From Bacillota bacterium (GTDB lineage Bacteria; Bacillota; Clostridia; Caldicoprobacterales; DTU083), in contig JAKPIB010000039.1 in the NCBI GenBank assembly GCA_029549985.1, positions 1-38,780 of the forward strand: a stretch of DNA of 38,780 bases. The letters are read 5' to 3'. The notes beneath the pieces are model-generated. The model ran no database searches. It was not told the origin of the DNA and was given only the letters and a program-made list of their open reading frames with translations. The position numbers were made by a program, and so were the translations under genes. Positions 1 to 38,780 of the stretch are shown one piece after another; positions within the stretch are counted from its first letter, which is position 1; every line of letters starts with the position of its first letter.

Positions 1-5
1 ATAAA

Positions 6-1187
6 TTGGACTTTTCAAAGCGCTTCAAGATGAAGGAGTTGTATGACTTCTATGAAGGCAGGATGGACCGGTGCCCCTTCATGCAGGTGGTCCAGGGCGG
101 CAGTGATGCCACAGTGGTCATCCAGGGGCAGGAAAAGATCATGATAGGCTCCAACAACTATCTGGGTCTGACCAGCCATCCTGAGGTCAAAGAGGCTGCG
201 ATCAAGGCGGTCGAAAAGTACGGTACAGGCTGCACCGGCTCAAGGCTGCTAAACGGCAACCTTGACCTCCATGAGCAGCTAGAAGCCGAACTGGCTGAAT
301 TTTTAGGCAAAGAGGCTGTCATAGTGTACAGCACGGGCTTTTTCTCCAACTCCGGTACCATATCGACCCTGGTGGGACCCGGTGATTACATAATATGCGA
401 TCGCGACAACCATGCCAGCATCATTCAGGGCTGCCTGCTGTCCAGGGCGACCATGAAGAGGTATCATCACAATGACATGGAGAGCCTGGAGAAGGTACTG
501 GCATCGCTCGAAGAAGACAAGAACAAGCTGATCATCACCGACGGAGTATTCAGCATGTTCGGCGACATCTGCAACCTGCCTGAAATATCAAGGCTGGCCA
601 AAAAGTACAATGCTTACGTCCTTGTGGACGATGCTCACAGCATAGGCGTGCTTGGTGAAAACGGCCGGGGCACGGAGGAACACTTCGGAATGACCGACGG
701 GGCTGATGTCATTACCGGCACATTCAGCAAATCCTTTGCATGCGTTGGCGGCTTTGCCGCTGGGTCAAGGGAGATGGTGAGATTCTTAAAGGCCACATGC
801 CCGTCCTTCATATTTACCGCCAGCCTGCCGCCGGCATCGGTGGCAACGGTGCTTGCAGCACTGAAGATACTGAAGAACGATCACGCAAGGAGGAAGAGGC
901 TGCACGACATAGCCAACCGCGTAAGGTACGAGCTCAACAGGATGGGCTACAACACGGGGGGCAGCCAGACGCCGATCATACCGATCGTGATCGGGGACAG
1001 GGAAAAGACCATAGCTGCCTGGGAGTTCCTCTTTGACCATGGCGTATTCTGCAACGTATCGATCAGCCCGGCAGTGCCTGTGGGGTCAGATTTGCTGAGG
1101 ACAAGCTATATAGCGACCCATACTGATGAGCAGATCGATTATGTGCTCGAGGTATTCGACAAGCTCCGTAAAACAATAGCATTATAA
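6..1187 (+). CDS. PLP-dependent alpha-oxoamine synthase, serine palmitoyltransferase-like
   Basis: Fold-type I PLP enzyme of the AONS/KBL/SPT family, which condenses an amino acid with an acyl-CoA or acyl-ACP and releases CO2. Visible are the N-terminal GSNNYLGL and GTGCTGSRLLNG segments, DDAHSIGVLG in the cofactor site, and GTFSKSFACVGGF with the Schiff-base lysine at about residue 242. GTFSKSFA followed by GGF is the form usual in bacterial serine palmitoyltransferases. KBL and BioF normally carry GTLGKA or a close variant. The length of 393 is normal for the family. The TTG start lies five bases inside the window, so a start further upstream, or truncation, cannot be excluded. A terminator follows the stop. 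The family is certain. The substrate (serine, glycine or alanine) is inferred. Confidence 0.88.
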   Translation: MDFSKRFKMKELYDFYEGRMDRCPFMQVVQGGSDATVVIQGQEKIMIGSNNYLGLTSHPEVKEAAIKAVEKYGTGCTGSRLLNGNLDLHEQLEAELAEFLGKEAVIVYSTGFFSNSGTISTLVGPGDYIICDRDNHASIIQGCLLSRATMKRYHHNDMESLEKVLASLEEDKNKLIITDGVFSMFGDICNLPEISRLAKKYNAYVLVDDAHSIGVLGENGRGTEEHFGMTDGADVITGTFSKSFACVGGFAAGSREMVRFLKATCPSFIFTASLPPASVATVLAALKILKNDHARRKRLHDIANRVRYELNRMGYNTGGSQTPIIPIVIGDREKTIAAWEFLFDHGVFCNVSISPAVPVGSDLLRTSYIATHTDEQIDYVLEVFDKLRKTIAL

Positions 1188-1225
1188 ATGCCTTACCGGT
1201 ATCATTTTATCTTATAAGCATTCAG

Positions 1226-1251
1226 AAAGGGCTCTTTGGAGAGCCCTTTTT
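1226..1251 (+). terminator. Intrinsic terminator after the oxoamine synthase gene
   Basis: A perfect 10-bp stem (AAAGGGCTCT with AGAGCCCTTT) and a TTGG loop, running into a short T stretch 39 bases after the stop codon. Confidence 0.9.
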
Positions 1252-1279
1252 GGTGCCGGCCGAAGGTCATTCTTCATGC

Positions 1280-1308
1280 TTTACACCTATACCATAAATT
1301 AGTATAAT
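1280..1308 (+). promoter_or_regulatory. Sigma-A promoter for trxB-glmM
   Basis: TTTACA at 1280-1285, a 17-bp spacer, and a perfect TATAAT at 1303-1308. It sits between the preceding terminator and the trxB ribosome site, so trxB starts a new transcript that probably includes glmM. Confidence 0.85.
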
Positions 1309-1364
1309 GAATCTCGGATAAATATATTTCAGTCTATTCAGCAGACTAAAGAAGGAGGGCTAAA

Positions 1365-2282
1365 ATGTACGATGTCATAATTATCGGCGGCGGACTTGCC
1401 GGGCTGACGGCCGGGCTTTATGCAAAGCGGGCCGGGCTTGATGCTTTGCTGTTTGAAAAGATGTTCGTTGGAGGACAGGCATCTACCACCTATATGATCG
1501 AAAACTATCCCGGATTCGATGAGCCTGTCAGCGGACCGGATTTTGCGATGAAGATAGAAAACCAGGCGAGGAAATTCGGCCTTGTTATACAGTACGACGA
1601 GATAAAGGAGCTAAAGCTCGAGGGTGATATAAAGAAGGTATATACCGACAAGGGGGAATACCAGTGCAGGGCTGTGATCCTGGCAACGGGCGCGGAGCCC
1701 AAGACCCTCGGCCTTGACAAGGAAGAGAGATTCCGTGGCAGGGGCGTATCCTATTGTGCCACCTGCGACGGGGCATTTTACAAGGGCAAGGATGTCGTGG
1801 TGGTAGGAGGCGGCGATACCGCGACTGAGGATGCACTATTCCTGTCCCAGTACGTGAACAAGGTTTATCTGGTACACAGGCGGGACAGCCTGAGGGCCAA
1901 CCAGATCTCGGCGGGCAGGGTACTTAAAAATGACAAGATAGAAAAGGTTTGGGACTCCGTAGTAGAAGAGATCCTGGGCGAGGATAGCGTGACCGGAGTC
2001 AGGATCGTCAACCTGAAGACCGGGGAACGGCGGGAGATAAAGGCCGACGGCATATTTGTCGCCATCGGGATAAGGCCGAACAACGAGCTCGTTAAGGGAA
2101 GGCTCAAAATGAGCGAAGCGGGCTTTGTGTTGACGGATGAAACCATGGCGACAGACATACCCGGTGTTTTTGCTGCCGGGGATATTAGGCAAAAATCCCT
2201 GTGGCAGCTGGTGACAGCTGCAGCCGACGGCGCAGTGGCAGCTGTATCGGCTCAAAGATATATCGTGGAGAAATTCAAGTAG
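1365..2282 (+). CDS. trxB: Thioredoxin-disulfide reductase
   Basis: FAD- and NADPH-dependent flavoenzyme that reduces thioredoxin in the cytoplasm. The N-terminal FAD motif GGGLAGLTAG is at about residues 8-17. The redox-active CATC has cysteines 131 and 134. The second dinucleotide fold GGGDTATED follows, and the VHRRDSLRA stretch has the paired arginines expected for NADPH preference. The C-terminal FAD motif is AAGDI. The length of 305 is typical. The ATG is preceded by AAGGAGGG at good spacing, behind a consensus promoter at 1280-1308. glmM begins 27 bases downstream, which suggests co-transcription. No thioredoxin gene is visible nearby, so the partner is encoded elsewhere. Some clostridial relatives use ferredoxin, but the HRRxxxR motif argues for NADPH here. 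Confidence 0.95.
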   Translation: MYDVIIIGGGLAGLTAGLYAKRAGLDALLFEKMFVGGQASTTYMIENYPGFDEPVSGPDFAMKIENQARKFGLVIQYDEIKELKLEGDIKKVYTDKGEYQCRAVILATGAEPKTLGLDKEERFRGRGVSYCATCDGAFYKGKDVVVVGGGDTATEDALFLSQYVNKVYLVHRRDSLRANQISAGRVLKNDKIEKVWDSVVEEILGEDSVTGVRIVNLKTGERREIKADGIFVAIGIRPNNELVKGRLKMSEAGFVLTDETMATDIPGVFAAGDIRQKSLWQLVTAAADGAVAAVSAQRYIVEKFK

Positions 2283-2309
2283 AAAATCTATATGGCAAGG
2301 AGAGTTGTT

Positions 2310-3656
2310 ATGGGGCGTCTATTTGGAACAGATGGAGTCAGAGGTTTGGCCAACAGGGAGCTGACTTGTGATCTGGCATACAAGCTGGGCCAGGCAGGGG
2401 CTTATGTGCTGACCGGGGAAAAGCACAAGCCAAGGATACTCATAGGCCGTGACACCCGGATATCAGGCGATATGCTGGAGGCAGCGCTGGCAGCAGGCAT
2501 ATGCTCGGTCGGGGCAGATGCCATTGTGGTCGGGGTCCTGCCCACTCCTGCTATCGCATACCTCGCTCGGCACTACGGTGCCGATGCGGGTGCGGTTATC
2601 TCCGCATCCCACAACCCCATGGAATACAACGGGATCAAGTTTTTCAACAGCCAGGGCTACAAGCTGCCGGACGAGCTGGAGAACCGCATAGAGGACATCA
2701 TACTGGACAAGGCTGAAGAGCTTCCCCTGTCAGAAGGGGCGGACCTGGGCCGGATAGTACGGATAGATGATGCTGTCGATGAATATGTGGAGTTTTTAAA
2801 AAGTACCATTGAAGGCGATCTCAAGGGCTTCAGGATAGCCCTGGATTGCGCCAACGGGGCAGCGTATGAGGCAGCGCCCAGGCTTTTTGAAGCCCTTGGC
2901 GCAGAGGTACATACAATAAGCAATGAACCTAACGGGGTCAATATCAACGCAGGCTGCGGCTCCACCCATCCTGAAAAGCTGCAGGAGTTTGTCAAGGAGC
3001 TTGGTGCAGATGTTGGTCTGGCCTTTGACGGCGATGCAGACCGGTTGATCGCCGTCGATGAGAAAGGCGAGATAGTGGACGGAGACCAGATCATGGTCAT
3101 GTGTGCCCTGTGCATGTCCGAAAGGGGCGTACTTAAGGATAACACTGTAGTAACTACGGTAATGAGCAACTTAGGGCTTGATCTGGCATTGAAAAAAGCA
3201 GGGCTCACAAGCGTAAAAACAAAGGTGGGCGATCGGTATGTCCTGGAAAAGATGCTTGATGGCGGATTCTCGATCGGTGGGGAGCAGTCAGGCCACATCA
3301 TATTCCTCGATCACAACACCACGGGAGACGGCCTGCTGACTGCCCTGCAAATGCTCGGGGTCATGAAGCGAAGCGGTGACAAGCTCTCAAAGCTGGCGGC
3401 CCAGATGAAGAAATATCCCCAGGTACTTGTAAATGCCAGGGTTTCAGAGCAGAAGAAGCACAGCTATGCAGATGACCCGGTCATCCGGGAGGAAATAGGT
3501 AAAATAGAGTCCAGGTTCAAGGATGAGGGCAGAGTCCTGATCCGGCCTTCCGGCACGGAGCCTTTGGTCCGCGTCATGATCGAAGGGGCTGACCAGAAGG
3601 AGATCGAGGAGTACGCTGTTAAGCTTGCCAGGCTCATAGAGGAACGGTTAGGCTGA
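2310..3656 (+). CDS. glmM: Phosphoglucosamine mutase
   Basis: Interconverts glucosamine-6-phosphate and glucosamine-1-phosphate, the step before UDP-GlcNAc for peptidoglycan. The start [11 protein letters not shown] is characteristic of the family. ISASHNP carries the phosphorylated serine (Ser100), FDGDADR binds the metal, GEQSGH contacts the sugar, and [15 protein letters not shown] is the phosphate-binding loop. I chose the ATG at 2310 rather than the in-frame one at 2292. AAGGAG lies 7 bases before it, and the resulting 448 residues match the family length. The gene follows trxB closely and is probably in the same transcript. In many Bacillota a glmS riboswitch-controlled glmS follows glmM, but not here. 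Confidence 0.96.
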
Positions 3657-3702
3657 TTCAGGCGTCAGATAGATTTGGTGGTCAAAAAAGGGGGCTGCTC
3701 CT

Positions 3703-4299
3703 ATGCATGATCTTATAGCCATAACCGGCGCAGGTATCTCCAAAGCCAGTGGCATTCCTACCTTCGAGGAAATGGGGGACTTGCGCAGCAGGCTGAGCAG
3801 GGATTACTTCAATGCCCATCCCGGGGAATTTTATGACGGCCTTTTAAAAATGAAGGAAACCATTGACCGGGCCAGGCCCAATCCGGCCCACCTGGCCCTG
3901 GCAGAGCATGGTATCCCTGTGGTGACGATGAATATTGACGGTCTCCATTCAAAGGCCGGCAGCAGGCTGGTACTTGAGGTCCATGGCAATCTGGAGCAGG
4001 TGATATGCCGGAAGTGCGATGAAAGGTTCGATTTCTATGTGATCAGGGACTCCATATATTGCAGCAGGTGCGGTGAGCTGCTCCAGCCTGATGTTGTCCT
4101 GTACGGGGACATGATAAGGTACTACGCCGATGCTATAGACTTGATCGGCAGCAGCCGGGAAGTGCTTGTTGTGGGCACATCCTTTTATACCTCGACCGTG
4201 AACGAATTTGTCTACAGGGCCAGGCTGGCAGGCAAGAAGATAAGCATAATCAACCAAAGCGCCGAGACTGAAGTAGCTAAGTTCCTCGAAAGGTTTTGA
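3703..4299 (+). CDS. Short Sir2-family NAD-dependent protein deacylase
   Basis: Sirtuin core that uses NAD+ to remove acyl groups from lysine. The NAD motif ITGAGISKASGIPTF is at the N-terminus (residues 7-21). TMNIDGLH is the conserved ribose and catalytic segment. His94 in LEVHGNLEQ is the catalytic histidine. A zinc site is formed by Cys102, Cys105, Cys120 and Cys123. VVGTSFYTSTVNEF and the late IINQS complete the Rossmann fold. At 198 residues it is about 40 shorter than usual bacterial sirtuins. The shortening falls in the helical small domain between the NAD loop and NIDGLH. It follows glmM by 46 bases and may be transcribed with it. The family is sure. Deacetylase or desuccinylase preference cannot be read from the sequence. 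Confidence 0.88.
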   Translation: MHDLIAITGAGISKASGIPTFEEMGDLRSRLSRDYFNAHPGEFYDGLLKMKETIDRARPNPAHLALAEHGIPVVTMNIDGLHSKAGSRLVLEVHGNLEQVICRKCDERFDFYVIRDSIYCSRCGELLQPDVVLYGDMIRYYADAIDLIGSSREVLVVGTSFYTSTVNEFVYRARLAGKKISIINQSAETEVAKFLERF

Positions 4300-4347
4300 G
4301 GATCCACATTAAAAATATCGGGACATAAGCAGAAAGGAGCTATTGTA

Positions 4348-6099
4348 TTGAAAGACAAACTTGAGGCTCAGATCCCCAGGCCGGAATATCCCAGGCCACA
4401 GATGGTCAGAGACAGGTGGATGAACCTGAACGGCACCTGGGAGTTTGAGATGGACTTTGGCAGGAGCGGCAGGGACAGGCAGCTCTACAACAAGGACAGA
4501 CTATCGGGCACGATCCTTGTGCCCTTTTGCCCGGAAAGCAAGCTGTCCGGGGTCGAATATACGGATTTCATTCCGGCTGTATGGTACAAAAGGGAGTTTG
4601 ACCTGCCTGAGGACTGGCAGGGAGGCAGGGTCCTCATACATTTCGGTGCCGTAGATTATTATGCCCAGGTCTGGATAAACGGCCAGCCTGCAGGCAGCCA
4701 TAAGGGAGGGTATTCATCCTTCTCCTTTGACATAACCGGCCTGGTGCACAAAGGGACTAACAGGGTGACGGTCTATGCCGAAGACGATGTACGGTCAGGC
4801 AGGCAGCCAAGAGGGAAGCAAAGAGAAGAGCACCATTTCATTTATTCGGGCTGCGACTATACGAGGACGACAGGTATTTGGCAGACGGTATGGCTGGAAT
4901 GGGTGCCCGACAGGTATATATCCTCCTTCAGGCTGGTACCGGATCCGGAAAATGAAAGTGTACATATAGAGGCCAGGGTCAAGGGGCCCTCTCAAGGCCT
5001 GACATTGAAGGCCAGAGCTGCATATAAGGGAAAGTCTGTCGGTGAAGGTCAGGCTAAAGCATCGGGTGACAGGTGCCAGCTTACATTGAAGCTGTCTGAG
5101 GTCCACCTTTGGGAGCCGGGCAAGCCTGAGCTTTATGACCTGGAGCTGGTACTTGCCGATCAGGGCGGTACACTGGATGCGGTCAGGAGCTATTTCGGCC
5201 TAAGGTCCGTATCCTTAAGCGACAAGGCCATACTGATAAATGGCAAACCGGTCTTCCAGCGGCTGGTACTGGACCAGGGCTTTTATCCGGACGGCATATA
5301 CACTGCCCCGACTGACGCAGACCTTAAACGGGACATCGAGATCTCCATGGGCCTCGGGTTCAACGGTGCCAGGCTTCACCAGAAGATATTCGAGCCCAGG
5401 TTTTTATACTGGGCTGACAAGCTAGGCTATCTTGTATGGGGTGAGCACGCCAACTGGGGGCTCGATATAACCGGCCCCGCAGGACTAGAGCACTTTTTGC
5501 CCGAATGGATGGAGGCAATAGAACGGGACTTCAACCACCCGGCTATAGTGGGCTGGTGTCCTTTCAACGAGACCTGGGACAGGAACGGCACAAGACAGGA
5601 TGATGAGGTGCTCAGGATCGTGTACAATGTGACCAAGGCCATGGATCACACCAGGCCTGTCATAGATACCAGCGGTAATTTCCATGTTGTTACGGATATC
5701 TTCGATATCCATGACTATGACCAGGATCCCGCATCCTTCGCTGCGAAATTTGAACCGATGCAGGAGGGCACCGGGGTATATGTGACTTATCCTGACAGGC
5801 AGAAATACGAAGGCCAGCCCTACTTTGTGAGCGAGTACGGCGGCATCTGGTGGAACCCTGAGAACAAAAGCGGCTGGGGCTACGGCTCACGGCCTGCCAG
5901 TGAAGAGGAGTTCCTTGCCCGCTACAAGGGCCTGACCGAGGTCCTGCTCAGGAACAGGAGCATATGTGCTTTCTGCTATACACAGCTATATGATATAGAG
6001 CAGGAGGTAAACGGGCTCTATACCTATGACCGGAGGCCCAAGTTCGATCCTGGGATCATACGAGCTATCAATACGCAGAAGGCCGCTATAGAAGAATAG
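4348..6099 (+). CDS. Glycoside hydrolase family 2 protein (beta-galactosidase/beta-glucuronidase-like)
   Basis: Retaining beta-glycosidase of GH2. Residues about 15-185 form the sugar-binding jelly roll (NLNGTWEFEMD near the start, then WYKREFDLPEDW and VWINGQPAGSHKGGYSSFSFDIT). An Ig-like domain spans about 190-290, and the TIM barrel runs to the end. The acid/base glutamate is Glu408 in FNETW, and the nucleophile is Glu496 in VSEYGG. There is no signal peptide, so it should act on imported oligosaccharides. The start is TTG, with AAAGGAG eight bases upstream. No sugar transporter adjoins it. At 583 residues it has the three core domains without the extra C-terminal domains of LacZ. Substrate specificity cannot be decided from motifs. 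Confidence 0.9.
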   Translation: MKDKLEAQIPRPEYPRPQMVRDRWMNLNGTWEFEMDFGRSGRDRQLYNKDRLSGTILVPFCPESKLSGVEYTDFIPAVWYKREFDLPEDWQGGRVLIHFGAVDYYAQVWINGQPAGSHKGGYSSFSFDITGLVHKGTNRVTVYAEDDVRSGRQPRGKQREEHHFIYSGCDYTRTTGIWQTVWLEWVPDRYISSFRLVPDPENESVHIEARVKGPSQGLTLKARAAYKGKSVGEGQAKASGDRCQLTLKLSEVHLWEPGKPELYDLELVLADQGGTLDAVRSYFGLRSVSLSDKAILINGKPVFQRLVLDQGFYPDGIYTAPTDADLKRDIEISMGLGFNGARLHQKIFEPRFLYWADKLGYLVWGEHANWGLDITGPAGLEHFLPEWMEAIERDFNHPAIVGWCPFNETWDRNGTRQDDEVLRIVYNVTKAMDHTRPVIDTSGNFHVVTDIFDIHDYDQDPASFAAKFEPMQEGTGVYVTYPDRQKYEGQPYFVSEYGGIWWNPENKSGWGYGSRPASEEEFLARYKGLTEVLLRNRSICAFCYTQLYDIEQEVNGLYTYDRRPKFDPGIIRAINTQKAAIEE

Positions 6100-6140
6100 T
6101 AAGCAGCATGACATAAAAAATAATATAAAGCATAACAAAA

Positions 6141-6178
6141 AAATACCGGAGGCACTTAGCTGTGCCTCCGGTATTTTT
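6141..6178. terminator. Bidirectional intrinsic terminator between GH2 gene and rubrerythrin
   Basis: A long perfect stem (AAATACCGGAGGCAC with its complement, six-base loop TTAGCT) lies between convergent genes. It has T runs on the right for + strand transcripts and A runs on the left that give U runs for - strand transcripts, so it can stop both. Confidence 0.9.
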
Positions 6179-6215
6179 GCAACTGATAGATTTTTAAGCT
6201 TGGAGCCCAACCCGA

Positions 6216-6803
6216 TCAATAATTCTGGGCATAGAGCTCGAAGTGGGCCTTGGGGTGGGCGCATGCCGGGCAGACATCGGGGGCTTCCTTGCCCTCATGG
6301 ACATATCCGCAGTTGCCGCATTTCCACAGTACCACTTCTTCTTTTACAAACACCTTGTCCTTTTCAATGTTTTCAAGCAGCTTGTTGTACCTGATCTCAT
6401 GCCATTTCTCGGCATCAGCTACCTTCCTGAAAACCTCAGCTATCTCACTGAAGCCTTCCTCATCAGCTACTTCAGCAAACTTCGGATAAAGTTTTGCCCA
6501 TTCCTCATTTTCGCCGGCAGCGGCTGCCTTCAGGTTGTCAAGGGTCTTGCCCTGGGCTACGGGGAAGGTCGCGGTTATTTCAACTTCTGCGGGCAGCTCG
6601 CCCAGGCCGGCCAGCAGGAATTTGTAGAACCGTTTGGCATGCTCCTTTTCATTGTCAGCAGTCTCGATAAAGATGTTGCGGATCTGCTTATAGCCTTCCT
6701 TGTCGGCTACCGAGGCATAGTATGTATAGCGGTTTCTTGCCTGGGACTCGCCTGCAAAGGCCTTCATAAGGTTTTCAGCTGTTTTTGTACCTTTCAGATT
6801 CAT
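6216..6803 (-). CDS. rbr: Rubrerythrin
   Basis: Non-heme diiron peroxidase that protects anaerobes from hydrogen peroxide, with electrons passing through its own rubredoxin site. The N-terminal four-helix ferritin-like domain carries AGESQARNRY, ETADNEKEHAKRF and EVFRKVADAEKWHEIRY, which supply the carboxylate and histidine iron ligands. The C-terminal rubredoxin-like domain has Cys162/165 and Cys178/181 around one iron. The length of 195 is standard. GGAGGT is correctly spaced before the ATG. The gene has its own upstream region (6804-6970) with a plausible but weak promoter, and it is a single-gene unit ending at the shared terminator. PerR control is common for this family, but I did not find a clear Per box. 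Confidence 0.96.
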   Translation of the reverse strand: MNLKGTKTAENLMKAFAGESQARNRYTYYASVADKEGYKQIRNIFIETADNEKEHAKRFYKFLLAGLGELPAEVEITATFPVAQGKTLDNLKAAAAGENEEWAKLYPKFAEVADEEGFSEIAEVFRKVADAEKWHEIRYNKLLENIEKDKVFVKEEVVLWKCGNCGYVHEGKEAPDVCPACAHPKAHFELYAQNY

Positions 6804-6973
6804 AGTATACCTCCATACCTTTAAATATTTTTTCGATACATATATAAACGTAAGGTCCGGATCTCAAACATGCCTTTTGCCATATCCAGTATATAACAAA
6901 GCACATAATAGTGCAATCTACATATTATGAAATAGGAAATTACCTGCAATTCTATTTCGGAAGGGGTGCGTAC

Positions 6974-7108
6974 ATGGGTTTTGGTTTTAGCACAGAAGGC
7001 TATGGCAAGGACAGCGGGTCTGAGATTATCCTGATTCTATTGGTTCTGCTGATACTCATTCCCTTACTGACAGACAAGCGCGGAGGAATATTCGGTACCT
7101 CTGAATAG
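6974..7108 (+). CDS. Small single-pass membrane protein, 44 residues
   Basis: The reading frame is open from 6911, but the ATG at 6974 is preceded by GAAGGGGTG at normal spacing, giving a 44-residue protein. It has a glycine- and aromatic-rich N-terminus (MGFGFSTEGYG), one strongly hydrophobic helix at about residues 17-34, and a short basic tail. The pattern of a Gly-rich head plus one membrane helix resembles small spore or coat membrane peptides of the YjcZ type. That is only a resemblance, not a family assignment. A good terminator 19 bases after the stop supports a real short gene. Confidence 0.5.
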   Translation: MGFGFSTEGYGKDSGSEIILILLVLLILIPLLTDKRGGIFGTSE

Positions 7109-7127
7109 CCTTTGCATCTGCAAAAAA

Positions 7128-7167
7128 AAAGGACCTTGGGCTATCAGGCTGGCCTGAGGTTCTTTTT
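7128..7167 (+). terminator. Intrinsic terminator after the small membrane protein
   Basis: A 14-bp stem with three wobble pairs (left arm 7128-7141, right arm 7152-7165), followed by T residues. Confidence 0.8.
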
Positions 7168-7316
7168 ACGATTACTTATGTTTAATCATACAGCAATATG
7201 TTACAATTATAATAAAGATGTAAAATGTGGATGCGCAATATGGATATGAAATGTGGATGCAGGCCATAACTGATGCATTCTGCATTCATATGCAAAATCA
7301 AAGCGGAGGTGCATTT

Positions 7317-7844
7317 ATGCTGAGACAAAGCCTGACGAAGCTGGCTTGGGGTTTCGCGCTGATCATGGTCGACATTGTCATCAACGGATTTGACCTGCTT
7401 CCCGATATCATCGGCTACATATTGTTTGTCCTGGCACTGGGTGAGCTTGAGAGAAGGAGCGAATGCTTTGATAAAGCCAGGCCCTTGAGCATCGTCCTGG
7501 CAGTATTGTCAGCCTTTGAAATACACAGGGGCTTGCTGGTCCTGATTGGCCCGATCAAATACCTGATAGCCCTGGCTACTATTTGCTTGAACCTCCTGGT
7601 CGTCTACTATATATTCATGGGCATGAAGGAGATGTGCGTCATGTCAGGCCAGAGAGCCCTGGCAGGCGAATCGGATCAGCTTTGGAAGTATTACATGGGC
7701 CTTGCCCTGGCAGGCTTAGCCGTATTTCTGCTGTCGGGGATACCCTTTTTCGCTTTCATCGGTATCGTTCTTGTAGTGGCAAACATCGTCCTTTTGGTAT
7801 TTATACTGAGATTCCTCAATAGCTGCGGCAGTTTAGTCCGATAG
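7317..7844 (+). CDS. Conserved multi-pass membrane protein of unknown function
   Basis: The frame is open from 7227, but GGAGGTG stands eight bases before the ATG at 7317. That start puts the first hydrophobic segment right after a short basic head, giving 175 residues. There are about five membrane segments. The N-terminal motif DIVINGFDLLPDIIGYILFVLALGEL (quoted loosely) resembles a group of uncharacterised Clostridia/Paenibacillus membrane proteins with an NGFDILPDxIGY-like signature. Catalytic residues are not apparent. It stands alone, downstream of a terminator. Confidence 0.7.
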   Translation: MLRQSLTKLAWGFALIMVDIVINGFDLLPDIIGYILFVLALGELERRSECFDKARPLSIVLAVLSAFEIHRGLLVLIGPIKYLIALATICLNLLVVYYIFMGMKEMCVMSGQRALAGESDQLWKYYMGLALAGLAVFLLSGIPFFAFIGIVLVVANIVLLVFILRFLNSCGSLVR

Positions 7845-7847
7845 AAA

Positions 7848-7889
7848 GCAAAAAAACGAAGGTTACTTAAGAAATATGCGTAACCTTCG
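7848..7889 (-). terminator. Hairpin acting as a - strand terminator
   Basis: A perfect 10-bp stem (7857-7866 with 7880-7889), with a run of A residues on its left that reads as a U run on the - strand. It lies 12 bases beyond a + strand gene but lacks a + strand T run. It therefore best serves transcripts coming from the gene at 8101-8493. Confidence 0.55.
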
Positions 7890-8046
7890 CCATACAATAT
7901 AGGGGGTTTATCTCTATTATTGCCATTTTACCGAAAATAATACGTGTATCCGAAAATCGGATCAGCCCCGGAGAGAGGACCACCTGACAGCTTTCTTAGG
8001 GCTTCTGTTTGGAAAAGTGGCAGCCATGAACGGTGGGCAAATAAAT

Positions 8047-8090
8047 ACGGTTCACGATAAAGGATATGCTTCCTGGTCGTGAACCGTTTC
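8047..8090. terminator. Inverted repeat after the zinc-ribbon membrane protein gene
   Basis: An 11-bp perfect stem (8047-8057 with 8077-8087) begins 14 bases past the - strand stop codon. It is followed on the - strand by ATTTATTT. It is probably the primary terminator of the gene at 8101-8493, with the hairpin at 7848-7889 as backup. The interval 7890-8046 shows nothing else that I can name. Confidence 0.6.
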
Positions 8091-8100
8091 ACATTTTATG

Positions 8101-8493
8101 TCAGGTTTTCTTAACAGACGCCGTGCCGCATATGGGACAGGTGATCCTGACCTTTCCCTTTCCCCTGGGCACCCGCAGGCTCCTGCCGCAGCCTGTACAC
8201 CTGAAGTATTTATATTTTTTGAGGTCCTTGATCCGGCGGACAGTCTGCCTTGACCACCTGCTGGCAGGGTCCAGCAGCTTTAAAAACATCAGGTTTTCCT
8301 GCGAGCGCTTGTATATGCTTCGGGACAAAACCCTGAAGTAGGCATAGGCAAAAAGGAGCAGCGCAACGACCGAAAAATAAGGCCAGCCTGTGATCGAAGA
8401 CAGCATCAAAAACACCATGCTGAGTATGATCAAGGCCACATAAAGCTGGTCAACGCCGTATCTGCCGGCCATGAATCTTCTGAACCAGTCCAC
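8101..8493 (-). CDS. Two-pass membrane protein with C-terminal zinc ribbon
   Basis: 130 residues. An amphipathic N-terminus is followed by two membrane helices (about 17-35 and 38-56) and a basic linker rich in Arg/Lys. A zinc ribbon follows, with Cys99/Cys102 (CTGC) and Cys119/Cys122 (CPIC) separated by a basic loop. The ribbon should lie in the cytoplasm next to the membrane. I recognise the architecture from conserved clostridial hypothetical proteins but know no function. It is divergent from the glycosylase gene at 8650. Confidence 0.75.
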   Translation of the reverse strand: MDWFRRFMAGRYGVDQLYVALIILSMVFLMLSSITGWPYFSVVALLLFAYAYFRVLSRSIYKRSQENLMFLKLLDPASRWSRQTVRRIKDLKKYKYFRCTGCGRSLRVPRGKGKVRITCPICGTASVKKT

Positions 8494-8587
8494 CTCTTGT
8501 CACCCTTTGCCAAAATGAATATATTTCAGATTAAGTTTAGCATATCGATAAGTCTTTATCCAGCTATGGATGTTCATTTTTCATAAT

Positions 8588-8616
8588 TTGACTACTATTT
8601 ATCAAGGTTATATAAT
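8588..8616 (+). promoter_or_regulatory. Promoter for the glycosylase-HD hydrolase unit
   Basis: TTGACT at 8588-8593, a 17-bp spacer, and TATAAT at 8611-8616, placed 33 bases before the start codon. Confidence 0.82.
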
Positions 8617-8649
8617 AAAAAGAGCTGCGACGGAAAGGGTATTTGCAGT

Positions 8650-9138
8650 ATGATCAGATCATTCCCGCCGATAGTCGATGAAAACTGCCGCGTGCTCATC
8701 CTGGGCACCATGCCGAGCATAAAGTCGCTGGAAAAGGCGGAGTATTACGGACATCCCCAAAATCATTTCTGGAAGCTGATCTACGGTCTCTTTAACAGGA
8801 CTCCGGATAAGGAGTACAGTAAAAGGCGCGCCTTTTTACTGGAGCATCATATTGCATTATGGGACGTACTGAAATGCTGCGACCGGGAAGGCAGCAGCGA
8901 CAGCGCCATAAGAAACCCTGTCCCCAATGACATCCCCGGCCTGCTGTCGGATCATCCGGGCATCAGGGCTGTGTTTTGTGACAGCGTGAAAGCAGAGGAG
9001 CTGTACAACAGGTTCATCAGGGACAAGGTTTTGGACTACTGTATCGCATATCACAGGCTTCCATCGCCTAGCCCGGCCAGGGTGATGAAATGGCAGGACA
9101 AGCTCGAGGAATGGAAGATCATATTGAAATATCTGTGA
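8650..9138 (+). CDS. DNA-deoxyinosine (hypoxanthine) glycosylase, UDG family 6-like
   Basis: Removes deaminated adenine (hypoxanthine) from DNA and starts base excision repair. The N-terminal LILGTMPSIKSL and YYGHPQNHFW match the signature of the hypoxanthine-DNA glycosylase group of the uracil glycosylase superfamily. Asn38 in HPQNHFW is the likely catalytic or water-binding residue. The C-terminal LPSPSPAR replaces the more usual LPSTSPAN loop. The length of 162 is normal. It has its own promoter and is followed after 24 bases by an HD hydrolase gene. A mismatch-uracil activity as in Mug is possible, but the NHFW motif favours the deoxyinosine group. Confidence 0.85.
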   Translation: MIRSFPPIVDENCRVLILGTMPSIKSLEKAEYYGHPQNHFWKLIYGLFNRTPDKEYSKRRAFLLEHHIALWDVLKCCDREGSSDSAIRNPVPNDIPGLLSDHPGIRAVFCDSVKAEELYNRFIRDKVLDYCIAYHRLPSPSPARVMKWQDKLEEWKIILKYL

Positions 9139-9162
9139 TGTATTTGGAGAGGGGTGATTGGG

Positions 9163-9726
9163 ATGAGCATTACGCCAACTAGAGATAAAGCATTGGAGCT
9201 GTTGACCAGGTACAACAAAAGTGAAAGCCTTCTGAAGCATGCTCTTGCTGTTGAAGCTGTTATGAGGCACTTCGCCGGAAAACTAGGTGAAGATGTGGAG
9301 AAGTGGGGCATAATAGGCCTTATACATGATGTGGACTATGAAATGTACCCTGATGCGCATTGCATCAAAGCGCGGGAGATCCTTGAAAGCGAAGGCTGGC
9401 CCGAGGATTATATCCATGCCGTCCAGAGTCATGGCTATAAAATTTGTACAGAAGTCAGGCCGGACCATACAATGGAAAAGGTACTCTACACTATCGATGA
9501 GCTTACAGGTCTTATCACTGCCACTGTACTGATGCGCCCTGATAAAAGGATAGAAGGTCTGGAAGTCAGGTCGGTCATAAAGAAGTGGAAGCAGAAGAGC
9601 TTTGCCGCAGGTGTCAACCGGCAAATAATAGAGGAAGGCGCACAGATGCTCGGAATGCAGCTATATAATATCATTGAGGATACGATCAAGGGCATGCAAA
9701 AGGAAGCTTCAGCTCTTGGTTTATAG
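9163..9726 (+). CDS. HD-superfamily hydrolase (COG2316-like)
   Basis: Metal-dependent phosphohydrolase fold. A histidine in LLKHALAVE (about residue 26) and the HD pair in GLIHDVDYE (about 55-56) mark the site. The C-terminal KKWKQKSFAAGVNRQIIEEGA and the ELTGLI segment are typical of a widespread predicted hydrolase group of about 185 residues. The start ATG at 9163 is used because GGAGAGGGG lies at proper spacing; the GTG at 9154 overlaps that site. It is in an operon with the upstream DNA glycosylase. The substrate is unknown. Confidence 0.85.
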   Translation: MSITPTRDKALELLTRYNKSESLLKHALAVEAVMRHFAGKLGEDVEKWGIIGLIHDVDYEMYPDAHCIKAREILESEGWPEDYIHAVQSHGYKICTEVRPDHTMEKVLYTIDELTGLITATVLMRPDKRIEGLEVRSVIKKWKQKSFAAGVNRQIIEEGAQMLGMQLYNIIEDTIKGMQKEASALGL

Positions 9727-9768
9727 ATCAGGCATTTTCAATTCTGCAACATAGGGGAGTAGATAAGT

Positions 9769-11364
9769 ATGCGAAAAATCATCCGGCTGGTTGCTACAGC
9801 CCTTATTTTTTTTGTGCTTATTGGATGCGTATCATGTAATCGGACCGGCAGTACAGATAATGGTCAGAACGCAACCCATACCCCGGGCTTGGGCCCGACA
9901 GCAGATCCAGTTGACACACCTGTCCCGGACCCGTCAGATGGTCCATCGACAGGCCCGTCAAATAGTCCGACCGCGGATCCGCATAATGGCACACCAGACC
10001 CGACTGATGATCCCGGACCTGGTCCAACGTCAGGGCCGACAGATACTACAGGGCAGGAACCAACAGTCGTTCCGACGGGTGCTCCGGGCGGAAGCAAAAT
10101 CGATGACCCATCCCTGACATATGACAAGGTCGAACTGAAGGTTTCCGGCTATCTGAACACTGTTACCTCTTCTCAGATCAAGCTGCCTGATTCATTCAAG
10201 GGTGTCACGGTATACGGATATTCGATGAAGCTGGGCGACCGGTTCATACCTGCAGAAATGAGTATCAAAAACAATGTACTATACATATACCCTGCAGAGT
10301 ATCTGAAGGATGGAAGCTACTATTCAATAAGGATCTTTTCAGAAGAAAAGCAATATGAGCTGAAGCTAAGGGCTTATGATGTGAAAGCTATAGATTTTTC
10401 CAAGGATTCCTTGTTCCTGATACCGGCAAAGCCTGAAAAAGGGTTCAACTATCCGTATTATCTAAGAGTCCCGCGAGGTGCGGACAAGAGCGCATATAAA
10501 CGGCTGATCGTAGAGCCAAACAACTCGGGACGGGTCAGCGATGACCTGGAGCTGCACAGGGAGCTGGCCAAAAGGGATGCCCAAGGCGCATGCCTGGGCG
10601 CATCAACGGCAGAGGTGCTTGCCATGCCCTTTATCATGCCTGTGTTCCCAAGGCCTCTGACTGAGTTCTGGGACAACTACTACCACACTCTGTCGAGAGA
10701 TGTTATGGAAAAGACATCGGGCGACGGGAAAAGAGTAGACCTGCAGCTCATTGCGATGATAAAGGATGCACAGGAGCTTCTGGCAGCGCATGGCCTGGTC
10801 CTTGAAAAGAAAGTATTCATGACCGGTTTCTCGGCTTCAGGCCAGTTTGTCAACAGGTTCACCGTATTGCATCCTGAGTGGGTCAAGGCTGTCTTCCATG
10901 GCGGCTTCACCATGTATCCCACTGACAGGTTGGGCGGCAATACACTGTATTTCCCCTTGGGCACAGCAGATATAAAGGAGCTGACAGGGAAGCAGTTCAA
11001 CCTTGCAGAGTATAAAAAGGTTTCACAGTTTGTATTTACTGGCGATCAGGACAAGAATGACAAGATCAATGAGACAGCAGAGGACTACAATGCATATGAT
11101 GCCAGGGTGATGCATGATCTGTACCAAACCGAGGATTGCATGGTCATATGGCAGAAAAAAGAGCAGTATATGAACAGCCTGGGCTTTGGCGGCAATATCC
11201 AGTTCCATGTGTATGTGGGGATAGGACATGGTATACCTCCTGCGTCGTTGCATGATGCCGTGAGATTTTTCAAGGCCAACCATGGAGCAAAAATAACGAA
11301 AATCGATGCCATTGAAGATGCATGGTACTTTGACAGCAACGAATACTGGAATTCCGGTAGATAA
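9769..11364 (+). CDS. Secreted alpha/beta-hydrolase lipoprotein with Pro/Thr/Asp-rich linker
   Basis: The signal peptide ends in a lipobox (LIGC, Cys20). A linker of about 85 residues follows (24-110), rich in Pro, Thr, Asp, Gly and Ser, which should hold the catalytic part away from the membrane. Residues about 115-215 form a beta-rich domain shared with the next gene, then an alpha/beta-hydrolase domain follows. The nucleophile elbow is GFSASG with Ser355. The second small residue is Ser rather than the Gly of the classic GxSxG. A late GIGHG gives the probable catalytic histidine. This elbow is usual in related clostridial hydrolases and likely means an esterase or peptidase-like activity at the cell surface. 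A paralogue follows immediately. The substrate is not evident. Confidence 0.82.
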   Translation: MRKIIRLVATALIFFVLIGCVSCNRTGSTDNGQNATHTPGLGPTADPVDTPVPDPSDGPSTGPSNSPTADPHNGTPDPTDDPGPGPTSGPTDTTGQEPTVVPTGAPGGSKIDDPSLTYDKVELKVSGYLNTVTSSQIKLPDSFKGVTVYGYSMKLGDRFIPAEMSIKNNVLYIYPAEYLKDGSYYSIRIFSEEKQYELKLRAYDVKAIDFSKDSLFLIPAKPEKGFNYPYYLRVPRGADKSAYKRLIVEPNNSGRVSDDLELHRELAKRDAQGACLGASTAEVLAMPFIMPVFPRPLTEFWDNYYHTLSRDVMEKTSGDGKRVDLQLIAMIKDAQELLAAHGLVLEKKVFMTGFSASGQFVNRFTVLHPEWVKAVFHGGFTMYPTDRLGGNTLYFPLGTADIKELTGKQFNLAEYKKVSQFVFTGDQDKNDKINETAEDYNAYDARVMHDLYQTEDCMVIWQKKEQYMNSLGFGGNIQFHVYVGIGHGIPPASLHDAVRFFKANHGAKITKIDAIEDAWYFDSNEYWNSGR

Positions 11365-11417
11365 GCAAATGCATCATGGCTCAGGATATTTCAGGTATGA
11401 AACAGGAGGCAGATAAT

Positions 11418-12740
11418 ATGAAAATAAGGACCAGGATATGGTTAGCTGTTGTTGCAGCTGCTATCATACTGATGACTATTTCTGTTTTCGCATACTCTAC
11501 TTCAGCCTTTGAGACTATAAAGGCAAATGGATCTCTATACTCAACCAAGGAATCTGTCCTGACCCTGCCGGCGACGATAGCAGAAGCTGATGTTGCAGGC
11601 ATATCCCTGGAGGATGCATCCGGCAGTATGCAGGCATCGGAATTCCGCTTCGAGGGCAGCAGGCTTTATATAAAGCCTTCAAGGGATTTGATCGGCGGCA
11701 AGGTCTATACGATAAGAATATTCACAGGCAGCAGGAAGAGGTATCAGATAAAAGCAACGGCAAAGGATGATATCGTTATCAGCAACAGTAAGAACAGTGT
11801 GATCAAGATATCCGCAAAGCCCGACAAAGGATACAACTATCCCTATTACCTGCTGATACCTAAGGGCACCTTTGAGGACACATCAAAGAAATACCTGGTC
11901 GTTGAGCCCAACAACAGCGGATATCCATCGGATTCACTATTGTTCCATGAGATCGATGTGAGGATCTGCATGCGGGACTATGGCACCTGGTCCGGCGGTG
12001 CGGGCGGATATCAGGTCGCCACAGAACTAAAGACACCGCTGCTGATGCCCGTGTTCCCTCGCCCAACATCCGAGGACGGCGCCGGGATCTACACCCATGC
12101 CCTGGACAGAGAGGCTATGACGATAAAGGGCAAGCCCTATGAGAGAGTCGATCAGCAGCTTATCGCCATGATAGATGATGCCAGAGGGCTGCTGGCAGAG
12201 TATGGTATAGCGCTTGAGCAAAAGGTGTTTATGGTAGGCTTCTCGGCTTCCGGGGATTTCGTAAACAGGTTTACAGTGCTGTATCCGGAGCTGGTGAAAG
12301 CAATTGCATCCAGTACATCGACGATATTCCCTGCAGCTTCGTATGAAGGCGTTACCCTCAAGTATCCGCTGGGTATTGCGGATATCAAAAATTTCACGGG
12401 CAAACCCTTCAATGACGCAGAGTTTCGGAAGGTAGCAAAATATATATATACCGGGGACCAGGACAGGAATGACGGTGTAACAGATGAATGGGATAAGAAC
12501 GGGAAAGAATATGTGGCTGCGATGCGCAAGCTGTTCGGAGCAGAGCTTTTCCCGGACAAGTGGTATAAAAAGATAGATATAATCAATGACCTGGGATATG
12601 GTGAAAGCTATCAGTTCCATATATATAAAGGAATAGGGCATTCTATCAGCTCAGGCATGTTTGATGATATAGTCAAATTCTTTAAAGCAAATATGGGAAG
12701 TGAAATAAGAAAGATAACCCCAAAGGAATATGCAAACTAA
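11418..12740 (+). CDS. Secreted alpha/beta hydrolase, tandem paralogue
   Basis: Clear paralogue of the preceding gene without its low-complexity linker. Shared blocks include KPDKGYNYPYYLLIPKG, VVEPNNSGYPSD, LLMPVFPRP, GFSASGDFVNRFTVLYPE and the late GIGHS. The elbow serine is at about residue 276. An N-terminal hydrophobic segment (about 6-28) with no lipobox cysteine acts as a signal peptide or anchor. AGGAGG stands eight bases before the ATG at 11418, which is preferred over 11376. It lies 53 bases after its paralogue, so a duplication within one operon is likely. Two copies, one lipid-anchored with a stalk and one not, suggest different surface locations or substrates. Confidence 0.82.
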   Translation: MKIRTRIWLAVVAAAIILMTISVFAYSTSAFETIKANGSLYSTKESVLTLPATIAEADVAGISLEDASGSMQASEFRFEGSRLYIKPSRDLIGGKVYTIRIFTGSRKRYQIKATAKDDIVISNSKNSVIKISAKPDKGYNYPYYLLIPKGTFEDTSKKYLVVEPNNSGYPSDSLLFHEIDVRICMRDYGTWSGGAGGYQVATELKTPLLMPVFPRPTSEDGAGIYTHALDREAMTIKGKPYERVDQQLIAMIDDARGLLAEYGIALEQKVFMVGFSASGDFVNRFTVLYPELVKAIASSTSTIFPAASYEGVTLKYPLGIADIKNFTGKPFNDAEFRKVAKYIYTGDQDRNDGVTDEWDKNGKEYVAAMRKLFGAELFPDKWYKKIDIINDLGYGESYQFHIYKGIGHSISSGMFDDIVKFFKANMGSEIRKITPKEYAN

Positions 12741-12843
12741 TGCCTGTTGCATTACCCTTGTGTATATGTTACATTAACTATACGTGACATTATGTAAACT
12801 ATACAAAAGTTGCACAGGTGGTAATTGCAAGGGGGTTTACTCA

Positions 12844-14073
12844 ATGGAGATCACCAGGCTTTTGGATATAGAGTCCAAGGGCTGCTTTGATTTTTTTCTG
12901 GCTGAAGCCAACAAGGATATGGATAGTCCGGGCTTTGGGCTGATAAGGGACAGAGCGCCGGACTTTTATGATATAGCAAGCATAGCGTCGACAGGCTTTG
13001 GCCTGACAGCTTACGCAATTGGGTCAGAACGGGGCTGGATCTCCCGTGACCAGGCCAGAAAGCTTGCATCCGCCAGTCTGGATACCCTGCTGTATAAGGC
13101 GGAGCACACCCACGGGTTTTTCTATCATTTTATGCATATGGACACGGGCAAAAGATACGGACGCAGTGAGGTCTCTGTGATAGACACTGCTATTGCCGTA
13201 TGCGGTGCTATTACGGCCGGCGGGTACTTTGGTGGGGAGGTTGCAGAGAAGGCTGCACAGCTTTATGGACGCATTGACTGGAATTGGTTCAGGGACGAAG
13301 GCAAAAACCGGTTCTACATGGGGTATACATCGGAAAAGGGCTTTTCCGGCTGGTGGGATTTTTATGCAGAGCAGCTTATGATGTATATATTGGCTGCAGG
13401 CTCTGATACCCACCCGGTGCCCGGCGACATGTTCTATTCCTTCAACCGGCGCATAAGCAGGGATACGAAGCCAGAATTCATACATTCCTGGTTTGGCTCT
13501 CTTTTTACCCATCAGTTTTCCCATGCCTGGATAGATTTCAGGAACAAAACTGATAAATGGGGAGTGGACTGGTTTGAAAACTCGGTACGCGCATCAATCG
13601 CCAATCGGGAATACTGCATACGCATGAGGACCTATTTTAAAACCCTGCATGCCCGTTCATGGGGGCTGACTGCCTGTGAAGGGCCCTGGGGCTATCAGGG
13701 CAGATACGGGGCAGCACCTTCCGCCCTGGCCAACGATGAGCACATTATCGACGGCACGGTGCCACCTGCGGGCGCTCTGGGTTCGATCGTGTTTACGCCC
13801 GATGAGAGCATGGAAGCCCTATTCTACTATTACAGGGAACATCCCGGGCTGGTTGGCCGGTACGGGCTCAAGGACGCATACAATCTTGATGTGTCACCTG
13901 CCTGGTATTCACCTTATGTGATCGGTATAGACAAGGGCATAACCCTGCTGATGATCGAAAACTACCGGTCAGGCCTTGTGTGGGACCTGTTCATGAGCAA
14001 TGAAAACGTAAGGAAAGGCATCAAGGAAGTGGGCCTCAGTGACAAGTACTCGATGGCCACAGCCCTGGCCTAG
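12844..14073 (+). CDS. Glycoamylase-domain protein, GH144-like
   Basis: An (alpha/alpha)6-barrel protein with the PF10091-type pattern. Recognisable are SIASTGFGLTAYAIG, HTHGFFYHFMHMDTGKRYGRSEVSVIDTA, FRDEGKNRFYMGYTSEKGFSGWWDFYAEQLMMYILA, SLFTHQFSHAWIDFRN and ARSWGLTACEGPWGYQGRYGAAPS. This domain occurs in GH144 endo-beta-1,2-glucanases and in cyclic beta-1,2-glucan synthases. I chose the ATG at 12844 over 12784 because the GGGGG-type site lies just ahead and the domain begins directly. No signal peptide is seen, so this copy should be cytoplasmic, unlike the secreted hydrolases before it. A cytoplasmic glucan-processing role is an inference. Confidence 0.8.
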   Translation: MEITRLLDIESKGCFDFFLAEANKDMDSPGFGLIRDRAPDFYDIASIASTGFGLTAYAIGSERGWISRDQARKLASASLDTLLYKAEHTHGFFYHFMHMDTGKRYGRSEVSVIDTAIAVCGAITAGGYFGGEVAEKAAQLYGRIDWNWFRDEGKNRFYMGYTSEKGFSGWWDFYAEQLMMYILAAGSDTHPVPGDMFYSFNRRISRDTKPEFIHSWFGSLFTHQFSHAWIDFRNKTDKWGVDWFENSVRASIANREYCIRMRTYFKTLHARSWGLTACEGPWGYQGRYGAAPSALANDEHIIDGTVPPAGALGSIVFTPDESMEALFYYYREHPGLVGRYGLKDAYNLDVSPAWYSPYVIGIDKGITLLMIENYRSGLVWDLFMSNENVRKGIKEVGLSDKYSMATALA

Positions 14074-14089
14074 GATCCCTTCTCCATGG

Positions 14090-14120
14090 TTGTACAAATA
14101 AGGTATTTTTATAGTATAAT
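14090..14120 (+). promoter_or_regulatory. Probable promoter for the PAP2 gene
   Basis: TTGTAC at 14090-14095 and TATAAT at 14115-14120, with a 19-bp spacer that is longer than ideal. Confidence 0.55.
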
Positions 14121-14159
14121 GGTCACATAAAGATACTTTGTTTCGGGGGTGTGATCACA

Positions 14160-15041
14160 TTGGAGATAATGGCGGAAGTGATGGAGTTCGCAGTATCACT
14201 GCGCAATCCTGTCCTGGATTTCATCTTCACCTTGATAACCATGATAGGCGAAGACATATTCTTTATCTTGGTAGTAGCCTGTTTTTACTGGTGCCTGGAC
14301 AAGGACTTCGGCTACAAGCTGGGCTTCGCCTACTTGACCAGTGGCTTTATAAACATGTGGATAAAGGAGCTGATGCGGATCCCCCGGCCCTTCGAAGTGC
14401 TTGACATAGAACCGATGCGCATTGAGACTGCCGGTGGCTATTCCTTCCCCAGCGGACATACTCAGCAGGCATCTGCGCTGATCATGTCGCTGATGATGAA
14501 GCTCCGGAAAAAATGGCTTTACATTGCTGGTACTGTCGCGATATTCCTTGTAGCATGTTCCAGGATCTATCTTGGCGTCCATTGGCCTTTTGATGTCCTG
14601 GCGGGGATTGCAGCAGCCTTTCTTTGTGTTATGTATTCCAACTGGCTGTACGACCTGTCAAAAAAGAAAAACATGCCGGAGCTGCTTGCTGCCCTTATCA
14701 TACCAACGATCGCAGGCATGTTCTTTTTCCAGACGGAAACCTATTTCAAGGTCGCAGGGACTGTAACAGGCCTGTGGCTGGGTTATATCGTGGAAACAAG
14801 GTTCATTGGCTTCAGGACAGAAGGGCCGGTATGGAAGCAGGTCATAAAATATGTCGTAGGTTTGGCAGGTCTGCTGGTCATCAAGGAGGTTGGCAAGCTC
14901 GTGCTGCCTGACAGCCTGCTCAGTGACTTTATCAGATACTTCATCATGGGTATATGGATGACCATCATTGCACCGCTTTTGTTCAGGTTCACCCTTGGTG
15001 AGGTCAGGGCGGCTGCGCCAAGGGATATAAATGCCATATAA
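14160..15041 (+). CDS. PAP2-family membrane phosphatase
   Basis: Integral membrane phosphatidic-acid-phosphatase type 2 enzyme, acting on lipid or polyprenyl phosphates at the outer face of the membrane. All three motifs are present: KELMRIPRP (KxxxxxxRP), YSFPSGHTQ (PSGH) and SRIYLGVHWPFD (SRxxxxxHxxxD). About eight membrane helices are seen. The extra C-terminal half is typical of the larger clostridial members. The start is probably TTG at 14160, ten bases after GGGGGT; GTG at 14151 and ATG at 14169 are alternatives. The stop is only five bases from that of the convergent gene, with no terminator between. The substrate could be undecaprenyl pyrophosphate or another lipid phosphate. Confidence 0.9.
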   Translation: MEIMAEVMEFAVSLRNPVLDFIFTLITMIGEDIFFILVVACFYWCLDKDFGYKLGFAYLTSGFINMWIKELMRIPRPFEVLDIEPMRIETAGGYSFPSGHTQQASALIMSLMMKLRKKWLYIAGTVAIFLVACSRIYLGVHWPFDVLAGIAAAFLCVMYSNWLYDLSKKKNMPELLAALIIPTIAGMFFFQTETYFKVAGTVTGLWLGYIVETRFIGFRTEGPVWKQVIKYVVGLAGLLVIKEVGKLVLPDSLLSDFIRYFIMGIWMTIIAPLLFRFTLGEVRAAAPRDINAI

Positions 15042-15046
15042 GCGAA

Positions 15047-16678
15047 TCAGAGATGGTTTATGTCCTTTCCCAGCTCCTTGAGCATATTGACATACAAAAT
15101 CAGCTCTTCCCGGGAGGTCACATTGAGCTTGGCGTAGATCCGCTTGCTGTGGGTCTTGATCGTGTTGATGCTGAGGTAGAGGATATCAGCGATCTCCTTG
15201 GCGTTCAAGCCCTTGGCGTAGAGGTTGAACACATTGCGCTCCGCAGGGGACAGCTTGTTGACGTTCTCAAGGAATTCGTCCAGCATTACGATTGAGCTGT
15301 CCTGGACTCCTCCGCTTCTGGCGAGCTCTTTTCGACGTGACATGAGATATGCTATAAGGTCATCTATTTCAATGATCCTTGTTTTTGGTACAGAATCAAA
15401 GTCATCGGACTTTATTGCGTCTATCCCCACCGAAATGGGCTGGATAAACTTACGGCTCAAAGCATAGGAAACGACCATGCCGGCTATGACCAGCATTACC
15501 AGTCCGAAATACAGGGTGGTATTGAGCCTGGAGATATGGCCCACCATGTCCTCCCTGGGGACCAGCACGGCAGTTGCCCACTTATCTGCGGCGAAGACCG
15601 AATTGTCGGGATATAGGCGGATTTCCTTGTGCTTGCCCAGATAGATCTTGTCATCCTGCTGCTCATATACCCACAGGCTGCCGCTCATATCGGCAAGCTC
15701 CAGCCTCGGGCTGCCTGAGGAGTAGGTCCTGGCTGAGTATCCACCTGCAAAGAGGGAATTGCTCATGTCGAGATACTTGCCATGATAAGGGGACAAGGTG
15801 CAGAAGATCCGCCTGAAGATGCTCGTATCAGGCATATATGAAAGCTTGAACAGCATAGAGCTCACTTCAAAGCCGCATACGCCGAAAACATCTCCGTTGG
15901 AGTCTACAAGCGGGACAGAGATCAATATGACCTCTTCACTGGTACCTGGCAGGAGGAAGGCAGGGGTCCAGTAATATAGCTGTGAAAGTGACTTATCCCT
16001 GTGTTCAAGGGCTGCCTGAAAGGGGATATGATAGTAGGCGGCATCGCTGATATCGAATTCCATCTTCCATTGGGTATGAAGGGCGAATCCCCTTTCCCTG
16101 CTGACCGAGGGATAACCCCGCAGGGTCACGATAGTCGGCGACGAGGAGCTTATGATATTAGGCTCCATATTTTTTATGTAAAGTCCTGCCTTTGAACTTT
16201 GCGCAAAATCCAGCAGGGGGTTTATGGTTGCGTCCAGGATGAAGAATACCCCGCTGCATTTTGATGTCAGAAGGTAAAAGTATGCATTATCGAACTGGGA
16301 ATCCGTTATCCTCTCCAAATATTCAGGATGAGCGGCAAGCTCAGCCGGAGCGATCGACAGCTTGTTCAGCTCATGCTCTATACCCCTGGACAGAGATCTT
16401 GAAAACTCCACCGCTTGAGCCGAAAGCTGGCCAAGATTTTTGGACATACCCTGGTAGACATGATTCAGCTCTTTGGTCAACAAGGTTTCGCTTTCCAACA
16501 GGCCGGCAGTAAACTTGCCGGTCGCCAGGAGGACCGCAATGACCCCGAGTATCATGGTCAAGACCAGGACAACAAGGAAGAGAAATAGTTTAATGCGCAT
16601 TGACATGTTCAATGCGCTTAATTTCTTAGAGGCGTATTCAAATTTGCTTACAATTGCCTGGCGGCTGGGGCTTTTCAC
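15047..16678 (-). CDS. Membrane-anchored LuxR-type transcription factor with extracellular sensor domain
   Basis: 543 residues with an unusual layout. A short basic cytoplasmic head is followed by membrane helix 1 (about 30-52). A large extracellular domain (about 53-388) has Cache-like features, including the strand-turn ISVPLVDSNGDVFGVCGFEVS. Membrane helix 2 spans about 389-409, and a HAMP-like linker with QPISVGIDAIKSDDF follows. The C-terminal LuxR/GerE helix-turn-helix spans 476-543 (LSPAERNVFNLYAKGLNAKEIADILYLS and NTIKTHSKRIYAKL). No kinase, receiver or cyclase lies between, so signal and DNA binding are in one chain tied to the membrane. It begins 21 bases after the solute-binding protein gene and should be co-transcribed with it. 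The DNA target is inferred. Confidence 0.85.
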   Translation of the reverse strand: MKSPSRQAIVSKFEYASKKLSALNMSMRIKLFLFLVVLVLTMILGVIAVLLATGKFTAGLLESETLLTKELNHVYQGMSKNLGQLSAQAVEFSRSLSRGIEHELNKLSIAPAELAAHPEYLERITDSQFDNAYFYLLTSKCSGVFFILDATINPLLDFAQSSKAGLYIKNMEPNIISSSSPTIVTLRGYPSVSRERGFALHTQWKMEFDISDAAYYHIPFQAALEHRDKSLSQLYYWTPAFLLPGTSEEVILISVPLVDSNGDVFGVCGFEVSSMLFKLSYMPDTSIFRRIFCTLSPYHGKYLDMSNSLFAGGYSARTYSSGSPRLELADMSGSLWVYEQQDDKIYLGKHKEIRLYPDNSVFAADKWATAVLVPREDMVGHISRLNTTLYFGLVMLVIAGMVVSYALSRKFIQPISVGIDAIKSDDFDSVPKTRIIEIDDLIAYLMSRRKELARSGGVQDSSIVMLDEFLENVNKLSPAERNVFNLYAKGLNAKEIADILYLSINTIKTHSKRIYAKLNVTSREELILYVNMLKELGKDINHL

Positions 16679-16699
16679 AACCGGCCAATCCTCCTCGAG

Positions 16700-18082
16700 T
16701 CAGTTATTGGGCAACTGACTGACAAAATCTTTATACGCAGCCTCGGAAACGGTTTTCAACGCCGTTTCGGCATCAGTGCTTTCAAGCAGGGTGATATACT
16801 CATCCCGGTAATCATTTATTGCTTTAATGAACAGGTTTTCATATTTTTCCTGCAGCTCGTCCAGGCTGTCAAATAACGGAGGGATATAAAAGTCATACTC
16901 ATCATGCATGGTCTTGCATGTCTTGAGCAGCTTTTTGACTCGGTCATTCTCTATGTTTTTGATCTCTGTGTTCATCAGTTCACCAAAGGCTTCATTAGTA
17001 ACGGGCAGATAGCCTGTGGATGATACGAACCGCAGATTGTTTTCAGGCCTGGTGAACCATTTGAGGAAGGTCACTGCTGCATCCTCCCGCCTTTTATCCG
17101 ATTTGATGACACACATGCCGCCTCCGCGCTGGATGGCGACCTTCCTGCCGCTCTCAAAGACCGGATAAGGCAGGATCGCAAGCTCGACGGGCTCAGATGT
17201 GTTGTCCTCATAGGTCACGGTAGGTGAGAAAAACAGTACTCCGGCCGTAGAACCGGTCGAGCATACAATGTCCCCTGTCTTGGCCAGGTCGGTGGCATAT
17301 CCGTCAAAGGCAGCAAAGCGACCTGATATCCCGGCTTTGAAGTACAAATCCCAGATTCTTCTATAAGCCGGTGACTCCAGGCTCAACTTGTCCTGATCGA
17401 ACATATCGACCCCGAGCTGGTTTGTGCCGATCATTGCGAAATTGAAGAGGGAGTCGGACATATAAAACATTTTGCCGTCATTTTCGATATCAGGCGTAAT
17501 GTCGTCTGTCCATTGGTAGTATGCTTCAGCAGCCCTGGCAAGGCCTTCAAAGGTGGCAAGCTCATCGAGGGTGATGCCTGTAGCCATTGCGAACCTGTTG
17601 AAAATCGTTGTGTTCACAAAGAGGACCTCTGTCGATTTGGCAGTCGGGAATACATAAAGCTGACCGTCAAGGATCCTGCCCTCATCGACAAACTGGGGAA
17701 TATAGGCTGACAGCTCATCAGCTGTGAATTTTTCACTCATGTTTACGAGCAAGCCCTTTTTAGCGAGGATAAGCGCGGTTTTTGGGTATGCCGTGGTTAT
17801 ATCTGGCATGTCAGGTGCGCCGGGGTCGCCTGCAGCAGCCATTGTCAGCTTATCATGGAGAGTCTGGCTGCCGGATATGGAAGTCACGCTGATGATTATG
17901 CCTTCCTTTGCCCCTATCGTTGCATTGAACTCATCGATCATCGCATCCATCGTGTTTTTCATCTGGCCCCCGTAGTTATGCCATAGGGTGAGTGTGACCG
18001 GGTCCCTGGAGCCGCTTAGGAGGCTGCATGCTGACAACAGCATCATGACGATCGTAATAAAAATAAAAAGTATACGCTTCAT
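16700..18082 (-). CDS. Extracellular solute-binding lipoprotein, family 1
   Basis: 460 residues. The signal peptide has lipobox LSAC, with lipidated Cys19. The mature protein begins with VTLTLWHNYGG, the usual first strand of sugar-type (MalE/UgpB-like) binding proteins. It carries DITTAYP, LYVFPTAKSTEVLFVNTTIF, AIQRGGGMCVIK and AAVTFLKWFTRPENNLRFVSSTGYLPV, all standard for cluster-type family 1 proteins. No permease or ATPase genes are adjacent. The next gene is a membrane-bound transcription factor. This suggests that it delivers ligand to the sensor, or serves a transporter encoded elsewhere. It has its own upstream region with a promoter and an inverted repeat. Confidence 0.88.
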   Translation of the reverse strand: MKRILFIFITIVMMLLSACSLLSGSRDPVTLTLWHNYGGQMKNTMDAMIDEFNATIGAKEGIIISVTSISGSQTLHDKLTMAAAGDPGAPDMPDITTAYPKTALILAKKGLLVNMSEKFTADELSAYIPQFVDEGRILDGQLYVFPTAKSTEVLFVNTTIFNRFAMATGITLDELATFEGLARAAEAYYQWTDDITPDIENDGKMFYMSDSLFNFAMIGTNQLGVDMFDQDKLSLESPAYRRIWDLYFKAGISGRFAAFDGYATDLAKTGDIVCSTGSTAGVLFFSPTVTYEDNTSEPVELAILPYPVFESGRKVAIQRGGGMCVIKSDKRREDAAVTFLKWFTRPENNLRFVSSTGYLPVTNEAFGELMNTEIKNIENDRVKKLLKTCKTMHDEYDFYIPPLFDSLDELQEKYENLFIKAINDYRDEYITLLESTDAETALKTVSEAAYKDFVSQLPNN

Positions 18083-18163
18083 CCTCAGGCATACCTGCTT
18101 TCATATATATGGTAAAGGGCTATAAATCAGTAAATGTACCTATAAACTAAGCATACTAACATA

Positions 18164-18191
18164 ATTATATCATAGTAATAATAAACAACAA
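18164..18191 (-). promoter_or_regulatory. Promoter for the solute-binding protein/LuxR unit
   Basis: On the - strand, TTGTTG (18186-18191), a 16-bp spacer, then TATAAT (18164-18169). A TG dinucleotide one base upstream makes it an extended -10. Confidence 0.65.
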
Positions 18192-18221
18192 AACATATAA
18201 ATTCGATCATTGCAAGAAAAA

Positions 18222-18236
18222 TCATACCTGGTATGA
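18222..18236. promoter_or_regulatory. Inverted repeat, candidate operator
   Basis: A perfect 7+1+7 inverted repeat (TCATACC-T-GGTATGA) lies upstream of the -35 element of the solute-binding protein promoter. It is centred roughly 70 bases before its expected start point, a usual place for a LuxR-family activator. It also lies upstream of the divergent gene at 18359. Regulator identity is inferred. Confidence 0.45.
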
Positions 18237-18271
18237 CCTGCTTATTTCGGGCGCAATCACCTGCAGGGTGA

Positions 18272-18300
18272 TTACATGTGAGTAATTATAAATATATAAT
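18272..18300 (+). promoter_or_regulatory. Possible promoter for the DUF4870-like gene
   Basis: TTACAT (18272-18277), a 17-bp spacer and TATAAT (18295-18300), 58 bases before the start codon. The -35 is weak. Confidence 0.5.
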
Positions 18301-18358
18301 AAACTCGGCATACATTTATAAAACCCTATCAAACTCAAAATTCAAAGGAGGAAAACCA

Positions 18359-18706
18359 ATGACAGAACCAAACGTAAACACCCAGACACCCCAGGTCGAG
18401 ACCTTTGACCCCCAGGACATTGAAAAGAACAAGGTTATGGCCGCTCTAGCCTATATTTTGTTCTTCCTTCCGCTAATAGTATGCCCGGACTCCAAGTTCG
18501 GCCGTTTCCACGCAAACCAGGGGCTACTGCTGCTGATAGTAGCATTTGCCGGTTCTTTCATACTTACTATTACAATTGTGGGATTGTTCCTTGTCCCCTT
18601 CTACTCCATTGCGATTTTCGTATTCGCAATAATCGGGTTCATAAACGGGCTTAACGGCAAAGCAAAAGAATTGCCCCTCTTTGGGAAGTTCAGGATCATC
18701 AAGTAG
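18359..18706 (+). CDS. Small DUF4870-like membrane protein
   Basis: 115 residues from the ATG at 18359, preceded by AAAGGAGG. A polar N-terminal tail (about 30 residues) leads into KNKVMAALAYILFFLPLIV, the conserved FGRFHANQGLLLLI, two more membrane helices and a GFINGLNGKAKELPLFGKF end. HANQGLLL is the hallmark of small tetra-helix-type membrane proteins of the DUF4870/Tic20-like group, function unknown. It heads a run of envelope and zinc-ribbon genes on the + strand. Confidence 0.75.
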   Translation: MTEPNVNTQTPQVETFDPQDIEKNKVMAALAYILFFLPLIVCPDSKFGRFHANQGLLLLIVAFAGSFILTITIVGLFLVPFYSIAIFVFAIIGFINGLNGKAKELPLFGKFRIIK

Positions 18707-18750
18707 TCGACAAGACTACTTAAGTTTTATTAAATTTTGAGGTGAATCGT

Positions 18751-19635
18751 ATGAAAAAAGCTTTTGCAGCATTGGCTCTGCTGATATGCCTGCTGCTTGT
18801 ATTGACATCCTGCGGTCTGCTTCGCAATACGATCGAAGAGAATATCCCCGGAGGCAGGCAATCAGATGATCCAAACGATACAGATGAGCCGAACGATACA
18901 CAGGGTCCTAATACGGAGCAGCCTGGCACATCACAGGACCCCGGGACGAAAGAGTATAGACTGTCATCCTTCGCAGACCTCTGGACTGACCTTTACGATG
19001 AGAACTCATCTGTGCTGAGCAAGTCACAGGAGTTCTTGCTGGAGGCAGCCTACCCCGCCTTGTCGTTTGTTACAGCAGGCCAATACGACATGCTCAACCT
19101 GTTCAACCAGGAAGGGCGTTTCGAGGGGAAGCTGCTACTGGCAGGCTGGGACGGCTTCGTTGAGAAGCATGGCCCCAATTTTACATTCGGATATGAAGGC
19201 ATTCGCGAGGATGATGGATGGGCTCCCAGCGATAAAGCCGGTGACAGGCTTGTTGAGCAAGGCAACTGTCAGCTCGAGGACGGTCACTATTTCGTCGAGC
19301 ACTACACAGAACAGGATAGTGTTAAAATCAGCCGTACCAATACTGATTTTCAGGTAATGAGCGACGGATCCATAGTATGCATCTACCAGTCCGGAAACCT
19401 CTTTGATGCGAGAGGTGACGAGAGACCGTCTTCTACCGTTGTGTACGTCAGAAACGGCCGGGGGCAGTTTCATATCGTTGTGGCCAAATCCGAAAAGGGC
19501 ACTGATTATGACAATATCCTGATCTCGGATCACGGTGATATCATGAAGGCGGATGCCATAAGGATTTTCGAGCAAGCAGGCTATACCATCAACTATTCGG
19601 GCAGCATTGTAGGCGATACATTTGTGCTGGATTGA
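18751..19635 (+). CDS. Lipoprotein of unknown function
   Basis: 294 residues. The signal peptide has lipobox LTSC (Cys21), followed by an Asp/Asn/Thr/Pro-rich linker of about 35 residues (DDPNDTDEPNDTQGPN). A mixed alpha/beta domain then has no motif that I recognise. GAGGTG is seven bases before the ATG at 18751; the GTG at 18742 overlaps that site. The linker style recalls the stalk of the hydrolase lipoprotein at 9769. A second, smaller lipoprotein gene follows after 49 bases, and a terminator ends the group. Confidence 0.75.
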   Translation: MKKAFAALALLICLLLVLTSCGLLRNTIEENIPGGRQSDDPNDTDEPNDTQGPNTEQPGTSQDPGTKEYRLSSFADLWTDLYDENSSVLSKSQEFLLEAAYPALSFVTAGQYDMLNLFNQEGRFEGKLLLAGWDGFVEKHGPNFTFGYEGIREDDGWAPSDKAGDRLVEQGNCQLEDGHYFVEHYTEQDSVKISRTNTDFQVMSDGSIVCIYQSGNLFDARGDERPSSTVVYVRNGRGQFHIVVAKSEKGTDYDNILISDHGDIMKADAIRIFEQAGYTINYSGSIVGDTFVLD

Positions 19636-19684
19636 CCGATACAGAGGGTGGTGACCTGTAAGTAATTTAAAAGGAGAGGTTATC

Positions 19685-20167
19685 GTGTACAAAAGAATCA
19701 TAGCTGCGCTTCTGGCTGTATTTATGCTGGGTGCTCTGACCTCCTGCAATATCCAGAAGAAGATCACCGACGGGATTTTGAAAGGCATCTTCGGTAAGGA
19801 TATCAAAGTCGACGATGACGGCATTACCATCATCGATGAAGAGGGCAAAGTAACCATAGGCGGAGGCAAATGGCCCACAGGCCTTGCCGCAGATCATCTG
19901 CCAAAATTCAGCCATGGCGAGATAATCACTGCCATTAATACTGATGAAGGCCTGGCGGTGGCAGCGGCAAATGTCAAAGAGGAGCATTACAGGGAATATG
20001 TCCAGCAAGTAAAGCAGAAAGGATTTGTAGAGGAACCCGAGGAGCATGAGGTTCAGGGATCCACTCTCAGTTATGTCGCCTACAAGGGCAAAGCGGTGGT
20101 CGGCGTAGTGTATTCGATTCCCAATGAGACTATCCAGATCACATTGGATTTGAAGAATGAAGACTGA
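19685..20167 (+). CDS. Small lipoprotein, DUF6591-like
   Basis: 160 residues from a GTG start with GGAGAGG upstream. Lipobox LTSC gives lipidated Cys21. The mature part has a repeated acidic beta pattern (KVDDDGITIIDEEGKVTIGGGKWP), followed by an alpha/beta segment with EHYREYVQQVKQKGF. I recognise this arrangement from small lipoproteins common in Clostridia, whose function is not known. An intrinsic terminator lies 25 bases after the stop. Confidence 0.75.
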   Translation: MYKRIIAALLAVFMLGALTSCNIQKKITDGILKGIFGKDIKVDDDGITIIDEEGKVTIGGGKWPTGLAADHLPKFSHGEIITAINTDEGLAVAAANVKEEHYREYVQQVKQKGFVEEPEEHEVQGSTLSYVAYKGKAVVGVVYSIPNETIQITLDLKNED

Positions 20168-20192
20168 TCAAAGCTTATAAAGCGTGATATGG

Positions 20193-20220
20193 AAGGCAGG
20201 AGACATGTCTTCTGCCTTTT
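20193..20220 (+). terminator. Intrinsic terminator after the lipoprotein genes
   Basis: A 12-bp stem with one wobble pair (AAGGCAGGAGAC with its complement), closing with TTTT. It separates the lipoprotein genes from the zinc-ribbon genes. Confidence 0.75.
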
Positions 20221-20280
20221 CCATGCTCGTGACCTCAAATATGTCTGCCTTCCGGCAGCACAGCCTAGCGGGGGATGAAA

Positions 20281-20616
20281 ATGGCCTTTTACAAAGAGAC
20301 ATGCATCAGGTGTGGAGCGCTTATAAACCCGGATGTGCGCAGCTGTCCCAAATGCGGCAGCAGGATCCCGTTTGGAGACAGGTGCTTTACCTGCATGCGG
20401 GAGATAAGCAGGGATGACAGGGTATGCTCCGGCTGCGGCCGCCAGCTCCATGTCGTTTGCCCCGTATGCGGGGAGACCACCTTTATGCAGGACCGTTGCG
20501 AGAAATGCAATGCAGATCTGATGATAATATGCCCAAACAAGCGGTGCGGCGCGTTTCAGTTTTATGATACTGAAAAGTGCACTGCATGCGGTAAGAAGAT
20601 CAAGAAAAGGAAGTAG
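20281..20616 (+). CDS. Multi-zinc-ribbon protein
   Basis: 111 residues, nearly all zinc-binding knuckles. Eight CxxC-type pairs (one of them CxxxxC) would hold about four zinc ions: CIRC, CPKC, CFTC, CSGC, CPVC, CEKC, CPNKRC and CTAC. The ATG at 20281 is chosen since AGCGGGGG lies seven bases ahead; 20275 is nearly on top of that site. It is the first of three adjacent zinc-ribbon genes. Such proteins often act as protein- or nucleic-acid-binding adaptors, but no function can be named. Confidence 0.75.
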   Translation: MAFYKETCIRCGALINPDVRSCPKCGSRIPFGDRCFTCMREISRDDRVCSGCGRQLHVVCPVCGETTFMQDRCEKCNADLMIICPNKRCGAFQFYDTEKCTACGKKIKKRK

Positions 20617-20648
20617 TTTTCCCATATTCTGTATTGGAGGGTTTACCC

Positions 20649-21314
20649 ATGCTGAAAGCTTTTACCAGGAATTATGAGGATAACAGTACGGAAGCAGGAT
20701 TTCAGTTTACATTTTATTGTGACCTATGCCATGACGGGTTCAAATCATCCTTTATCGAGTCTGAGACCTATAAGAAAGGCAAGCTGATGCGGGGTATCGC
20801 AGGCGGAGCGGCGGCACTCGGACATTTGCTGGGCGGGAAGCTCCATAACCTGTCATACACCGTATCCCACGGTTCAAATGTATTGTCAGAGCGGTTTCAT
20901 GGTATGAGCCCCGAATGGCAGAAGGAGCATGAAAAAGCCTTTGAGATGGCCCAGAACGAGGCCCAGCGCCATTTCAACCGGTGCCACAACTGCCGGCAGT
21001 GGGTATGCGATGCTGACTTCAACGAGGATGTAGGGCTTTGCGTCGAATGTGCACCCAGGCAGAATGTCCGGATAGCCAAGGCCAGGTCGGACCGGATCAT
21101 GGATGAGATAGTCGAGCAGGCAGAGGCCGGCAGCTTTTTCACAGGGAAGATCGAGAGCAAGACCCTTATCTGTCCTGTATGCAACAAGCCGTCTGGCGAG
21201 GGCAAGTTCTGTAATAACTGCGGAGCGAACCTGTCCATGAACATATGCCCGGGATGCGGCGCGCAGGTGGCAAAGGGAGTCAAGTTCTGCGGTGAATGCG
21301 GAACAAGGCTATAG
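20649..21314 (+). CDS. Zinc-ribbon protein with C-terminal double zinc ribbon
   Basis: 221 residues from the ATG at 20649, with GGAGG eight bases ahead. The N-terminal part has an FTFYCDLCHDGF knuckle and a Gly/Ala-rich stretch (GIAGGAAALGHLLGGKL). A second motif has CHNC and CVEC around residues 110-135. The C-terminal double zinc ribbon (CPVCNKP, CNNCGA, CPGCGA, CGECGTRL) matches the DZR pattern. It lies between two other zinc-ribbon genes at short spacing. A conserved clostridial protein of unknown role. Confidence 0.78.
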   Translation: MLKAFTRNYEDNSTEAGFQFTFYCDLCHDGFKSSFIESETYKKGKLMRGIAGGAAALGHLLGGKLHNLSYTVSHGSNVLSERFHGMSPEWQKEHEKAFEMAQNEAQRHFNRCHNCRQWVCDADFNEDVGLCVECAPRQNVRIAKARSDRIMDEIVEQAEAGSFFTGKIESKTLICPVCNKPSGEGKFCNNCGANLSMNICPGCGAQVAKGVKFCGECGTRL

Positions 21315-21348
21315 GCTTTATCAAATAAAGTTATGAGAGGTGGATCAT

Positions 21349-21834
21349 ATGGCAGATGACATTTTCAAAGGCCTTAGCGGACTTTCGGGGCTTGTGAAGG
21401 GTTTCAGCTCATTTATGCCCCAGGACGATCCGGCTACCAAGATAATCAACGCAACTACTGAGCTCAATGATCTGCAAAAGCGGGAGACAGAGCTTTATGC
21501 TGAGATCGGCAGGAAGGTGTTCAGCAGCATAAGCAGCAGGCCTGAATTCGCTGATATAGTCGATGAGCTTGAAAGCAACAGGCGCAGGCAGCAGCAGGTC
21601 AGGGCCAGCCTTGAAGCAGCCCAGAAGGAAAAGGAAGAAAAACAGAGGCTGGAGGAGGTAAAACGCGAGGAGCGTACCTGCCCTGAATGTGGCTACTTGA
21701 ATGAGGAAGGCATGAAGTTCTGCCAGGAATGCGGGGCAAGGCTGGGAGTGGTGAAGAGCATGTGCCAGAAATGCGGCACCAAGAACCCGCCCAACACCAG
21801 ATTCTGCGGTGAATGCGGCAATAAGCTTATGTAG
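21349..21834 (+). CDS. Coiled-coil protein with C-terminal double zinc ribbon
   Basis: 161 residues from the ATG at 21349 (GAGGTGG upstream). An N-terminal amphipathic part is followed by a long charged helix (about 40-110: NDLQKRETELYAEIGRKVF, then RRRQQQVRASLEAAQKEKEEKQRLEEVKREE) that should form a coiled coil. A double zinc ribbon closes the protein (CPECGY, CQECGA, CQKCGT, CGECGNKL). It looks like a homo-oligomeric scaffold that presents zinc ribbons. It is the last of three zinc-ribbon genes; 21835-22058 behind it shows no gene or convincing signal. Confidence 0.78.
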   Translation: MADDIFKGLSGLSGLVKGFSSFMPQDDPATKIINATTELNDLQKRETELYAEIGRKVFSSISSRPEFADIVDELESNRRRQQQVRASLEAAQKEKEEKQRLEEVKREERTCPECGYLNEEGMKFCQECGARLGVVKSMCQKCGTKNPPNTRFCGECGNKLM

Positions 21835-22058
21835 GCAGAAAATAGAGATCTACAACTACAAGGAGGTTGACAGCCCTGTTTTTGCAAAGCAGTATGCCAA
21901 CCTTCTTTACTATAACAGACCGACTTGTCTATCATCTCTTGATATTTCACATGGCCTAATACAGGCGGCACAGACAGCAAAGTACAGTATGTCAGTATAA
22001 AATCAAATTCCTTGTTATAGTCTAATAGCAGAACTGATGACCTGTAAGGAGACTGTGG

Positions 22059-22679
22059 ATGGCAAGGGCCGACTTGTATTATGAAATAGACAGACACCTG
22101 ATGGTAGATGACACTCCTTCTGAATATCTGGATTCCTTGTTGAAAAAAGGGCTGCTGGGCGACTACCCCTTCACCATGCTCAGCAGCCTTGAAAGGATCG
22201 AACAATCATCCCGGCATCATCCTGAGGGCAATGTATGGAACCATACCCTGCTGGTCGTGGACCAGGCAGCGCTCAAAAGGGATAAAAGCAGCAATAAAAG
22301 GGTTTTGATGTGGTCAGCCCTTCTTCATGATCTGGGCAAGGTGCCTGCTACAAGGATACGCAAGGGTAAAATAACCGCCTATGATCATGACAAGCTGGGA
22401 GCGGCACTAGCTGCAGACTTTCTTGGCTTTTTCGGTGAGGATCAGAGCTTCATTAAAAAGGTTGCAGCCATGGTAAGGTGGCATATGCAGATCCTGTATG
22501 TTGTCAAGGACCTGCCCTTTGCAGATATACGGGGGATGCTCGCTGAGGTTGACCTGGATGAGATCGCCCTGCTGTGCTACTGTGACAGAATGGGAAGAGG
22601 CAATATGGATAGGGTCAGGGCTGCCGAAGAAGAGGAAAATGTAAGAAGATTTGTTGAAATATGCAGGAAAGCTCTATGA
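22059..22679 (+). CDS. HD-domain phosphohydrolase related to the CCA-enzyme HD region
   Basis: 206 residues. HHPEGNVWNHTLLVVD (with His62) and LLHDLGK (His90-Asp91) plus a late CYCDRMGRG supply the HD metal site. The same order is found in the C-terminal HD domain of bacterial tRNA nucleotidyltransferases, which has phosphatase and phosphodiesterase activity. The nucleotidyltransferase domain is absent, so this is a stand-alone HD protein. AAGGAG precedes the ATG. The substrate is unknown. Confidence 0.82.
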   Translation: MARADLYYEIDRHLMVDDTPSEYLDSLLKKGLLGDYPFTMLSSLERIEQSSRHHPEGNVWNHTLLVVDQAALKRDKSSNKRVLMWSALLHDLGKVPATRIRKGKITAYDHDKLGAALAADFLGFFGEDQSFIKKVAAMVRWHMQILYVVKDLPFADIRGMLAEVDLDEIALLCYCDRMGRGNMDRVRAAEEEENVRRFVEICRKAL

Positions 22680-22708
22680 AAGCCAGAAGGCATAAGCTAA
22701 GTATATGA

Positions 22709-22736
22709 TTGCATAATAACCGGATATAGGTATTAT
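22709..22736 (+). promoter_or_regulatory. Promoter for the DUF5362-like gene
   Basis: TTGCAT (22709-22714), a 16-bp spacer and TATTAT (22731-22736), 39 bases before the start. Confidence 0.55.
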
Positions 22737-22774
22737 GTGATTTTATAAATAAATATTTTACAGGGGGGTATATC

Positions 22775-23146
22775 ATGCTAGACAGGACCAATATCAAAAG
22801 TCTGGGCTCATGGGCAGGTTTTCTGGGCACCTTGTCAATTATCGGAGGCGTGCTGTTCTGCATTACGATCGTTGGCGTATTGCAGGGCGTATTCATGATC
22901 TTGCTCGGTATCAAGCTCAGAAACGCCAGGAAGCATTCTGCTGAGCTGGCTGCCACTCAGGATCCGGCCGCAGATACAGGCAGGCTCAATATGCTTCTTT
23001 ATGAGCTGGGCGGATTTTTCAAGCTCAACGGAATACTTATAATCATAGCTTTGGTATTAGGTGTGGTGGGCGTCGTAGTGACGATTGCTACCGGTTCCTT
23101 TATATCATCGCTTTTCAATGATCTGCAGGGCAGCTTCTACTACTGA
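22775..23146 (+). CDS. DUF5362-like membrane protein
   Basis: 123 residues with GGGGGG-type ribosome site. Two hydrophobic segments (about 14-46) are followed by a charged loop and an ELGGFFKLNGILIIIALVLGVVG helix near the C-terminus. The pattern agrees with small membrane proteins of the DUF5362 group. Function is unknown. It has its own promoter and terminator, so it is a single-gene unit. Confidence 0.7.
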   Translation: MLDRTNIKSLGSWAGFLGTLSIIGGVLFCITIVGVLQGVFMILLGIKLRNARKHSAELAATQDPAADTGRLNMLLYELGGFFKLNGILIIIALVLGVVGVVVTIATGSFISSLFNDLQGSFYY

Positions 23147-23163
23147 TCAATGTACTTAAGTCC

Positions 23164-23198
23164 AGGTGAAGGCGCAAGAGCTTTCACCTTTTTATTTT
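23164..23198 (+). terminator. Intrinsic terminator after the DUF5362-like gene
   Basis: A 10-bp stem (23164-23173 with 23180-23189), a six-base loop and a long T-rich tail, 18 bases after the stop. Confidence 0.88.
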
Positions 23199-23214
23199 AA
23201 AATGTTAATGGCAA

Positions 23215-23366
23215 TGGTATAATAATGTAAGGCTTTAGTATGGAAAACGACCGCACGGCTTACGTGCGGCCTGAGCGGATATAAGGCCTGTAGATGCGAC
23301 CTGATGGAAACAGAGCCAAGGAGCAGAGAAGCTTAAGTCCGGGCAGAAGAACACCCGGACTTTATT
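23215..23366 (+). ncRNA. Candidate small RNA with its own promoter and terminator
   Basis: An extended -10 (TGGTATAAT, 23215-23223) stands alone between genes. The expected transcript from about 23230 contains a 7-bp GC-rich hairpin (23251-23257 with 23263-23269, loop GCTTA). It also contains a GGCC-rich unstructured stretch and a 9-bp terminator stem (23335-23343 with 23354-23362) followed by TTTATT. The length is about 135 nt. No open frame or known riboswitch signature is seen. The terminator overlaps the end of the opposing gene at 23362. The -35 is poor, so this may be partly read-through from upstream. Confidence 0.4.
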
Positions 23367-23655
23367 CTACGAAGCTTACCTTGTTTTTTGCTGCAAAGGA
23401 TCTGAGTACATCCTTGACCCATACAAAATCGTCCGCGATGACACCTCTCTGAATAACAAAGGGCTCCGGCTCATCGTTGACATGGATCTCGATGCAATCG
23501 ACCTGCTTTTTAAAGAACAAGACCTTCTTGGTGACCTTTGTATTTTGTATGGATTTGATCTTTTGTGCCGGGAACCTTTTCCAATGCTTGTCACCAAAGT
23601 TGAGTGACAGTTCCCCCATGTCAGCATTGAACTGTTTTACATACTGTAAAGCCAT
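23362..23655 (-). CDS. Small soluble protein of unknown function
   Basis: 97 residues from the ATG at 23655. The open frame runs back to 23751, but AGGGGATGG before 23655 fits a start there. It is beta-rich with alternating charged and hydrophobic residues (MGELSLNFGDKHWKRFPAQKIKSIQNTKV), ends in a helix, and lacks signal or membrane segments. The pattern could be a PH-like barrel, but I do not recognise it. The stop overlaps the terminator of the opposing candidate small RNA. Confidence 0.6.
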   Translation of the reverse strand: MALQYVKQFNADMGELSLNFGDKHWKRFPAQKIKSIQNTKVTKKVLFFKKQVDCIEIHVNDEPEPFVIQRGVIADDFVWVKDVLRSFAAKNKVSFVE

Positions 23656-23902
23656 TCTACCATCCCCTTTTATAATAGTTCCCGCTTGAGAATGATGCTT
23701 TATTGTATGTTGTATTTGATTAAATTTAAAATAACAGCTGCGGGGTTGCATGTATATTATATCATAACATGTACAAATTAGGAATACCAGATATCACATT
23801 CCATAAGTAGATTTATATGTGATAATAATACAATACATAACAAGAAGTTCAACATTTCATCAATACAGTACATTATCTACGACTAAAGAAGGGCGGGGTG
23901 CT

Positions 23903-25195
23903 ATGAAGCTGATCATCGACAACATCGATATTATTTCCATGGATGAAGCCGGACATTTTTACAGGGACGGGGTCATAGTGATTGACGGTGACACTATAGA
24001 ATATGCAGGAGCAAAATCAGGCCTCAAAGCCGATCACCCGGATGCAAAGCGGGTGGACGGTCATGGTATGCTGGCTTTGCCTGGCTTTGTCAATACCCAT
24101 ACACATGTAGCGATGACCATTTTCAGGGGCTATGCAAACGATATGGCCTTGTGGGACTGGCTGGCCGAAAAGATCTGGCCCGCGGAAGAGCTGCTGACAG
24201 GGGAGGATGCATACTGGGCGACCCTGCTTGGTGCTGCTGAAATGATACAAGCCGGTGTGACGACTTTTGCAGACATGTATATGTTTATGACCCAGACTGC
24301 CAGGGCTGTCGAGGACTGCGGTATCAGGGCGGTGCTTGCACGGGGCCTTTCTGGTCCTGACGGGTCCACCGATGAGCGGCACAGGGAGGTAGAGGAGCTC
24401 CGTACATGGCGTACCAGGGCCCAGGGCAGGATAACTACCATGATAGGACCTCACAGCATATACACCTGCAGCCGGGACTACCTGAAGGTATGTAAGGGCA
24501 TGGCCGAAAAGCATGGGGTCGGGATCCATATACACCTGTCTGAAACTGAACAGGAGGTCAGGGATTGCATAAGGGAGCATGGGTGCACACCGGTCAGGCT
24601 CCTTATGGAGCTCGGTCTCTTCGATCTGCCTGTGTTGGCTGCCCATTGTGTGCACCTCAACGACGAGGATATCGAAATTCTGGCAGAGAGCGGTGTCAGG
24701 GTCTCCCACAACCCATCCAGCAATTTGAAGCTGTCCAGCGGCTTTGCACCGGTCACCAGGCTGCTCGAGAGGGGGATATGTGTAGCGTTTGGGACTGACG
24801 GGGCTGCCAGCAACAACAACTTGAGCGTCTGGAAGGAAATGACCCTGGCTTCACTGATAGCAAAGGGGCAAAGCGGTGATCCGGCAGCCCTGCCGGCAAA
24901 GACTGCACTGAGGATGGCTACGGCTATGGGGGCAAAAGCTCTGTCGCTTGACAAAGTAACAGGCAGCCTGGAGAAGGGCAAGAAGGCCGACATTATCCTG
25001 ATCGATACGAACAAGCCGCATTATTTCCCAAAAGGTGACAGGGAGGTCAACCTGGTATACAGCGGATACTCCCAGGACGTAGATACCGTCATCGTCAACG
25101 GCAGGATCCTTATGGCAGGCAGGGAGCTGACTACCATTGATATGGACAGGGTGCACTACGAGGTCGATAAAATCGTCAGCAGGATACTGGGGTGA
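23903..25195 (+). CDS. mtaD: 5-methylthioadenosine/S-adenosylhomocysteine deaminase
   Basis: Amidohydrolase-fold zinc or iron enzyme that deaminates SAH or MTA to the inosyl forms in the SAM cycle. HTHVAM (His66, His68) binds the metal. Further ligands lie in GIHIHLSETEQEV, LAAHCVHLNDEDIEIL and FGTDGAASNNNLSVWKEM. The stretch FRGYANDMALWDWLAEKIWPAE is diagnostic of this branch. I chose the ATG at 23903 (430 residues, family length) over 23819. Partner genes for SAM are in this window: metK with its riboswitch 8 kb downstream. The gene is a single unit here. A general nucleoside or atrazine-type deaminase role is less likely. Confidence 0.88.
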   Translation: MKLIIDNIDIISMDEAGHFYRDGVIVIDGDTIEYAGAKSGLKADHPDAKRVDGHGMLALPGFVNTHTHVAMTIFRGYANDMALWDWLAEKIWPAEELLTGEDAYWATLLGAAEMIQAGVTTFADMYMFMTQTARAVEDCGIRAVLARGLSGPDGSTDERHREVEELRTWRTRAQGRITTMIGPHSIYTCSRDYLKVCKGMAEKHGVGIHIHLSETEQEVRDCIREHGCTPVRLLMELGLFDLPVLAAHCVHLNDEDIEILAESGVRVSHNPSSNLKLSSGFAPVTRLLERGICVAFGTDGAASNNNLSVWKEMTLASLIAKGQSGDPAALPAKTALRMATAMGAKALSLDKVTGSLEKGKKADIILIDTNKPHYFPKGDREVNLVYSGYSQDVDTVIVNGRILMAGRELTTIDMDRVHYEVDKIVSRILG

Positions 25196-25396
25196 TGATG
25201 GATGTTTATACCTATAAATAAACGAATTTACAGCAATATATTTATGCCAAATGCGTAATATGGTTATATGAACTATATTAAGCGGTTATTAATAGTTATA
25301 TAAATGTTTTGTAAAACTTTTTTAATAATAAATGGTTATAATAGAACATAAGATAAAGCACTGAGAGAAATCACACGGAAAGCGAGGGAAGCAGCA

Positions 25397-25519
25397 GTGA
25401 GAAGGCTTGCCGGTTCGGAGATAGGACGCGGAGTGACAGCAGCTCTGATTTCTGTTGGCGTGACTTTGGCATTCATTATTCCCGTTTTACTGATGGAGCT
25501 GCTTCAAAACCTCGTATAA
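25397..25519 (+). CDS. Short membrane peptide, 40 residues
   Basis: GTG start, 40 codons then TAA. It has a basic amphipathic head (RRLAGSEIGRG) followed by one hydrophobic helix of about 23 residues ending in VLLMELLQNLV. Upstream is a purine-rich stretch with GAGGGAAG, and TATAAT at 25337-25342. A perfect terminator starts seven bases after the stop. The tight fit of stop and terminator supports a real gene. There is no homology to name. The rest of the 25196-25573 gap is AT-rich and shows nothing else. Confidence 0.45.
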   Translation: MRRLAGSEIGRGVTAALISVGVTLAFIIPVLLMELLQNLV

Positions 25520-25526
25520 AATACAT

Positions 25527-25559
25527 AAGCCGTATCCGGTATATAGGATACGGCTTTTT
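25527..25559 (+). terminator. Intrinsic terminator
   Basis: An 11-bp perfect stem (25527-25537 with 25546-25556) followed by Ts. It ends the transcript of the 40-residue peptide and also lies just past the stop of the opposing sleB-like gene. Confidence 0.88.
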
Positions 25560-25573
25560 GCTGTTCTCACATC

Positions 25574-26071
25574 TTATTTGGTGAACACATGGTTACCGAT
25601 AACGGTTACGGATTCAGTTTTCATCCTTTTCAGCATCCATCTCGAGGTTGCGGTTTTTGGGTTCAGGTAAAACAGGCATCCCGAAGTCGGATCGTTTCCC
25701 AATATGGCATCAAAGGCTGCATAGTAGCATTCCAGGCCGGGCTCCAGCTTTATCTGGCCGTCGCTTACACAGGTGAAGGCACCCGGCTGATATACAACCT
25801 CCTCTAAGGTATTGGGAAACTGAGGTGACTTCATACGGTTTATGACAACAGCTGCGACAGCCACTTTTCCTTCATAGGATTCACCTCTTGCTTCGCCGTA
25901 AATGACAGCGGCCAGCAATCGGATATCCTGTGTCCTTCATTTCGTCTTCCTGCTGATCTCGCTGACAAGCCTGTCAACAGAGCCTATTTCACCGGCGTCT
26001 GATCCGGCCTTAGCTGTAAAGGGTACTGCACAACACGCTAAAATGAGGCATGCTGCTATGATTTTTTTCAA
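25574..26071 (-). pseudogene. SleB-type cell wall hydrolase gene interrupted by an in-frame TGA
   Basis: Residues after the stop form a complete Hydrolase_2 (SleB) domain: LLAAVIYGEARGESYEGKVAVAAVVINRM, with the catalytic Glu in GEA, then GAFTCV, a YYAAFDAIL segment and LNPKTATSRWM. Such enzymes cleave peptidoglycan, often in spore cortex or cell separation. Upstream, in the same frame, is a signal peptide (KKIIAACLILACCAVPFTAKA) from a TTG at 26071, six bases after AGGAGG. An alternative ATG lies at 26077. Mature residues follow, then TGA at 25937-25939 instead of a sense codon. The frame continues as RTQDIRLLAAV with no further stop. A single C-to-T change of a CGA codon would explain it. 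Initiation at the downstream TTG (25918) would give a domain without export signal. A sequencing error is also possible. Confidence 0.72.
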
Positions 26072-26130
26072 AGCCATCCCTCCTCATTTTTATGTTGCTT
26101 GTTTTGATTTTTTTTATACAGCCAATTTTT

Positions 26131-27513
26131 TTAAATCACTATTGCGTCTGCTACTTGGTATATGTCGCCTGCTCCCATAGTCATGATCAGATCGCCTGCT
26201 TCGGTATTTTGCTTTAAGTAGCTTGCGATGCCGTCAAAGCCATCTATGTATATACAGTCCATTCCCTTCCGCCGTATCGCATCAGCCAGATCCTTAGAAT
26301 GGATCCCTTCCGTATTCGTCTCCCTTGCAGCATAGATATCAGCTATCACGAGGTGATCTATGCCCCAAAAGGCTTCTGTGAACTCATCGAACAGCTGCTT
26401 GGTCCGCGAATAGGTATGGGGTTGGAATACACACCAGATCCTTTTATGGGGGTAATTCAGCGCAGCCTTTATGGTAGCCTTGATTTCAGTGGGATGATGG
26501 GCATAGTCATCGATCACGACAGCGCCTTTTTCCGTTTTGCCCTTTATCTCAAAACGCCTGTGGGTACCATTGAAATCAAGCAGGCCTTCGATTATCGTAT
26601 CTGCAGATACCCCTAAGGCATAGGCTGCCGCTGCAGCCGCCAATGCATTGAGGATATTGTGCCTGCCCGGGATCTTCAGCTTGCATTTGCCCATATCATA
26701 ATCATGTCTGATCACATTGAATGAAGCGCAGCCCATTTCATCGTAGCATATATCGCGGGCTGTCCAGTCGGCTCCTGGCTCAAGCCCAAAGCTGACCGTG
26801 CGGCACTTGACCTCCCCCATGATCCTTTTGACTCTGGGATCGTCGTTGCAGCCTATCACGTATCCCGATTCCGGTACACGCCTGGCGTATTCAAGAAAGG
26901 TCTGATATATATGCTCGATATCTCTGAAATAATCAACATGGTCCATGTCGATGTTGAGTATCACGGCCATATAGGGCCTGGATTTCAGAAAGCTGCCCAC
27001 ATATTCACAAGCCTCGGTCACAAAATATGGGCTTTGTCCAATGCGCACATTGCCGCCTATCGCGTCCAGCTCACCGCCGACCAGGATTGTCGGATCGAGC
27101 CCGGCTTTATCCAGGATGACGGAGAGCATGGATGTTGTGGTCGTTTTGCCATGGGTGCCTGCTATGCCTATGGAATACTCGTAGGACTCCATGATCTGGC
27201 CCAGGAGTGATGCGCGGTCTATGCTCGGGATGCCCTGCCTTATAGTCTCAACAAGCTCAGGATTGTCCTCTTTGACTGCCGCCGTATAAACGACCAGATC
27301 TGCATCCTTTACGTTCTGTGCAGTGTGACCAATGTATACCTTTATATCGTTATGTCTGAGCCGTTCAGTGATCGGTGTGGCTTTCAGATCGGATCCGGAT
27401 ACGGTAAAGCCTTTCATTTTCAGTATTTCAGCCAACCCACTCATGCTTATGCCGCCGATGCCTATAAAGTGGACATGCCTGCCTGCAAAGCTATCTATAT
27501 GGATACTGCTCAA
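26131..27513 (-). CDS. murC: UDP-N-acetylmuramate--L-alanine ligase
   Basis: Cytoplasmic ATP-dependent ligase adding L-Ala to UDP-MurNAc, the first amino acid of the peptidoglycan stem. The N-terminal FIGIGGISMSGLAEIL is the UDP-binding motif. GTHGKTTTTS (about 119-128) is the ATP P-loop. ACEYVGSFL, NIDMDHVDYF, GRHNILNA, DDYAHHPTEI and FQPHTYSRT are the standard Mur ligase blocks, with the order and length (460) of MurC. The start is TTG with AGGGAG upstream. It lies divergent to tRNA-Tyr and upstream of the broken sleB-like gene, which begins 54-60 bases beyond its stop. murC apart from the main mur-fts cluster is usual in Bacillota. Confidence 0.96.
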   Translation of the reverse strand: MSSIHIDSFAGRHVHFIGIGGISMSGLAEILKMKGFTVSGSDLKATPITERLRHNDIKVYIGHTAQNVKDADLVVYTAAVKEDNPELVETIRQGIPSIDRASLLGQIMESYEYSIGIAGTHGKTTTTSMLSVILDKAGLDPTILVGGELDAIGGNVRIGQSPYFVTEACEYVGSFLKSRPYMAVILNIDMDHVDYFRDIEHIYQTFLEYARRVPESGYVIGCNDDPRVKRIMGEVKCRTVSFGLEPGADWTARDICYDEMGCASFNVIRHDYDMGKCKLKIPGRHNILNALAAAAAAYALGVSADTIIEGLLDFNGTHRRFEIKGKTEKGAVVIDDYAHHPTEIKATIKAALNYPHKRIWCVFQPHTYSRTKQLFDEFTEAFWGIDHLVIADIYAARETNTEGIHSKDLADAIRRKGMDCIYIDGFDGIASYLKQNTEAGDLIMTMGAGDIYQVADAIVI

Positions 27514-27612
27514 TACCGCTCACTCCCTGCCGGAAAATAAGCCGTGGAACTCAACTCTCCATAATACTAATTATATCCAGCAGGCAATAAATTTATTATT
27601 ACAAATTTACAG

Positions 27613-27641
27613 TTGACATTGACATAACCATGTCCTATAAT
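27613..27641 (+). promoter_or_regulatory. Consensus promoter for tRNA-Tyr
   Basis: Perfect TTGACA (27613-27618), a 17-bp spacer and perfect TATAAT (27636-27641), 30 bases before the tRNA. This strength suits a stable RNA gene. Confidence 0.92.
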
Positions 27642-27670
27642 AGTTAACTGTCAGCACTAATCAAATGTTT

Positions 27671-27755
27671 GGAGGAGTACCCAAGTGGCCAAAGGGGGCA
27701 GACTGTAAATCTGTTAGCTCAGCTTTCGGTGGTTCAAATCCACCCTCCTCCACCA
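27671..27755 (+). tRNA. tRNA-Tyr (GUA), CCA encoded
   Basis: The 7-bp acceptor stem GGAGGAG pairs with CTCCTCC, followed by discriminator A and an encoded CCA. The anticodon stem-loop has CTGTAAATC (anticodon GTA). A class II long variable arm follows, and then the T arm GGTGGTTCAAATCCACC. The length of 85 bases and the variable arm agree with bacterial tRNA-Tyr. Confidence 0.96.
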
Positions 27756-27757
27756 TG

Positions 27758-27800
27758 ACCGCAATAGAAGGGCAGATCCCTGTATTGCGGTTATTTATTT
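27758..27800 (+). terminator. Terminator of the tRNA-Tyr transcript
   Basis: A 9-bp stem (27758-27766 with 27783-27791) with an inner GGG/CCC pair and a T-rich tail, two bases after the tRNA 3' CCA. Confidence 0.85.
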
Positions 27801-27907
27801 TAACTTTGCTGCGCTATCCTGCTGCATTTGCTTGAAGCAAATCTTCAACAATTTGCTGACTAGTTCATAAAATAAACCGATTTTGTTGTTTTCTGTCGCT
27901 TGGCTTA

Positions 27908-27936
27908 TTGTAATTGTCATCACAATTCCATATAAT
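27908..27936 (+). promoter_or_regulatory. Promoter for the glycosyltransferase gene
   Basis: TTGTAA (27908-27913), a 17-bp spacer and TATAAT (27931-27936), 79 bases before the TTG start. Confidence 0.65.
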
Positions 27937-28015
27937 GTTGATATAGTGTTGTTTGGCAGCTCTTCAGTAGTTCATTCCAGGGGATCCAAAAGCGGAGCAT
28001 GAAAGGGGCATATCC

Positions 28016-29266
28016 TTGAAAGTCATACCAATAATCAACTACATACTTGCGGCTTTGATCTTTGTCTGTTACTCCTACCAGCTGATATACATGGCAGTTC
28101 CCTTCATCAAGAAGAAAAAGCCATATGAACAATCAGAGCTGCACAAATATGCCGTGCTCATAGCAGCACGAAACGAGGAAGCTGTAATAGCCAGGTTGAT
28201 CGAAAGCATCCACGACCAGACCTATCCCTCCGAGCTTGTAGAGATCTTTGTTGTGGCTGACAACTGCACTGATGATACCGCCGCCAGGGCGAGGGCTGCA
28301 GGAGCGACCGTATGGGAGCGCTTCGATGACCGGCAGGTCGGCAAGGGCTATGCTATCGATTTTCTGCTTCAGAAGATAGGGGAGCTGTATCCGGAAAACC
28401 CTTTTGACGGTTACTTCATATTCGATGCAGACAACCTGCTGGATGAAAACTATATATCTGAAATGAACAAATCCTTTTCAAACGGCAACCGGATCATCAC
28501 CAGCTATCGCAATTCCAAGAATTACGGCAAGAACTGGATCTCAGCCGGCACCGCCCTGTGGTTTCTGTGGGAGTCTCAATATATGAACCGGTCACGGATG
28601 CTGTTGGGGACAAGCTGTGCCGTCTCAGGGACCGGTTTCCTGGTCCACAGGGACATCATTGAAAAATCAGGAGGCTGGAAGTACTTCCTGCTGACAGAAG
28701 ACATCGAATTCAGCATTCACAACATAGTAAACGGTGAAAAAATAGCTTACTGTGAATCCGCAGTGATATACGACGAACAGCCTGTCCGCTTCAGCCAGTC
28801 CTGGAATCAGCGGATGCGCTGGGCAAAGGGAAATATGCAGGTAAGCCAAAAGTATGGTGCAAGGATGGCAAGATCCATTTTCAAAAGCTTCTCCAACTAT
28901 GATATGTCAATGACAGTCTCCGTTGCGATCATCTTAGCGACTTTCAGCGTTTTCGTCAATCTGATCGGGATAGGCTACGAGCTGATCCTGCACGGGAATG
29001 CCATCCTTGTCGTGCGAGCATTATGGGAGTCCTTGTACAAGGCATATTTCATGTTTTATCTGCTTGGCTTGATCACTACTATAACAGAATGGAAGAAAAT
29101 CTACTGCTCTGCAGTTAAAAAGATACTATACACCTTCACTTTCCCTCTTTTCATGTTCACTTATGTTCCCAATACCTTTGCGGCGGTTTTTGCCAAGGTG
29201 GAATGGAAGAAGATCGAGCATAAGGAATCCATGTCCCTGAACGATGTCCGAGAGCATTTTATTTGA
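28016..29266 (+). CDS. Membrane glycosyltransferase family 2
   Basis: GT2 enzyme moving sugar from a nucleotide donor to a lipid, glycan or protein acceptor on the membrane inner face. An N-terminal membrane helix (about 6-30) precedes the GT-A fold: VLIAARNEEAVIARLIESI, FIFDADN (Asp137, Asp139 metal), LLTEDIEFS (Glu228, Asp229) and QRMRWAKG (Gln265-Trp269), the processive-type signature. Three or so membrane helices follow in the C-terminal third. The start is TTG, with AAAGGGG upstream. The acceptor is unknown. The QxxRW motif suggests a processive polysaccharide synthase or a related lipid glycosylating enzyme. It stands alone. Confidence 0.88.
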   Translation: MKVIPIINYILAALIFVCYSYQLIYMAVPFIKKKKPYEQSELHKYAVLIAARNEEAVIARLIESIHDQTYPSELVEIFVVADNCTDDTAARARAAGATVWERFDDRQVGKGYAIDFLLQKIGELYPENPFDGYFIFDADNLLDENYISEMNKSFSNGNRIITSYRNSKNYGKNWISAGTALWFLWESQYMNRSRMLLGTSCAVSGTGFLVHRDIIEKSGGWKYFLLTEDIEFSIHNIVNGEKIAYCESAVIYDEQPVRFSQSWNQRMRWAKGNMQVSQKYGARMARSIFKSFSNYDMSMTVSVAIILATFSVFVNLIGIGYELILHGNAILVVRALWESLYKAYFMFYLLGLITTITEWKKIYCSAVKKILYTFTFPLFMFTYVPNTFAAVFAKVEWKKIEHKESMSLNDVREHFI

Positions 29267-29418
29267 TTGTTCCATCCCTCCTGCCGCTTTGATCATGCAA
29301 TTGTTTCTTTTGAACCATATGGCGGCAGCCATGGAAGTGTGCTAAAATTATGTAATGATAACAGGATATGCACAGCACCTGGTTTACAGGTGCAAATGCA
29401 AAAAAGGAGGAAAAGACA

Positions 29419-30201
29419 ATGGGTTATCGGTATGCAGTGGAGCTGTATTCCGTCAGGGGCGAGCTGGAGAAGGACCTGACCGGGACACTGGAGAAAGTAA
29501 GGGATATGGGCTATGAAGCAGTGGAGTTTTTCGGGGAGTTCAAGCATCCTGCCCGGGTGATCAAGGAGGCTCTTGACAAGACCGGATTGATCTGCTGTGG
29601 ATGGCATACCCCCTGGAGCTATGTACAGGACGACAGGTTTGATGAGACAGTCGCATACTTTAAGGAGATCGGAAATCAGAATGTGATCATACCTGGGCTT
29701 CCCAGGGAGCTGACCAATTCCAAGGAGGCCTGGCTGAAGATAGCAGAGGAATTCAACCGCTTATCGGAAAAGCTAAAAAAGCATGGGATGAGGATAGGCT
29801 ATCACAACCATGCTTCGGAGTTTTTCTATATAGATGGAGAGCAGCCCTTCCATATCCTCTTTTCCAACACGGTGCCCGATGTGATCGTTCAGGTTGACAA
29901 TGGCCATGTATTGCGCGGCGGCGCTGACGTGATGGCTGCGATAACCCCCTATGCCGGCCGTGCCAAGTCGGTACATCTGAAGCCCTACAAGCTTGGATGC
30001 ATGGACCTGAATGACGGCTATGACACCATGATAGGGGAGGACGATGTGCCGTGGGCTGAATTTATGGCCTGGTGCCTGAAGCATGGCGGCACTGAATGGT
30101 TCATAGTGGAATATGAGAGCGAAAAGCTTTATACCCCCTTCGAAGGCATTGAAGCGTGCCTAAAGGCATTGAAAAAAATGGAGGCAGAAGGCCGATTCTA
30201 A
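29419..30201 (+). CDS. Sugar phosphate isomerase/epimerase-like TIM barrel
   Basis: 260 residues of the AP-endonuclease-2/xylose-isomerase-like fold. The metal-binding residues lie in YEAVEFFGEF (Glu), GYHNHASEF (His), VQVDNGHVL (Asp) and EWFIVEYES (Glu), in the order known for this family. I chose the ATG at 29419 because AAGGAGG lies ten bases upstream; the frame itself is open from 29368. It is commonly found in sugar or inositol catabolism, but no sugar genes adjoin it. A terminator follows. Confidence 0.85.
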   Translation: MGYRYAVELYSVRGELEKDLTGTLEKVRDMGYEAVEFFGEFKHPARVIKEALDKTGLICCGWHTPWSYVQDDRFDETVAYFKEIGNQNVIIPGLPRELTNSKEAWLKIAEEFNRLSEKLKKHGMRIGYHNHASEFFYIDGEQPFHILFSNTVPDVIVQVDNGHVLRGGADVMAAITPYAGRAKSVHLKPYKLGCMDLNDGYDTMIGEDDVPWAEFMAWCLKHGGTEWFIVEYESEKLYTPFEGIEACLKALKKMEAEGRF

Positions 30202-30228
30202 AGGAATCAACCTAAAAGCCCGCACCGG

Positions 30229-30260
30229 ACGTCAACCATCTGTTTTGGTTGACGTTTTTT
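30229..30260 (+). terminator. Intrinsic terminator after the isomerase-like gene
   Basis: A 9-bp perfect stem (30229-30237 with 30247-30255) followed by six Ts. Confidence 0.9.
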
Positions 30261-30305
30261 ATACTGCCGGTACATAATCAAATTTATCACTATGAGGGAG
30301 AAGTC

Positions 30306-31172
30306 ATGCATTTTGTAAATGCAAAAGGGATACTTTCCGCCAAGAACGGTATGAACATCTACCGGGGCTGTACCCATGGCTGTATCTACTGCGACAGCAG
30401 GAGCACAAGCTATCAGATGAAGCACGATTTTGAGGATGTCGAGGTCAAGCAAAATGCCCCGGAGCTGCTGGAGGAGGCCTTGCGTCGCAAACGCAGGAAG
30501 TGTATGATCAGCACAGGCTCCATGTGCGATCCATATATGCACTGTGAAGAAAAGCTCGGCCTGATGCGAAAATGCCTGGAGATCATCGACAAGTATGGGT
30601 TCGGTGCTGCCCTTATCACCAAATCGAGCCGTGTTCTGCGCGACCTGGACCTGCTTAAAAGCATAAACAGTAAAGCGAAATGCGTGGTGCAAATGACACT
30701 CACCACATATGACGAAAGCCTGTGCAGGATAATTGAGCCCAATGTCAGCACCACAAAAGAACGGTTTGAAGCCCTTAAAACCTTGCGGGACAACGGTATT
30801 CCGACCATCGTGTGGCTGTCGCCCCTCTTGCCCTTCATCAATGACACTGAAGAAAACCTGCGTGGCATATTGGATTACTGCTTTGAAGCAGGAGTCAAGG
30901 GCATCCTTTGCTTTGGGATCGGCATGACCTTGCGGGAGGGGGACCGGGAGTACTTCTATAAAAAGCTGGATGAGCATTTCCCGGGCCTTAGGGAAAAATA
31001 TCATCGCAGATATGGATACTCATATGTCATTACCAGTGAAAACAACAATGCCTTGATGAAGATATTCTATGCCGAATGCAAGGCGAACGGCGTAATGTGT
31101 GATGTCAGGGAGATATTCGAGTATCTCAGCGAGTTTCCTGAACCGAACAGTACACAGCTGAGCTTTTTATAG
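30306..31172 (+). CDS. SplB-like radical SAM protein
   Basis: 288 residues from the ATG at 30306, which has GAGGGAG ahead. The radical SAM cluster CTHGCIYC has Cys22, Cys26 and Cys29 in the CxxxCxxC order, within NIYRGCTHGC, the opening typical of COG1533 (spore photoproduct lyase relatives). The later stretch LITKSSRVLRDLDLL and a conserved IEPNVSTTKERFEALKTLRDNGI support this family. True SplB has a different N-terminus and a conserved C-terminal cysteine, so DNA repair is not established. It follows a terminator, so it is a separate unit. Confidence 0.85.
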   Translation: MHFVNAKGILSAKNGMNIYRGCTHGCIYCDSRSTSYQMKHDFEDVEVKQNAPELLEEALRRKRRKCMISTGSMCDPYMHCEEKLGLMRKCLEIIDKYGFGAALITKSSRVLRDLDLLKSINSKAKCVVQMTLTTYDESLCRIIEPNVSTTKERFEALKTLRDNGIPTIVWLSPLLPFINDTEENLRGILDYCFEAGVKGILCFGIGMTLREGDREYFYKKLDEHFPGLREKYHRRYGYSYVITSENNNALMKIFYAECKANGVMCDVREIFEYLSEFPEPNSTQLSFL

Positions 31173-31297
31173 GTAGTATTGTACCAAAGTGACCGAATAA
31201 TATGGAAGAAAACCTTTATTGCATACATAAATGCGGATCACTGCTGATATAATCAAAATACAGGGTTCTATTGAGAGGTGCGTTATTTAAAAATGCT

Positions 31298-31326
31298 TTT
31301 ACAAAAATGGCATAGTAGTGTATATT
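31298..31326 (+). promoter_or_regulatory. Promoter for the small multidrug export-type gene
   Basis: TTTACA (31298-31303), a 17-bp spacer and TATATT (31321-31326), 32 bases before the start. Confidence 0.7.
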
Positions 31327-31357
31327 AGTGATTGATCATGTCGTTTGGGGGTTTGTG

Positions 31358-31828
31358 ATGGAGGCTTTACTGGAGTTTCTTACTCTTATCAAAAGGGAGC
31401 TTGTTGTTATAGGTACTGCAGCTATACCGGTTGTAGAGCTGAGAGGAGCTATACCGGTGGGCATGGCCATGGGGCTGTCCATGTGGCATTCGTTCATACT
31501 GGCCTTGATAGGTTCTCTCATACCGGTGCCGCTGCTTCTATACTTCTTGCGCCCTGTCGTAAACTATCTGAAGGAAACGAAGCTACTCCGCTGGTTTGCG
31601 GTATGGCTGGAAAACCGTACGATGAAAAAGAGCAAGCAGATCAAAAACCTGAGCCTGATAGGCCTGTGCCTGTTTGTAGCAATACCCTTTCCTTCCACTG
31701 GGGTCTGGACCGGGTCTGCGATAGCAGCGCTCCTGGGCATGCGCATATCCCACGCATTATGTGCGATAGCTGTCGGAGATTTGATAGCAGGGCTCATGGT
31801 GATGACATTCAGCAACTTTTTCTTCTAA
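31358..31828 (+). CDS. COG2426-type membrane protein (putative small multidrug export)
   Basis: 156 residues from the ATG at 31358, after GGGGG. The N-terminal half has VVIGTAAIPVVELRGAIPVGMAMGLSMWHSFILALIGS, with the ELRGAIPxG motif that marks the family (PF06695). About four membrane helices are seen. The label 'multidrug export' in databases is weakly supported. It is upstream of the SAM riboswitch, with the riboswitch promoter beginning 16 bases after the stop. Confidence 0.85.
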   Translation: MEALLEFLTLIKRELVVIGTAAIPVVELRGAIPVGMAMGLSMWHSFILALIGSLIPVPLLLYFLRPVVNYLKETKLLRWFAVWLENRTMKKSKQIKNLSLIGLCLFVAIPFPSTGVWTGSAIAALLGMRISHALCAIAVGDLIAGLMVMTFSNFFF

Positions 31829-31843
31829 GGTTCTATTTAATAT

Positions 31844-31872
31844 TTGACATAATTCGAGTAGTAGGCTATATT
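31844..31872 (+). promoter_or_regulatory. Promoter for the SAM riboswitch and metK
   Basis: Perfect TTGACA (31844-31849), a 17-bp spacer and TATATT (31867-31872), 26 bases before the first aptamer base pair. Confidence 0.88.
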
Positions 31873-31898
31873 ATTGCTAGCCAACAAACTAAATAGTG

Positions 31899-32043
31899 CC
31901 TTATCCAGAGAGGTGGAGGGACGGGCCCAGTGAAACCCGGCAACCAGCTTATACGATAAGCCAGGTGCCAATTCCCGCAGGATAGTCTTCCTGAAAGATG
32001 AGGTTAAATATATAAAAACCCATCTTTTGAGCTGGGTTTTTTC
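31899..32043 (+). promoter_or_regulatory. SAM-I (S-box) riboswitch with terminator
   Basis: The aptamer is at 31899-32003: CCTTATCCAGAGAGG and the paired GATGAGG form P1, with GGAGGGACGGGCCC, GTGAAACCCGGCAACC and AGGTGCCAATTCC as the standard core. A terminator stem (AAAACCCA with TGGGTTTT) occupies 32014-32041. AAAGATG (31994-32000) can instead pair with CATCTTT (32021-32027), an antiterminator. With SAM bound, P1 forms and transcription stops, so metK is made when SAM is scarce. The promoter is at 31844-31872. Confidence 0.95.
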
Positions 32044-32108
32044 TTTCTGGATCTACATACTATCCATCTCTGGATACCGGAGACTTAATATACATAGGAG
32101 GAATATAT

Positions 32109-33299
32109 TTGAGCAGGAAACTATTTACTTCAGAATCGGTCACAGAAGGACATCCGGACAAGATATGTGACCAGATATCCGATGCGATACTGGACGCTAT
32201 ACTGGCAGAGGACCCGGACGCCAGGGTGGCGTGTGAAACTGCCGTGACCACTGGCTTGGTGCTGGTCATGGGCGAGATATCTACTTCATGCTATGTGGAC
32301 ATACCGAGCATAGTGCGCAAAACAGTCCGGGATATAGGCTATACCAGGGCAAAATATGGCTTCGATGCTGATACATGCGCCGTTATCACCTCAATTGACG
32401 AGCAATCCCCTGATATAGCGGCTGGTGTGGACAAGGCGCTGGAAACAAGGGGCGGCAGCCTTGCTGACGAGCTATTGTCTACCGGCGCAGGAGACCAGGG
32501 CATGATGTTCGGCTTTGCCTGCAACGAAACCCCTGAGCTGATGCCCATGCCTATTTCCCTTGCCCACAAGCTTACCAGGCAGCTTGCCCTTGTGCGCAAG
32601 AACAAGACCCTCGACTATCTCCGCCCGGATGGCAAATCCCAGGTGACCGTCGAATATGTGGACGGCAGGCCGGTGAGGGTGGATACTGTTGTCATATCAG
32701 CCCAGCACAGCCCCGTTATCGACACCCTTACCATAGAAAATGACATCATCGAGAAAGTGATAAAGCCGGTCATTCCGGCCCACCTTTTGGACAACAGGAC
32801 CAATTTTCTGACAAATCCTACCGGCAGGTTTGTGATCGGCGGGCCTCAGGGTGACTCTGGCCTTACAGGGCGCAAGATCATAGTCGATACATATGGAGGC
32901 TATGCCCGCCATGGCGGAGGCGCGTTCTCAGGCAAGGACCCGACCAAGGTCGACCGGTCGGCTGCCTATGCTGCCCGCTATGTGGCTAAGAATGTTGTAG
33001 CCGCAGGCCTTGCGGACAAGTGCGAGATAGAGCTGGCCTATGCCATAGGCGTTGCCAGACCTGTGTCCGTGATGGTGGACACCTTTGGCACCAACAAGGT
33101 GGACGAGGAGCTAATAAAGGATCTCATACTCAAAAACTTTGATCTGCGTCCCGCTGCCATCATAAGGGACCTGGACCTTAGAAGGCCTATATACAAGCAG
33201 ATCGCTGCCTATGGCCATTTCGGCCGGACGGACATCGATCTGCCCTGGGAGAAGACTGACAAGGCTGAAACCTTGCGTTCGCAGGCTTTTAATTTATAA
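32109..33299 (+). CDS. metK: S-adenosylmethionine synthetase
   Basis: Makes SAM from methionine and ATP. It has the [17 protein letters not shown] opening, the [10 protein letters not shown] loop, [30 protein letters not shown] and [19 protein letters not shown], all standard. The length of 396 is normal. The start is TTG, with TAGGAGG eight bases upstream. It is controlled by the SAM-I riboswitch just ahead of it. No independent promoter is needed. A short glycosyltransferase-like gene follows after an inverted repeat. Confidence 0.97.
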
Positions 33300-33313
33300 G
33301 CCTTCATTCACAT

Positions 33314-33356
33314 TGCCCTTCCTGCCTGCATATAATGCAGCATCAACGGAAGGGCA
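33314..33356 (+). promoter_or_regulatory. Nested inverted repeat between metK and the next gene
   Basis: An outer 9-bp stem (33314-33322 with 33348-33356) and an inner 6-bp stem (33326-33331 with 33335-33340, loop ATA) are perfect. There is no T tract, so it is not a standard terminator. The outer right arm contains the GGAAGGG next to the start of the following gene, so the fold could limit its translation. Confidence 0.45.
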
Positions 33357-33366
33357 GGTGAGACAG

Positions 33367-33744
33367 GTGTATGTAGAACCGTACATAGCCATACCCCTTT
33401 GGGCCTTTGCTGCCTTTGGCCTTATCTGTTTTGCCAGGCATGTTCTTAGGAGCATAACCACTAGCAGGCATAAGAAGGCCTATGCCCTGATAATCGCAGC
33501 AAAGAACCGGGAGGATACCATAGAAGGCGTAGTCAGGGATTTTCTGTCCAGCGTAGAAACGGATGCTCTTAGAGATGAGTTTCTCAAGGTCATCCTGCTG
33601 GATTACGGTTCAACAGACGAAACACCTAAAATAATGGATAGATTGTCATACAGCTATCCGGTGGTGAAGGTTCTGCGGCCTGAGGAAGCAGAGGGTTATC
33701 TGAAGGGCATGCTACATACATATGACAGTACCGGGACCGGTTGA
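33367..33744 (+). CDS. Short membrane-anchored protein with a GT-A-like domain fragment
   Basis: 125 residues from GTG at 33367; GTG at 33358 is the alternative. An N-terminal membrane helix (about 7-28) is followed by AYALIIAAKNREDTIEGVVRDFL and VILLDYGSTDETPKIMDRLS, which mirror the first two beta strands and the nucleotide-binding DDGSTDET of GT2 glycosyltransferases. The catalytic DxD and the C-terminal half are absent, and the frame ends cleanly ahead of a terminator. Its small size seems to be a real feature rather than a frameshift, since downstream sequence shows no GT continuation. The function is unknown. Confidence 0.65.
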   Translation: MYVEPYIAIPLWAFAAFGLICFARHVLRSITTSRHKKAYALIIAAKNREDTIEGVVRDFLSSVETDALRDEFLKVILLDYGSTDETPKIMDRLSYSYPVVKVLRPEEAEGYLKGMLHTYDSTGTG

Positions 33745-33781
33745 ACACCATGCTATATACAAGCTTAAGCCATATGGATCT

Positions 33782-33832
33782 AAGCGGTGCATCCAGAGCC
33801 TGATAGGGCGGGGTGCACGGCTTTTTTATTTT
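33782..33832 (+). terminator. Intrinsic terminator after the GT-like gene
   Basis: Stem with AAGC/GCTT and GTGCATCC/GGGTGCAC blocks, one mismatch and one wobble, then a TTTTTTATTTT tail. Confidence 0.8.
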
Positions 33833-33928
33833 AAACCGGATCCGGCTGTCCCTTCTTTTCGGTCTTATGAAATCTAAATGGTGTAGGCTGCTGCATGCCG
33901 CCAAATAAGCTTTAAGGAGGTGAGATTT

Positions 33929-34159
33929 ATGGCACTTGAAAGCAGGCCTTTGAACACCAGGCTGCAGCTTCAGCTGGACCTCGGTCAGAATGAGGACGGC
34001 CGCAGGATCACACGGACCAGGACCTACAGCAGCATAGATCCGGAAGCTACTGACCAGGATGTTTATGATGTGGCCATGGCTTTAGCCGGGCTCCAGTCCC
34101 ATGGAGTCATCGCAGTCCGCAAGGTAGATCAGACCGAGCTTATAGGAGTAGAGGGCTAA
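33929..34159 (+). CDS. DUF1659 family protein
   Basis: 76 residues from the ATG at 33929 after the strong AAGGAGGTGA. RPLNTRLQLQLDLGQNEDGRR and the TYSSIDPEATDQDVYDVAMALAGLQ segment are as in DUF1659. It is followed by DUF2922 and YvrJ genes, a group found together in many Bacillota and suspected of a membrane or spore-related role, though none is proven. Confidence 0.85.
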   Translation: MALESRPLNTRLQLQLDLGQNEDGRRITRTRTYSSIDPEATDQDVYDVAMALAGLQSHGVIAVRKVDQTELIGVEG

Positions 34160-34196
34160 GGATGCGTAAGAATCATGAGAAAGGGGGTGTTTGACA

Positions 34197-34412
34197 GTGA
34201 ACAGCATCCTTGAGATGTTTTTCAAAACCGGATCAGGCAAGACCTTCAGGCTGGCAGTCGATGATCCGAAGCCGGGCCTTACTCCCGCAGAGGTAGAGGC
34301 AGCCATGGATCTGATCGTATCCAGGAACATATTTGCCGTTGAGGGAGGTTTGGCATCTGTCGACAGCGCGCAGATCGTGACGACCAATGTAGAACCTGTG
34401 ATCTTTGCATAA
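34197..34412 (+). CDS. DUF2922 family protein
   Basis: 71 residues. KTGSGKTFRLAVDDPKPGLTPAEVEAAMDLIVSRNIFAV matches DUF2922. The start is GTG at 34197 (AAAGGGGGTG eight bases upstream) rather than TTG at 34191. It follows the DUF1659 gene by 37 bases. A 9-bp hairpin without T run (34424-34446 region) lies between it and the YvrJ gene. Confidence 0.85.
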   Translation: MNSILEMFFKTGSGKTFRLAVDDPKPGLTPAEVEAAMDLIVSRNIFAVEGGLASVDSAQIVTTNVEPVIFA

Positions 34413-34509
34413 AGCCTTATATGGGGAGCGGCTTTTCCGCTCCCCTGGCAAATACTGACTGGCAGCCTGTTTTGCCGCCAGGTCAGGAAAACGGGGAAAG
34501 GAGGATCCT

Positions 34510-34662
34510 ATGGAACAGCTATTTGCCATGATCGCCAACATAGGCTTTCCGATCGTGATATCCGTATACCTGCTCGTCAGGATAGAAAACCGCATGGAAA
34601 CCCTTACTCAGTCCATCCAGGCTTTAGCCCATGCCATAGATAATCTGTGCCATGACGCATGA
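34510..34662 (+). CDS. YvrJ family protein, 50 residues
   Basis: ATG at 34510 with AAAGGAGG six bases upstream; 51 codons including the TGA. It starts MEQLFAMIANIGFPIVISVYLLVRIE, a single membrane helix typical of YvrJ, then a short amphipathic tail ending in LCHDA. It completes the DUF1659-DUF2922-YvrJ trio known in Bacillota. Function is unknown. Confidence 0.85.
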   Translation: MEQLFAMIANIGFPIVISVYLLVRIENRMETLTQSIQALAHAIDNLCHDA

Positions 34663-34754
34663 CTGAAGGCTTTAAAGGCCTGCTGTCATGCTTGTCCTTT
34701 TCCGCTTACCTGCAAACATAACGCCGTTTTCGTATTGTGTTTTTCAGGATTTTC

Positions 34755-34772
34755 CTATAGGATATCCTATAG
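34755..34772. promoter_or_regulatory. Perfect 18-bp palindrome ahead of recD2
   Basis: CTATAGGATATCCTATAG is its own reverse complement, with extra TATAG and GAGGATA around it. It lies 44 bases before the recD2 start, where an operator would fit. The binding protein is unknown. Confidence 0.5.
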
Positions 34773-34816
34773 AGGATACATGCTGTATTTAGCAAGGAGC
34801 GGTATTTGAGGGGCAT

Positions 34817-37051
34817 ATGGCAGAGATAACAGGCCTGATAGAAGAAATAGTCTTTCGAAATGAGGACAACGGGTTTTCAGTGGTGGAGATCCGGGATGAG
34901 AACACAAACAGTATAGTTACTGCTGTCGGCAGCTTTCCTTTTCTCAGCATCGGGGAAAGGGTCCGGCTCACCGGTGAATGGGTCAGGCACCCGGAGTACG
35001 GGCGCCAACTGAAGATGGAGACCTACAGCACTGTTGCGCCGTCAACGCTGACCGGGATGGAAAACTATCTGGCATCCGGGCTGATAAAGGGAGTAGGCCC
35101 TTCTACGGCCAGAAAGCTTATCGAGCATTTTGGCCTCGATGTGCTGGATATAATCCAGCTCAACCCATCCCGCCTGACCGAGGTCGAAGGCATCGGCGAG
35201 ACGCGGGCTGCGTTGATCGCATCCTCCTTTGCCGAGCAGAGGGAGATCCGCGAGGTAATGATATTTCTGCAGGCCTACCGCATACCAACCGCTATGGCTG
35301 TAAAGATATACAAAAGGTACGGGAGCAATACGATAGGGCTGATCAAACAAAACCCATACCGCCTGGCTGAAGACATTGAAGGGATCGGCTTCAAGACAGC
35401 AGATGCGATCGCAGCCAGGCTGGGCATAGATCCAAACTCCATAGACAGGGCCGCTGCGGGCACAAGGTATGTGCTGGCCCAGGCCGCATCCGACGGACAT
35501 ACGTACTTGCCCAAGGCTGAGCTGGTGGATAAGGCTGCAAAGCTTTTATTGGTCGACAGGATCCTGATCGAAAATGCCCTGGTGCAGCTTGCTGTCAATC
35601 AATCTGTCGTGATGGAGGATACCGGAGATGGTGTACTGGTATACCTGGCGTCACTTCACAGGGCTGAGGCCAATACAGCCAGGCTTCTGTCAGACCTTGC
35701 CCGAGCCGGGACCAGTGTGAGATTCGATGACATAGACAAGGAGATCAGAGATTTTGAACGAAGGCACCATATAGAGCTGGCCGACAGGCAAAAGGAAGCC
35801 GTGATCCAGGTCATGGAGAACGGCATTGTCGTTATAACCGGTGGGCCTGGTACAGGCAAGACGACCACCATAAACTGCATCATCTCCCTCCTGATCCAGA
35901 AAGGGCTGAAATTTGAGCTGGCAGCCCCAACGGGCAGGGCAGCCAAGCGTATGACCGAAGCGACAGGTTACGAAGCCAAAACCATCCACAGGCTGCTGGA
36001 GTATGTCTATAGTGATGATGACGGCGGCAGCTTTCAGCGGAATGAGGAAAACCCCATAAAAACCGATGCCATAATCATCGATGAAATGTCTATGGTGGAT
36101 ATCCTGCTCATTTACAACCTGCTCAAGGCCACGGTACCGGGCACCCGGCTGGTGCTGGCCGGCGATGTGGACCAACTTCCTTCTGTCGGGCCCGGCAATG
36201 TGCTTAAGGACATAATAAACAGCGGTACGGTCACGGTCGTAAAGCTGTCGGAGATTTTCAGGCAGGCCCGGGAGAGCATGATAGTAGTGAATGCCCATAG
36301 GATAAACCAGGGAGAGCTGCCCTTGCTGAACGTCAAGGACAAGGACTTTTTCTTTGACAGGCGGGAAAACCCGGAGGACCTGCCGGAGGTGCTTAAAGAT
36401 CTGGTAGTCCGCAGGCTGCCCGGTTATGGCAGCTACGATCCGGCAACGGATATACAGGTATTGGTGCCCATGCGCAAGGGTGTTGCTGGCGTACACAACC
36501 TGAACATACAGCTTCAAAGCGCCCTGAATCCGCCTTCTCCTGACAAGAGTGAAAAACGTGTAGGAGAGATCATCTTTCGCCAGTATGACAAGGTCATGCA
36601 GATCAAGAACAATTACAGCCTCAAATGGTCAAAGCTCAAAGCCAGGGAGGTGCTCTACGAGGGTGAGGGCGTTTTCAACGGCGATATGGGCATAATTCAG
36701 CACATAGACTACGAAGAACAGACCCTGTCGGTATTGTTTGACGATGACCGGCTGGCAGTGTATGATTTCGGCCAGCTTGATGAGCTGGAGCCTGCCTATG
36801 CCATTACGATTCATAAAAGCCAGGGCAGCGAGTTTCCGGTAGTGATCATACCTCTTGTGTACGGACCGCCTATGCTTATGACACGAAATCTCCTGTATAC
36901 TGCGGTAACCAGGGCAAAGGAGCTCGTGGTCATCGTCGGAAAGGAAGAGATCATCAGCAGGATGGTGAACAACAACCATATTGAAAAGCGCTATTCGGGA
37001 TTGGACAGACGCTTGAAAGCATATAGCCTGCGCTTCGATATTTTCGGCTAG
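34817..37051 (+). CDS. recD2: RecD2-type ATP-dependent DNA helicase
   Basis: 744 residues. An SF1B 5'-3' helicase acting in DNA repair and replication restart, found without RecB/RecC. The N-terminal OB-like domain (ITGLIEEIVFRNEDNGFSVVEI) and helix-hairpin-helix repeats (about 80-190) precede Walker A GGPGTGKTT (342-350, Lys348), the Walker B IIDEMSMVD, and the late AITIHKSQGSEFPVVIIPL and LLYTAVTRAKELVVIVG motifs. The start is ATG after GAGGGG. comFC begins one base after its stop, so the two are translationally coupled. Confidence 0.94.
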   Translation: MAEITGLIEEIVFRNEDNGFSVVEIRDENTNSIVTAVGSFPFLSIGERVRLTGEWVRHPEYGRQLKMETYSTVAPSTLTGMENYLASGLIKGVGPSTARKLIEHFGLDVLDIIQLNPSRLTEVEGIGETRAALIASSFAEQREIREVMIFLQAYRIPTAMAVKIYKRYGSNTIGLIKQNPYRLAEDIEGIGFKTADAIAARLGIDPNSIDRAAAGTRYVLAQAASDGHTYLPKAELVDKAAKLLLVDRILIENALVQLAVNQSVVMEDTGDGVLVYLASLHRAEANTARLLSDLARAGTSVRFDDIDKEIRDFERRHHIELADRQKEAVIQVMENGIVVITGGPGTGKTTTINCIISLLIQKGLKFELAAPTGRAAKRMTEATGYEAKTIHRLLEYVYSDDDGGSFQRNEENPIKTDAIIIDEMSMVDILLIYNLLKATVPGTRLVLAGDVDQLPSVGPGNVLKDIINSGTVTVVKLSEIFRQARESMIVVNAHRINQGELPLLNVKDKDFFFDRRENPEDLPEVLKDLVVRRLPGYGSYDPATDIQVLVPMRKGVAGVHNLNIQLQSALNPPSPDKSEKRVGEIIFRQYDKVMQIKNNYSLKWSKLKAREVLYEGEGVFNGDMGIIQHIDYEEQTLSVLFDDDRLAVYDFGQLDELEPAYAITIHKSQGSEFPVVIIPLVYGPPMLMTRNLLYTAVTRAKELVVIVGKEEIISRMVNNNHIEKRYSGLDRRLKAYSLRFDIFG

Positions 37052-37052
37052 G

Positions 37053-37835
37053 ATGCGTAAGCTTACGCCTGATAATATGGACCGAGCCCACAAAGGAGGA
37101 GGCCGGAAAAATGGGATAAACCTGATCATAAGCGCAGCCCTTGATCTGATTTACCCACGCGTATACTGCGAGCTGTGCGGCTCGCCTCTTGAAAAAAGCG
37201 CTCATTCCGGGTTTTGCGGCACCTGCCATGCAAGCCTGCCCTTTATTGCAGGCCCCAGGTGCCATAAATGCGGAAAGCCCTTGAAAACTGAGGCGGACAG
37301 GCTCTGCCCTGACTGCTTTTCCATAGAGCATGCCTTTGAAGCCGGACTGCCGGTATTTGAGTATATTGAACCTGTAAGAGGGCTTGTACACAGGTACAAG
37401 TATGACAGGGAATATCATCTGGGCAGGAGCCTTGCATACTTTATGGCAGAGCTTTACAGAGCCTCAGGCTGGAAGGCTCAGATCGCGATCCCGGTCCCTT
37501 TGCATAAAAACAAGCTGAAGACAAGGGGCTTCAACCAGGCCCTGCTCCTGGCTGAGTACCTGGCACACAAGTGCCGCATAGCCTGTCTAGACGGCGTGCT
37601 GGTCAGAAGAGTCGACACGGGTACCCAGACAAGGCTGAGCAGGCGGGAAAGGGAGGAGAACCTGAGGGATGCTTTTCATGTGGTGAAGCCATCCAAAATA
37701 GCAGGCAAGGATATACTGCTGATCGACGACATATATACGACCGGTGCGACCGTTGACAACTGCAGCAAGGCGCTCAAAAATGCCGGTGCGGGTGCAGTAT
37801 ATGTCCTGACTCTGGCAACTGGCAGAAATATTTAG
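37053..37835 (+). CDS. comFC: ComF family phosphoribosyltransferase-like protein
   Basis: 260 residues. An N-terminal four-cysteine-type zinc region (CELC, CGTC, CHKC, CPDC) precedes the phosphoribosyltransferase fold, with IPVPLHKNKLKTRGFNQALLLAEYLA and the PRPP motif LLIDDIYTTGAT (Asp225-Asp226). It is linked to DNA uptake and recombination in Bacillota. The ATG at 37053 nearly overlaps the recD2 stop, so coupled translation is likely. A GGAGGAGG about 40 bases further in has no in-frame ATG, GTG or TTG after it, though a non-standard ATA start cannot be excluded. It sits just upstream of a structured RNA, as expected for raiA RNA. Confidence 0.88.
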   Translation: MRKLTPDNMDRAHKGGGRKNGINLIISAALDLIYPRVYCELCGSPLEKSAHSGFCGTCHASLPFIAGPRCHKCGKPLKTEADRLCPDCFSIEHAFEAGLPVFEYIEPVRGLVHRYKYDREYHLGRSLAYFMAELYRASGWKAQIAIPVPLHKNKLKTRGFNQALLLAEYLAHKCRIACLDGVLVRRVDTGTQTRLSRREREENLRDAFHVVKPSKIAGKDILLIDDIYTTGATVDNCSKALKNAGAGAVYVLTLATGRNI

Positions 37836-37865
37836 CTTAATTTTATTGATTTTTTACAATACCTA

Positions 37866-37894
37866 TTGCTTTATGGCATAAATAGGTTTATACT
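37866..37894 (+). promoter_or_regulatory. Promoter for the structured RNA
   Basis: TTGCTT (37866-37871), a 17-bp spacer and TATACT (37889-37894), with the first RNA stem beginning 17 bases later. Confidence 0.7.
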
Positions 37895-37907
37895 ATCATT
37901 GTATGTT

Positions 37908-38257
37908 CTAATCTTAGGTCTGTGGTTGAAAATCGATGCTAGTCGCAGGCGAAACGATCCACGTAAGTCGAAGCAGACTTCGACGAGCATGGTGCGACTT
38001 AGATGTAAGTCCGGCCTATAGTGTTTGTTAGGATGAAGATCCTAAGGTGTTCTGTCAAGTTTTCGAAAGATATGGATTTCATATCCCCAAGCTGTTCTCT
38101 CTTGTATGAGTTTGGCACAGGTTCGCGAACAAAAGGCACTGAATGCACTCTTCACCCCGGCAAGACTATAGCGAGGAGTAGTAGTGGGAGGCAGTTGCCT
38201 TGAGCGAGGCTTCCAGACGGCGAGTGTGGGGGCAAAGACCAGGTCAGCTAAGATGAG
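37908..38257 (+). ncRNA. Large structured RNA, tentatively of the raiA class
   Basis: About 345 bases with no plausible coding frame and clear paired elements. The terminal stem is ATCTTAG (37911-37917) with CTAAGAT (38248-38254). A 7-bp outer stem AGTCGCA/TGCGACT (37941-37947 with 37993-37999) encloses a perfect GTCGAAG/CTTCGAC hairpin (37967-37973 with 37978-37984). TTAGGAT/ATCCTAA (38028-38034 with 38039-38045) is another perfect hairpin. CTATAG occurs twice (38015-38020 and 38166-38171) and can pair. The location between comFC and a small gene in a clostridial genome is that reported for raiA RNA, a class linked to sporulation. The length is larger than I recall for the class, so the family call is inference. 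It could serve as a leader of the next gene. Confidence 0.6.
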
Positions 38258-38294
38258 AGCACAATATCATTATTAAAGCGAGGGGATTAGATCC

Positions 38295-38564
38295 ATGTTC
38301 CAAGACAAAACCTTAGTTTGCAAAGAGTGCGGTAATGAATTCGTTTTCACTGCCGGCGAGCAAGAATTTTATGCCGAGAAGGGTTTCCAAAACGAACCAG
38401 CTCGTTGCAAATCCTGCCGTGATGCCAGAAAAGGCAGAAAGACACAACAGAGAGAAATGCATGACGCCGTATGCGCAGAATGCGGAGCTCCGACCCAGGT
38501 ACCTTTCGTACCGAAGAACGACAGACCAATATTATGCAGCGACTGCTACCAAGCTCGTAGGTAA
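38295..38564 (+). CDS. Small zinc-ribbon protein (CxxC-x17-CxxC type)
   Basis: 89 residues with two zinc modules. The first has VCKECGNEFVFTAGEQEFYAEKGF and RCKSCRDARKGR, as in the probable zinc-ribbon domain zf-trcl. The second has VCAECGAPTQVPFVP and LCSDCYQARR. GAGGGGAT lies nine bases before the ATG. The protein is common in Clostridia, but the function is unknown. It follows the structured RNA closely, so RNA and mRNA may be one transcript or the RNA may control it. Confidence 0.85.
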   Translation: MFQDKTLVCKECGNEFVFTAGEQEFYAEKGFQNEPARCKSCRDARKGRKTQQREMHDAVCAECGAPTQVPFVPKNDRPILCSDCYQARR

Positions 38565-38611
38565 TCCCCAAGCTCGGTCACAAAATTAGAAAGATCGCAA
38601 GGATTGGTCAG

Positions 38612-38637
38612 AAAACCCCGGTTATCCGGGGTTTTTA
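38612..38637 (+). terminator. Intrinsic terminator after the zinc-ribbon gene
   Basis: AAAACCCCGG with CCGGGGTTTT, loop TTAT, and a short T tail. It ends the transcript of the RNA/zinc-ribbon unit. Confidence 0.92.
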
Positions 38638-38701
38638 TTGGCTCTATGTCAATTGTTGGGGTAGAGATAAACCCAAGAGTAAATAAACCGAATGTAAAGA
38701 G

Positions 38702-38733
38702 AGGTGTCTTCAAATTTGAAGGCACCTTCTTTT
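38702..38733 (+). terminator. Second terminator-like hairpin near the window end
   Basis: An almost perfect 26-base inverted repeat (38702-38714 with 38715-38727) followed by TCTTTT. No gene between it and the previous terminator is seen. It may back up the first terminator, or close a transcript from a feature beyond the window. Confidence 0.6.
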
Positions 38734-38780
38734 GCCTTGCAGATAGTTTTCATGAAGAGACGGTGTATTAAGCGAGCAGA

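What the first reader, a model, noticed from the sequence alone, without database searches (positions are those of the whole stretch)
15047..18236. Solute-binding lipoprotein plus membrane LuxR factor: possible one-component envelope sensor
A family 1 extracellular binding protein and a two-helix membrane protein with a large extracellular Cache-like region, a HAMP-like linker and a C-terminal LuxR DNA-binding domain form a two-gene unit with no permease, kinase or receiver. A perfect TCATACC-T-GGTATGA inverted repeat lies about 70 bases before the promoter, which suits autoregulation. Seen directly: gene order, domains and repeat. Inferred: the binding protein passes ligand to the sensor, which then acts on DNA from the membrane, as CadC/ToxR do with another DNA-binding fold.
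Basis: partly seen in the sequence, partly recalled or inferred. Interest (0 to 1): 0.75.

Follow-up and report, generated by a model that had tools for sequence, protein, structure and literature searches.

The report
Binding-protein-linked membrane transcription factor
In many anaerobic Bacillota, a solute-binding protein is paired not with a transporter but with a membrane-spanning sensor that carries its own DNA-binding domain, which very probably switches on a neighbouring set of envelope genes through a conserved operator; binding proteins are known to drive kinases, chemoreceptors and c-di-GMP enzymes, so a transcription factor as their direct partner would be a new arrangement.

Summary
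The two-gene unit is real: a family-1-type solute-binding protein (SBP, 16700-18082 -) followed by a two-TM protein (15047-16678 -) with a dCache ectodomain (AlphaFold/VIA Z~18) and a LuxR-type HTH. The pair is conserved in 35/35 assessable relatives and in 25/26 from 392 class genomes. No ABC permease was found in 44 neighbourhoods. That operator lies 20-21 bp before the -10 of a divergent DUF4870 (Tic20-like)/lipoprotein/zinc-ribbon operon in 23/23 loci (2/24 towards the SBP), so it is an activator site at about -42 for that operon, not an autoregulatory site. It follows the target operon when genes rearrange, and perfect copies occur in 15 of 31 LuxR-bearing genomes against 1 of 361 others. 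The sensor co-evolves with the SBP (r=0.95) more than with its own HTH. Sister SBPs pair with dCache-GGDEF, GGDEF-EAL or histidine-kinase receptors: a signalling SBP family with exchangeable outputs. Ligand unknown; SBP-sensor contact and DNA binding are inferred.

The parts
16700..18082 (-). Solute-binding lipoprotein (SBP_bac_8/SBP_bac_1), 460 aa, lipobox LSAC; first gene of the sensor operon
   Evidence: AF2 model pLDDT 90, best Foldseek matches sugar/dinucleotide/UgpB-type ABC binding proteins
15047..16678 (-). Membrane LuxR-type regulator, 543 aa: TM1 (within aa 20-61), dCache ectodomain (54-384), TM2 (about 385-412), HAMP-like linker, GerE/LuxR HTH (475-529); starts 21 bp after the SBP stop codon
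18255..18273 (.). Conserved operator AATCACCTGCAGGGTGATT (consensus AATCACCC-N3-GGGTGATT); only perfect match to AATCACC-N5-GGTGATT in the 2.1-Mb genome; centre about -43 to the predicted start of the DUF4870 operon
18220..18238 (.).
18295..18300 (+). Predicted -10 hexamer TATAAT of the divergent operon, 21 bp after the operator
18359..18706 (+). DUF4870 (Tic20/HOTT-like) small membrane protein, predicted first target gene (AAGGAGG at 18346-18352, ATG at 18359)
   Evidence: the 118-aa orthologue L036:5946-6302 scores above the DUF4870 gathering cut-off
18742..19635 (+). 297-aa lipoprotein-like protein of unknown family, target operon; homologue in L061 has its own perfect operator
19685..20167 (+). 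DUF6591-like lipoprotein, target operon
20275..20616 (+). Double zinc-ribbon protein, target operon
20634..21314 (+). Zinc-ribbon protein, target operon
21340..21834 (+). Zinc-ribbon protein, target operon

Best explanation
The pair is a signalling module. The membrane-tethered SBP captures an extracellular ligand and docks on the dCache domain of the partner. The signal crosses TM2 and a HAMP-like linker and changes the C-terminal LuxR-type HTH, which, still anchored in the membrane, binds the palindrome AATCACCC-N3-GGGTGATT as a dimer (often with extra half-sites about 25 and 37 bp upstream). Bound at about -42, overlapping the -35 region, it activates the divergent DUF4870/lipoprotein/zinc-ribbon operon (class II activation, as LuxR does from its lux box). 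Shown by computation: gene pairing, domains and fold, absence of permeases, operator conservation and promoter phasing, operator-regulator co-occurrence, sensor-SBP co-evolution. Inferred: SBP-sensor contact, ligand dependence, direct DNA binding, direction of the switch.
For: Pairing: SBP directly upstream in 35/35 relatives whose contig reaches it and in 25/26 in a 392-genome class sample. No BPD_transp_1 permease in 44 neighbourhoods, with all 30 own-genome permeases recovered as control, nor beside sister SBPs. Ectodomain is dCache, VIA Z~18. Sensor-SBP distance correlation 0.95, against 0.56 for HTH-SBP; partial correlation given HTH 0.93 and given DUF4870 0.91; length-matched random sensor subsets give at least 0.84. 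Operator with <=2 mismatches in 24/29 intergenic regions, against 0.013 expected after shuffling. -10 hexamer 20-21 bp after it in 23/23 towards DUF4870 (a looser 19-24 bp window gives 7.2 after shuffling) and in 2/24 towards the SBP. Operator follows the target genes in L057, L061, L177, L178 and in G028, where the DUF4870-DUF6591 operon and a trypsin-like protease gene, both unlinked to LuxR, each carry a perfect copy. Perfect operator in 15/31 LuxR genomes against 1/361 others, p=1e-17.
Against: Genus g16 (G020, G028) has the LuxR gene without an adjacent SBP and no SBP homologue was found there, and G305 has lost the SBP; so the regulator may work alone in some lineages or those copies may be decaying (the G020 copy is frameshifted). 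Co-evolution of neighbouring genes is partly shared descent. The operator is less clear or absent in the most divergent pairs (L069, L071, L173, L182). No expression, binding or ligand data exist.
Confidence: 0.72

Rival explanations
1. The dCache domain senses its own ligand; the SBP is an ordinary transport SBP for an unlinked ABC permease, merely co-expressed.
For: The own genome has 36 BPD_transp_1 matches that could be partners; dCache domains usually bind small ligands directly; G028 and G305 keep the regulator without the SBP.
Against: Pairing conserved across many Bacillota families without any permease; sensor-SBP co-evolution; all but one of the sister SBPs whose neighbourhood was read also sit beside a dCache-type receptor; some SBPs appear to replace the lipobox by an uncleaved N-terminal helix (L050, L059).
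Confidence: 0.13
2. The regulator mainly autoregulates its own operon through the palindrome near 18222-18236.
For: The repeat is perfect and lies in the shared intergenic region; an effect on both promoters cannot be excluded.
Against: That exact repeat is kept only in the nearest relative. The conserved operator is phased to the divergent promoter in 23/23 loci and to the SBP promoter in 2/24, and it moves with the target operon.
Confidence: 0.05
3. The conserved operator belongs to another DNA-binding protein, and the membrane LuxR protein has other targets.
For: No binding data; one operator precedes a MalT-like gene and others lie near a second one (L102, L103), which could be alternative binders.
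Against: Near-exclusive co-occurrence of operator and this LuxR family (15/31 against 1/361; the one exception lies inside a permease gene); lux-box-like size, symmetry and -42 position suit a LuxR-type activator.
Confidence: 0.07
4. The HTH is released from the membrane by regulated proteolysis instead of acting while anchored.
For: A flexible, low-confidence linker (aa 456-462) precedes the HTH.
Against: No protease partner in the unit and no cleavage motif noticed; the linker carries conserved HAMP-like positions (P414, E437, L441 invariant), which suits conformational signalling.
Confidence: 0.1

Closest known systems
NspS-MbaA and relatives (SBP plus GGDEF-EAL receptor; PMC9993111, PMC8967002)
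   Same: An SBP acts through a membrane receptor; the sister clade found here has this layout with dCache-type GGDEF-EAL receptors.
   Different: Here the output is a LuxR-type DNA-binding domain; no second messenger.
XylFII-LytS (SBP plus sensor kinase; cited in PMC9602780)
   Same: An SBP that stimulates a membrane sensor.
   Different: No kinase or response regulator; the sensor itself carries the DNA-binding domain.
Transmembrane transcription regulators such as CadC/ToxR (PMC10269533)
   Same: TM segment plus DNA-binding domain in one chain.
   Different: HTH is C-terminal LuxR/GerE type, not a ToxR-like winged helix; two TMs flank a dCache domain; an SBP partner.
10-12-TM LuxR regulators of Eggerthella (DadR, HcdR, CadR; PMC9734109)
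   Same: Membrane-embedded LuxR-type activators.
   Different: Those have 10-12 TM helices; this has two TMs and a large dCache ectodomain plus an SBP.
VtrA/VtrC and ToxR/ToxS co-component systems (PMC9214523)
   Same: Membrane transcription factor with a separately encoded partner in the same operon that forms the sensor.
   Different: Partner is an SBP fold, not lipocalin-like; Bacillota; LuxR HTH.
LuxR-lux box class II activation
   Same: About 20-bp inverted repeat centred at about -42, overlapping the -35 region (lux box position from general knowledge).
   Different: Different sequence; activator is membrane-bound; extra upstream half-sites.

Membership tests
Transmembrane transcription regulators (TTR) | At least one TM region and a DNA-binding domain in one protein (definition in PMC10269533) | tested here: met
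CadC/ToxR family | N-terminal Trans_reg_C winged helix, single TM | tested here: not met
   HTH is GerE at the C-terminus, two TMs
LuxR/GerE (NarL/FixJ) HTH proteins | GerE domain above the gathering score | tested here: met
   56.3 bits against 23.5 cut-off
10-12-TM LuxR family (PMC9734109) | 10-12 N-terminal TM helices | tested here: not met
   two TM segments
dCache receptors | Double-Cache (PDC) extracellular fold between two TMs | tested here: met
   Foldseek and VIA matches to dCache domains, Z 15-18 over aa 54-384; no Pfam Cache hit
HAMP-linked receptors | HAMP domain after TM2 | tested here: inconclusive
   No Pfam HAMP hit; HAMP-like invariant P414/E437/L441
ABC importer SBPs | SBP fold | tested here: met
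ABC importer SBPs | Encoded with a cognate permease | tested here: not met
   none in 44 neighbourhoods nor beside sister-clade SBPs
SBP-stimulated receptors (NspS-MbaA, XylFII-LytS) | Ligand-loaded SBP binds the receptor ectodomain | not testable with these tools
   Only indirect: pairing and co-evolution
NspS-MbaA type | GGDEF-EAL output | tested here: not met
   Output is GerE; met in the sister clade, e.g. L167, L184
Co-component systems (VtrA/VtrC) | Obligate heterodimeric sensor formed by two operon-encoded proteins | not testable with these tools
   Operon pairing met; complex not tested

The most novel reading that the evidence does not exclude
A dedicated signalling SBP family of Bacillota, never transport-linked in the loci examined, drives dCache receptors with interchangeable outputs (LuxR HTH, GGDEF, GGDEF-EAL, hybrid kinase); the LuxR branch is a new output type for SBP signalling, an SBP-controlled membrane transcription factor that activates a Tic20-like/lipoprotein/zinc-ribbon/protease envelope regulon through a defined operator.
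Probability: 0.65. Interest if true: 0.72.

Novelty: new variant of a known kind. Interest (0 to 1): 0.63.

Why it matters
A recent survey lists the receptor types known to be stimulated by SBPs as chemoreceptors, sensor kinases, c-di-GMP enzymes and Ser/Thr kinases (PMC9602780); a transcription factor as direct partner is not among them. The module is compact (two genes, one operator, one target promoter), so ligand-SBP-sensor-DNA signalling across a membrane could be rebuilt in a laboratory host and its outputs compared with the GGDEF/EAL and kinase sister systems. It also gives a first regulatory handle on DUF4870/HOTT proteins, Tic20 relatives described as uncharacterised outside magnetosomes (PMC11628618).

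Tried and rejected
Pfam Cache and HAMP hits: none; the fold had to be shown by structure. Sequence search of the SBP against the PDB gave no match at E<=1e-10; at E<=1 the best are a sugar ABC binding protein (1.6e-9) and dinucleotide-binding and UgpB-type proteins, so the ligand stays open. The only perfect operator in a genome without the LuxR gene (G241) lies inside a permease gene and is read as chance. L170 (25% identical SBP) was left aside as too distant. The single kinase near a relative (L044) is on the opposite strand and not conserved. Literature searches for an SBP with a membrane LuxR regulator found none; the library is open-access only. Absence of a fold family from the VIA list was not used as evidence.

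Full report
WHAT IS THERE. The window holds a minus-strand pair: an SBP gene (16700-18082) and, 21 bp after its stop codon, a 543-aa regulator gene (15047-16678). Pfam gives SBP_bac_8 (E=1.8e-32) and SBP_bac_1 for the first and GerE (LuxR HTH, E=2.5e-15, aa 475-529) for the second, with no Cache or HAMP hit. Hydropathy shows two TM segments in nearly all full-length homologues. An AlphaFold2 model from 31 homologues (pLDDT 83) matches dCache ligand-binding domains over aa 54-384 (Foldseek; VIA-align Z 15-18, rmsd 3.2-6.1 A, 207-272 residues aligned). The SBP model (pLDDT 90) matches sugar-, dinucleotide- and UgpB-type ABC binding proteins at about 20% identity or less.

PAIRING. Of 37 related loci in named genomes, plus the window, 35 hold the SBP directly upstream; the other three are cut by the contig end. 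In 392 class genomes the regulator (E<=1e-30) is in 31; of 26 copies not at a contig end, 24 show the adjacent SBP in the search tables and a 25th shows it on reading the contig (L200). The exception, G305, has lost the SBP. Two genomes of genus g16 also carry the regulator without SBP, one frameshifted. A permease profile that recovers all 30 own-genome permeases finds none in 44 neighbourhoods, while it does find permeases in an unrelated locus (L201).

CO-EVOLUTION. Over 23 loci, sensor-domain distances correlate with SBP distances at r=0.95, while the HTH of the same chain correlates with the SBP at 0.56; the partial correlation given HTH is 0.93 and given the neighbouring DUF4870 is 0.91. 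Length-matched random sensor subsets stay at or above 0.84. Shared descent contributes, but does not explain why the sensor follows the SBP more than its own DNA-binding domain.

OPERATOR. It occurs with <=2 mismatches in 24 of 29 upstream regions, against 0.013 expected after shuffling. In the window's own 2.1-Mb genome it is the only perfect match to AATCACC-N5-GGTGATT; the other hits have two mismatches.

DIRECTION OF CONTROL. A -10-like hexamer starts 20 or 21 bp after the operator, towards the divergent DUF4870 gene, in 23 of 23 loci. Counting a looser 19-24 bp window, shuffled sequence gives 7.2 on average and 15 at most. Towards the SBP the 20-21 bp hexamer occurs in 2 of 24. The operator is therefore centred at about -42 of the divergent operon, typical of class II activators and of lux boxes (general knowledge). 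Where target genes have moved, the operator has moved with them: before zinc-ribbon genes in L057, L177 and L178, before the 280-aa lipoprotein in L061, and in G028 before an unlinked DUF4870-DUF6591 operon and a trypsin-like protease gene (same family as). Secondary perfect copies in other genomes often precede lipoprotein, secreted-protein or trypsin-like/zinc-ribbon protease genes.

SPECIFICITY. Perfect operators occur in 16 of 392 genomes, 15 of them carrying the regulator (15/31 against 1/361, Fisher p=1e-17); the sixteenth lies inside a permease gene. In a sample of 99 relatives that partly overlaps it, all five genomes with a perfect operator carry the regulator.

SISTER SYSTEMS. More distant SBPs (35-43% identity) sit beside dCache-type receptors with other outputs: GGDEF-EAL (for example L167, L183, L184, L187), GGDEF (L186, L193, L194, L198) and hybrid kinases (L185, L189), with one orphan (L197). 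In an SBP tree the LuxR-paired SBPs form one group in 92% of bootstrap trees, separate from the others. This is a signalling SBP family with exchangeable receptor outputs.

MECHANISM AND LIMITS. Most likely the ligand-loaded SBP engages the dCache domain and the membrane-anchored HTH activates the divergent operon. Shown computationally: architecture, pairing, operator and its phasing, co-occurrence, co-evolution. Inferred: ligand, SBP-sensor contact, direct DNA binding, sign of the response. The target genes (DUF4870/HOTT, described as Tic20 relatives in PMC11628618; lipoproteins; zinc-ribbon proteins; in relatives a trypsin-like protease) point to an envelope function.

NOVELTY. SBP-stimulated receptors are known as chemoreceptors, kinases, c-di-GMP enzymes and Ser/Thr kinases (PMC9602780); membrane transcription regulators are widespread (PMC10269533), and multi-TM LuxR activators exist in Eggerthella (PMC9734109). 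The combination of an SBP with a dCache-LuxR membrane transcription factor was not found in the literature held here. It is a new variant of a known kind.

Noticed in passing
L183, L184, L187, L188, L190-L192, L195, L196, L167 (GGDEF-EAL); L186, L193, L194, L198 (GGDEF); L185, L189 (hybrid kinase): Sister SBPs of the same family paired with dCache-type receptors of other outputs, without an adjacent permease.
   Followed up: partly
L042, L053, L056, L059, L064, L066 upstream of the operator: Two extra half-sites at about -23 and -34 point the same way, whereas in L040, L045, L047, L050, L068 the pair faces each other as a second palindrome; the orientation of one half-site flips between lineages at nearly the same position.
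   Followed up: partly
L050:6656-7966, L059:705-2078: SBP lacks the lipobox cysteine and seems anchored by an uncleaved N-terminal helix, so tethering may matter more than lipidation.
   Followed up: no
L105 (G103:C112): A second, paralogous SBP-LuxR pair in one genome, with a one-mismatch operator just upstream of the SBP.
   Followed up: no
L110:3046-4866, L178:11914-13620, L180:1096-2826: Trypsin-like proteases (zinc ribbon at the C-terminus in L110 and L178) with the operator upstream: probable regulon members.
   Followed up: partly
L102, L103 (Petroclostridium sp. X23 genome): Operator copies precede or lie near large MalT-like (STAND/TPR) genes, suggesting a regulatory cascade or a second binder.
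   Followed up: no
L173, L182: Distant SBP-LuxR pairs (25-29% identity) beside TPM-domain and zinc-ribbon genes without this operator: a likely branch with another DNA site.
   Followed up: no
window 9769-11364 and 11376-12740: Two tandem paralogous extracytoplasmic proteins (44-46% cross-identity), without an above-cut-off Pfam match.
   Followed up: no
L061:6466-7871: SBP gene split by a frameshift at about codon 156 while its regulator is intact.
   Followed up: no
L197 (G385): Family SBP with no receptor or permease beside it: an orphan.
   Followed up: no
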